The notes below the pieces were generated by a model. That model was not told the origin of the DNA. It did not search any database and saw only the letters and a list, made by a program, of their open reading frames with translations. From Streptomyces wedmorensis (GTDB taxonomy: Bacteria > Actinomycetota > Actinomycetes > Streptomycetales > Streptomycetaceae), in the NCBI RefSeq assembly GCF_000716445.1, contig NZ_JNWK01000068.1:1-41037 (forward strand): 41,037 nt of DNA, written 5' to 3'. Below are positions 1 to 41,037 of this stretch, in pieces (within the stretch, counting starts at the first letter, position 1; each line of letters opens with the position of its first letter). A program made the position numbers and the translations under genes.

Positions 1-1
1 G

Positions 2-106
2 CTGCGCGGCGACGGAGCCCCGCAGTGGAAGTCCGGCGCCGGCAACGTCTACGCCGACGAGGGCAACCACTGGGACGTGACCTTCTACAACTGCGGCGGT
101 TGCTGA
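2..106 (+). CDS. C-terminal end of a small protein, probably secreted (partial)
   Basis: Open from the window edge to a TGA at 104-106, giving the last 34 residues. The tail is rich in Gly, Asn and aromatic residues and ends in a Cys-Gly-Gly-Cys motif, which suits an extracellular, disulfide-bonded protein. Codon third positions are strongly GC-rich in this frame, which supports coding. The family cannot be named from so short a piece, and the start lies outside the window. Confidence 0.55.
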   Translation: MRGDGAPQWKSGAGNVYADEGNHWDVTFYNCGGC

Positions 107-303
107 CCTCCTCCCCGTCCGCCTGGTACACGTGTGCCAGGCCGGCAGCCTGCCCAGCCGACACGGCATTCCTGCTCGCCGTCGGACACACCTTTCGACG
201 GCGGGCGGGCGCCGGCACCGGGGCGTCGGCGTGTCGCCGCATTCCCGCACCGAACACCCCGCGCCCCGGACCATCACGACCACTCACTCCAGCAGGAGGA
301 CCG

Positions 304-549
304 TTGACCAGAGGACCCTCGCGCCGCGCCGCGCTCCTCGCGGCAGTCGGCAGTGCGCTCGCACTGCCCGCCATCGGCGCCGGAACCGCCCGTGCTTCCG
401 GCCCCTCGCCGAAGAGCGACAAGAACCCCTTCGTGACCCACCCGCGCCAAAGCGGCGCGATCTACAGCTCCGCAGCCGCCCGCAACGCCCACGCCGAGCC
501 CTTGAACGCCGCCGTCGAGTGCGCTGTGGGCCGAGGAGGCGGGAGCTGA
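304..549 (+). CDS. Small twin-arginine leader protein, overlapping the amidase gene
   Basis: TTG start chosen because a strong AGGAGGA ribosome site lies just upstream. The 81-residue product opens with a twin-arginine leader (SRRAALLAAVG, about residues 6-16), a hydrophobic stretch and an A-x-A type cleavage region near residue 30, followed by about 50 polar residues with no recognised domain. Its TGA at 547-549 shares one base with the ATG of the amidase gene, so translation is probably coupled. The amidase lies in the -1 frame and has no signal peptide of its own, so this ORF could be the export leader of a former, or frameshifted, single Tat-exported amidase. As annotated it is a separate small exported protein of unknown function. 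Confidence 0.6.
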   Translation: MTRGPSRRAALLAAVGSALALPAIGAGTARASGPSPKSDKNPFVTHPRQSGAIYSSAAARNAHAEPLNAAVECAVGRGGGS

Positions 550-1289
550 TGGCCACGTTCGTCACCCGCGCACAGTGGGGCGCCCGGGCGGCCCGGGAAG
601 TCAGCGGCAACATCACCCCGGAGCAAGGCGGCGTGGTCGTCCACCACGTCGACGCCGTCAAGGTGGCGGAGTCCGACCACACCGACTGCGCGGCTCAGGT
701 GCGGGGCATCCAGAACTTCCACATGGACACGAACGGTTGGTCCGACGTCGCCTACAGCCATCTGGCCTGCGTCCACGGCTTCCTCTTCGAGGGACGCGGC
801 GAGAAGGTGCGCACCGCGGCCCAGGGCACCACACAGGGCAATGACGACTGGTACGCGGTCTGTGCGCTGACAGGGGGAACCAGCGGCGACTACGACGTGA
901 TCACACCGGGGCTGATCGACGCCATCCGGTACGGCATCACCCGCCTCCGCGTGTCGGGCGGCGCCGCGCCAGCCATCACGGGTCATCGCGACCACCATGC
1001 GACCGGCTGTCCGGGCGACCTGTACGCCCACGTCGTCAGTGGTGCGGTCAACCCCGGCGGCGGCCCTCTGCCCTACCCCGGCGTCAGCTTCCGCCAGCCC
1101 CCGAGCTTCGTGCACGCGAGCGTGGCGACCTGGCAGTTCCGCATGAACAGCGCCCACGGCTACTCCCTCACCGTGGACGGCCAGTACGGACAGGGCTCCG
1201 ACGCGGCCTGCCGCAACTTCCAGTCACGCAAAGCGCTGACGGTGGACGGCGTCGTCGGGCCGGCCACCTGGAGCGCCGCGTTCGCCTGA
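549..1289 (+). CDS. N-acetylmuramoyl-L-alanine amidase (PGRP fold) with peptidoglycan-binding domain
   Basis: 246 residues. Residues 3-160 match the zinc amidase/PGRP family: an FVTRAQWGAR opening, a VVVHHVD segment supplying the first zinc His, an AYSH segment, and a GHRDHHATGCPGD segment supplying the second His and the Cys ligand. The last ~65 residues form a PG_binding_1-like repeat (LTVDGQYG..., LTVDGVVGPATW). Known role of the family: cutting the bond between muramic acid and the stem peptide in cell walls. The ATG overlaps the stop of the upstream Tat-leader ORF by one base and no independent ribosome site or signal peptide is visible, so how it leaves the cell is unclear. A strong hairpin follows 16 bases after the stop. 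Confidence 0.88.
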   Translation: MATFVTRAQWGARAAREVSGNITPEQGGVVVHHVDAVKVAESDHTDCAAQVRGIQNFHMDTNGWSDVAYSHLACVHGFLFEGRGEKVRTAAQGTTQGNDDWYAVCALTGGTSGDYDVITPGLIDAIRYGITRLRVSGGAAPAITGHRDHHATGCPGDLYAHVVSGAVNPGGGPLPYPGVSFRQPPSFVHASVATWQFRMNSAHGYSLTVDGQYGQGSDAACRNFQSRKALTVDGVVGPATWSAAFA

Positions 1290-1304
1290 CCTCCCTCGTC
1301 AAAT

Positions 1305-1338
1305 GTCAGGCCCACATCAGGAGGGATGTGGGCCTGAC
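1305..1338 (+). terminator. Rho-independent-type terminator after the amidase
   Basis: A perfect 14-bp inverted repeat (1305-1318 with 1325-1338) closes on a 6-base loop just downstream of the amidase stop. There is no long T run, which is usual for actinomycete terminators. It separates the amidase unit from the chaplin gene. Confidence 0.8.
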
Positions 1339-1606
1339 TGCTGCTTCGTGGCCCTGGACGCCCGTGAAACCGACGGACACCGGCCACTCGGGGTCGCCCA
1401 CCACGTCCGCCTTCCCCTACGCCGCCCACGGTTCGAGGTCGGACTCCCGCCATGGCGGAGGAGGAGACGATCGGCAAGCAGTCTCGGCATGCCGACCGGC
1501 CAACGCCATCGCGATCAGGATGTCGATCGATCACGTAGCCCCCGCGCGGAGACCCGTCTGACCGCGGCGACGACCGTTCGGCAAGCTCCCAGGTCGGGTC
1601 CCGCCC

Positions 1607-1635
1607 AGTAACCCGATGGGGTGAATAGCCGTCAG
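1607..1635 (+). promoter_or_regulatory. Candidate BldN-type promoter for the chaplin gene
   Basis: AGTAAC at 1607-1612 and CGTCAG at 1630-1635 are 17 bases apart, about 107 bases before the chaplin ATG. Chaplin genes are known targets of the sigma factor BldN, whose consensus as I recall it is CGTAAC, 16 bases, CGTTGA. The match is 5/6 in the first box and only CGT in the second, with one extra base of spacing, so this is tentative. Confidence 0.35.
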
Positions 1636-1741
1636 GCAGCCATCCTCCATCACTTCTGACTTCGAAGCACACGTGCAGACCACAAGGGATGCGCGGCGCC
1701 CTGTTCTCGAGCGCCGACAGTCGAAGGAATGAGGAGTTGCC

Positions 1742-1981
1742 ATGTCTCGTGCGTGGAAGAGTGCCGGCCTGACCCTGGTGACGGGCGCCGTCGTCGCCGG
1801 AGGAGCGTCGGTCGCGTCGGCCGACAGCTGGGCCGAGGGCGTGGCGGCCCACTCCCCCGGCGTGGGTTCCGGAAACCTGATCCAGGCCCCGGTCCACGTG
1901 CCAGTCAACGCGTGCGGCAACACGGTGACGGTGATCGGACTGCTCAACCCCTCGTTCGGAAACCTCTGCGTGAACCACTGA
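1742..1981 (+). CDS. Short chaplin (hydrophobic aerial-hyphae coat protein)
   Basis: 79 residues: a signal peptide ending near ASA (residues 25-27) and a mature ~52-residue chaplin domain. Hallmarks visible are the HSPGVGSGN turn, the QAPVHVPVNACGNTV strand and the VIGLLNPSFGNLC end, with the two conserved Cys at positions 58 and 76. There is no LPXTG sorting signal, so it belongs to the short, secreted chaplins (ChpD-H class) that self-assemble into amyloid-like films on aerial hyphae. The start is supported by GAGGAG six bases upstream. The gene stands alone between two hairpins, so it is probably monocistronic. Which numbered chaplin it equals cannot be told from sequence alone. Confidence 0.93.
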   Translation: MSRAWKSAGLTLVTGAVVAGGASVASADSWAEGVAAHSPGVGSGNLIQAPVHVPVNACGNTVTVIGLLNPSFGNLCVNH

Positions 1982-2005
1982 GGGGCATAGGGGTCGGCTG
2001 CCACT

Positions 2006-2049
2006 GAGCGGGGACCGTGGACGGATTCACACCGCTCGCGGTCCCTCTC
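2006..2049 (+). terminator. Candidate terminator after the chaplin gene
   Basis: GGGACCG at 2011-2017 pairs with CGGTCCC at 2039-2045, and flanking GAG/CTC bases extend the stem with a bulge. The loop is long (21 bases), so this is a moderate call. It lies 30 bases after the chaplin stop. Confidence 0.45.
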
Positions 2050-2247
2050 GGCGAGCCGGGGGTCCGCCGCTCCGCCACCGTGGGCGCCGACCCGCGCTTC
2101 ACCGGCGCCGGCGGTCTCTGGAGCTCCTCGGTCCAAGCGGCTGCCGAGGCCTTGGCCGGCGGGCGATCCCCTGACGGGCGGCGCACGCCCACCAGGCGAT
2201 TCGGCCCGCTCCTCCTGGCCCTCTCGTGGTCCGGACTCCAGCGACTG

Positions 2248-2285
2248 TTCAGATTCCGTAATGGACGATACATTTACGGCCTGAA
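2248..2285 (+). promoter_or_regulatory. Palindromic candidate operator upstream of the RpiR regulator
   Basis: CCGTAA (2256-2261) and TTACGG (2274-2279) form a perfect dyad around 12 AT-rich bases, and outer TTCAG (2248-2252) and CTGAA (2281-2285) continue the symmetry with slightly unequal spacing. It lies 89-126 bases before the regulator's ATG in an otherwise GC-rich stretch. The position suits autoregulation by the SIS-domain regulator. Binding is inferred. Confidence 0.45.
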
Positions 2286-2373
2286 GTCCAGCATTCTGAA
2301 ACAGAGACCGGACCGCGCGGCTCAGTCGGCTGTCCACAGCCCGCGGCGAGCTTCCGCCGGAGGAGGGAAACCC

Positions 2374-3252
2374 ATGAGCCTCACTCTGGCCGATGAGATT
2401 CGTGGTCGGCTCGGAGAACTGAGCCCCGCGGAGCGGAAGGTCGCGCGGGTCCTGCTCGCGGGGTATCCCTCCGCGGTCTTCGAGACCGTCGCGACGATCG
2501 CGGAACGCGCCGGGGTTTCGGCGCCCACCGTGCTGAGGTGTGCCGCGCGCCTGGGGTACCGGGGCTTCCCCGATCTGCAGGCCGCCCTCCGTTCCGAGCT
2601 CGACGCGCGCAACGCCTCGCCGATCACCCTCTACACGGCCGCGGAAGACGCGGAGCAGGACGCGGCGACGTCCGCGGGGGGTTCCTCCGCGCCCTCTCTC
2701 GGGGAACGCGCGGGGCTCGTGCAGCAGGCGGTGTCTCGGACCTTCGAGGAGGTGGCGCCTCATGAGTTCGAGGACGCGGTGGGTCTCCTCGCCGACCCCA
2801 GGCGCAGGGTGCACCTCGCGGGCGGACGCTTCACGCACCTCCTGGCCGAGTACTTGGGCCTGCATCTGATGCAGTTCCGCGACCAGGTGAGCCTGGTGCC
2901 CCACAAGGACGTGGAGCGCACGTCGTTCCTCACGCAACTCGCGCGCCGGGACGTCACCGTGTTGTTCGACTACAGGCGCTACGAGACCGACAAGACCCTC
3001 ATCGCGGAACTGGCACGGGAGCGGGGCGGCAAGGTCATCGTGTTCACCGACCCGTGGCTCTCCCCCGCCGCCGCCCACGCGGACGTCGTGCTCATCACCC
3101 AGGTCTCCTCCGACTCTCCGTACGACAGCCTGACGCCGTCGATGGCCATCGTCGAGTCCCTCGTCGCCGCCGTCCTCGATCGGATCGGCGGCGACGGCCA
3201 CGAGCGGATGAAGGCCGCCGAGAGGGTCGCCCGTCGCACCGGCCTCCTGTGA
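2374..3252 (+). CDS. RpiR/MurR family transcriptional regulator
   Basis: 292 residues. Residues 1-77 are the RpiR helix-turn-helix domain (LSPAERKVARVLL, then TIAERAGVSAPTVLRCAARLGYRGF for the recognition region). Residues ~110-270 form a SIS domain of the kind that binds phosphosugars or other small ligands, with an LAGGRFTHLLAEYL start and an ITQVSSDSPYDSLTPS segment. The start is set by GGAGGAGGG just before the ATG. The frame is open further upstream, but that part is not domain-like. The gene converges on the binding-protein gene at 3301 and is the only regulator in the peptide-utilisation locus, so it probably controls it. Its ligand cannot be read from the sequence. Confidence 0.88.
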   Translation: MSLTLADEIRGRLGELSPAERKVARVLLAGYPSAVFETVATIAERAGVSAPTVLRCAARLGYRGFPDLQAALRSELDARNASPITLYTAAEDAEQDAATSAGGSSAPSLGERAGLVQQAVSRTFEEVAPHEFEDAVGLLADPRRRVHLAGGRFTHLLAEYLGLHLMQFRDQVSLVPHKDVERTSFLTQLARRDVTVLFDYRRYETDKTLIAELARERGGKVIVFTDPWLSPAAAHADVVLITQVSSDSPYDSLTPSMAIVESLVAAVLDRIGGDGHERMKAAERVARRTGLL

Positions 3253-3300
3253 GGCCGGGCCTCGGGGCCGACCCGTGCTGCCCACGGTGCGCAGGGAGGG

Positions 3301-4251
3301 TCAGTCGAGCGCCCCGTTCACGGTCGCCTTGGGAATCCCGATGTTCGGGACCTGGTACTTCATGAGGACCTTGCGGTAGGAGCCGTCGTCCATGAGGGAC
3401 TGCAGGGCCGCCCGGATGGCTTCCTTGAGTCCGGGGCGGTCCTTCGACACGCCGATCCCCATGGGAGAGGCGCTGTACTCTCCGACGGCAGGGCGGCCGG
3501 TGACGGTGGAGAAGGTCTTGCCGTCGTCCGCCGTGGTGGCGACGTAGGCGGCCGTGACCTCGTCGAGGTAGTCGGCGATGACCTTTCCGCTGCGAAGGGC
3601 CAGTTGGGCCTCGGAGTCCTTCGAGAAGGCGAGGATCTCGATGGGCGCCAGGCCCTTCGCCTTGCAGAGCTCCTGACGCTGCTGGAGGAGCTTTTGGTGG
3701 TTGGTTCCGGTCTGAACCCCCACGGGCTTTCCGCACACATCGGTCACGACGGTGATGTGCTCGGGATTGCCCTTCCTGACCAGCCAGCCGGGGCCGGCGT
3801 TGAGGTAGTCGACGAAGTCCACGGACTTCTGCCTGGCCTTCTTGTCGGTCATGGCCGACATGACGGCGTCGAACTTACCGGCTTGGACGGCCGGCAGGAT
3901 TCCGTCGAACTTCTGCGCTTCGAAGCGGAAGGTGACTCCGAGCCGGGCCCCGATCGCCTGGCCGAGGTCGTAGTCGATTCCGGTGATCCGGGTGCTCCCC
4001 TCCTCGGTGAACATCTCGAAGGGCGGGTAGGGGACGTCGGTGGCGACGCGGACGGTGCCGGAGGCACGGATGGCCTCGGGGAGCATCGCGTGGAGCTTGG
4101 GGTCCGGGCTGACGGTGAGGTCCGGGAGGACTGCGACGGGTCCTGCCGTCCGGGATCCGTCGCGGGCGGCCGGCGTATCGGACGGAGCCCCGCATCCGGA
4201 GGTGAGAATCGCCAGGGCGGCGACGGAGATGAGCGCGGTACGGGTACGCAT
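3301..4251 (-). CDS. ABC transporter substrate-binding lipoprotein (polar amino acid type), solitary copy
   Basis: 316 residues with a lipoprotein signal (LTSGC, lipid-bearing Cys at 20). The body is a type II periplasmic-binding fold of the SBP_bac_3 family: [60 protein letters not shown]. It is a clear paralogue of the binding protein at 8824-9765 and shares these blocks nearly residue for residue, but has no permease or ATPase beside it. It could feed the permease/ATPase pair 3.6 kb away with a different ligand preference. A strong hairpin upstream (4422-4465) suggests it is transcribed separately from the S51 gene. It converges with the RpiR gene 48 bases away. Confidence 0.9.
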   Translation of the reverse strand: MRTRTALISVAALAILTSGCGAPSDTPAARDGSRTAGPVAVLPDLTVSPDPKLHAMLPEAIRASGTVRVATDVPYPPFEMFTEEGSTRITGIDYDLGQAIGARLGVTFRFEAQKFDGILPAVQAGKFDAVMSAMTDKKARQKSVDFVDYLNAGPGWLVRKGNPEHITVVTDVCGKPVGVQTGTNHQKLLQQRQELCKAKGLAPIEILAFSKDSEAQLALRSGKVIADYLDEVTAAYVATTADDGKTFSTVTGRPAVGEYSASPMGIGVSKDRPGLKEAIRAALQSLMDDGSYRKVLMKYQVPNIGIPKATVNGALD

Positions 4252-4421
4252 GGTGAGGGAGCGGCCTTTCTCGGTGGTGACGGGAGGAGGGCGGCGCCCA
4301 TCCGGTCCGGTGGGCGCGGCCGGGGCCGGCCGGATCGACGCGGCCGAGGGGATCGTGCGACGGGGCCCTGTACCGGGCGGTCTCCCCGACGTGTGGCCCG
4401 GTCGCATGCGGCCGGGCAGGG

Positions 4422-4465
4422 GAACGGCTGGGCAGGGGGGGCGGACGAGGCCTGCCCAGCCGTTC
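4422..4465 (-). terminator. Terminator after the S51 peptidase gene
   Basis: A perfect 15-bp inverted repeat (4422-4436 with 4451-4465) and 14-base loop begin three bases beyond the S51 stop codon on the minus strand. It marks the end of that transcript and isolates the solitary binding-protein gene. Confidence 0.8.
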
Positions 4466-4468
4466 GGC

Positions 4469-5761
4469 TCACCGCTGGAGTGCGATGTCCACCTGCAGGG
4501 CGACGAGGGTCCGGGCGGTGGTGTCGTCGTCGGTGAAGGCGGCGAACCCTCGTGCCTTGGTGAGGGTGACCGTGAACCGCGGTCCGCTTTCGAAGGTCGT
4601 CGCCGTCGCGCTGTTCTGCGCCCGCGTCGAGGCGAGGGCCCGGGCGGTGGTCCGGAAGGAGTAGGGGCTGCCGTCCGGGTTCGAGGCGGAGTGGAAGACG
4701 TCGTCGTTGGCCGGCACGGGTGTCGTGTTGTCGGGGGTGAGGGGGTGCTTGACGGGGGCGATGCGCGGGGTCCAGGTGCGGGCGTCGTACCGGTCGCCGT
4801 CGGTGAGGTAGCTGTACCGGGCGCGGCGGAGGGTCCAGCCGTTCGCGGAGTCGTGGGCGCGGGCGTCGCGCAGGTCGAGGACGGCGACGCCGTTCGGGCC
4901 GAGGACGGTCATGTGCTCGCGGTCGGTGCCGGGTCGGTCGACGACCAGGGCCGTGTTCTCCTCCAGGGCGTAGACACGGTCGTGGCCGGTGTCGGCGGCG
5001 AGACGCAGGGCCCGGCCTTCGCGTCCGTAGGCGCTGGTGTGGGTGTCGACGAGGCCGGTCCGGAGGAAGCCGAAGCCTCCTCGGGGCAGGTACCCGAGGC
5101 GGGTCGGGTCGTCGAAGTAGCCGGGCGCGCTGCCGTCCCGCAGGGCTTCGTAGGATTCGCCGCCGCTGACCATGTCGGGGCCGGAGGCGATCTGGGCGCC
5201 GGCGGATGAGCCGGATATGACGGCGCCGTGGGCGAGTTTGGCACGGATGGCGGCGAGCACCTTGGAGTCCTTGTGCTCGTCGCCGCGGAGGAGGGTGGTG
5301 ACGTAGCGGTACTGGTCTCCTCCTCCGAAGAAGAAGCCGGTCATGGACTCGACCTGGGCGACGACGGCGTCGGAGTCGGCGTTGGCCACATGGTCGATGT
5401 CGACGGGGATCCACTGCGCGTCGGCGGCTCCGTGCCTCTTGAACAGGTCGGCGTAGTAAGCGCCGTTGCAGGCGGAGTTGCTGCACAGGTCGGGGTCGCC
5501 GGCGTTCGGGTCCTGGCTCTGGGGCACGGAGGCGGCGGTGATGACGCCGATACGGGCCTGCGGGCCGCCGGCCCGCTTGATGATCTCCCCGTAGATCTGG
5601 GTGTTGCTCTCCTTGAGTGCCCCGCCGACCAGCACGAGGGAGCCCGTAGGGGTCCGGCCCTGTCGGGGTTCGGCGTGTGCGGCGGAAACGCCGGTGACGA
5701 GTGCGACGGCAAGGCTGCAGGCGAGGACGGTGCGGCGTGCGGGGCGGGGCGGGACGCGCAT
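4469..5761 (-). CDS. Secreted cyanophycinase-like peptidase (family S51)
   Basis: 430 residues. Residues 1-30 are a Sec signal peptide ending AHA. Residues ~40-300 match the S51/cyanophycinase fold: LVLVGGALKESNTQIYGEII, the GGGDQ loop at 146-150, and the nucleophile elbow GSSAGA with catalytic Ser 186. The C-terminal ~110 residues form an extra, probably beta-rich, domain. Cyanophycinases cleave the beta-aspartyl-arginine polymer cyanophycin to dipeptides; related S51 enzymes act on other Asp-containing peptides. The ATG is preferred over the longer open frame because the signal peptide starts there. It sits between hairpins at 5809-5839 and 4422-4465. Neighbouring peptide uptake, M20 peptidase and aspartase genes support a role in scavenging Asp-rich polymer. 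The exact substrate is inferred. Confidence 0.85.
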   Translation of the reverse strand: MRVPPRPARRTVLACSLAVALVTGVSAAHAEPRQGRTPTGSLVLVGGALKESNTQIYGEIIKRAGGPQARIGVITAASVPQSQDPNAGDPDLCSNSACNGAYYADLFKRHGAADAQWIPVDIDHVANADSDAVVAQVESMTGFFFGGGDQYRYVTTLLRGDEHKDSKVLAAIRAKLAHGAVISGSSAGAQIASGPDMVSGGESYEALRDGSAPGYFDDPTRLGYLPRGGFGFLRTGLVDTHTSAYGREGRALRLAADTGHDRVYALEENTALVVDRPGTDREHMTVLGPNGVAVLDLRDARAHDSANGWTLRRARYSYLTDGDRYDARTWTPRIAPVKHPLTPDNTTPVPANDDVFHSASNPDGSPYSFRTTARALASTRAQNSATATTFESGPRFTVTLTKARGFAAFTDDDTTARTLVALQVDIALQR

Positions 5762-5808
5762 GGTGCCTCCGAGGTCGGGAGAGGGGGTGGTGGGACTCGT
5801 ATGCCTGT

Positions 5809-5839
5809 CGGGCGGACCGAGCACGTGTCGGTCCGCCCG
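5809..5839 (-). terminator. Terminator after the ABC/M20 operon
   Basis: A perfect 12-bp inverted repeat (5809-5820 with 5828-5839) around a 7-base loop lies downstream of the M20 peptidase stop on the minus strand. It ends the four-gene operon. It is only 47 bases before the S51 start, so the S51 gene needs a short promoter here or depends on read-through. Confidence 0.78.
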
Positions 5840-5895
5840 CTCGGCCGGCGCGGCGTGGAGGGAGACGGGGCGGCTCCGCAGCGCGCCGGCGTCGT

Positions 5896-7109
5896 TCAGG
5901 TGGTGCCGGCGTCGCCGAGGGAGGTGATCATGCCGGCGAGCATGGCGACACGGTGGGGCACGCTGGCGGTGTCGAGCCATTCCTGGGGAGTGTGGTCGGC
6001 GCCTCCGACGGGTCCCAGGCCGTCCAGGACGGGGACTCCGGTGCCGGCGATCAGATTGGCGTCTCCCACTCCGCCGGTCGCGGCGGCGCCCAGTGCGATG
6101 CCGGCCGCGCCGGCGGCCCGCTGGGCATGGACGAGCATCCGCCGGGAGGCTGCGGTGTCCTCCATGGGAGGGCAGAGGTCGAGCTGCTCGACCTCGACGG
6201 TGACGCCGGGGACGCCGGGGTGGTCAGCAGCCTCCTTGATGGCCCGGCGGACCCGTTCGATGTCGGCAGTCGTGGCGGCGCGGACTTCGATGCGAAGCTC
6301 CGCCTCGGGACAGACGATGTTGGCGCGGGTACCGGCCCGGACCACCCCGACGTTGACCGTCACGTCTCCCCAGTGCCCGTTGAGGGCTTGGAGCGCGACG
6401 GTGAGGTGGGCGGCGGCAAGGGCCGCATTCGCTCCCCGCTCGGGTTCGATCCCGGCGTGGGCCGCCCGTCCGGTGACAGTGAGGCGGAAGTCGGCGACTC
6501 CCTTGCGGGCGATGACGAGGTCGCCGTTCTCCCTGGCGCATTCGAGGCCGAGACCGTAGTGCATTCCCCTTGCCGTGTCCTCGATGAGCGCCCGGCTCGC
6601 GGGGGAGCCGATCTCCTCGTCGGGGGTGGCGAGGAAGACCAGTTCGTCGTAGGCGTCGACGCCGGACTCGCCGAGTATCTCCAGGGCGGTGAGACCCGCG
6701 AGCAGTCCTCCCTTGTCGTCGCTGACGCCGGGTCCGTATGCCACGGATCCGTCGACGCGGAAGGGGCGGGCCGTGGCAGTGCCGTCCTCGAAGACGGTGT
6801 CCATGTGGGCGGCGAGGAGAATCCTGCGGCCGCCTGCCGCCTCGGAGAGTCCGCCTCGCCTGCGGCCGATGAGCGCGTCACCGGTCCGGTGGCCGTCGGG
6901 TGCGGTCGGGAAGCGCACGCGCTGGACGTCGAAGCCGATCCGTTCGAGTCTGCGCTCGATCCAGTCGGCGACGCGGTTGACGCCGTCGGCGCTGTAGGAG
7001 CCCGAGTCGATGGAGACGAGTTGCTCGAGGTCGTGCAGGAAGCGGGGCCGGAGTGCCTGGGCCAGGTCGAGGAAGTGGTCGAGCTTCTCCTGCCGGCCGG
7101 CGGGGGCGC

Positions 7110-7113
<4 letters not shown>
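5896..7113 (-). CDS. M20 family metallopeptidase (carboxypeptidase G2 type)
   Basis: 405 residues, GTG start overlapping the ATPase stop by four bases (GTGA). M20 motifs are complete: AAHMDTV (His 103, Asp 105), [10 protein letters not shown] (bridging Asp 132), ATPDEEIGS (Glu 166, Glu 167), an acidic ligand in GLECARENG (Glu 191) and a C-terminal GGADHTP (His 374). The central ~110 residues are the dimerisation domain. No signal peptide is seen, so it acts in the cytoplasm on imported substrate. Family members remove C-terminal residues such as glutamate from peptides and conjugates, or split dipeptides. As the last gene of the ABC operon it probably hydrolyses the imported dipeptide or acyl-amino acid. 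An isoaspartyl-dipeptidase-like role is attractive but not shown by motif. Confidence 0.88.
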
Positions 7114-7870
<757 letters not shown>

Positions 7871-7874
<4 letters not shown>

Positions 7875-8821
7875 CGGCTCTGCTCCTTGCTGTTCTTGCC
7901 GAGCCGCTCCACGGTCCCGCCGAGCAGACGACGGAAGGGCGAGACGTGACCGGCACGCGTGGTGCCGCGTCCGTAGTGCCGTTCCAGCCAGGCCTGGGGC
8001 ACGCCGAGGAGGGTGACGAGGGCCAGGTACCAGATGCTGGCGACGACCAGCATGGGGATGACCTGGTAGTTCTGGGCGTACACGTCCTGGATGTTCGACA
8101 TCAGGTCGTGGGCGGAGATGACCGACACCAGGGCGGTCATCTTCAGCATGTTGATGGTCTCGTTGCCCATGGGCGGGATGATCACGCGCATGGCCTGGGG
8201 CAGTACGATCCGGCGCATGGTGAGCGCGGGACGCATACCGAGCGAGTGCGCTGCCTCGGCCTGGCCGGGGTCGACGGACTGAATGCCGGCACGGACGATC
8301 TCGGAGGCGTACGCGGCCTCGTTGAGGCCGAGGGCGAGCAGGGCGGCGATCGCCGGTGTCAGCAGCGCGTTCGTCTCGGCCTGGAAGAACGTGATGTCGG
8401 TGAAGGGGACGCCGATCTTCACGTACTTGTAGAGGGCGGCGGCGTAGCCCCAGAAGATGATCTGGACGAGCAGCGGGGTGCCGCGGAAGACCCAGACGAA
8501 GGCGTTGGCGAGACCGTACAGCACCGGGCTGGACGAGAGCCGCATGACGGCGATCAGCGTGCCGAGCCCCAAGCCGAGGAGCATCGCGGCGGCGGTCAGC
8601 CAGAGCGTGGTGGCCAGGCCGTCGAAGATGAGGTCGGCGAAGAGGTAGTCGCCGACGATGTCCCAGCGCAGGTTGTCGTTCTTGGCGAGGGAGCCGACCA
8701 GACCGACGAGCGCCATCAGGGAGGCGATCGCCGCGACCCAGCGTCCGTAGTTGCGGACGGGGACGACTTCGAGTTCCTGCGCGCGCGTGGTGGTCGCGGA
8801 CGGGCTCTTGGTGTCGATCAT
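7871..8821 (-). CDS. ABC transporter permease (polar amino acid type)
   Basis: 316 residues. The N-terminal ~40 residues are cytoplasmic, followed by membrane helices starting at [16 protein letters not shown], and the HisMQ-type coupling loop ([16 protein letters not shown], then [11 protein letters not shown]). The start is an ATG two bases after the binding-protein stop. It forms the membrane channel, probably as a homodimer since no second permease gene is present. The C-terminal ~40 residues are charged and cytoplasmic. One ATPase and one permease serve at least the adjacent binding protein and possibly the paralogue at 3301-4251. Confidence 0.94.
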
Positions 8822-8823
8822 CT

Positions 8824-9765
8824 TCAGTCAACCGCCGCGTTCTTGGTGGCCTTGGGTATGGCGATCGACGCGACGCCGTACTTGTTGTAGATGTGGACGA
8901 GGTCGCCGTCGTCGATGAGGGCCTGGAGCGCCTTGAGGATCGCGTCCGTCAGCTCGGGGAGCTGCTTGCTGACGGCGATGCCGTTCGGCGAGGCGTTGTA
9001 ACCCCCCGGGGCGGCGGGGTCCTCGGCGAGGTCGAAGGCCTTGCCGCCGTCCGCGGTCTTGGCCACCCACCCGGCGGCGGGCTTGGTCAGGACCTGGGCG
9101 ATCACCTTGCCGGACCGCAGGGCGAGCTGGGCGTCGGAGTCCTTGGGGAAGGTCTGGATGTCGATCTTCCCCTTGCCCGCGGTGGAGCAGGCGGCCTGGT
9201 GGGACTTCAGGAGGTCGAGCTGGTTGGTCGCCGTCTGGACGGCGACCTTCTGCCCGCAGAGGTCGTCCAGGGTGGTCACCTTCGACGGGTTGCCCTCGGC
9301 GACCAGGATGCCGGAGCCGGACTGGGAGTAGTCGACGAAGTCGACGACCTTCTGCCGCTCCTTGTTGTCGGTGATGGCCGACAACGCGACGTCGAACTTG
9401 CCGGCCTGGATGGCGGGGACGATGCCGTCGAACTTCTGCGGCGTGAAGGTGAACCTCACCCCGAGCTTCGCTCCCAGGGCCTGGCCCAGGTCGTAGTCCA
9501 GCCCCGTCAGGGTGGGCTCGCCCTCCTTCACGAACATCTCGAACGGCGGGTACGGGACGTCGGTCGCGACGCGGACCTCACCCGCCTTCTTGATCTTCTC
9601 CGGGAGGAGATCGTGGAGCTTCTGGTCCTTGACGATCTCCGCGCCGGCGATGACGACCTTGCCGGGCGGGGCGGCGGCGTCCTCACCGCCGCAGGCGGTC
9701 AGGGACACGAGCACGGCGGCCGCGAGAGCGGCGGCCGCGGCGGGGCGTGCGATACGAGCGTTCAT
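8824..9765 (-). CDS. ABC transporter substrate-binding lipoprotein (polar amino acid type)
   Basis: 313 residues, lipobox LTAC with Cys 25, then the SBP_bac_3 fold ([61 protein letters not shown]). It is the first gene of the operon with permease, ATPase and M20 peptidase. It is paralogous to the protein at 3301-4251; the two differ mainly in the ligand-contact stretch after the VDFVDY block. Transcription starts in the AT-richer gap at 9766-10074. Ligand is inferred to be an amino acid, dipeptide or small amino-acid conjugate. Confidence 0.93.
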
Positions 9766-10074
9766 CGCGTGGAACCTCTCGGTGGTTTCCTGCCGACGGA
9801 TTCTGGCCGTCAGGCACAGCGGAGAAATTACAGATCAACTCCTTTGCTGGCTAGATGTAAACCTCATTACGTTCACGTAACGCGCCTCCAGCTGGGGCGG
9901 TATGGGCAAAATGACTGTTTTGACGCCGAAATTTTCCCGCGAACAGGCAAACGAAGGTCGAAGTTGCCTTACATCTTCCGCTTCATTTCCATTACTTGTA
10001 TGTTCCGCAACCAACGCCCTTGGACCGTGTGGGGCCACGGCGGACCGGATCGATTCCCCTCGCTTGGAGCGCAG
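9766..10074. promoter_or_regulatory. Divergent promoter region of the ABC operon and the broken S51 gene
   Basis: 309 bases without a gene, AT-richer than the surroundings. It holds a hairpin in the leader of the ABC operon (TGCC GACGG at 9791-9799 pairing with CCGTC A GGCA at 9807-9816), a dyad TTACG-N4-CGTAA at 9867-9880 whose half-sites resemble those of the dyad before the RpiR gene, and CGAAATTTT at 9927-9935, which recurs upstream of the aspartase gene. Regulator binding is inferred. Confidence 0.45.
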
Positions 10075-11421
10075 ATGCCACTCCGCTCACTCAGGTTCAC
10101 TTCGACTGCGGTCGGACTCGCCGCGATCGCGACAGCGCTGGTGGTGCATCAGCCGGCGCACGCGGCGGCCGACAGGATCCGGCTCGGCAACACGGCCGAT
10201 GCCGCCCGTGCGTCGTGGAACGGCCCGGCGTTCACGATGAACGGCGCCGGCGGTATCGTCGCCGACATCGGGAAGCAAGACTCCCGAGTGCGACGCCGTC
10301 ACCGGGCTGGCCGGGGTCAACTCGTGTACGACGTGGACGCTCACGGCGGCGAACGACGGCAACAACAGCCAGGTCAACACCGATGTCCGCAACGCCGAGT
10401 TCGTCTACTTCGCGGGCGGCGACCAGTGCCGCTACGCCGCCTGGAAGGGAACGGCCCTGGAGGCCTCCGTGGAGTCGGTGGTGGCCAAGGGCGGAGGCTC
10501 CGGCGGGGGCAGCGCGGGCCATCACATCAACAGCCCGATCGTCTACGACGCGTGCAACGGCAGCGTCACCAGCGCAGAAGCCCTCGCCAACCCCTACGAC
10601 CGATACATCAGCTTCACCACCGGCATGTTCGAGTGGGCCGACTACGGCGCGGTCGTCAACGACTCGCACTTCGTCACGCGCGACCGCATGGGTCGCACGA
10701 TGTCGTTCCTCGCCCGTGCGGTGAAGGACGGTCTCGCCCCGGGCGGCGCCGCCTGGGGCGTCGGGGTGGAGGAGGGCGGCGGGTCGCTGTTCCTCGACCG
10801 CAACGGCACGGCGACCCAGTACGGCAAGGACGCGTACGTCGTCCTCGCCGACCACCAGCCGGAACAGGCCGTCGACAGGAAGCCGCTGACCTACTCGAAC
10901 TTCAAGATCTGGCGCCTGACGCCCGGCTCGACCTTCGACTTCAAGAACCGCCCCACCTGCGGCTACTACCTCCGCAGCGTCACCAACGGCGTCGTCTACC
11001 CCAACCTCTACAACGGCACCCCGGTGACCGACTGCGGCAGCCAGGGCGGTGGTGCCACCGCTGCCGAGAGCGAGCCGAACGACACCCGCGACACGGCTGA
11101 CGACGCCACCGCGCTGACGTCCCCGGCACCGCGACCGGGAACATGAAGTCGACCGGCGACCGGGACTACTTCACCCTGAACCTCTCCTCGGGCCGGACCG
11201 TCTCCGTGAACTGCGCCGTCCCCTCCGCCTACGACGCCGACCTGTACTGGCTCGACGCCAACGGCAGCACCCTGACCCGCTCCGTCAACGACGGAGCCGG
11301 CACCGACGAGTCCCTCTCCTTCACCAGAACCGGATCCGGCACAGGCACCTACTACCTCGACCTGGAGGCGTACAGCGGCTCCGGAACCGCCGCTTACAAC
11401 TGCACCGTGACCAAGAGCTGA
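10075..11421 (+). pseudogene. Broken cyanophycinase-like (S51) secreted protein with C-terminal PPC domain
   Basis: The reading starts at ATG 10075 with a signal peptide (ending PAHA) and runs ~60 residues. Near 10270-10285 the homology jumps +1 and appears to skip a few tens of residues, resuming at TPECDAVTGLAGVNSC. The S51 core follows intact: FAGGDQCRY and a nucleophile region GGSAGHH, where relatives have GTSAGA. It runs through YSNFKIWRL to a linker with SEPNDTRDTADDA. A second frameshift near 11110-11120 then separates the C-terminal pre-peptidase (PPC) domain, GDRDYFTLNLSSG to the stop at 11421. It is unlike the intact S51 protein in detail, so it is a separate S51 subfamily. Two frame breaks make it inactive unless they are sequencing errors. 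Confidence 0.75.
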
Positions 11422-11436
11422 CCGGTTCCCCCGCAC

Positions 11437-11471
11437 CCCGTGGCCAGACCCGCATGTGGTCCGGCCACGGG
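11437..11471. terminator. Bidirectional terminator between the broken S51 gene and aspartase
   Basis: A 14-bp stem (11437-11450 with 11458-11471, one G-U type mismatch) closes on a 7-base loop and is followed by TTT. It lies between two convergent genes and can serve both. Confidence 0.8.
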
Positions 11472-11522
11472 TTTCCCGAACCGAGGACGCCCTCCGACCG
11501 CTTCGCGCGTGCGGCCGCAGTC

Positions 11523-12911
11523 TCAGACAGGCCGAACGAGCCGCTGCGGGTCGAGCAGCTCGGCTAGCCGCTCTTCGGGGAGCAGCCCGTCGCGGGCCGC
11601 GAGTTCCCGGACGGGCACACCCGTCTCCTGACACCGGCGGGCCAGAGCCGTGGCCTGCTGGTAGCCGATCACCGGGTTGAGAGCGGTGGCAAGTCCGGAA
11701 CTGCCCTCCACGAGAAGCCGCAGGCGCTCCTCGTCCGCCTGGACGCCGGCCACACAGCGTTCGGCGAGGAGAGCGCACGCGGCGCTCAACCGATTGGCCG
11801 AGTTGAGCAGATGATGAACGATCAGGGGTTCGAAGGCATTCAGCTGGAGCTGCCCGGCCTGGGCCGCCGCGCACACCGCGGCGTCCGCCCCCATCACGTC
11901 GAAGCAGACCTGGTTGACCGCCTCGGGCATGACGGGGTTGACCTTGCCCGGCATGATGCTGGACCCGGCCTGCAACTCCGGCAGCCTGATCTCGCCCAGA
12001 CCGGCCCGAGGGCCCGAAGCCAGGAGCCGGAGGTCGTTGCAGATCTTGGAGAGGCGGAGGGCGAACTGCCTCAGGGCACCGGAGAGCCGGATGAAGCCCC
12101 CGACCCCCTGCGTGCTCTCCACCAGGTCATGGGCGGCCCGGACCGGCGCCGCCGAGACGACGGCGAGGTGCCCGATGGCCAGGCGGGCGAACCCGGCGTC
12201 GGCGTTGAGACCGGTACCGATGGCCGTCCCTCCCAGGTTGACGTCCAGGAGACCATCCGCCGCGAGGCCGATGAGCTCGGCATCGTCGCGCACGGTGAGT
12301 GCGAACGCGTCGAACTCCCGGCCCAACGTCATGGGCACGGCGTCCTGCAACTGGGTGCGGCCGAGCTTGACGGTCTTGGCGAACGCCCCGCCTCGCTCGG
12401 CGAAGGCGTTACGCAACAGCGTCATGGCATCCAGCAGTCGTCCCGCAGCCGCATACAGGGCGAGCTTGGCCGCCGTGGGGTAGACGTCGTTGGTGCTCTG
12501 CGACCGGTTCACATCGTCGTTGGGGTGCAGGTGCTCGTATTCGCCGCGCCCGTGTCCCATGAGTTCCAGTGCCCGGTTGGCGATGACCTCGTTGGCGTTC
12601 ATGTTCGCCGAGGTACCCGCACCGCCCTGAAGGACGTCCACGACGAACTGGTCGTGGAGGCGGCCCTCTCGGATCTCCCGGCACGCACGCACGATGGCCC
12701 GCCCCCGCTCCTCGGGAAGCGTCCCGAGGTCCAGGTGCGCCGACGCCGCCGCCGCCTTCACGTCGGCGAGAGCGACGACGAGCTCGGGATGCGACGAGAA
12801 CGGTATCCCTGTGAGCGGGAAGTTCTCCAGTGCCCGGAGGGTGTGGATGCCCCAGTACACCTCGGCATCCACCTCCCGGGCACCGATCAGGTCATGCTCC
12901 TCGCGCTGCAT
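11523..12911 (-). CDS. aspA: Aspartate ammonia-lyase
   Basis: 462 residues, the normal length of the family. The fumarase/aspartase signature GSSIMPGKVNP lies at 316-326 with the catalytic Ser in its SS pair. GGAGTSANMNANEV (96-109) and the QSTNDVYPT segment (138-146) are substrate-binding regions typical of aspartase rather than fumarase. The enzyme converts L-aspartate to fumarate and ammonia. The start was placed at ATG 12911 because AAGGGG precedes it and the family N-terminus (REEHDLIGAREV) begins there; the frame is open 14 codons further. An AT-rich promoter region lies upstream. In this context it would channel aspartate released from peptides into the TCA cycle. A close alternative is another member of the fumarase/aspartase superfamily. 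Confidence 0.9.
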   Translation of the reverse strand: MQREEHDLIGAREVDAEVYWGIHTLRALENFPLTGIPFSSHPELVVALADVKAAAASAHLDLGTLPEERGRAIVRACREIREGRLHDQFVVDVLQGGAGTSANMNANEVIANRALELMGHGRGEYEHLHPNDDVNRSQSTNDVYPTAAKLALYAAAGRLLDAMTLLRNAFAERGGAFAKTVKLGRTQLQDAVPMTLGREFDAFALTVRDDAELIGLAADGLLDVNLGGTAIGTGLNADAGFARLAIGHLAVVSAAPVRAAHDLVESTQGVGGFIRLSGALRQFALRLSKICNDLRLLASGPRAGLGEIRLPELQAGSSIMPGKVNPVMPEAVNQVCFDVMGADAAVCAAAQAGQLQLNAFEPLIVHHLLNSANRLSAACALLAERCVAGVQADEERLRLLVEGSSGLATALNPVIGYQQATALARRCQETGVPVRELAARDGLLPEERLAELLDPQRLVRPV

Positions 12912-12953
12912 ACCGACCCCTTCACCTTGGCGAGCTGCTCTTCCTATCGACAA

Positions 12954-12982
12954 GTATCAGGTATTACAGATATGCACTTCAA
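12954..12982 (-). promoter_or_regulatory. Candidate promoter of the aspartase gene
   Basis: On the minus strand TTGAAG (complement of 12977-12982) and TGATAC (complement of 12954-12959) are exactly 17 bases apart, in a clearly AT-rich patch about 45 bases before the start codon. The first box fits a housekeeping -35; the second is a poor -10, so confidence is limited. CGAAATTTT at 12991-12999 just upstream repeats the sequence at 9927-9935. Confidence 0.35.
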
Positions 12983-13299
12983 TGGTCGTTCGAAATTTTT
13001 ATTACCGATCCGGCGGGGCTCGGGCCGCTCGCGCACCTCCGGCACGAGGAACGGCAAGTCCGCCACGCCGGGCAGCGACAGCCCGGACCGGCCCCCTCGG
13101 GCACTCGACGTCGCACGAGACCTCGCCGAGCGGCTTACGGCAGGTCGGCGTGTTCTGCTGCACCAGGTCCCGTGCAGCCGTTCGGCGCGTGAGCCCGTCA
13201 GCGGACCCGCCAACCCCCGCCCCGGTCACCGGCGAGCAGCGAGCCCCCGGCGGCAGCCCACCGGCCGCCTCCGCCCGTGAGCTTCGGCGCTGCAGGCAC
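12983..13299. other. Gap without a recognisable gene
   Basis: Begins with the AT-rich promoter upstream region of the aspartase gene. The rest is GC-rich and has open frames on both strands with no recognised domain, start site or convincing codon bias. It may be eroded coding DNA. Confidence 0.4.
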
Positions 13300-14061
13300 T
13301 CAGGTCGCCCAGGGCGCAAGCATGTCCTTCATCGCGTCCGCCATGGCGAATTGCAGCAACGGCCCGTAAGTGATCCGGCCGACGCCGAGACGGCGGAAGT
13401 GCTCGAGGTCGTGCTTGACGGGGTGGGCCGTGGTGTTCACCGGAATGGCGACAGCGCCGATCACAGTCGCGAGCAGGGCGTCGTTGTCCTGAATGCTCAC
13501 CGGGTAGACGCTGTCGGCTCCCGCCTGCTCCATGGCCCGCAGCCTCTCGATCGCCTCGTCCAGCACGGCGGAGGCATCGTCGGCGTTCTGGAACACGTCG
13601 GTACGCCCGTTGACCCATACCGGGATTCCGGCGTCGTCGGCCGCCGAGCGGAGACCGGCGATGAAGTCGGCATGCTCCCGCGTGCCGCGCATGCGCCCAC
13701 CCTCCGAGTGAACCGTGTCCTCGAGGTTGAGACCGACGCCACCGGCCTCGACGAGTCCGGCGATCAGATCTGCGGGCTGCTGTCCGTAACCCGCCTCCAG
13801 GTCCACCGACACGGGAACGTCGACCGAGACGGTGATCCTCCGGACAGCGTCGAGCACTTCTCCGAAAGTCTGCCCCTCATGGTCGTCAGCCCCGCGGGAG
13901 TCGGCGAGCGGATGGCTGCCGACGGTCAGCGCCGGAAACCCGGCGGCGACCGCCGTCCGCGCGGACCAGACATCCCAGACGGTGGGTAGCACGAGCGGCT
14001 TGTGGTCAGCGTGCATCTGCTTGAGGCGTTGAGCGCGCTCAACGGTCGTACGGAAGTCCAT
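13300..14061 (-). CDS. PEP mutase / isocitrate lyase superfamily protein
   Basis: 253 residues. Superfamily marks: LVLPTVWDVWSARTAVAAGF at the N-terminus, VDLEAGYG (metal-binding loop), GLNLEDTVHSEGG (the ED pair), and WVNGRTDVF. The Cys-containing KKCGH loop of true isocitrate lyase is absent, so it belongs to the group holding PEP mutase, 2-methylisocitrate lyase-like and oxaloacetate-hydrolase-like enzymes. These make or break C-C or C-P bonds next to a carboxylate. Substrate unknown; the nearby aspartase suggests C4-acid metabolism, which is only context. ATG start with the expected FRTTVERAQRLKQMH opening. No operon partner overlaps it. Confidence 0.85.
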   Translation of the reverse strand: MDFRTTVERAQRLKQMHADHKPLVLPTVWDVWSARTAVAAGFPALTVGSHPLADSRGADDHEGQTFGEVLDAVRRITVSVDVPVSVDLEAGYGQQPADLIAGLVEAGGVGLNLEDTVHSEGGRMRGTREHADFIAGLRSAADDAGIPVWVNGRTDVFQNADDASAVLDEAIERLRAMEQAGADSVYPVSIQDNDALLATVIGAVAIPVNTTAHPVKHDLEHFRRLGVGRITYGPLLQFAMADAMKDMLAPWAT

Positions 14062-14341
14062 ATCCGGACGCTACCCCCGCTTCGACACAAAACAGCACTG
14101 ACAGGGCGCCGCCTCATCCGGGGAATTGCGGCACGCCTCCTCGCGGGAGGTCCGCCCTTCCGTCCACGGCGGGCTGCCCGGTCGCGCGAAGCCGGGCACT
14201 GCCCACCCGCCCGACCCGACACGCCCCAGCCGGCCTTGTCGTGATGGACGCCCCTCTCGACGCTCCACGGACGGCCGGGCCGCCTCCGCGCTTACGAGCT
14301 GGTGCGTGATAACGGCTGAGGCGTCGGTGCCGGCGGGTGGC

Positions 14342-14671
14342 ATGATCCGGCTGTGGCGGTCATGCCTCTACGTCCTCCCCGTGTCCCACACCTGGACCCA
14401 CGTTCCCGGGGTGACGCTCCTGGGCGACGCCGCCCGTCTGATGCCCCCATTGGGAGCGGGCGCGAACCTCGCCATGCCGGAGGGCGCCGAGCTCGCCGAG
14501 TCCATCGCCACCGGCAACGGAGAACCGGACCGAGTCGTCCGCGCCTTCGAGGAACGCATGTGGGCACGCGCCGGCAGGTGGGCGCAGATCACGGCAGCCG
14601 GACTGGAAGGCCTCGTGAGCCCCGACCCCGCCGAAGCCCTCGCCCTCTTCGAGCGAGTCCAGCGATCCTGA
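14342..14671 (+). pseudogene. C-terminal remnant of a FAD-dependent monooxygenase
   Basis: About 109 residues match only the last quarter of class A flavin monooxygenases of the TetX-like type. VLPVSHTWTHVPGVTLLGDAA is followed by RLMPPLGAGANLAMPEGAELA, the conserved GD motif that contacts the flavin and the helix after it. The N-terminal FAD-binding GXGXXG region and substrate domain, about 280 residues, are missing upstream, where the sequence is unrelated. It ends in a normal stop. It is a truncated relic and not a functional enzyme. Confidence 0.75.
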
Positions 14672-14940
14672 CCAGCGACATCGCGGGACTCCCCCGCCGC
14701 TACCCCAGGTATCCCCTCACCCCGCGCTCGGGGGTACATCAGCAGCAAAGCGCAGGCAGGAGCGGGGGGAGGCCAAGAGCCGTATCACCTTCCGCCCGTC
14801 CTGTGGCTCAAGGCGGGGCGACAGCCGAGTCCCATGGCCGGGGTGCATCCAAGTCCGGTCCCCATGGGGAACGGATCTGTGACGTTGCCGACTCTCGGAG
14901 CGAGGTTCGAGCATCCCCGAGCCACAGCGAGGTATGCACC

Positions 14941-15324
14941 ATGCACACGCATCTTCTGGAAGGGCCGGTACTCGCGGCCGGCGTCTGGCAGTCCGGACTG
15001 GCCCAGGTGCTTGGCGGGCTGGTCGTCGTGGCGGTACTGATCGGCGCCTTCGCGTTCGGGATTCGGGTCAAGAACAAGGAACTCCCGCCTCCCGATCCGG
15101 AATCGCAACCCCACCGGCCCGAATCCGATCAGCTGCCCGGTGAGATGACCGAATACCGCAAGCCCTCCGAGGTCCCTGTGACCGATGGGGAGCACCGCCT
15201 CATGCCTTACAACCTCAAGAACACGGGTGAGGCCGACGCTGAACCCCCGAGCGAAGAGAAGCGCAAGTGGCGCGGCATCTCCAGCGGCGGCTTCGGCAGT
15301 GGTGGGACAGGGCACGGCGACTGA
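14941..15324 (+). CDS. DUF6479 family small membrane protein
   Basis: 127 residues. One membrane helix near residues 18-42 (LAQVLGGLVVVAVLIGAFAF) is followed by a proline/acid-rich cytoplasmic tail with conserved-looking EYRKPSEVP and EHRLMPYNLKN blocks and a Gly/Ser-rich C-terminus. This layout matches the DUF6479 family of Streptomyces, whose function is unknown. ATG preceded by GCGAGG. A second, shorter member lies at 24062-24316 and shares the VVAVLI-helix and the REPL/KPSEVP-like block. It stands between two decayed oxidoreductase genes. Confidence 0.75.
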   Translation: MHTHLLEGPVLAAGVWQSGLAQVLGGLVVVAVLIGAFAFGIRVKNKELPPPDPESQPHRPESDQLPGEMTEYRKPSEVPVTDGEHRLMPYNLKNTGEADAEPPSEEKRKWRGISSGGFGSGGTGHGD

Positions 15325-15372
15325 TCGAGCAGTGCGGGTCGGCCCTGCACGCCCAGGAGAGCGTCGCCAACG

Positions 15373-16170
15373 ATGAGTGGCCCCATGGTCGTGTCAGGGA
15401 GAGAACGTTCGGACGTCATCGTCGTCGGGGCCGGTGCGGCCGGCCTGGCGTGTGCGGCGGACCTCGCCGCCTGCGGGGGTTGCTGTCAGGCTCCTGGAGG
15501 CGGACGAGTCACCCGATGGCCGCACGGGCACCGATCAGGTCGCGGGTTTCACGGTCGACCGCGGATTCCAGGTCTCCAACACGTCGTACCCGCAGGTCAA
15601 GAGGCGGCTTGACCTGAGACGACCGCGGCTTCGCCGGTTCAGCCCGACCGTTCTCGTGTCGACCGTGGGTGGGATCCGACGATTCACCGATCCCACGCGG
15701 GACCTCCGCCGCAGTGGTGACCTGCTGACCGGCCGGGCTGCTTCGCCGAGAGACCTGCTCGCTGTGGGAGTGCTGTCGGCCCGAGACATGCTGGAGCCGG
15801 CGGCACTGTTGCGTTCCCGGTCCGACACCACGACGCACATCGCTTTTCGGGGGACGGCCGGGCCCTGGTGTCGACCTCCGTGCTCGGAGAGTTCTCCCCC
15901 GAACGGGACGGGCAACTTCGAGAGGCTCTCGCCGAGGCGTACGGGACGGACACGCGTCGCTGGGAAACCGTCCATCAGGTCACGGCGCCCGACGCACTGC
16001 CGGCCGTGCCGCCGCCGCATCCACTGACCCGGACCACCCGCCTGGGTGCCGGCCGCTACGTGTGCGGCGACCATCGGACGACGGGGTCACCGCAGAGTGC
16101 CCTCGCCTCCGGTACCCGAGCCGCCCGAGAGGTCCTGGCCGATCTCGGTTGCGCTCCGGACAGGAGGTGA
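15373..16170 (+). pseudogene. Broken amine-oxidase/phytoene-desaturase-type FAD oxidoreductase
   Basis: The start reads SDVIVVGAGAAGLACAADLAA, the dinucleotide-binding motif. A run of five Gs at 15475-15479 carries one extra base, so the homology moves to another frame (VAVRLLEADE, then FTVDRGFQVSNTSYPQVKRR, and on to ASPRDLLAVGVLSARDMLEP). At about 15850 it jumps directly to DGRALVSTSVLGEFSPER, which in full-length relatives lies some 200 residues later. It ends in a typical C-terminus, GRYVCGDHRTTGSPQSALASG. One frameshift plus a large internal deletion make this a pseudogene. Full-length relatives often sit near photolyase and carotenoid genes. Confidence 0.8.
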
Positions 16171-16217
16171 GCGCTTCCTCCGGCCGGGCGGAGGAGGCCC
16201 CTCGACCCGCCGTCGGT

Positions 16218-17262
16218 TCACGGCGGGCCGTCGTCGCGCTCGCGTTCTTGGCGCAGCAGCTCCGGTAGGTCGGTGAGCCGATCGAGCCCCCGTACCGCAC
16301 GGGAGATGCGTGCGTTGTGCGCCAGTAGACGGCGGAGGCCGCCGTCGGCGTAGTGGGTCATGCCCACCACATTGGGGAGCATGACCCGGTCGTGGCCGTC
16401 GACGAAGCAGCCATGGAACCAGTCGGTCACCGCAGCTGGACCCCAGCCCCGCTGGAGGGCGTGGCTGCCGAGCACCATGAGGCGGGGGATGTGGTGCGTC
16501 CAACCGGTGTCCCTGACCTGGCGGATGACCGTCGACAGGCAACGTGCCGTCACGGCGTCGGCGTCCAGGTCGGTTCACCAGGAGGGCAGGGGAGCGTGGT
16601 GTCGCAGCGTGTTCGAAGCGCGGTAGTCCTCGCCGAAGTACCAGTAGAGATGCCAGACGTACTCCCGCCATCCAGCGACCTGTCTGACGAAACCCTCGAC
16701 CGAGTTCAGAGGAGCGTCGCCGGCCCGCCAGGCGGCCTCAGCCTGTTCGACGCACTCGGCCGGATCCAGCAAGCCCAGATCGAGCGAGGACGACAGCGGA
16801 CTGTGGCTCATGGTGGGGTCTGCGGCCAGCACGGCGTCCCCGTAGGCACCCGAAGTCCGCCAGCCGGTGTCCGATGAAACGCCGGAGTGCGGCGAGCGCC
16901 TCTCGACGGTCGGCGGGGAAGATGCGAGGCCCGTCGCGGCCGACGAACGACACGTCCCCGCTGCGTTCCCAGCGGTCCGGGTCGTGGCGGACCTCGGCGT
17001 CGATGTCGTCCTCACGCGCCCGGTACGGAGCGAGGGCTTTGAGCGTCGATGCTCCGCGTGGCGGAGGCTCTCGGTTGTCGTGGTCGAGGTTCCACGTGCC
17101 ACCCGCGGGCCGGTCACCGTCCATCAGGACGGCATGGTCCTTGCGCACGTGCCGGTAGAAGGCCTCCAGCCACAGTCCTCGGCCTTCTCGTGACCGTGCC
17201 CAGGGGACGAACTGATCGCGTCCGACGAGGAAACCGCGCGGGGGCGGGATCGTGCTGATCGG
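16218..17262 (-). pseudogene. Broken cryptochrome/photolyase-family gene
   Basis: From high to low coordinates the minus strand encodes the catalytic half of a PhrB-type (iron-sulfur) photolyase-related protein: RGFLVGRDQFVPWA, LDHDNREPPP, REDDIDAEVR, SFVGRDGPR. An extra base near 16848 shifts the frame before AVLAADPTMSHSPLSS, and NSVEGFVRQVAGWREYVW follows. A TGA at 16575-16577 interrupts the line, which continues in the same frame with RDTGWTHHIPRLMVLGSHAL to VMLPNVVGMTHYADGG. Relatives continue there with ~60 residues including iron-sulfur Cys; here the text jumps to the final helix (VRGLDRLTDLPELL). The N-terminal ~170 residues are also gone. At least four lesions rule out function. Confidence 0.82.
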
Positions 17263-17396
17263 ACATGATGCGATGACTCCGGTGAACCGGGCGTCAGGCT
17301 TTGAGCGATCTTCTCTGCGCGCCGCGCTTCCGGATGCAGCGCCACGAGACCCGCTCGGGTGCTTCTTGCGCCTGCGTCGGCACGGCCCTCTTCGCC

Positions 17397-19529
17397 TCAG
17401 GACACGATCACGGGTGGGGCGGGGTCGTCCGAGCGGCGCGTCCCGTCGGCTCCGGCGTCGTGGAGCGCGGTCACCGCCGCGTAGTGCTCGGCCAGTGCGC
17501 GGGCCATGGCGGTGGACGAGTAGGTGGACCTGACGAGGCTTCGAGCGCGTGCGGCCATGGTCGTCGCCTGTTCGTCGTCGACCGCGAGCAGACGGGTGAG
17601 TCCCTCTCCGAGCGTCCGCGAGGTGGAGGTGTCGATGAGCAGGCCGTTGCGGCCGTCGGCCACGTAGTGCGGCACGCCGCCTCGCAGGGGGCCCGCCACG
17701 AGCAGCCCGGCTTCCATGGCTTCGAGCAGGGCGAGGCCGAATTCCTCCTTGGCGCTGGGGCACACGTACCGCGCGGTGACTCGCCTCGTGGGGTCGGCGA
17801 GGGCTCGTTCGAGCATGCGGACCTCCGCGTTGGGAAGGGCCGGAAGGAGCAGTAGTCGCCGCCGCGCTTCGGGAGAAGCTCGCAGCGCCTCTTCGATGCG
17901 TGCGCGCATCATGCGTTCGACGGGATCTCGGGAGTGCGGGCTGCCCCCGACGAGCACCAGGACGGCATGCCGGTGGCACCCCGAGGCGATCCATGACCGG
18001 ACCAGGAGGTCCTGCTGCTTCACCGGGTGAAGCCGGCCCACGCTGAGCAGTACCGAGGAAGCGGCACCCCCGGCCGCAGAGTCCGGCTCGACGGCGGCGT
18101 CGATCGTCCGGAGGAGCACGCCACGCCGCCGGGCCCCGTGTGCGGGCGGTGAGTACGGCGGTATGCCCTCCGGCGGAGCGCTCGGAGCACCTCCGGCGTA
18201 CCGGTCCACCAGCTGGGGGAAGTACCGCACGAGTTCCGCCGCTCCCCCGTCCCGTCCCGCGATTCCCACGACGCGGTCCGCCCGCTCCACCAGCCGGTCG
18301 GCGAGGAAGACGCGGTGCAGATCGTCCCGGAGGGCGTGCGGGTCGGCGGCGGGAACGTCGTACCGCTCGGTCATCTGGCGATGGGGGTCCGGCGTGGCGG
18401 TGAACACCAGGCGGGTCCCGGCCCTGCGCGCGGCTTCGGCGAGGGCGAGCGAGCCGTCGTCGGCGTAGCGGACGTGCAGGACGTCGACCGGTCTGCGCAG
18501 CGAGGTGAGAAGGACGGTCGCCCACCACGCCATCGCCTCCCGGTGCGTTCCCGCCTCCTCGGGGCGGATCTGGTGATCGCTGTCCACGGGGATCCTGAGA
18601 ACCCAGTGCCTCCGACCCCGCCGGCGCAGGAGGAGCGGGTCGGCTTCCAACGCGGTGGTGTCGGCCGTCACGACCGTCAGTACGCCGCCGACGTCCCCGG
18701 TGTCCGCGAGGGCGTCCCCGAGGGAGCCGAGAAGGACGCCGAGTCCACCGCTCATCCCTTCGCCCGGGCGGTCGAGGTGTCCCATCAGCATGGACTGGGC
18801 GACGAAGAGGCCCGGCCGCAGGTCGGCCGTGTCCGGGCCGACCGGGGGTCCCTCCCCCAGCGCGGTCAGGAGTGCCCTCTCGTACGCGTCCGCTGCTTCG
18901 TGGACGTCCGGTATCCAGGAGCGCTCGCCCATCGAGGCGAGGAGACGCCAGGCGGCGTGCCGCACCCGACGTACGGATGCAGGCGCCGGGGCCGGAGCCG
19001 AACCCGACACCGGGGCGGTCCCCGACGCCGCCGCGACGAGCTCGGTCCGGGTGAGGGGCCGCAGACCAGCCGCGGCGGCGAGGTCCAGCATCTGCGGGAC
19101 CGCCTCGGGTGCGCGACCGGCCCGGAGGGCGGTGCGCAGCGCGGTCTGCGACCTCATCGGCCCGTGGAGCCGGACGACGTCAGGCCAGGCGTCGAAGACC
19201 GCGGCCCGGGTGTGGCCACAGGCTTCGAGGAACCGGACGCACTCTTCCGGTGTGGGGACCTTCCCCAGCCGCAGCCGCCTCCTCAGCCCGGCCAGGGACA
19301 GGTCCTGGGGTGAGGCGAGCGTCGAGGGGCCGTGTGCCGGGCCGTCCCGGTGGTACTCGGCCCGTACGAGCTCCGCCAGGAGGTTCGGGGTGCTCGACCA
19401 GCCCGGAGAGCCGTCTACGGACCTTCCCCAGTGCCCGGCCCGCGCGGCCAGGAAGGGCTCGGGCAGAGTACGCGGGGAGCGCCGCGGTCGGTGTCCCGCG
19501 TGAGCCGTAACAGGGCGAGAGTGTTTCAT
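17397..19529 (-). CDS. Large glycosyltransferase (GT4-like) with N-terminal extension
   Basis: 710 residues. The C-terminal ~450 residues are a GT-B glycosyltransferase of the GT4/sucrose-synthase-like type: a Gly-rich acceptor start (EGMSGGLGVLLGSLGDAL), SVGRLHPVKQQDLLVRSW, and the nucleotide-sugar-binding EEFGLALLEAMEAGLLV. The N-terminal ~220 residues are unusual. They include a DLSLAGLRRRLRLGKVPTPEE segment like a degenerate XRE-type helix-turn-helix and a helical region rich in Ala/Arg. ATG 19529 is chosen because GAGGAG precedes it. It is divergent from the GT1 gene at 19745, so both may serve one glycosylation pathway. Substrate is unknown; it is not an evident glycogen or trehalose enzyme. 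Confidence 0.8.
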   Translation of the reverse strand: MKHSRPVTAHAGHRPRRSPRTLPEPFLAARAGHWGRSVDGSPGWSSTPNLLAELVRAEYHRDGPAHGPSTLASPQDLSLAGLRRRLRLGKVPTPEECVRFLEACGHTRAAVFDAWPDVVRLHGPMRSQTALRTALRAGRAPEAVPQMLDLAAAAGLRPLTRTELVAAASGTAPVSGSAPAPAPASVRRVRHAAWRLLASMGERSWIPDVHEAADAYERALLTALGEGPPVGPDTADLRPGLFVAQSMLMGHLDRPGEGMSGGLGVLLGSLGDALADTGDVGGVLTVVTADTTALEADPLLLRRRGRRHWVLRIPVDSDHQIRPEEAGTHREAMAWWATVLLTSLRRPVDVLHVRYADDGSLALAEAARRAGTRLVFTATPDPHRQMTERYDVPAADPHALRDDLHRVFLADRLVERADRVVGIAGRDGGAAELVRYFPQLVDRYAGGAPSAPPEGIPPYSPPAHGARRRGVLLRTIDAAVEPDSAAGGAASSVLLSVGRLHPVKQQDLLVRSWIASGCHRHAVLVLVGGSPHSRDPVERMMRARIEEALRASPEARRRLLLLPALPNAEVRMLERALADPTRRVTARYVCPSAKEEFGLALLEAMEAGLLVAGPLRGGVPHYVADGRNGLLIDTSTSRTLGEGLTRLLAVDDEQATTMAARARSLVRSTYSSTAMARALAEHYAAVTALHDAGADGTRRSDDPAPPVIVS

Positions 19530-19744
19530 CGCGGCTCCTCGTCGACAACGATCGGACTGCAGTTGTTCGCCACCGACCGGAGTCTCGGATGCATCGCCCG
19601 GGCACGGCGCGGACGTTCGTGATCGCGAAGGCCGGGCTACGGGGCGGACTGCGGGACGATGCCGGACCGGATCACGGTACGGGCCGCAGGCGCGATGGCG
19701 GCGCCGGTGCATCCGGCTCCGCGGCGGGAGACGAAATCGTCCCC

Positions 19745-21097
19745 ATGGAGCCGTCACCCCCCAGAGGCCGCGGTCCGCGCGTGGTCGTCATCAGTCCTCC
19801 GTTCGTCTCGCACGCCCAGCCGCTCTCCGTGCTGGCCGGGGCTCTCGCCCGCACAGGCGCCGACGTCCTCTTCGCGTCCGGTCCGGACTTCGAGGGGTTC
19901 GCACAGCGCGCGGACGTGGCGTTCGTCCCCCTCACCGTCACTCGGAACGCGAACACCGGGGTGGCTCGGAGTACCCGTCAGGCGGTCGGGGAACGCGACC
20001 GCCTCGACGAGTTCCTCGATTCCACCCGGCGCGGAGCGGTCTCCGCACTCCTCACGCAATGCCGCCACCGCGGGCTGGACATGCTGCCGGACCCGGAGGG
20101 AACACTGGCACGGATCCGCGTCCTCGACGCCCGTCTGGCACCGGACTGGTACCTGGTCGACCAGCTGAGCTATCCGGTCACCTTGGCCCTGCACTGCCTG
20201 GGGCTGCGCTACGCCAGTTTCTGCCCCGGCCATCCCACCTATGTACCCGCCTCCGAGGAGGGGCTCTTCGGTGTGCCCTACGCGTGGCCGGAGGCGGTCC
20301 GCCCAACGGACGACGGTCTCAAGGAACTACGCCAGGCGGCACGCGCCGTCGACGCGGCATTCACCCGACGCTTCGCCGAGGTGGCGCGCCGCCATGCTCC
20401 GGCCGTCCGGCCTCCTGGCCGGGCCTTCGCTCTGGCCTCACCCCACGCGGTGCTGTTCAACTACCCGGACTTTCCTTGGTTGCCCGGGCGTCCGGAGAAC
20501 GGCACGGCCTTCGTCTACGGAGGACACTGCGTGCCCGCCCACGAGTCCGGGTCGGGCAAGGAGTGGGAGGACGTGCTGCGACGGCTGAAGGAGACTCGGC
20601 GGCGTGTGGTGCTGATGGCCCTCGGTACGTTCCTCTCCGCCCGTGACGACGTGCTCGCGCTCCTGGTGCAGGGGCTACGGAGCCACGTCCCCGACGCGGC
20701 CGCGATCGTGGCTGCGGGCGACCGTGCGGCAGCCCTGTCACACCTGGCGGGACCCGATGTCCACATCGACGACTCGGTGCCTCAACGCCGGCTCCTGGGG
20801 AAGGTCGACGCGATCGTCCACCACGGCGGGAACAACTCCTTCACGGAGGCTCTGGCCTCCGGGACGCCGGCGCTCGTCCTGCCCTTCTCCAGCGATCAGT
20901 TCTCCATCGCCCACGACGCCGAGCGGGCCGGGATCGCGCGATGCGTCGACCCGTCGCGACTGGACGGCAGGACGGCGGGGTCTGCCCTTCGCCGCCTCCT
21001 CGATGAAACTCCCCCGGGTCTCCGACAGTGGTCTCACCGGGTCGGACAGCGCGGCCCTGACTGGATGGCGAGCAGACTCATGGGCGTGATGTCGTGA
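19745..21097 (+). CDS. UDP-glycosyltransferase family protein (GT1, macrolide-GT-like)
   Basis: 450 residues with a GT-B fold: an N-terminal acceptor domain starting VVVISPPFVSHAQPLSVLAG and a C-terminal donor domain with DDSVPQRRLLGKVDAIVHHG, GGNNSFTEALASGTPALVLP and SSDQFSIAHDAERAG. The HHGG-N pattern and the DQ pair are typical of donor-sugar binding in GT1 enzymes acting on small hydrophobic molecules such as natural products or carotenoids. ATG 19745 was chosen; the frame is open further upstream and the ribosome site (GGGAGA) is rather distant, so the N-terminus is uncertain by tens of residues. It faces away from the GT4-like gene and converges with the SDR gene. Confidence 0.86.
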   Translation: MEPSPPRGRGPRVVVISPPFVSHAQPLSVLAGALARTGADVLFASGPDFEGFAQRADVAFVPLTVTRNANTGVARSTRQAVGERDRLDEFLDSTRRGAVSALLTQCRHRGLDMLPDPEGTLARIRVLDARLAPDWYLVDQLSYPVTLALHCLGLRYASFCPGHPTYVPASEEGLFGVPYAWPEAVRPTDDGLKELRQAARAVDAAFTRRFAEVARRHAPAVRPPGRAFALASPHAVLFNYPDFPWLPGRPENGTAFVYGGHCVPAHESGSGKEWEDVLRRLKETRRRVVLMALGTFLSARDDVLALLVQGLRSHVPDAAAIVAAGDRAAALSHLAGPDVHIDDSVPQRRLLGKVDAIVHHGGNNSFTEALASGTPALVLPFSSDQFSIAHDAERAGIARCVDPSRLDGRTAGSALRRLLDETPPGLRQWSHRVGQRGPDWMASRLMGVMS

Positions 21098-21165
21098 GAC
21101 GACAGCGTCCGGACCAGCGCATGAGGGAGCCGCTGGTGGTGAGGGACCGGGGGCCCGCCCCTCGC

Positions 21166-22056
21166 TCACGGGATGGTGGAGCGGTCGATCAGCCTCTCTT
21201 CGATGCGCCCGCCCTCGCCGAGCAGCCCGGTCTGCTCGAAGGTGTGCTCCCGCATGAGCCCGGGCAGCGTTCGCCGGGAGAGCAGGTCGACCGCGAAGGG
21301 GAAGACCGGTCGTCCCACCTGGGCGAGCCGCAGCCACGGCGGCGCGTAGACGGAGGCGGAGCGCCGCTCGACGCCCCGCACGAGCCAGGCCGCGACCTGG
21401 CTCACCGGGTAGACGCGGCGGGCGGGGGCCGGCATGTGCCCCCGCAGCTCGCGCAGGACCGCGTGGCGGTCGACGTCCCGGATCATGTCGGTGTCGGTCC
21501 AGTGCAGGTACGCCACCCCCACCCCGACGCCGCGGTGTGACAGCTCGGCGCGGAGGGAGCGGGCGAAGGCCTCGGCACCCGCCTTGGAGGCGCAGTAGGC
21601 GCTCATCATGGGAGCAGCGCCGAAGGCGGCGGTCGAGGCGACCTGAAGGAAATAGCCCCGGGTGGCGAAGAGCCCGGGCAGGAAGGCACGCGCGGTGACC
21701 GCGCTGCCCACGAGGTTGACCTCCACGACGCGCCGCCAGAGGTCGGGGTCGGAGGACTCGAACGGACCGCCTTCCGCGACCCCGGCGTTGGCGATGACGA
21801 CCGACGGCGGGCCGAGCGTCCGGCTCACCTCCGCGGCGGCCCCGCGCATCCCCGCTTCGTCAGTGACGTCGACCTCCACCACGTGGCTCTCGGCGTCGAG
21901 CGTCGCTGCGACTGCCAGGAGGGTGGCGTGATCACGTCCCAGCAGCGCCACCCTCGAACCGCGTGCAGCGAGCAGGCGGACCAGGGCGGCGCCCAGGCCA
22001 CGGGCGGCGCCGGTGACGACCACGGTTCGTCCTTGCAACTCCCGGAAGCTGGTCAC
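21166..22056 (-). CDS. Short-chain dehydrogenase/reductase
   Basis: 296 residues. Classical SDR motifs: TGAARGLGAALV (NAD(P)-binding), NAG in VVIANAGVAEGG, catalytic Ser in LQVASTAAFGAAPMM, and YCASK (Tyr and Lys present). The ~70-residue C-terminal extension (RVYPVSQVAAWLVRGVERRS..., then LPGLMREHTFEQTG) is of the kind seen in membrane-associated SDRs. GTG start chosen because GAGGGAGA lies just upstream; the longer open frame lacks SDR character. Substrate unknown. It follows the DUF4383 gene in the same direction with a 178-base gap. SDRs of this sort recur near photolyase and sigma-factor genes in Streptomyces. Confidence 0.88.
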   Translation of the reverse strand: MTSFRELQGRTVVVTGAARGLGAALVRLLAARGSRVALLGRDHATLLAVAATLDAESHVVEVDVTDEAGMRGAAAEVSRTLGPPSVVIANAGVAEGGPFESSDPDLWRRVVEVNLVGSAVTARAFLPGLFATRGYFLQVASTAAFGAAPMMSAYCASKAGAEAFARSLRAELSHRGVGVGVAYLHWTDTDMIRDVDRHAVLRELRGHMPAPARRVYPVSQVAAWLVRGVERRSASVYAPPWLRLAQVGRPVFPFAVDLLSRRTLPGLMREHTFEQTGLLGEGGRIEERLIDRSTIP

Positions 22057-22234
22057 GGGTGTCTCCCTCTGTGTGGGTGGGGCAGAGCCTTCGTGGTGGG
22101 TCTCGCCCGGCGGGCTGCTGACGCTCTCGTCTCCCCGGGAGACCCTTCCGAGGAGCCGACTCCGGCTGCGGGCTGTGTGCTTGCGCTGTTCCCGCACCGC
22201 AACCGAGACCGCGAACGTCGGCCTTCGTCAGCGG

Positions 22235-22807
22235 TCAGACTCCTGGATCGGCGCCCCTGGGGAGTCCCTGCGGTGTGGTGCGGTCGGTTCGGGGCAGTAC
22301 CGCTCCACCGGCGGCGCGGCGCTCCGCGAGCGATTCCGCGGCAGCCTGACGGGGGTGCCGACGGCGCCAGTAGGGGTTGTCGTGGGGCAGTTTGCCGGAC
22401 ACCCGTCCGTACATCCCGAACGTCAGGATGAGCAGCCCCATGACGAAGCTGAACATCACGTTGGTCATGCCGAAGTCCAGGAAGTTCGCCGGCCTGTCGA
22501 GTACGAACAGGTGATAGAAGCCGCTGATCAGGAACGTTCCTCCCACCACCACGTTCACGGTGGAGGCGACGTTTCCGCCCACGAGGGCACCGGTCAGCAG
22601 GGCGAGGCCCACCACCACCGAGATGACGCTCAAGGCAGTGTTCGTGGTCATCCCCGCGATGCGGTCGCCGGAGGTGTCGAACGAGCTGAGCGCGTCCGCG
22701 AAACCCAGACAGCCGAACACGAGCAGGATGCACCCGCACAGCGCCGCGCCCACGCGGTACACGGTGGCGAGGTGGTGATCCACGGGCAGTTCATCCTTCA
22801 ATCGCAC
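22235..22807 (-). CDS. DUF4383 domain membrane protein
   Basis: 190 residues with four hydrophobic helices: VYRVGAALCGCILLVFGCL, LSVISVVVGLALLTGALVG, VNVVVGGTFLISGFYHLFVL and MTNVMFSFVMGLLILTFGMYG. The opening LPVDHHLATVYRVGA and the VLDRPANFLDFGMTNVMF block fit the DUF4383 family, whose function is unknown. GTG start with GGGGAG upstream. The C-terminal ~45 residues are charged and cytoplasmic. It lies downstream of the ECF sigma gene in the same direction, separated by 240 bases, so it may be a target or partner of that factor. Confidence 0.82.
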   Translation of the reverse strand: MRLKDELPVDHHLATVYRVGAALCGCILLVFGCLGFADALSSFDTSGDRIAGMTTNTALSVISVVVGLALLTGALVGGNVASTVNVVVGGTFLISGFYHLFVLDRPANFLDFGMTNVMFSFVMGLLILTFGMYGRVSGKLPHDNPYWRRRHPRQAAAESLAERRAAGGAVLPRTDRTTPQGLPRGADPGV

Positions 22808-23047
22808 AGTCGCTCCCCGGATCGTCCCCGCTCGGATCTGCCCGGTCCCAGGACCCCAAGCGCGCGAACATCACTAGAAGCCTCATTTGCGAGACTTTCT
22901 CCATACTTCGGACAGGATCGGTTCTCGGATGCAGAGTCCTTCGATCGATCGACCCCTGACGGAGGTGATGCGCCCGGGCCCTCCCCATGCACCGCGTGGT
23001 CCAGCGCCACGCTGCGGGAGGGGGAGTCGGCACACATCGGGCGGATG

Positions 23048-23617
23048 TCATGGCAGTTCGGCGACGAGACAGGCGAGTGATCGCAGGCCCCTCCTGGTGT
23101 GGCTCTTGACCGTACCGAGGGGCAGACCGAGGCATCGCGCGATTTCGGGCTGGGTGAGTCCCACGTAGTAGGCGAGGAAGAGGATCTCGCGGCGTTCGGG
23201 CGGCAGGCAGGCCATGTGCCCGAAGAGGCCCAGACGGTCGACCGCACGCGCGCATGAGTCGGTGCTCTCCGGCGCGGGCCCTCGGCTCAGGCGACGCAAG
23301 CCCTCGTGACGGCGTACCAGCGCTCCCGAAGCGTCGGCGGCTTTGTGTGCGGTGATGCCGTACAGCCACGGGCCCAGGCCGCCGCGGAGCGGACAGTACC
23401 GGCCGGAGTGCGTCCATGCCTCGGCGAAAACCTGCTGCGCGACGTCCTCGGCGTCATGAAGATCGATGCAACGGCGTCGGGCCCACCCCAGAACACGGGG
23501 GTACCAGTCGGTGTAGACGGACTCGAAGGCCTCGCGCACGATGTCGCCGTGGGGCGGTGCGGCAGCGTTCTCGTCCGGGCAATGGACGCACGGGGGCAGG
23601 GGCGGTCTCTCGGACAC
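23048..23617 (-). CDS. ECF-type RNA polymerase sigma factor
   Basis: 189 residues. Region 2 is seen in FESVYTDWYPRVLGWARRRC followed by DAEDVAQQVFAEAW and GPWLYGITAHKAAD. Region 4 is seen in LPPERREILFLAYYVGLTQ followed by IARCLGLPLGTVKSHTRRG. The GTG start has GGAG nine bases upstream and follows directly on the non-coding-looking part of a longer open frame. The N-terminus has a short Cys/His element (CVHC) of unknown role. No anti-sigma gene is adjacent. The association with SDR, membrane-protein, amine-oxidase and photolyase genes suggests a light- or stress-response sigma of the LitS kind, which is context-based inference. Confidence 0.88.
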   Translation of the reverse strand: MSERPPLPPCVHCPDENAAAPPHGDIVREAFESVYTDWYPRVLGWARRRCIDLHDAEDVAQQVFAEAWTHSGRYCPLRGGLGPWLYGITAHKAADASGALVRRHEGLRRLSRGPAPESTDSCARAVDRLGLFGHMACLPPERREILFLAYYVGLTQPEIARCLGLPLGTVKSHTRRGLRSLACLVAELP

Positions 23618-24061
23618 CAGTCGTCTCCGGACATATCCGGGGAAAGGGACGGGGTCGCGATGCTGACGGCCGTAACGGGTCCCTCGGGACGAGGCCGCAG
23701 CAGAGAGGTGCCCACGCGCCCAGCGGAACACAGGGGCCCACCGGTCGCCATCCCACGCGGGCCGACCGGACGCTGTGTCCGCGGCAACGGCCTGGCGGTC
23801 GAGCCGTTTCCATGGGGTGGCTCCCCGGCCCCGTTCGCGAACCGGCGCCTTCCGAGCGGCGTGACGCGCTCCTGGCCGCTGGATTGTTCCACGGCCAACA
23901 GCCCGCCCGGGCCCCGCGCCTTGCCAGTAGCGCCATCCCGAGCCCGCGCTTGCCCGTGCGTCACGAGCGGGCAATCGGGTGATAAACGGAATCCAGGCAT
24001 CCGCAGGGGGCTATGACCCCGTAGAGGTGTCAAGCATCCGATTCCTCCACCGGAGGTTCTC
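23618..24061. other. Gap without a recognisable gene
   Basis: 444 bases upstream of both the sigma gene (minus) and the DUF6479 gene (plus). Open frames on both strands show no recognised domain. Promoters for both flanking genes must lie here. No clear box could be picked out. Confidence 0.4.
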
Positions 24062-24316
24062 TTGCACACCCTCATCGGCCTGATCGTCGTCGCGGTGCTG
24101 ATCGCCGGCTTCGTCCTCGGAGCGCACCTCCACGCGACAGAGACGCCACCGCCCCTCCCCCACGAACAACCACGCCGCCCGATCACCGACCGCCTGCCGG
24201 GAGCCGCCTTCGAGTTCCGCCGCCCCCTGCAAGTCCCCCGGAGCAACCAGAAGCAGCGGCTCCGGCCGTACCAGCTACGGGCACGAACCGAGCAGGTGCC
24301 CCCCGGACACGACTGA
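24062..24316 (+). CDS. DUF6479 family small membrane protein (second copy)
   Basis: 84 residues. TTG start supported by GGAGG seven bases upstream (24052-24056). One membrane helix (LIGLIVVAVLIAGFVLGAHL, residues 4-23) is followed by a proline-rich tail with FEFRRPLQVPRS and QKQRLRPYQLRAR blocks that parallel those of the copy at 14941-15324. Function unknown. Its end abuts the decayed SDR on the other strand. Confidence 0.7.
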   Translation: MHTLIGLIVVAVLIAGFVLGAHLHATETPPPLPHEQPRRPITDRLPGAAFEFRRPLQVPRSNQKQRLRPYQLRARTEQVPPGHD

Positions 24317-24319
24317 CGC

Positions 24320-24882
24320 CAGACCACAGCGCGGTCGGCGAATCCGGTCTCAAGGCGGCCGGGCCGAATCTCGAGGGCCCCGACACCATCGCTCCGCGCT
24401 TCACGGCGCACTACGTCGAGCCAGGCTCCCAGCGCCGCTTGGGAGGCGCTGTAGTCGGCCGTCCCGGGCTGCGGACGCTCCGCCACCACGACGGTGACGG
24501 CGGCGATCACGGAACCGGGCTTCAGGACATCGAGCGCGGCGCGGAAGAACGCGGCCGGTGCCAGGTGGTCGACGGCCATGAGGTGCTCCGCGACCTCGTC
24601 ACCGGCCTCTCCCGCCGTGCCGAAAACCACCGCCCCGAAGGCGACGACACGGCGTCCGGGCGTCCAGGCCTCGAGGACAGCCGACGAGCGGGTCACGGCC
24701 CTGGCGCACGACCCGGGGTCGTACGCATCGAGCAAGGCGGTCGGGACGCACGGGAGTGCCTGTGCGGCCGAGGCCGGACGACTCGGGTCACGTCCGGCGA
24801 GTGCCGCCCACGCGCCGCGGCCGACCAGCTCGGCGGTAATCACACCGCCCAGGGCCACCGTCGGCACCGGCCACGAGGACAC
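24320..24882 (-). pseudogene. Decayed short-chain dehydrogenase
   Basis: The minus strand reads LVGRGAWAALAGRDPSRPAS, then FGAVVFGTAGEAGDEVAEHL, GSVIAAVTVVVAERPQPGTA and LEIRPGRLETGFADRAV, an SDR of a type common in Streptomyces. The Gly-rich cofactor motif is destroyed (VALGGVITAEL where TGASGVIG is expected). The catalytic YxxxK reads YSASQ, so the Lys is lost. The last ~20 residues are replaced by unrelated frame. These lesions indicate a pseudogene, although one frame remains open throughout. Confidence 0.65.
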
Positions 24883-25213
24883 GCGCGCCGTTCAGCTCCA
24901 CAGTTCTCGCCCCCCGTGCCAGGTCCGGGCGTCACATCGGGTCGACGCGTACTTCGGCCCCCGGGGCCGCCCACGGATACGACCCGCCAGGGCCGACACG
25001 GCGAGTAGCGCTCGAAGGCTTCCTGGGGGATGGGGATCGCGGCGTCCTTCCCGGTCGGCGGCCATGCGGTCCGGCGCCTCGTGCCGTCCGGGTCGCCCTC
25101 GGCGCTGTCCGTGCACAGTGACGGTCCGGTGGCCGCCCCAGGGGTGCTTGTCCAGGATTGCCGCATCCGCGGGGCCTGCCGCCGCGGAAATGCCAGGGAA
25201 GAGGGTGATCGCG
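24883..25213. other. Gap without a recognisable gene
   Basis: 331 bases. The minus strand has a fairly well-biased stretch (around ILDKHPWGGHRTVTVHG and IPQEAFERYS) split between two frames, which could be the wreck of a gene, but no family was recognised. Confidence 0.35.
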
Positions 25214-25705
25214 ATGAGTCAGGTCCAGCGACAGCCCCGGCCGACCGAATCGGTCTGGGATTACCCCAGACCACCCTGTGTGGTTCCTGACGCGCGCCGG
25301 ATCGTCGTGCGCCACGGGGGTGTCGTCCTCGCCGACTCCGGCCGGTGCCTACGCGTCCTGGAGACGAGTCACCCGCCGGTCTTCTACGTGCCCCGGGAGG
25401 ACGTGCGCACGGACCTGCTGATCCGGTCAACCAGGGTCACGCGCTGCGAGTGGAAGGGCGTGGCTTGCTACTGGACCTTGGAGGTTCCCGGAATGACAGT
25501 CGAGGACGTGGCCTGGAGTTACGAGGAGCCCGAACCCGCTTATGCCGCGCTCGCCGGCCACGTGGCGGTCTATCCCGGGCGCGTCGACAGCTGCACCGTC
25601 GACGGGGAGCGGGTGCTGCCGCAGCCTGGTGACTTCTACGGAGGGTGGATCACCGGGGAGGTGGTCGGCCCCTTCAAGGGGCTCGCGGGCAGTGCCGGCT
25701 GGTGA
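25214..25705 (+). CDS. DUF427 domain protein
   Basis: 163 residues. The whole length fits DUF427: an ESVWDYPRPP opening, ARRIVVRHGGVVLADSGRCL, RVLETSHPPVFYVPREDVR, CEWKGVACYW, AWSYEEPEP, HVAVYPGRVDSCTVDGERV. The family is a compact beta-barrel-like fold of unknown function, widespread in actinomycetes and often near stress genes. ATG preceded by GAGGGTGA. No operon overlap; the small DUF6480 gene follows 84 bases later in the same direction. Confidence 0.88.
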   Translation: MSQVQRQPRPTESVWDYPRPPCVVPDARRIVVRHGGVVLADSGRCLRVLETSHPPVFYVPREDVRTDLLIRSTRVTRCEWKGVACYWTLEVPGMTVEDVAWSYEEPEPAYAALAGHVAVYPGRVDSCTVDGERVLPQPGDFYGGWITGEVVGPFKGLAGSAGW

Positions 25706-25789
25706 GTCTGCGCGTGCGCGAGGCCTTCGGCGCTCCGAACCCCTGCGGGGAACTCAACGAGAACAAGATCCGGACCTTGGGAGACCACC

Positions 25790-25969
25790 ATGTCCACGCC
25801 TCACATTCCCCCCGGCGAAACACCGCCCGCCGAAGGATCCACGGCGGAGGCGCACCAGGAACGCCCTGACGGCGGCCTGTGGGAACACCCCCGAGTCCTG
25901 CTCGGCGCCATCGTGCTGGGCGCTTTGATGGTGGCGGCCTTCTTCATCGCCCGGATGGCCGGCTTGTGA
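25790..25969 (+). CDS. DUF6480 family small membrane protein
   Basis: 59 residues, with ATG following a GGGAGA ribosome site. The N-terminal half contains the IPPGETPPAEGS motif characteristic of DUF6480. The C-terminal half is a single membrane helix (VLLGAIVLGALMVAAFFIA). Function unknown; such proteins are common in Streptomyces among stress-related small genes. It may be co-transcribed with the DUF427 gene. Confidence 0.75.
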   Translation: MSTPHIPPGETPPAEGSTAEAHQERPDGGLWEHPRVLLGAIVLGALMVAAFFIARMAGL

Positions 25970-26025
25970 GCCACGTCCTCTCGCGCTACGGCGAGTGCAT
26001 GACCTGAACCTTGCTCGTGCGGGGC

Positions 26026-26050
26026 GACCGGTGACCGGTGACCGGTGACC
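26026..26050. repeat. Short tandem repeat of 7 bp
   Basis: The unit GTGACCG is repeated about three and a half times (26026-26050) in the gap between the DUF6480 and zinc-finger genes. No function is evident. Confidence 0.8.
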
Positions 26051-26207
26051 TCCGCGAAACGCGTACGGCTGGTCGGGGTCCCGGTGGAACGGCGGCCCTC
26101 GTGAGGTTGCGGCGCGACGGCCCGGCCCGATGGCCGGCGCCCATCACCCTCGTACACCCCTCGCCCGCAGCCGGATCAGCGAGGAGACGACCACATTGAG
26201 GCGGGCC

Positions 26208-26675
26208 ATGACGACGAAACCAGAGAACGGCGGCGCGGCACCCCGGGGCGCGGAGCTCCGCACCGGCCGCGGCGCGTCGACGCGCACGAGCGGCCACGCG
26301 AGCCAACCGGGCTCGGTCCTGGTGCCCCCGGAAGGCTGGCGCGTGGCTCCTGACGGAGGCCGGGAGCGTCCCCTGCCGTGCCGGCACCTCGATGACGAGG
26401 ATCCGTCCCCGGTACGGCCGGCCGTCACCGGCTGCGCCGAATGCCTGGCCGCAGGCCGCGACGACTGGGTACACCTCCGCGTCTGCCTGCGGTGCGGACA
26501 CAACGGCTGCTGCGACAGCTCCCCCGGTGCCCACGCCCATCAGCACGCGTCCCGCACGGGGCACCCCATCGCGGTCGCGGCCGAGGAATCCTGGGCGTGG
26601 TGCTACGTCGACGAGCTCTTCCTGATACCGGCGTCCCCCACGACCGCAACGAAGCTCGGGGGCGGGGGCGGCTGA
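26208..26675 (+). CDS. UBP-type zinc finger protein
   Basis: 155 residues. The N-terminal ~60 residues look disordered. Residues ~65-135 are a UBP-type (ubiquitin-hydrolase-like) zinc finger: CRHLDD, TGCAECLAAGRDDWVHLRVC, LRCGHNGCCDSSPGAHAHQH, RTGHPIAV. Bacterial members are short, stand alone and have no known ubiquitin partner; the actinomycete role is unknown. ATG 26208 was chosen for the GAGGCGG site just before it; the frame is open to earlier starts. The zinc ligands are complete, so the fold should form. Confidence 0.8.
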   Translation: MTTKPENGGAAPRGAELRTGRGASTRTSGHASQPGSVLVPPEGWRVAPDGGRERPLPCRHLDDEDPSPVRPAVTGCAECLAAGRDDWVHLRVCLRCGHNGCCDSSPGAHAHQHASRTGHPIAVAAEESWAWCYVDELFLIPASPTTATKLGGGGG

Positions 26676-26863
26676 GGAGACGCCCCTGGCCGATGGACAA
26701 GCACGAGCACGTATGTCACGTGCGAAGGCCCTTATCGCGGCCCCGGCCGGGCGTCACGGGCGCCCGCGTCCTCGGTGGAGCAGCGTTGCCCCTTGTCCCT
26801 TGTACCTCGTCCCAAGTCCCGCGTCCCGGAACGCACTGACACAGGTGAGCGAGATGGATCAGG

Positions 26864-27262
26864 ATGAATCACAAGGTTTCCCTTCACGCCTACCTCAGCT
26901 ATTCCGACGCGTCGGCTGCTCTGGACTGGCTCGGTAAGGTCGGTTTTCAGGTCGTCTCACGGCAGGACGGATCCGACGGCTCGGTGATCCACAGTGAACT
27001 GCGCTGCGGCGACGCCGTCGTCATGGTCGCCTCCAGTGACGCCGCGTACGAGATCCCGAGCCTGCAGGGGGTCTCCACGGGCGCTGGTGTCTACCTCTGT
27101 GTGGAGGATCCCGACGCCTGCTACCGGCGTGCGGTCGAGGCGGGCGCCGCCACCGTGTTCGCTCCTCAAGAAACGGCCTGGGGCGCGCGGCGCGCCCGCG
27201 TCCTCGATCCCGAAGGACGTGAATGGACCTTCGGATCCTACGCACCGGGGCAGACACGGTGA
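26864..27262 (+). CDS. VOC (glyoxalase/bleomycin-resistance) family protein
   Basis: 132 residues, a two-module VOC fold: VSLHAYLSYSDASAALDWLG, then GFQVVSRQDGSDGSVIHSEL in the first half, and GVYLCVEDPDACYRRAVEAG, then RVLDPEGREWTFGSY in the second. Family members are metal-dependent lyases, dioxygenases or drug-binding proteins; this short form gives no substrate clue. ATG with GGATCAGG upstream. Its TGA overlaps the GTG of the MpaB-like gene (GTGA), so the two were co-translated. Confidence 0.85.
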   Translation: MNHKVSLHAYLSYSDASAALDWLGKVGFQVVSRQDGSDGSVIHSELRCGDAVVMVASSDAAYEIPSLQGVSTGAGVYLCVEDPDACYRRAVEAGAATVFAPQETAWGARRARVLDPEGREWTFGSYAPGQTR

Positions 27263-28214
27263 GCCGCTCCCCGGACCGGACCGCGAGTGGCCCGGGCCCT
27301 CCGAGACATGCTGGAGGTGTGCTCCTGCCATCCCGTGTCGTCCCGCGGCTGCGCGAGCGAGCCGGCGATGCATTGCCGCATCGGGTCGCGGGGCCTTCCG
27401 CGCACGAGAAGCGGGCCCGAATCCACGGCGCCTCCGGGCCTCGCTGGTTCGGCCCGGACCGCCCGGTGCGGGTGGTGCACGCCGACGCGTCGACGTACGT
27501 GGGCGGCCTGTCCACGCTGCTGCTCCAGTCGCTCCACCCCGTGGCCATGGCCGCCGTCGCGGCCCACTCCGGGTTCAGGGGGACCCGTGGGGCCGGTTGC
27601 GGCGCACCAGCACGTTCCTCGCGGTGACCACGTTCGGTACGGCGGAGGACGCCGAACGCGCCGTGCTGAGGGTGCGGCACGTTCATGAGAGCGTCGTCGG
27701 CACCACACCGGACAGCGTGGCGTACCGCGCGTCCGATCCCCACCTGCTCGCCTGGGTGCACGCGGCCGAGGCCTACTGCTTCCTCAAGGCGCACCAACGC
27801 TACGGGCAGTACCCGCTGGATCCCGCGGGGCAGGACGGCTACGTGGCCGACATGGCGCGTGTCGCCCGGCGGCCGGGGGTGGAGCGTCCGCCGGAATCAC
27901 GGGCCGAGCTCATGGTCTGCCTCGCCGGCTACCGCGCCGAACTGCGGTCCACCCCGGAGTCCCGCGCGACAGCCCGCTACCTCCTGGCGAGTCCTGCGTT
28001 GCCCAAGATCGCACTGCTCCCCTATGCCTTTCTCGCCGCCGCGGCGGTCGAGCTGCTGCCGCCTTGGGCCAGGATCTCGCTCGAACCTCCCTTGACCACA
28101 CGCCTCCTGCTGCCGACGGCTCGGGGAGGGGGCCGCACGCTCACCGCTGCCATCCGCTGGGCGACACCGGACCTGCCACGCGAGGAAGCCCTGCCCGCGT
28201 CGCCCTCACGGTGA
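27259..28214 (+). pseudogene. MpaB-like (DUF2236) oxygenase with a frameshift
   Basis: Frame 1 runs from GTG 27259 through ARIHGASGPRWFGPD and VHADASTYVGGLSTLLLQSL to HPVAMAAVAAHSGFRG. Homology then continues in another frame with DPWGRLRRTSTFLAVTTFG and on to the stop at 28214. The switch occurs in a run of five Gs (27578-27582), where six would restore a single ORF of about 318 residues. The family uses haem in latex-clearing and related oxygenases; its role here is unknown. With one base restored the gene would be complete, so a sequencing error or a very recent mutation is possible. It is coupled to the VOC gene. Confidence 0.75.
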
Positions 28215-28243
28215 CCGGGGGCACGGCCGGAGCGTGCCCCGGG
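28215..28243. terminator. Terminator between the MpaB-like gene and the MMPL gene
   Basis: An 11-bp stem with one mismatch (28215-28225 with 28233-28243) starts directly after the MpaB stop, between convergent genes. Confidence 0.75.
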
Positions 28244-28278
28244 TGACACGGCCGGAGCGTGCCCCGGGTGACACGGCC
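28222..28278. repeat. Tandem duplication of the terminator hairpin (25-bp unit)
   Basis: The 25-bp unit at 28222-28246 is repeated exactly at 28247-28271, followed by seven bases of a third copy. Each unit contains most of the hairpin's stem, so the duplication partly doubles the terminator. Confidence 0.9.
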
Positions 28279-28282
28279 CTCG

Positions 28283-30350
28283 TCAGGTGGCGTGCACGAG
28301 CGGTGGCGAGTCGGTACGGGTAGCGCATGCCAGAGCGCTGGGCCACCAGGCGCGGGGACCGATGTCGATGACCAGCGCGGGTACCAGCAAGGAGCGGACG
28401 ACCAGGGGGCGAGGAGGACTCCGAAGGCGACGATGAACGCGAGCTGGACCAGGAAGGCCGGCGGAATGACCGTCAACGTCGCGAAAGTGGCCGCGAGCAC
28501 CACCCCGGCCGAGGTGATGACACCGCCGGTCGTGGTGAGCCCGCGCAGGATCCCCTGCCGCGTGCCGTGGGTGAGCGATTCCTCGCGCACGCGTGACATC
28601 AGAAAGATGTTGTAGTCGACGCCGAGGGCGACCAGGAAGACGAAGCCGTACAAGGGAACGGACGCGTCGGTGCCGCTGAAGCCGAGCAGGTTCTCGAACA
28701 CGAGGGCCGATACGCCCAGCGTGGCGAAGGAGTTGAGGGCAACGGTGGCCACCAGCAGCAGGGGTACCAGCAACGAGCGCAGCAGCGGGGCCAGGACGAG
28801 CAGGATGATGCCGAGGACGACGGGCACGATGACGGCACGGTCCCGCTCCGAGGTCCGCTGAGTGTCGTACTGCTGAGCGGTGTAGCCGCCGACGGGGGCG
28901 TCGGCACCGGGAACGGCGTGCACCCGGTCGCGCAGCCGTCGCACGGTCTCCTTGGTCGCGTCGCTGTCGGCGGCCGCCGCGAGTGTCGCGTCGATGGGGA
29001 CGCGGCCGTCGACGACGAGCGGCGCGCCGGTCCCCGTACGCCCCGCCGCGGTGACGGGTGCCGCGGACGCGACGCCTTCGGTGTCCACCGCCACCCGCGT
29101 CACCTCCTCCGTTTGGGCGGCGTCGGCGATGATCACCGTGGGGTTCCCCGACCCCCGGGGAAGTGACGCCCGAGGGTCTTCTGCGCGCTCACGGACGGAG
29201 CGTCGTTCACGAGGATCTCGTCGAGCGGCACGCCCTTGGAGGACAGGCCCGACGCGAAGGCGACGAGCACGAGGGCGGTGGAGACCCACACCCGCCGGGG
29301 CGAGCGGTCGATGAGTGCGGCGACGCGACGCCACACACGATGGCCTTCCGCCGTCGCGTCCGAGGGCATGGGGTTGGCAGGCCAGTAGGCGGCGCGGCCC
29401 AGCAGCACGAGAACGGCGGGAAGGAACGTCAATGTGCTCAGCACCGCGCAGACGATGCCGATGGTACCCACCGGGCCGAGCGCCCTGTTGTTCGTGAGAT
29501 CACTGGCGAGAAGGGCGATCAGCCCGAGGGCCACGGTGGCCGCGCTGGCGACGACGGCTCCGGCGGACCGGCGCACCGCCGATACGGCCGCTTCCGCGCG
29601 ATCGCCGCGGGCGGCGAGTTCCTCGCGGTAGCGGGCGGCAAGCAGCAGGGCGTAGTCGGTCGCGGCGCCGATGACGAGGATCGAGAGGATGCCCTGGACC
29701 TGGCCGTCGACCCGCACGATGTCGCGGTCGGCCAGCGCGTAGACCACCGCGCAGGCGAGACCGAGGGCGAAGACGGCGCTGATGATGATCACGAGGGGAA
29801 GCAGGACGCTGCGGTGGACCAGCAGCAGGATCGACAGGACGGCGCCCAGCGCCACGCCCAGGAGGAGTCCGTCGATCCCGGCGAAGGCGTCGGAGAGGTC
29901 CGCCCGGCCGGCGGCCGGTCCGGCGATCTCGACCCGCGCGTCAGGGACCGACCGGGCGGCCTCGCGGACGTCGTCGAGGACGACCGGTAGCTCCTCCCCC
30001 AGATCGGGGGCCAGGGGGACGACGGCCTGGAGTGCCTGGCCGTCCTCGGAGGGGAGCGCCGGCGAGGGGACGCCCTCGATCCCGGTACGGCCGGTCAGAC
30101 CGGACATCGCGCGGGTCGCGGCCTCGCGCTGGGCAGTTGTCACCTGTCCGTCCTAGCCGGTCCACACGACGATCGCGGGTACCGGCTCCGACCGCTCGAA
30201 CGCCCTACGGGCTTCGAGGACTTGGGTGGACTCGGCGCTGCGGGGCAGGAAGGCCGCCTGGTCGTTGGTGGCGACCTCGCCCAGCTTGCCCGCGTACGGC
30301 CCCAGCGTGCCGCCGACGCTCAGCCAGACCTCCAGCAGCGCGAGCGGGAT
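28283..30350 (-). pseudogene. Broken MMPL family membrane transporter
   Basis: The minus strand encodes an RND/MMPL transporter of ~690 residues in pieces. The first piece (LPRSAESTQVLEARRAFERS, then PAIVVWTG) ends at an in-frame TAG (30153-30155) and has no recognisable start codon. The second holds the first membrane block (LLLGVALGAVLSILLLVHRS, ATDYALLLAARYREEL) and ends near HFPGG at a five-G run (29152-29156 on the plus strand, one base short). The third holds the second block (VALGVDYNIFLMSRVREESL, TTGGVITSAGVVLAATFAT). Another frameshift near 28415 precedes the C-terminus (RSLLVPALVIDIGPRAWW). MMPL proteins export lipids or drugs. Four lesions argue for a pseudogene. Confidence 0.82.
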
Positions 30351-30438
30351 GACTCAGCGTGCCTGGCGCGATGAGCTTCTCACTGTCAGCCTTTCAGGGC
30401 GCCATTCGAATGACTCGAAAACACGACGGGGGTACGGG

Positions 30439-30476
30439 ACGACAGCCGGAGGCCCGGGGAGGCCTTCGGCTGTCGT
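30439..30476 (-). terminator. Terminator after the fasciclin gene
   Basis: A 16-bp stem with one mismatch (30439-30454 with 30461-30476) and a 6-base loop lies 29 bases beyond the fasciclin stop on the minus strand. Confidence 0.82.
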
Positions 30477-30504
30477 CGTGGTCGCCTGCGGTGCCCCGCT
30501 TCCG

Positions 30505-31083
30505 TCACTTCGGCATGAGGACCGTGTCGACGATGTGGACGGTGGCGTTGGAGGTGGGCACGTCTCCGCAGACGATCTTCGCGGTGTCGTTGACCGTGTA
30601 GGCGTCGCCGGAACCCTGAGTCGTCAGCGTGCCGCCCTGCAGCGTCTTGAACGAGCCGTCGGCGAGGTCACTCTTGTCGACCGTCTCCCCCACCACGTGA
30701 TAGGTCAGGATCTTGGTGAGGGCCGCCTTGTCCGCGAGGACCTTGTCCAGGTCCGCCTTCGGGATCTTGGCGAAGGCGTCGTTCGTCGGCGCGAAGACGG
30801 TGATGTCCTCGGCGTTGTTCAGCGTGTCGACCAGACCGGCGGCCTTGACGGCCGACACGAGCGTGGACAGCTCCGGGTTGTTCGACGCGGCGGTCGCGAC
30901 CGGGTCGTCGGCCATGCCGTCGACACTGCCGGCGCCTTCCTGCGGGAGTGACGCGCAACCGGGGCCGAAGGGGCCGTCCGTGCCCTGGGCGAAGGCTTGC
31001 GGGGCGAGGACACCGAGCGAGACCGGCAGAACGACGACGGCGGCAGCGGCAACGACGCGGCGGGTGAGATGCGAGGTGTTCAT
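30505..31083 (-). CDS. Secreted fasciclin (FAS1) domain protein
   Basis: 192 residues. Residues 1-33 are a signal peptide (VVAAAAVVVLPVSLGVLAPQ, cleavage after AFA). The rest is one FAS1 domain: LSTLVSAVKAAGLVDTLN, then ITVFAPTNDAFAKIP, LTKILTYHVVGETV and ATVHIVDTVLMPK. FAS1 proteins bind surfaces or other proteins in adhesion; the bacterial role is generally unknown. There is no membrane anchor. ATG with GGAGG nine bases upstream. The gene is alone, with a terminator behind it and ~400 bases of intergenic DNA in front. Confidence 0.93.
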   Translation of the reverse strand: MNTSHLTRRVVAAAAVVVLPVSLGVLAPQAFAQGTDGPFGPGCASLPQEGAGSVDGMADDPVATAASNNPELSTLVSAVKAAGLVDTLNNAEDITVFAPTNDAFAKIPKADLDKVLADKAALTKILTYHVVGETVDKSDLADGSFKTLQGGTLTTQGSGDAYTVNDTAKIVCGDVPTSNATVHIVDTVLMPK

Positions 31084-31481
31084 GGTGCTTTGTCCTCCTG
31101 GGTCCGGCCCGGTGACAGGAACGGCCATGGGCGGAAATCGTCTTCACGAGGCATTCCATGCCGCACGCCCTGCCGGATGCGGCCGCGGCGCAACGAAATG
31201 GAATGCGTCCGGCGTCCGGTCTCGCGAGGAGTGGTCTCCCCTGATCCGCTCGTGATCCCGGGGCGCAGGTCGGGTGCGTGGCCGGTCCCGATGACGGAGC
31301 CCCCTCGTCGCCCGCCGTACGGACCTTCGGAGACTTTCACGGCCTCGCCGTCGCGTTGCGCCGTACGCACGGGGAGATCGGCAGGCTGGTGAACGGTTCG
31401 GCGGCCGCGCATGTGGGGGCATGGCTCGGATTCGGGCGCGTTCGGGTGAACCGGTCAGGTGTCTCGTCACAAGCGCAGCAC
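31084..31481. other. Gap upstream of the fasciclin gene
   Basis: 398 bases. The part next to 31083 must hold the fasciclin promoter. A frame on the plus strand from 31278 is open but has no recognised domain. No clear operator or RNA structure was seen. Confidence 0.4.
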
Positions 31482-32051
31482 ATGGATTGTCGGACCAGTA
31501 TGACAACAGCGCATCAGGCCTTCCCCCGTCAGAGTTCATCCCTCGCTGCGGCGTCCTCACCATTGCCACGGGGTCTGCCCGCACCGAGCGAGCGACGTCG
31601 GTTGCGTGAGCAGTGGGGTTTGTCGACCCGTCAGGTGGCCGCGGCGTTCGGTGTGACACCGGCTACGGTTCGCTCCTGGGAGGGGAGCGCTCGACACCCC
31701 GGGGCGGCCGCGAGGAGGCGTACCGGCGATTCCTTACGGGGGCTGGCCCAGCACGGCGCTCACAGCCCTGCTGGAGTACCGGCTCGTTCCCCGGGTCGGG
31801 GTCGGCGTCCGGCATGCGACACCGGCCGTGCCGTACATCCGCCGACCGCCGTAGGAACGGGTGCGCCTCCTCTCTCCGTGTCGCCGGCGCGTCCGGCTGG
31901 GGCCGGGGTGCTGCGGATGAGGAACGTCAGCCGCGGCGGGGCCGATCCCGTGTCGGCCGGGCGGATCCGGCGCCTACGGTTGCTGTGGGCCGCCGCCTGT
32001 GTGTGGTCCCTCGCCTGGTGGGTCATCCTCACCTGCCCGACGCCCCTGTAG
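31482..32051 (+). pseudogene. Scrambled helix-turn-helix gene with membrane-helix tail
   Basis: The first 55 residues are an XRE-like helix-turn-helix (APSERRRLREQWGLSTRQVA, then AFGVTPATVRSWE). After SWE the expected continuation (STPRGGREEAYRRFLTG) is in another frame, and a third frame holds the GC3-biased ALTALLEYRLVPRVGVGV. The original frame resumes to end in a hydrophobic segment (RLLWAAACVWSLAWWVILTC). One frame stays open across all of this, so a 180-residue protein could still be made, but its middle would be nonsense. The frame also has a rare TTA codon at 31734-31736. It is probably a decayed regulator, or a poorly sequenced one. Confidence 0.45.
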
Positions 32052-32077
32052 CAGGCCCTGCGCGCGTCGCGAGCGGT

Positions 32078-32407
32078 TCACACGATGCCGGTGACGTTCA
32101 CGCGCACTGCCTCGGGTGGGGCCGACGCGGCTTCCGCGGCCACTGCCCGTACGGCCCGGGCCGTACGGGCGGCCTGGTGCTGTGCCCGCACGACGACGTC
32201 GATGGGCAGCCCTGTCACCGTTCCGCCGGAACCCCAGGTGATGAGCACTGCGCCGCCGGGCGTCGCCGGATCGTGGACGGTGAGGGGAAGTGCGCCCGGG
32301 GCACGCAGGAGACTGCGCAGACCGGGGCGCAGGCACGCGACGCCCGGGACGGTCAGGACTGCCTCGGCCGCCGCTCGGGAGAGGGTCTGTGCCCGCCGGT
32401 CGTCCAT
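32078..32407 (-). CDS. Asp23/Gls24-like small protein
   Basis: 109 residues. It begins MDDRRAQTLSRAAAEAVLTV followed by PGVACLRPGL, has a central beta-strand stretch (GGAVLITWGSGGTVTGLPID) and ends in an amphipathic helix and strand (RAVAAEAASAPPEAVRVNVTG). This is the layout of Asp23/Gls24 family proteins, which occur in tandem in actinomycetes and act in envelope stress or associate with the membrane in Gram-positives. ATG chosen after an AGGGG site. A fragment of a similar gene lies just upstream. Assignment is by pattern and is moderately sure. Confidence 0.6.
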   Translation of the reverse strand: MDDRRAQTLSRAAAEAVLTVPGVACLRPGLRSLLRAPGALPLTVHDPATPGGAVLITWGSGGTVTGLPIDVVVRAQHQAARTARAVRAVAAEAASAPPEAVRVNVTGIV

Positions 32408-32445
32408 TTGCTGGCCCCTGAGGGTGATCCGGCGGGTCGTGGAGG

Positions 32446-32600
32446 TCAATGACCGTGACGTCGAGCGCGGCGGTGGCCAGACCGAGGTGTTCTCGGGCGG
32501 CGTGGCTGAGGCTGTCGCGGACCGTGTCGGAAACGGCCTGCAGGTCGCGTCCGCGACGACCAAGCCGCTGTGGCCCCAACCGGCGGAGCGGGAGCACTGC
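32446..32600 (-). pseudogene. Fragment of an Asp23-like or related gene
   Basis: The stretch LQAVSDTVRDSLSHAAREHL followed by GLATAALDVTVIDLHDPPD on the minus strand resembles the C-terminal helix and final strand of an Asp23-like protein and runs into the start of the intact gene. Its N-terminal part is not recognisable and its frame has no proper stop. A decayed tandem partner is likely. Confidence 0.35.
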
Positions 32601-32836
32601 CCGTACGACCGACAGCTTCGGCTCCGCCCCGCTCGTTGTACCGGTGTACCGGACGAACCATCGGCTGGAGAGCCCTATGGGGGCCGGGGCCGTGCGCCGA
32701 GCGCTGCGGTTCCGCCTCGAGACCGTCCTCGGCCGGTCCCTTGAGGTGACCTGACGGTCAGCGACGTCGCCATCCCCCGCGTCGTCCGGCGGGGCCGATC
32801 ACTGCGACGCACGGTGCCGCCTCGTAGGCTGCCGCT

Positions 32837-33478
32837 ATGACCGATAACATGCCTCCGACGCCCCGCGACGCCTTCGATCTGCTCATGGCCGGTAACGAGC
32901 GGTTCGTCGCCGGCATCCCCGAACACCCGAACCAGGACGCCACCCGCCGCACCGAGACCGCGCCGTCCCAGCAGCCGTTCGCCGTGCTGTTCGGCTGCTC
33001 CGACTCCCGGCTGGCCGCCGAGATCATCTTCGACCGGGGCCTGGGCGACCTGTTCGTGGTCCGCACCGCCGGGCACGTCACCGGGACCGAAGTCCTCGGC
33101 TCGATCGAGTTCGGCGTGAGCGTCCTGAACGCGCCGCTGGTCGTCGTCCTCGGCCACGACTCGTGCGGCGCGGTCGCGGCGGCCTGCTCCGCCCTGGAGA
33201 GCGGACAGACGCCCGGCGGCTTCGTCCGCGATGTCGTCGAACGGGTGACGCCGAGCGTGCTGGCCGCCCGCGCCGCCGGACGCGAGAGCGCCGAGGAAAT
33301 CCTGGCCGAGCACATCGAGCACACCGTGGACCTGCTCCTGGAGCGCTCCCGTGTCCTGGCCGACGCGGTGGCCGCCGGACGAACCGCCGTGGTGGGACTG
33401 TCCTACCGCCTGGCCGACGGCAGCGCCCAGCTCGTCGCCACCCGCGGCCTCGACTCGGCGGTCCCCACCGCATCCTGA
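32837..33478 (+). CDS. Beta-class carbonic anhydrase
   Basis: 213 residues. Zinc-site motifs are complete: CSDSR (Cys 54, Asp 56, Arg 58) and HDSCG (His 107, Cys 110). VRTAGHV and ALVVVLGHDSCGA-type strands confirm the fold. It interconverts CO2 and bicarbonate in the cytoplasm, as no signal peptide is seen. The start is ATG 32837, with no strong ribosome site visible; ATG 32849, a few codons later, is possible. The gene ends inside a hairpin shared with the convergent remnant. No partner genes are evident. Confidence 0.94.
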   Translation: MTDNMPPTPRDAFDLLMAGNERFVAGIPEHPNQDATRRTETAPSQQPFAVLFGCSDSRLAAEIIFDRGLGDLFVVRTAGHVTGTEVLGSIEFGVSVLNAPLVVVLGHDSCGAVAAACSALESGQTPGGFVRDVVERVTPSVLAARAAGRESAEEILAEHIEHTVDLLLERSRVLADAVAAGRTAVVGLSYRLADGSAQLVATRGLDSAVPTAS

Positions 33479-33500
33479 CCGCGCCGGCCGGGGCGGTCAG
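33475..33500. terminator. Hairpin terminator spanning two stop codons
   Basis: CTGACCGC (33475-33482) and GCGGTCAG (33493-33500) form an 8-bp stem. The stem contains the TGA of the carbonic anhydrase gene and, on the other strand, the TGA of the Sua5-like remnant, so it terminates both. Confidence 0.7.
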
Positions 33501-33810
33501 GTGGAAGTGCGGGGCCCCGCGGCACGGCGAAGCCGGTTGGCGATCGCCAACCCCAGCCCCTCTTCTACCGGCAGGGACGCGACGATGAAGTCGCATCCCT
33601 GCTGGTCGAGCCGGCGCAAGAACCCGTACAAGCCGTGCGCGTAAGCGTCCAGCGAACTGGGCACGGCCACCACGGCGTGCGCCTTCACCGCGGCGCCGAC
33701 GAGGTGCGGGGGGAGGAAGACGCCCACCTGGCGGCCCGCTTCCTGGGCCAGCTCGGCTTCGGCGACGACTTCGTCCGGATCGACAAGGACGACCCGCGCA
33801 CGCGGCGCGT
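33497..33810 (-). pseudogene. C-terminal remnant of a Sua5/TsaC-type protein
   Basis: About 100 residues in one frame: ARVVLVDPDEVVAEAELAQE, then GVFLPPHLVGAAVKAHAVVA, AYAHGLYGFLRRLDQQGCDF and EEGLGLAIANRLRRAA. This matches the C-terminal Sua5 domain that follows the YrdC catalytic domain of threonylcarbamoyl-AMP synthases (tRNA t6A formation). The catalytic domain is absent. The frame has no credible start, and upstream is the promoter region of another gene. It is a truncated relic, since the essential function must be encoded elsewhere. Confidence 0.65.
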
Positions 33811-33915
33811 AGACGGAAGAACGGAAACGTTCACTCGCCCCCGCACGAGCAACGCCCTCTCGTCCATCCGGACCAGGTCCCTGGCCTCAGTGTTTTCACC
33901 GTTCGGGTGCCCGCC

Positions 33916-33943
33916 CGTAACTCGCGGGGCGCAGTCGCGTTCA
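33916..33943 (+). promoter_or_regulatory. Candidate BldN-type promoter, leaderless
   Basis: CGTAAC (33916-33921), 16 bases, then CGTTCA (33938-33943). The consensus for the Streptomyces sigma factor BldN, as I recall it, is CGTAAC-N16-CGTTGA, so 11 of 12 positions agree at the right spacing. The second box ends seven bases before the A of the downstream ATG (33950), the normal distance to a transcription start, so the message would be leaderless. This fits the lack of a ribosome site. Confidence 0.55.
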
Positions 33944-33949
33944 CCGGCC

Positions 33950-34207
33950 ATGCAAAAGATCATCACCTGTGGCCTGCTGGCCGCCGCGGCGCTCTCCGCC
34001 GCCACACCGGCCTTCGCCGACAACGACAGCAACTTCGGCAGCGGGGTCAACGCCGCGAACAACTGGAACTTCACCGCAGCCGACGTCTGTATCCAGGAAC
34101 TGGCCGTCGTCCCCGCCCTGAGCGACTGGACCGGCAACCACAAGAACAACTGCAGCAACGGCAACGTCATCGACCACGCCGCCGGCGCCCTGCCGCTCAG
34201 CCCCTGA
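33950..34207 (+). CDS. Small secreted protein, probably developmentally expressed
   Basis: 85 residues. A signal peptide (ITCGLLAAAALSAATPAFA, cleavage after residue ~23) precedes a ~62-residue mature part rich in Asn (NFGSGVNAANNWNFTAADVC, then NHKNNCSNGNVIDHAAG) with two Cys. No named family is certain; the Asn-rich, two-Cys, secreted layout is reminiscent of small Streptomyces surface proteins such as rodlins and chaplins, but motifs of neither are present. There is no ribosome site before the ATG. The BldN-like promoter immediately upstream would give a leaderless transcript and tie expression to aerial growth. The link to morphogenesis is inference. Confidence 0.7.
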   Translation: MQKIITCGLLAAAALSAATPAFADNDSNFGSGVNAANNWNFTAADVCIQELAVVPALSDWTGNHKNNCSNGNVIDHAAGALPLSP

Positions 34208-34228
34208 CCCCATCGCCCTTGAACAAAG

Positions 34229-34250
34229 CCCGCCCCGTCCAACCGGCGGG
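34229..34250 (+). terminator. Candidate terminator after the small secreted protein
   Basis: CCCGCC (34229-34234) pairs with GGCGGG (34245-34250) over a 10-base loop, 22 bases after the stop. The stem is short, so this is a weak call. Confidence 0.35.
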
Positions 34251-34357
34251 TCGGGGGACGGGACAGAGGACAGAATCCGCGGGTGGCCCCTCTTGTTCGG
34301 GACCGGTCAGCCAAGGGTCAGGCGCCTATGGCGCCGGCTCCTAGGCGACGACGGTCG

Positions 34358-34738
34358 TCAGGCAGCCCTCGGCAAGACCTGACAGGCCTCCCGCTCAGCC
34401 TCATCCGCAGCGAGGTCCCAGCGAAGCTTCGTGCTCACCAGGTCGCCGCGTAGGCACGGTGATAGGAGGCCTCCGACGGCAGCCACTCCGCTGGGTCCTT
34501 GTCGGCCTTGGACCTGTTCGACGCCGCAGTGACCGCGATCAGGGTGTCGGGGCTGCCCTGGTCGTTCGCGTACGCCTCACGCCGCGCTCCACGGAGCCTG
34601 CTCGGAGTCGTAGACCTCGGCGAGCGGAACGAAGGGGGCGGCTGCCTTCGGCAGGATGGTGCTGTCGGCCGCTACCGGCGTGGAGGCAGGCAGCAGGGGG
34701 AGGGTGGCGAGGAGAAGCACGGGCAGACCGTGTCGCAT
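34358..34738 (-). pseudogene. Decayed secreted HNH-family (DUF1524-like) nuclease
   Basis: Begins with a signal peptide (HGLPVLLLATLPLLPASTPV) and 12 more residues, then jumps to FVPLAEVYDSEQAPWSAA, which in full-length relatives follows the Asp-His of the HNH core. About 70 residues, including the catalytic DIDHLVP-type segment, are deleted. A frameshift at ~34590 leads to AYANDQGSPDTLIAVTAASN followed by RSKADKDPAEWLP. A second near 34440 precedes STKLRWDLAADEAEREACQ and the stop. The relatives are exported nucleases. Loss of the active site rules out activity. Confidence 0.75.
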
Positions 34739-35019
34739 CGGATTGGTGGTCGCGTACGGCGTTCTGGTCGCCGCAGCGCGCCGGTCGGAAGACGCCTGCG
34801 GGCCGTACCGCCCAGGGGTGGTGGTTTTCACCAGAGAAACGATCACTGCACCCGCCAGGCTTCTGTGACTTCCTGATCACGGACGCGAGGTGGCGACCCG
34901 CCACTACGAGGGGCCGCAGCCTTCATCAGCCGTCGAGGTCAGGAGAGTCACCGCAGAAGCACCACTCCCCCACCCTTGAATGAGCAATGGTTGGGCACAG
35001 GGCGCAGTATGGGAGGAGA
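34739..35019. other. Gap without a recognisable gene
   Basis: About 280 bases between the nuclease remnant's start and the next hairpin. No domain or well-biased frame was seen. Confidence 0.35.
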
Positions 35020-35058
35020 GCCCGCCCGGGAAGCCGTCGCACGTTGCACCGGGCGGGC
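35020..35058 (-). terminator. Terminator after the SSI-like remnant
   Basis: A perfect 10-bp stem (35020-35029 with 35049-35058) over a 19-base loop, just beyond the end of the minus-strand remnant. Confidence 0.65.
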
Positions 35059-35075
35059 GCCGTCGTGTGGGAGGT

Positions 35076-35405
35076 TCAGTCGGCTCGGCCCGCCTCGCGG
35101 ACCGGGGTATGGGCGCCTGTGTGCGGGGCGGGGTTCCTCTCTGAAGGAGAAGACGGGTCCGTCCTGACGGTGGCCTCGCAGTTGTTGTCGTAGGTGCGGG
35201 TCCGGTCGAAGGCGCGGCCGCGGTAGGTGCGGCGGGCGGTCAGGGTGACGGGCGCGTGCTCGGCGGTGCAGCTGCTGTCGGGCTCGGCGCGCAGACGGTC
35301 GAAGTCGCCGCCGGCTTCGTCGAGTGCCGAATAGGCTTCCGCGCGGTAGGGGTGGGCGGGGCGGTCACCGGCGGGGCAGTCTCGCCGCCCACATGGGTGG
35401 CCGCA
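35076..35405 (-). pseudogene. Remnant of a subtilisin-inhibitor-like (SSI) protein
   Basis: The minus strand reads SALDEAGGDFDRL, then CTAEHAPVTLTARRTYRGRA and TYDNNCEATVRTD, the second half of the SSI family with its GGDFD, Cys and late Cys in place. The usual short Phe-containing end is in another frame, so the ORF reads through a further 18 residues to the stop at 35076. The N-terminal half with signal peptide and the reactive-site loop is not recognisable and is replaced by a different sequence. SSI proteins inhibit secreted serine proteases. A functional inhibitor is not expected. Confidence 0.6.
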
Positions 35406-35512
35406 TGGCACCAGGGGCAGGACCAGATCTCTTCTTTCCAGGCCGTTGGTGACACCGGCCATCGCCACATCGACCGCCCGCACACGTCACACTCCACAGG
35501 CGGAATCCTCAC
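35370..35512 (-). pseudogene. N-terminal piece of a small zinc-ribbon-like protein
   Basis: From ATG 35512 the minus strand encodes VECDVCGRSMWRWP and, 20 residues later, SCPWCHAATHVGGE, two CxxC knuckles that would bind one zinc. Beyond Pro-rich residues the frame becomes meaningless where the SSI-like remnant begins in another frame. The two pieces may be an accidental join. No family is named. Confidence 0.35.
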
Positions 35513-35550
35513 ATGCCAGCACGGGCCCCCAGGCCGCCTGCATCGCGCCA

Positions 35551-35586
35551 GTTGCCAAGCGTCCTTGCCGAGACAAAAAGCTCTTT
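35551..35586 (+). repeat. Extra insertion-element end next to the left end
   Basis: This 36-bp stretch matches the right terminal repeat (37230-37265), in the same orientation, at roughly 28 of 37 positions, including AAAGAGC, TTTTGTC and CGGCA on the minus strand. It abuts the left terminal repeat with only one base between them, forming a 31-bp near-palindrome at 35572-35602. It looks like the right end of a related, otherwise lost element. Confidence 0.65.
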
Positions 35587-35587
35587 A

Positions 35588-35621
35588 AAAGAGTGTTTTG
35601 TCCTGACAGATACGTTTGATA
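35588..35621 (+). repeat. Left terminal inverted repeat
   Basis: AAAGAGTGTTTTGTCC followed by a partly conserved inner part containing CAG and GTTTGA. It is paired with the repeat ending at 37265. Confidence 0.7.
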
Positions 35622-35804
35622 GCGACCTGGGTAGTCGGCATGCTGGGGCGGTTGGGGCTTCTGTCGACTGCCGTGATGGCTGTGGCTGGCGACAACGGTT
35701 GGGGGTCCGTTTGGGCTCCTTCGCTCCTGTCTGATCCCAAAGCGCCCCCGCTCACCCCCGTTTGCGCCCTGTAGGCGAAGGGCCGTCGGCGGTACTACCG
35801 AAAC

Positions 35805-36644
35805 ATGCCTCGACAGCGGCCGTATCCGAGTGACCTGTCCGATGCCCGGTGGGAGTCGATGGAGCCCATTCTGTCGGCCTGGCGGGCCGACCGGAGGGGG
35901 AAGGGCCTGGGCATAGGCCGGCCGCCCGAGCACGACCTGCGGCGGATCATGGAAGCGGTCCTCTACGTCGACCGCACCGGCATCCTCTGGCGATACCTGC
36001 CGCACGACTTCCCGCCATGGGAAACGGTCTACGGCTACTTCGCCGCCTGGCAGAAGGACGGAGTCTTCGACCAGCTCAACGGGCTCCTCCGCCGTCTGGT
36101 CAGGGAGGCGGAGGGTCGCGACGGCGAGCCGAGTGCGTGCGTGCTGGACGCGCAGAGCATCAAGACTTCCGCGAACGTCCCCGCGGCCGGCCGGGGCATC
36201 GACGCGGGCAAGAAGATCGCGGGCCGCAAGCGCCATATCGGCGTCGACACCCTCGGTCTTCTCCTGGCCGTGCCGGTCACCGCCGCGAGCGTCTCCGACA
36301 ACGCCGGCGGCATCCAGGTGCTCTCACAGATCTCGAAGGCCCACCCGCGTGTGACCAAGGCCTGGGCCGACAGCGGCTACCGAATCAAAGCCATCGAGCA
36401 CGGAGCTCGCCTGGGCATCGACGTCGAAGTCGTCCATCGCGACCCGGCCGCGAAGGGCTTCAAGGTGATCCCACGGCGCTGGGTCGTCGAGCGGACCTTC
36501 GGCCGGCTCATGCACCACCGACACCTCACCCGCGACTACGAGACCCACCCACACCGGCCCGAAGCGATGATCAAGCTGGCAATGGTCGACCTCATAAGCC
36601 GCCGCCTCACGAGGGAATCCACCCTGAACTGGCGTGATTCCTGA
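35805..36644 (+). CDS. IS5-family transposase
   Basis: 279 residues. It opens with an RQRPYPSDLSDARWESMEPI segment typical of the IS5 group, followed by the DUF4096-like domain (GRPPEHDLRRIMEAVLYVDR, WRYLPHDFPPWETVYGYFAAW). The DDE catalytic set appears as the first Asp in VLDAQSIKTS, the second in KAWADSGYRIKA and the Glu in VVERTFGRLMHHR. The gene is intact and full length, so it may be active. The ATG gives the standard N-terminus of the family. Confidence 0.93.
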   Translation: MPRQRPYPSDLSDARWESMEPILSAWRADRRGKGLGIGRPPEHDLRRIMEAVLYVDRTGILWRYLPHDFPPWETVYGYFAAWQKDGVFDQLNGLLRRLVREAEGRDGEPSACVLDAQSIKTSANVPAAGRGIDAGKKIAGRKRHIGVDTLGLLLAVPVTAASVSDNAGGIQVLSQISKAHPRVTKAWADSGYRIKAIEHGARLGIDVEVVHRDPAAKGFKVIPRRWVVERTFGRLMHHRHLTRDYETHPHRPEAMIKLAMVDLISRRLTRESTLNWRDS

Positions 36645-36656
36645 ACATTGACCGCG

Positions 36657-37162
36657 TCAATGGAACGGGTGGGACCGCTGGCTCGGACCGGGAGGGTCGA
36701 AGCTCACCCCGTTCTCGTCGAGTGCGTTGAAGACGGTCACGCGACCCGAATCGAAGGCGAAGCTGATGTCGACGTTTCCCTGAGCGACATCCCTGCCTGT
36801 CCATTCGAGCAGTTCGGCCCCCTTGAGGGGCAGCCCCAGCAGAGCGTGCAGTCCGGGGAAAGGTTCGGGGCGCCACTGCAGGTCGAAGCCAGGCCACCGG
36901 ACTGGACGGGTGGGGTCGATCATGTTCCACGTGAGGGAGAGATCGCCGAGCTTTGATGGTTGATCTCGACCTGCTCGCCATCGAAGTCGAACAGCACCGG
37001 GCAGTCGCAGAACCACTCGTCACCCCTGAGGTCCCAGACCATCCAGACTCTCGTGAGCGTCCGGCCAGCAAGACCACGCAGACGATTTCCATGCTCCTGC
37101 ACGACGTCACTACGGCCGTCCAACCATGCTGGCCGGTAGCCCGCGATGCCGAAATCGAGCAT
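36657..37162 (-). pseudogene. Frameshifted passenger gene of unknown function
   Basis: The minus strand starts at ATG 37162 (FGIAGYRPAWLDGRSDVVQE, then WMVWDLRGDEWFCDCPVLFD, GEQVEINHQ). It then switches frame to KLGDLSLTWNMIDPTRPVRW and FDLQWRPEPFPGLHALLGLP, and ends FNALDENGVSFDPPG. One extra A in the three-A run at about 36951-36953 would join the halves as EINHQKLGDLSLTWN, giving ~168 residues. Such acidic, Trp-rich single-domain proteins are found as stray genes in Streptomyces and resemble immunity-type proteins in composition; no function can be claimed. It lies inside the element and opposite to the transposase. Confidence 0.65.
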
Positions 37163-37231
37163 GACGCCATCCTGTCAGAAGTGCCCCTCCTCGGGTTAGA
37201 GCAGTCCCGAACGACGACCAACCCGTCAACT

Positions 37232-37265
37232 TCTCAAACACCCCTGCCGGGACAAAACGCTCTTT
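37232..37265 (+). repeat. Right terminal inverted repeat
   Basis: Ends GGACAAAACGCTCTTT at 37250-37265, the inverse of the left end with one mismatch in 16. Its last base is the first of the stop triplet (37265-37267) of the next minus-strand gene. Confidence 0.7.
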
Positions 37266-37501
37266 CAGGCCTGCTTGGGGGTGAGTGCCCGGCTGCCTGT
37301 GTCGACGCGATAGTTCTCGACCACCTCGGTAAGGCGTCTCACGACTTCCTGGGGGTCGCCTTCGGCGCTGACCTCCGGAACATCCAACTCCGTCACGCGC
37401 TCACCCGCCTGCGGCACGAGACTCGCCACCGGTGCGTCGGGAGGAGACGCCACGAGGGCGGAAATGAATCCCTGCTCGTCGTGTACAACGGAAACACGCA
37501 T
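37265..37501 (-). CDS. Small protein of unknown function, ended by the insertion element
   Basis: 78 residues starting MRVSVVHDEQGFISALVASP, then LVPQAGERVTELDVPE and PQEVVRRLTEVVENYRVDTG. GGAGGG precedes the ATG. It looks like a compact alpha/beta protein with no known family. The stop codon overlaps the last base of the element's right repeat, so the original C-terminus may have been cut or replaced. It follows the gene at 37532-37843 by 30 bases and is probably co-transcribed with it. Confidence 0.6.
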   Translation of the reverse strand: MRVSVVHDEQGFISALVASPPDAPVASLVPQAGERVTELDVPEVSAEGDPQEVVRRLTEVVENYRVDTGSRALTPKQA

Positions 37502-37531
37502 GCCGAATCCCTCCAGCGATCTCAAGTGCGG

Positions 37532-37843
37532 TCAGGCGGTGGTACGGGTGAGATAGGCGGTGTAGGACTTCACGGTTCCCTGCCCGCTGAGCCCGCTGTT
37601 CCTCACCTTCGCCCAGAGGTAGGACTGGACATTGCTGATGTCCCCGGAGCCGATGTCCTTCTTGCCAACCGAGACGTCGTCAAACGTCAGCCAGTAGAGG
37701 GTCTGCCGGAAGTCGGTGACCGGATGGGCGGACAGGGTGAAGGTGCCCTGGCTGAAGAACGGATCAGGGCCCCAGGTGAGCTCTCTCCGGTATCCAGGAG
37801 GCAGGTTCTGGACGAGGTAGTAGGAAAACGTCTGAGTGGCCAT
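37532..37843 (-). CDS. Small protein of unknown function
   Basis: 103 residues, starting ATQTFSYYLVQNLPPGYRRE, with FTLSAHPVTDFRQTLYWLTF and WAKVRNSGLSGQGTVKSYTA. Rich in aromatic and beta-forming residues, no signal peptide or helix. AGGAG lies eight bases before the ATG. Tandem with the 78-residue gene. No family recognised; a small beta-sandwich is plausible from the alternating pattern. Confidence 0.65.
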   Translation of the reverse strand: MATQTFSYYLVQNLPPGYRRELTWGPDPFFSQGTFTLSAHPVTDFRQTLYWLTFDDVSVGKKDIGSGDISNVQSYLWAKVRNSGLSGQGTVKSYTAYLTRTTA

Positions 37844-38157
37844 CACTTTCTCCTGAGTGTGGACGTCCGGATCTGCGTATGTCGCCGTTCCCAGAGTTCC
37901 GCCACCCCTGTTCCAGGCGCCGTTTACACCGCCGCCCGAGGCACTCGCGATCGAGCCCTATGTGCAGCCGAACCGCTGGCCGCGACGTTGACCTCCCCTT
38001 TTCTACGGTGATTCCAATGGCCCGGTACCGCAAGTCGATCCGACTGATGCGGCCCTGCACCAGCCGGAGAAGGGCATGAACCTGCTAGGGGTAGACCCCG
38101 GCAGGGAGGAGCTCCGCCTCGACCGCACGCCGCAGCTGCTCATCCGCGTCGGCACGA
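37844..38157. other. Gap upstream of divergent small genes
   Basis: 314 bases. It must hold the promoter of the minus-strand pair. An open frame on the plus strand from about 38077 is not convincing. Nothing else is recognised. Confidence 0.35.
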
Positions 38158-38463
38158 GTGCCCCTCTACCTGGCACGGGAAGCTCGGGAGAAGCCGGCCG
38201 CTTCTTGCATCGACCGGGCGGTGCAGTGCCAGCTGTCCGCGCACGACGAGGGTGAGCACTTCGGTCTCCTCACTGACGCCGGGGCGTACGGGACCGCGCT
38301 GTGGCTCCGCTGGCGCGGGCCGGACGAGACGGAACTCGTCGGGCTGCCGGATTGCCCGGTGGCCGCCCCGGACCCTGACGGTGAGGGCTGTTGTCTGTTC
38401 GCCGACCGCGTCAAGCAGCACACCTGGGAAGACGCCCTGGAGGAGGTCCCGTGCACGAGCTGA
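38158..38463 (+). CDS. Small protein of unknown function, first of a three-gene set
   Basis: Reading from GTG 38158, 101 residues: CQLSAHDEGEHFGLLTDAGA, then YGTALWLRWRGPDETEL, DCPVAAPDPDGEGCCLFADR and HTWEDALEEVPC. The Cys/His spacing (C, H, H, CC, H) may bind a metal. The GTG has no good ribosome site and the frame is open further upstream, so the true start may be missing or earlier. It overlaps the next gene by 13 bases. Similar proteins seem to occur beside radical SAM genes in Streptomyces, from memory; the role is unknown. Confidence 0.55.
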   Translation: MPLYLAREAREKPAASCIDRAVQCQLSAHDEGEHFGLLTDAGAYGTALWLRWRGPDETELVGLPDCPVAAPDPDGEGCCLFADRVKQHTWEDALEEVPCTS

Positions 38464-38672
38464 TCGCGAGCCCGTGCACGACCCGGCGCCCCCGCTCGCC
38501 TCGCAACGAACGGTGCGGGGACTGCGGTGGCAGCGGCGCCGACTCGTCCGGCAAGACCTGCGGCACCTGTAACGGGCTTGGCCAGATCCACTGCCTCGCC
38601 GGCCGCCAGGAGTCCCGTGTGCTGTCCCGCTCCGGGATCCGGAAGGAGGGCCACCGATGGCCCACGCTCTGA
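38451..38672 (+). CDS. Small CxxCxGxG zinc-binding protein
   Basis: 73 residues from GTG 38451, which has AGGAGG six bases upstream inside the previous gene. The centre holds two DnaJ-like CxxCxGxG repeats (CGDCGGSGADSSGKTCGTCN) and a further Cys, a single zinc knuckle. No J-domain is present. It lies between the CysHis protein and the radical SAM gene and overlaps both (by 13 and 16 bases), so the three are one coupled operon. It might be a metal or substrate chaperone for the enzyme, or even a modification substrate. Confidence 0.6.
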   Translation: MHELIASPCTTRRPRSPRNERCGDCGGSGADSSGKTCGTCNGLGQIHCLAGRQESRVLSRSGIRKEGHRWPTL

Positions 38673-39295
38673 TCGCCTCCCCGTTCCTCGACGGACACCT
38701 TCTCCTCGAGCCGGGAACAAGGGCCGGCGCCCGAATCTCCGCCGACCACTTCGAGGGCCTGCGCCAGGCCGCCGCCGACAGTGCGTCGCTTCCCGCCTGG
38801 ACTGTGCAGACCGCCGCCGAGGTGTGGGGCCTTGACCTGGGCGGCCGACCCGCGCAGGGCACGGTGCTGGTGCGCGAGCCGTCCCCGTACGGCTGCTGCC
38901 GGGTGTCCTGGGAGATCAACCTCGGCTGCAACTTCGGCTGCAAGCACTGCTACCTCGGTGAGCGCCCGTTCTCCGGCCTCCGCTGGGAGGACAAGGTGCG
39001 GCTGCTCGACATCATGCGCGAGGCCGGTGTCCTCTGGCTCCAGATCACCGGGGGTTGTTCGCGCGGACGCGGTGTCCCCCCGCAGGTCGTGTCGCTTCAG
39101 TCTCGGGTGGAGAGACCCGTCCGTGTCGCCGTGAGGACTCGCATCATGTCCCTTTCGAAGGCGGCGACGACCGTAGCAGGTGAGGAAGGTCACCTCGACT
39201 GCCAGCTGCTCGTCGGTCCCTCTTGGTGTCAGGGCTCGAGGAACGTCCGTGCCAGATCGTGCGCTGAGGGTTCGTCGCCCCTGGTGGGCGGCTGA
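38657..39295 (+). pseudogene. Radical SAM enzyme, truncated after the cluster-binding motif
   Basis: Residues 1-133 are a clear radical SAM N-terminus: SPYGCCRVSWEINLGCNFGC and KHCYLGERPFSGL, with the [4Fe-4S] Cys at 91, 95 and 98, and VLWLQITGG, which in relatives continues with the Glu-Pro of the GGEP motif. At about 39055 the sequence changes to unrelated text that stays open to 39295 but has no radical SAM features. About 200 residues, including the rest of the barrel and any auxiliary-cluster Cys, are missing. ATG with GGAGGG upstream. Enzymes of this group often modify peptides or small substrates. This copy cannot be active. Confidence 0.78.
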
Positions 39296-39431
39296 CGGGG
39301 TATCGGCTGGCGAAAGAGAACGCGTTGTCAGCGTCCTGCGCCGCTGAAACGGTGGGACCGCATACGCCAGAAACCCGCCGCGGTGACCGGTAAGTGCTGG
39401 TCGGTGGGTGCCCGAGTGTGGACTGGCCAGG

Positions 39432-40157
39432 TCACTCCGTCGCGGGCAGGCACTCGGCGAGCAGGTCGACGACGTCGTGCCAGGCTCGCTGCGCATGCCG
39501 TGGGTGGTATCCGACGCCGGGGAGCACGGTGTGGTCGACCGGCGGGTGGTGGAAGGCGTGCAAGGCGCCGCCGTAGACCACGAGGCGCCAGTCGACGCCC
39601 GCGGCCTGCATCTCGGCGGTGAATGCGTCCCGTTGCGCGGGCGGCATGATCGGGTCTTCCGACCCGACCCCGGCCCACACCGGGCAGCGGATGCGCGCCG
39701 CCTCGTCCGGTCGACCGATGGTCAGTCCGTTGACGGTCGCGATCGCGCGCAGGTTGACGCCGTCGCGCCCGAGTTCCAGCGCGATCGCGCCGCCGGTGCC
39801 GTAGCCGACGGCGGCGATCCGGTCGGGGTCGATCCGCGGTTCGGCGCGCAGCACATCGAGCGCCGCGTGGCCGATGCCCCGCATCCGGTCGGGGTCGGCG
39901 AGCAGCGGCATGCAACGGGCCAGCATCTCCTCGGGGTCGCCCAAATAGCGTCCGCCGTGGATGTCGAAGGCAAACGCCACGTACCCCAGTTCGGCGAGGG
40001 TGTCGGCCCGGCGGCGCTCGACGTCGCTGAGCCCCGTGCCCTCTGGTCCGAGCAGCACTGCGGGCCTGCGGTCGATACCGGGCGGGAGCGCAAGGTGCCC
40101 GATCATCGTCAGACCGTCGGCCAGGTACTCGACCGTGCGCGTGGTAATCGTCGTCAT
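39432..40157 (-). CDS. Dienelactone hydrolase family protein
   Basis: 241 residues of the alpha/beta hydrolase fold: PAVLLGPEGTGLSDVERRRA, then AFDIHGGRY, an IAAVGYGTGGAIALELG nucleophile elbow, CPVWAGVGSEDPIMPP with the acid Asp, and the His in GALHAFHHPP. The usual Cys or Ser of the elbow (GYCxGG) is Gly here (GYGTGG), so classical hydrolysis is doubtful unless Thr takes over. The acid and His are kept. ATG start. The gene stands alone with no linked aromatic pathway. Substrate unknown. Confidence 0.85.
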   Translation of the reverse strand: MTTITTRTVEYLADGLTMIGHLALPPGIDRRPAVLLGPEGTGLSDVERRRADTLAELGYVAFAFDIHGGRYLGDPEEMLARCMPLLADPDRMRGIGHAALDVLRAEPRIDPDRIAAVGYGTGGAIALELGRDGVNLRAIATVNGLTIGRPDEAARIRCPVWAGVGSEDPIMPPAQRDAFTAEMQAAGVDWRLVVYGGALHAFHHPPVDHTVLPGVGYHPRHAQRAWHDVVDLLAECLPATE

Positions 40158-40304
40158 GAGACTGGACGGTAGTGATCGTCGGGCATGGTCGGGCCCGGGT
40201 TCACCGCTGGCTGAACTGCGCGGGTGTCCCTCTGGCCGCGCCAGAAACCGCTGAAGATACGGATGTTTCTCAGCTGTCGTGTCCGTTGTCGTGTCCGTGG
40301 GATG

Positions 40305-40760
40305 TCAGATGCAGGAGTCGACCGCCCCTGGTGCTGGCTGCCTCGGTAGCGGAGTGACCTCATTCCCTGCTCCGATCTGAGCACGCAGGCGCTCGATCTC
40401 TCGGTGTGGTGCGGCGATGCGAGAGAGTGCTCGCTGCTTGGGCTCAAGCAACTCGGAGATCTTCAGGTCGCGTTCGGCGACCCGCTCCTTGAGTTCACCC
40501 ACGTCGGCTTTGAGCCGATCGATCTGCGCGGCCCGTGGATCGACGATCGCGCCGGCCTCTTCCAGGGCTTGCCAGGCGGCGGCTGAACTGCTTGGCGAGG
40601 TGCGGGTAGGGGCCGGGGCGGGAGGAGCCGTCCCGGTTCTTCTTCGGATAGAAGCCGGTGCAGGTGGTGGGGAGCACTTCGGGTCGTCGTTCTGCCGGAC
40701 GGTCTCCCGGTAGCGGGCGAGGTGGCGCAGGGTGTCGTCGGCCCGGTCGATCGCGCCCAT
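40305..40760 (-). pseudogene. Frameshifted coiled-coil protein
   Basis: The first ~28 residues (GAIDRADDTLRHLARYRETV followed by RQNDDPK) are in one frame. The GC3-biased middle (TGFYPKKNRDGSSRPGPYPH, LAKQF) is in another. The first frame resumes with LEEAGAIVDPRAAQIDRLKA, a long coiled coil (VGELKERVAERDLKISELLE, REIERLRAQIG) and the stop. One frame is open throughout, but its middle has poor codon bias, so two compensating shifts are likely. Restored, it would be ~150 residues with an N-terminal helix, a basic loop and a C-terminal coiled coil. Family unknown; it loosely recalls small helper proteins beside integrases. Confidence 0.5.
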
Positions 40761-40943
40761 CAGCCGCGGCTCACCGTCGAGGTCGTCGTCGCGTGAGCGA
40801 ATGCTAGGCCACGGGGGATCGATTCCCGTCAGATTCCCAATGCCCCCACGGCCCCTGACGGACGTGGGTAGCCTCTGCCGTAATCACCCGGCCAGAGCCT
40901 GAGACCGGCCGGGCCCACTCGAGGACAAGAGGAGTGAAGACCG

Positions 40944-41037
40944 ATGTTGAGTGTGGAGACGGCTTTGAAGGAGGCGATGGCCTCGATCGATGGGAGCGTG
41001 GGAGCCGCACTGGTCGACTACACGAGCGGCATGGCGC
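40944..41037 (+). CDS. Start of a small roadblock/LC7-like protein (partial)
   Basis: The first 31 residues (LSVETALKEAMASIDGSVGA, then ALVDYTSGMA) run off the window edge. AGGAG lies nine bases before the ATG. The pattern resembles small actinomycete proteins with a roadblock/LC7-like fold, but too little is present for certainty. Confidence 0.6.
   Translation, partial: MLSVETALKEAMASIDGSVGAALVDYTSGMA

Follow-up and report, generated by a model that had tools for sequence, protein, structure and literature searches.

A probable co-regulated module for scavenging aspartyl polymers or peptides in Streptomyces wedmorensis and related actinomycetes

Among described systems, a close relative of the genes considered here is the cyanophycin utilisation, or scavenging, locus that PMC10206079 attributes to Ben Hania et al. 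To the extent that this source describes it, the likeness lies in the clustering of a cyanophycinase-like gene, a dipeptide-degrading enzyme, and a transporter, with no full cyanophycin synthetase. The present module differs in that its S51 enzymes score below the cyanophycinase cut-off, an M20 peptidase replaces IadA/IaaA, an aspartase accompanies some loci, and there is an RpiR gene with a common palindrome. According to the same passages, Firmicutes and Bacteroidota have isoaspartyl dipeptidases that are still undiscovered. CphE of Pseudomonas anguilliseptica and P. alcaligenes, in the part of PMC3235067 drawn on here, resembles the S51 enzymes in being exported and in having a GXSXG serine motif together with His and Glu; the gene lengths are 1260 bp for CphEal and 1293 bp for S51a, whereas most of the intact S51b copies read have a PPC domain, the likeness to CphE being one of description, not sequence. 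The dipeptidase E Orf2 of Streptomyces sp. 139 provides a precedent for the S51 family in this genus, but it is PepE-type and lies in an exopolysaccharide cluster, as described in the available part of PMC11078827; this comparison, too, is by description, not sequence. No earlier account of the module was found among the titles, abstract openings, and passages searched.

The locus lies in a 41,037-nucleotide stretch of S. wedmorensis DNA (the window). Searches with Pfam and other profiles recovered every family that a first-pass annotation had named there, namely S51, a broken second S51, an ABC importer, M20, aspartase, the PEP mutase family, and RpiR. The features are as follows.

2258..2271, operator-like palindrome GTAATGGACGATAC, 5' of the RpiR gene (17.0 bits)
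2374..3252, plus strand, RpiR-family regulator (HTH_6 51.2 bits, SIS 67.7 bits), candidate module regulator
3301..4251, minus strand, SBP1, PAAT-type solute-binding protein, of family 3 like SBP2 (longer frame, PF00497 112.2 bits)
4469..5761, minus strand, S51a, putatively exported cyanophycinase-fold peptidase (PF03575 31.7 bits, cut-off 23.9)
5896..7113, minus strand, M20 peptidase, cytoplasmic, carboxypeptidase G2-like without the equivalent of CPG2 Arg324 (PF01546 96.7 bits)
7110..7874, minus strand, ATPase subunit of the ABC importer, polar amino acid type (longer frame, ABC_tran 125.3 bits)
7871..8821, minus strand, ABC permease, HEQRo 3TM type (PF00528 72.0 bits; TIGR01726 70.0 bits, cut-off 42.2)
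8824..9765, minus strand, SBP2, solute-binding protein with the amine-binding Asp changed to Thr (PF00497 111.0 bits)
9857..9870, operator-like palindrome between the divergent SBP2 and S51b genes (11.9 bits, 14-position model; 18.1 bits, 16-position model)
10075..11421, plus strand, S51b, second S51-like putatively secreted peptidase with a C-terminal PPC domain, broken here (TIGR02069, PPC match, intact paralogue)
11523..12911, minus strand, aspartate ammonia-lyase type enzyme (PRK12273 666.5 bits, cut-off 510; frame extended by 14 residues)
12954..12967, operator-like palindrome 5' of the aspartase gene (13.6 bits)
13300..14061, minus strand, PEP mutase family protein, a neighbour outside the module (PF13714 207.1 bits)

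Linkage was assessed in 80 named actinobacterial loci, for which S51a was the sole selection criterion. The M20 gene is present in 72 of the 74 with enough flank (six short loci, L116, L122, L127, L129, L151, and L154, being set aside), and the possibility raised at the outset, that S51 is never linked to the ABC/M20 unit, is thereby refuted. Of the 71 loci whose flanks are complete, 69 have the M20, ATPase, permease, SBP, and RpiR genes together; the 71 comprise 57 and 12 loci with the genes and two long Actinoallomurus loci, in which S51a is present without the other module genes; nine short loci are excluded. The RpiR gene is found in all 57 Streptomycetaceae-type loci with 6 kb of upstream flank and in all 12 Micromonosporales loci. 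The linkage is thus conserved across two orders. Ten of the Micromonosporales loci have the same genes on one strand in a different order and two have further arrangements, at mean identities of 43-76%. Among 295 same-genus genomes (an even draw that includes the genome of the window), S51a was detected in 22, S51b in 19, all of them within those 22, and M20 (E <= 1e-110) in 29, including all 22 S51a carriers, a pattern that exceeds chance. Because some strains occur both among these genomes and among the named loci, the two surveys cannot be treated as independent.

A palindrome, GTAAY-N4-RTTAC, marks SBP2/S51b, aspartase, and window-type RpiR genes and is rare elsewhere. The training set of the site model was 70 regions upstream of Streptomycetaceae SBP2 genes, with the line set at 12 bits and a simple block shuffle as the motif control; because the first motif search also took in Micromonosporales SBP2 regions, only the aspartase and RpiR regions serve as blind test sets. 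Sites of at least 12 bits precede the aspartase gene in 20 of 21 deduplicated regions. They also precede 34 of 35 RpiR orthologues at least 70% identical to that of the window, compared with 0 of 67 more distant RpiR genes (sequences not deduplicated); this identity split was made alongside a deduplicated count of 21/74 for all non-Micromonosporales RpiR genes, after an earlier 22/86. Micromonosporales RpiR genes have none (0/12). The comparison regions gave 0/69 for M20, 0/75 for the permease, 1/72 for the ATPase, and 2/81 for S51a, and SBP1 only 3/15, while most Streptomycetaceae S51b upstream regions are the SBP2 intergenic region itself. With training sites and duplicate strains included, 185 sites fall in the upstream intervals of the module genes (71,857 bp) versus 5 in 2,090,068 bp elsewhere. 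The SBP2/S51b site of the window, at 11.9 bits in the 14-position model, is marginally below the line. Within the genome of the window, GTAAYNNNNRWTAC has 7 strand matches versus 3 for a reversed control pattern, and four of its six distinct matches fall in the two module copies. Other matches, at C7:154513 and C78:4518, were considered as further regulon members and are probably unrelated; by eye, their neighbours resemble a PadR-type regulator and an EamA-type transporter.

An RpiR protein is probably the regulator of the module through this palindrome. SIS-domain RpiR proteins are usually phosphosugar sensors, so the family gives no pointer to peptides. The genes travel together and have one DNA switch in common, and the locus is therefore probably a kit for using an aspartate-containing peptide or polymer. 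We lean, with somewhat better than even confidence, toward one co-regulated scavenging module for such a substrate, and the earlier proposal that depolymerisation, import, hydrolysis, and deamination form one unit finds support in the M20 linkage and the aspartase operator.

Both S51 enzymes have signal-like N termini as read by eye, and their export is accordingly putative. S51a exceeds the Pfam S51 cut-off, as do relatives at 34.9 and 31.2 bits; S51b does not (intact copies 14.0 and 16.5, window piece 15.1) and is labelled S51-like from its TIGR02069 matches (E 5.7e-12, 2.4e-11, and 2.4e-15) together with a fold match. The S51b gene of the window is indeed broken, as had been claimed: an open piece at 10241-11143 gives the first of these E values, a third frame at 11143-11421 encodes the PPC domain (33.1 bits), and, relative to the intact paralogue in a second locus of the same genome (L030:3612-5042), about two dozen N-terminus-proximal residues are gone and there are at least two frame changes. 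The TIGR02069 equivalog cut-off of 126.6 bits is reached by none of the six S51 proteins tested, nor by the S51b piece in the window: S51a scores 98.6 (window), 88.7, and 104.5, intact S51b 43.6 and 56.7, the window piece 45.6, and the second S51 of L134 120.5. On these scores, neither enzyme is filed as a cyanophycinase.

The active-site residues are conserved. Residue counts for the S51, M20, and SBP sets leave out identical sequences, matches with less than 75% query coverage, and those containing stops. With the roles of CphB residues taken in part from general knowledge, the equivalents of Ser132, His174, Gln101, Asp172, Arg180, and Arg183 are invariant in 89 S51a and 51 S51b sequences, and that of Glu201 is kept in 85/89 and 48/51. 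Gln173 is replaced in both sets, S51b otherwise retaining every CphB-loop residue checked, and Arg178 is found in 16/89 S51a versus 51/51 S51b. Arg178 is reported as necessary for binding of beta-(Asp-Arg)2 in the portion of PMC12661447 used here. Predicted models of both enzymes match CphB-type structures first; the S51b model has a mean pLDDT of 66.5 and its matches include chance unrelated rows and PPC-like domains, so its fold match is treated as no more than supportive. By sequence, intact S51b finds weak matches among solved structures, a profile comparison of S51a and S51b alignments reaches a probability of just 45%, and the best solved match of S51a is 7uqv, titled 'pseudo-CphB'.

The S51b loop residues and the models of both enzymes are among the grounds for supposing that the substrate is cyanophycin, with S51b (and S51a) an extracellular cyanophycinase, beta-Asp-Arg the imported product, and M20 the missing isoaspartyl dipeptidase. 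Scavenging by gene clusters that combine a cyanophycinase, an isoaspartyl dipeptidase, and a transporter is described in the passages of PMC10206079 cited above. Two features of such loci recur here, the linked transporter (69/71) and the absence of a full cyanophycin synthetase expected of scavengers: 0 of 22 carrier genomes exceed the TIGR02068 cut-off, with weaker partial matches in all 22 and one of 14 control genomes above it. The third feature does not, as IaaA was found in 0/22 carriers, IadA over its cut-off in 0/22 (weak partial matches only), and the aspartoacylase-family dipeptidase (PF04952) over its cut-off in none, with a weak control of 1/14 genomes. Against cyanophycin, too, are the sub-cut-off S51 scores and the lack of a recognised arginine-catabolic gene among the module genes. 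Furthermore, pseudo-CphB 7uqv has the same DQHFxxRxRxxR loop, so this signature is no proof of activity. We regard this account as unlikely. The module itself we judge to be a layout variant of the known cyanophycin utilisation locus, with cyanophycin as a possible substrate.

The nearest solved relative of M20 is carboxypeptidase G2 (CPG2, E 2.5e-54), a poly(aspartic acid) hydrolase, 7ljh, being far weaker (E 7.2e-14). M20 has the sequence family and metal ligands of CPG2 in common: H112, D141, E175, E176, and E200, the metal ligands and catalytic Glu, are kept in 85/85 sequences and H385 in 84/85. It differs in scoring below the glutamate carboxypeptidase cut-off (NF004788, 303.9 vs 349 bits) and in its equivalent of Arg324, the residue that binds the glutamate carboxylate in CPG2, which is replaced in 85/85 (Cys in 74, Thr in 11). 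Of the importer, the ATPase reaches 331.2 bits with PRK09493, under the cut-off of 379, and both SBPs pass that of PF00497. The clamp Arg is present in 82/82 SBP2 and 17/17 SBP1, and the amine-binding Asp is kept in 15/17 SBP1 and is Thr in 82/82 SBP2. The CPG2 kinship and this Thr, which fits any N-blocked amino acid, would suit a core that imports N-acyl or glutamyl amino acids, with the S51 enzymes as add-ons for another polymer and aspartate not a common theme. So would the 7 of 29 M20 genomes that have SBP2-permease-ATPase-M20-RpiR and neither S51, so that importer and M20 can be of use where these secreted peptidases are absent. The loss of Arg324 and the operator held in common with aspartase count against that explanation, which we regard as improbable.

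The aspartase scores 603.1 against the TIGR00839 equivalog cut-off of 681.2, and its best solved matches are the fumarate lyase 3ocf (E 1.7e-149) and then aspartases. Among Streptomycetaceae-type loci with an upstream flank of 6 kb, 19 of 57 include its gene, and among those from Micromonosporales 0 of 12, so that, while the palindrome upstream of it argues for aspartate as product, this support comes from a minority of loci. The aspartase link is also compatible with any source of Asp, including a general diet of acidic or Asp-X alpha-peptides from outside the cell, with S51 enzymes akin to secreted aspartyl dipeptidase E and no special polymer. S51 does include alpha-aspartyl dipeptidases, one of them characterised in Streptomyces sp. 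139 as far as the cited part of PMC11078827 reports; this version strikes us as rather unlikely.

In the scavenging module that we favour, S51a and S51b, as secreted serine peptidases of cyanophycinase fold, would cut an extracellular aspartyl polymer or peptide to small (iso)peptides. These would be taken up by the polar amino-acid-type ABC importer, whose SBP may be adapted to a ligand without a free alpha-amino group in the usual pocket, and hydrolysed in the cytoplasm by M20. A linked aspartase would then deaminate aspartate to fumarate, and RpiR probably acts at GTAAY-N4-RTTAC before SBP2/S51b, aspartase, and its own gene.

This defines a nutrient module, probably co-regulated, that occurs in both Streptomycetaceae and Micromonosporaceae and whose genes are at present annotated one by one; among the relatives listed, S51b, the best conserved of the module's secreted enzymes, is mostly named hypothetical or PPC-domain protein. 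As cyanophycinase-fold enzymes and a conserved cytoplasmic M20 occur where no known isoaspartyl dipeptidase exceeds its cut-off (22 genomes), M20 is a candidate for another class of that activity in actinomycetes; should the module serve the use of a beta-aspartyl polymer, M20 would represent a new kind of isoaspartyl dipeptidase. Were cyanophycin the substrate, soil actinomycetes would have a nitrogen source derived from cyanobacteria. A bolder version, which we consider quite unlikely, has M20 as a further isoaspartyl dipeptidase class, S51b as founder of a clade of secreted beta-aspartyl depolymerases in actinobacteria, and cyanophycin, or a beta-aspartyl polymer akin to it from soil cyanobacteria, as food for Streptomyces and Micromonospora.

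Around the module, the PEP mutase gene, originally proposed as a pathway member, is rejected as such, since no counterpart occurs in the available flanks of the 80 named loci (0/80) or 30 other loci. Flanks of the Streptomyces loci are otherwise not common outside the module, scattered small clusters excepted, and candidate extra genes in Micromonospora flanks came to a few clusters common to five or six loci, by eye ordinary neighbours. In 13 loci without S51b, no common gene for a substitute secreted enzyme was found at its place among ORFs read by eye. An S51a-like gene of ~50% identity occupies the S51b place in L128, L134, and L138 (Kitasatospora) and in L139 (Streptomyces sp.).

The genes around S51a, an exported peptidase of the cyanophycinase fold, constitute a real, conserved and co-regulated module for scavenging. 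The genome amounts to 9.38 Mb in 259 contigs, of which the window is one entire contig (C68), and the genes are laid out in it as follows.

Genes of the locus in the window
2374-3252, plus strand, RpiR regulator (putative regulator of the module)
3301-4251, minus strand, SBP1, a solute-binding protein
4469-5761, minus strand, S51a
5896-7113, minus strand, M20, a cytoplasmic peptidase
7110-7874, minus strand, ABC ATPase
7871-8821, minus strand, ABC permease
8824-9765, minus strand, SBP2, a solute-binding protein
10075-11421, plus strand, S51b, a second S51-like secreted peptidase, broken and divergent
11523-12911, minus strand, aspartase
13300-14061, minus strand, PEP mutase family gene

The SBP2, permease, ATPase and M20 genes overlap or are separated by gaps of 2 bp, and S51a follows M20 on the same strand after 134 bp; because of this tight spacing and shared strand, the five look like one operon. 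Judged by eye, the N termini of S51a and S51b are signal-like, and the solute-binding proteins are lipoprotein-like. A second full copy of the module is found on contig C13 of the same genome (L030), with an intact S51b of 476 residues. The S51b of the window lies in pieces in three frames, with about two dozen residues absent near the N terminus, a lesion for which either decay or an assembly fault would account. Elsewhere in the window, a frame at 14353-15324 matches DUF6479, a family of unknown function, at 134.1 bits, and an IS4/5-type transposase (DUF4096, DDE_Tnp_1) is located at 35805-36644.

Among 295 genomes of the same genus, 22 contain S51a, the window's genome counted, and the recurrent order around it is aspartase-S51b (divergent)-SBP2-permease-ATPase-M20-S51a-RpiR(-SBP1). 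Within loci of this order, which were fetched around S51a, S51b is present in most and aspartase in some. The M20 gene, at E <= 1e-110, occurs in 29 of the 295 genomes and covers all 22 S51a carriers, and the 19 genomes with S51b all fall among those carriers. A further arrangement, SBP2-permease-ATPase-M20-RpiR with no S51 genes, is found in seven genomes.

A second draw, which shares strains with the first, was of named loci selected on S51a alone (the best 80 of 94 relatives). The same neighborhood, which the first-pass annotation had proposed to seek in other genomes, was recovered there: M20 accompanies S51a in 72 of the 74 loci with enough flank, the two exceptions both being from Actinoallomurus. 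Streptomycetaceae-type loci for which 6 kb of upstream sequence is available number 57; every one of them has RpiR, SBP2, the permease, the ATPase and M20, together with S51b in 48, aspartase in 19 and SBP1 in 15. The 12 Micromonosporales loci all contain M20, ATPase, permease, a solute-binding protein, RpiR and S51b, and none contains aspartase. Counting two long Actinoallomurus loci as well, 69 of 71 loci possess the full core set. Ten of the 12 Micromonosporales loci run on a single strand in the order S51a, S51b, RpiR, solute-binding protein, permease, ATPase, M20, and the other two (L149 and L161) are arranged differently. Because the content is kept in a new order at 43-76% mean identity, this is strong evidence for a joint function. 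Mean identity to the Micromonosporales proteins is 69% for S51b of the C13 copy and 51% for S51a of the window, and S51b is thus the most conserved secreted part of the module. In four loci (L128, L134 and L138, titled Kitasatospora, and L139, titled Streptomyces sp.), the place of S51b is taken by a second S51a-like gene of ~50% identity. The S51a of a record titled Microtetraspora glauca (L137) is 81% identical, and the strain name may be wrong.

A common motif was sought in the regions upstream of the module genes, and the palindrome GTAAY-N4-RTTAC was found from 80 deduplicated SBP2 regions; the model was retrained on 70 non-Micromonosporales SBP2 regions, with a threshold of 12 bits. At this threshold or above, it lies upstream of aspartase in 20 of 21 regions; it also precedes SBP2 (10/10) and S51b (12/12) of the Micromonosporales and those RpiR genes that share 70% identity or more with the one in the window (34/35). 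It was found upstream of none of 67 more distant RpiR genes and none of 12 from Micromonosporales, and where a locus has two RpiR genes of different types (L036, L091 and L141), only the window type is preceded by it. Control regions gave 2/81 for S51a, 0/69 for M20, 0/75 for the permease and 1/72 for the ATPase; for SBP1 the count was 3/15. Overall, the upstream intervals of the module, 71,857 bp in sum, contain 185 sites versus 5 in 2,090,068 bp elsewhere, duplicates and training sites being counted. The pattern GTAAYNNNNRWTAC occurs at 6 distinct places in the genome of the window, 4 of them inside the two module copies.

Operator-like sites in the window
2258-2271, 17.0 bits
9857-9870, 11.9 bits
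12954-12967, 13.6 bits

Aspartase, S51b, the operon of the importer and the RpiR of the window type thus have one signal in common, and RpiR would be the protein that binds it.

Aspartate is the likeliest theme of the module, because aspartase has the same operator. The first-pass annotation had read the locus as a candidate for the use of an extracellular, cyanophycin-like aspartate polymer. The gene unit that it described holds, given the M20 linkage, except for the PEP mutase family gene, which is judged a mere neighbor; the polymer is possible, the cyanophycinase cut-off not being reached, and we consider cyanophycin a possible, though not the likelier, substrate. In its way of working, the module resembles the known cyanophycin utilization locus, but two defining features of the latter, a cyanophycinase over the cut-off and IadA/IaaA, are missing, and for this reason we do not file it as such a locus. 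Nearest to the cut-off of all proteins tested (120.5 against 126.6 bits) is the second S51 gene of L134. Across the 22 carriers, cyanophycin synthetase over its cut-off is absent, with weaker partial matches in all 22, Asparaginase_2/IaaA is absent, and IadA gives weak partial matches only; nor was a PF04952 aspartoacylase-type protein found in them, this being the weakest of the tests (control positive in 1 of 14 genomes). If beta-aspartyl dipeptides enter via the module, M20 stands out as the candidate for their cleavage.

On all ten S51a contigs of at least 7 Mb (G172, G270, G074, G232, G057, L099, L115, L134, L140 and L159), the distance from the locus to one end is no more than about 10% of the contig. 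Such a position is expected for the arms of linear Streptomyces chromosomes; that of L159, a Micromonospora scaffold, may have no meaning. In G137, an M20-only genome, the locus is mid-contig. Decaying copies were seen in two genomes: the second copy of G162 (L052, G162:C12) has a truncated M20 and a split S51a, and S51a is likewise split in G057 (L051).
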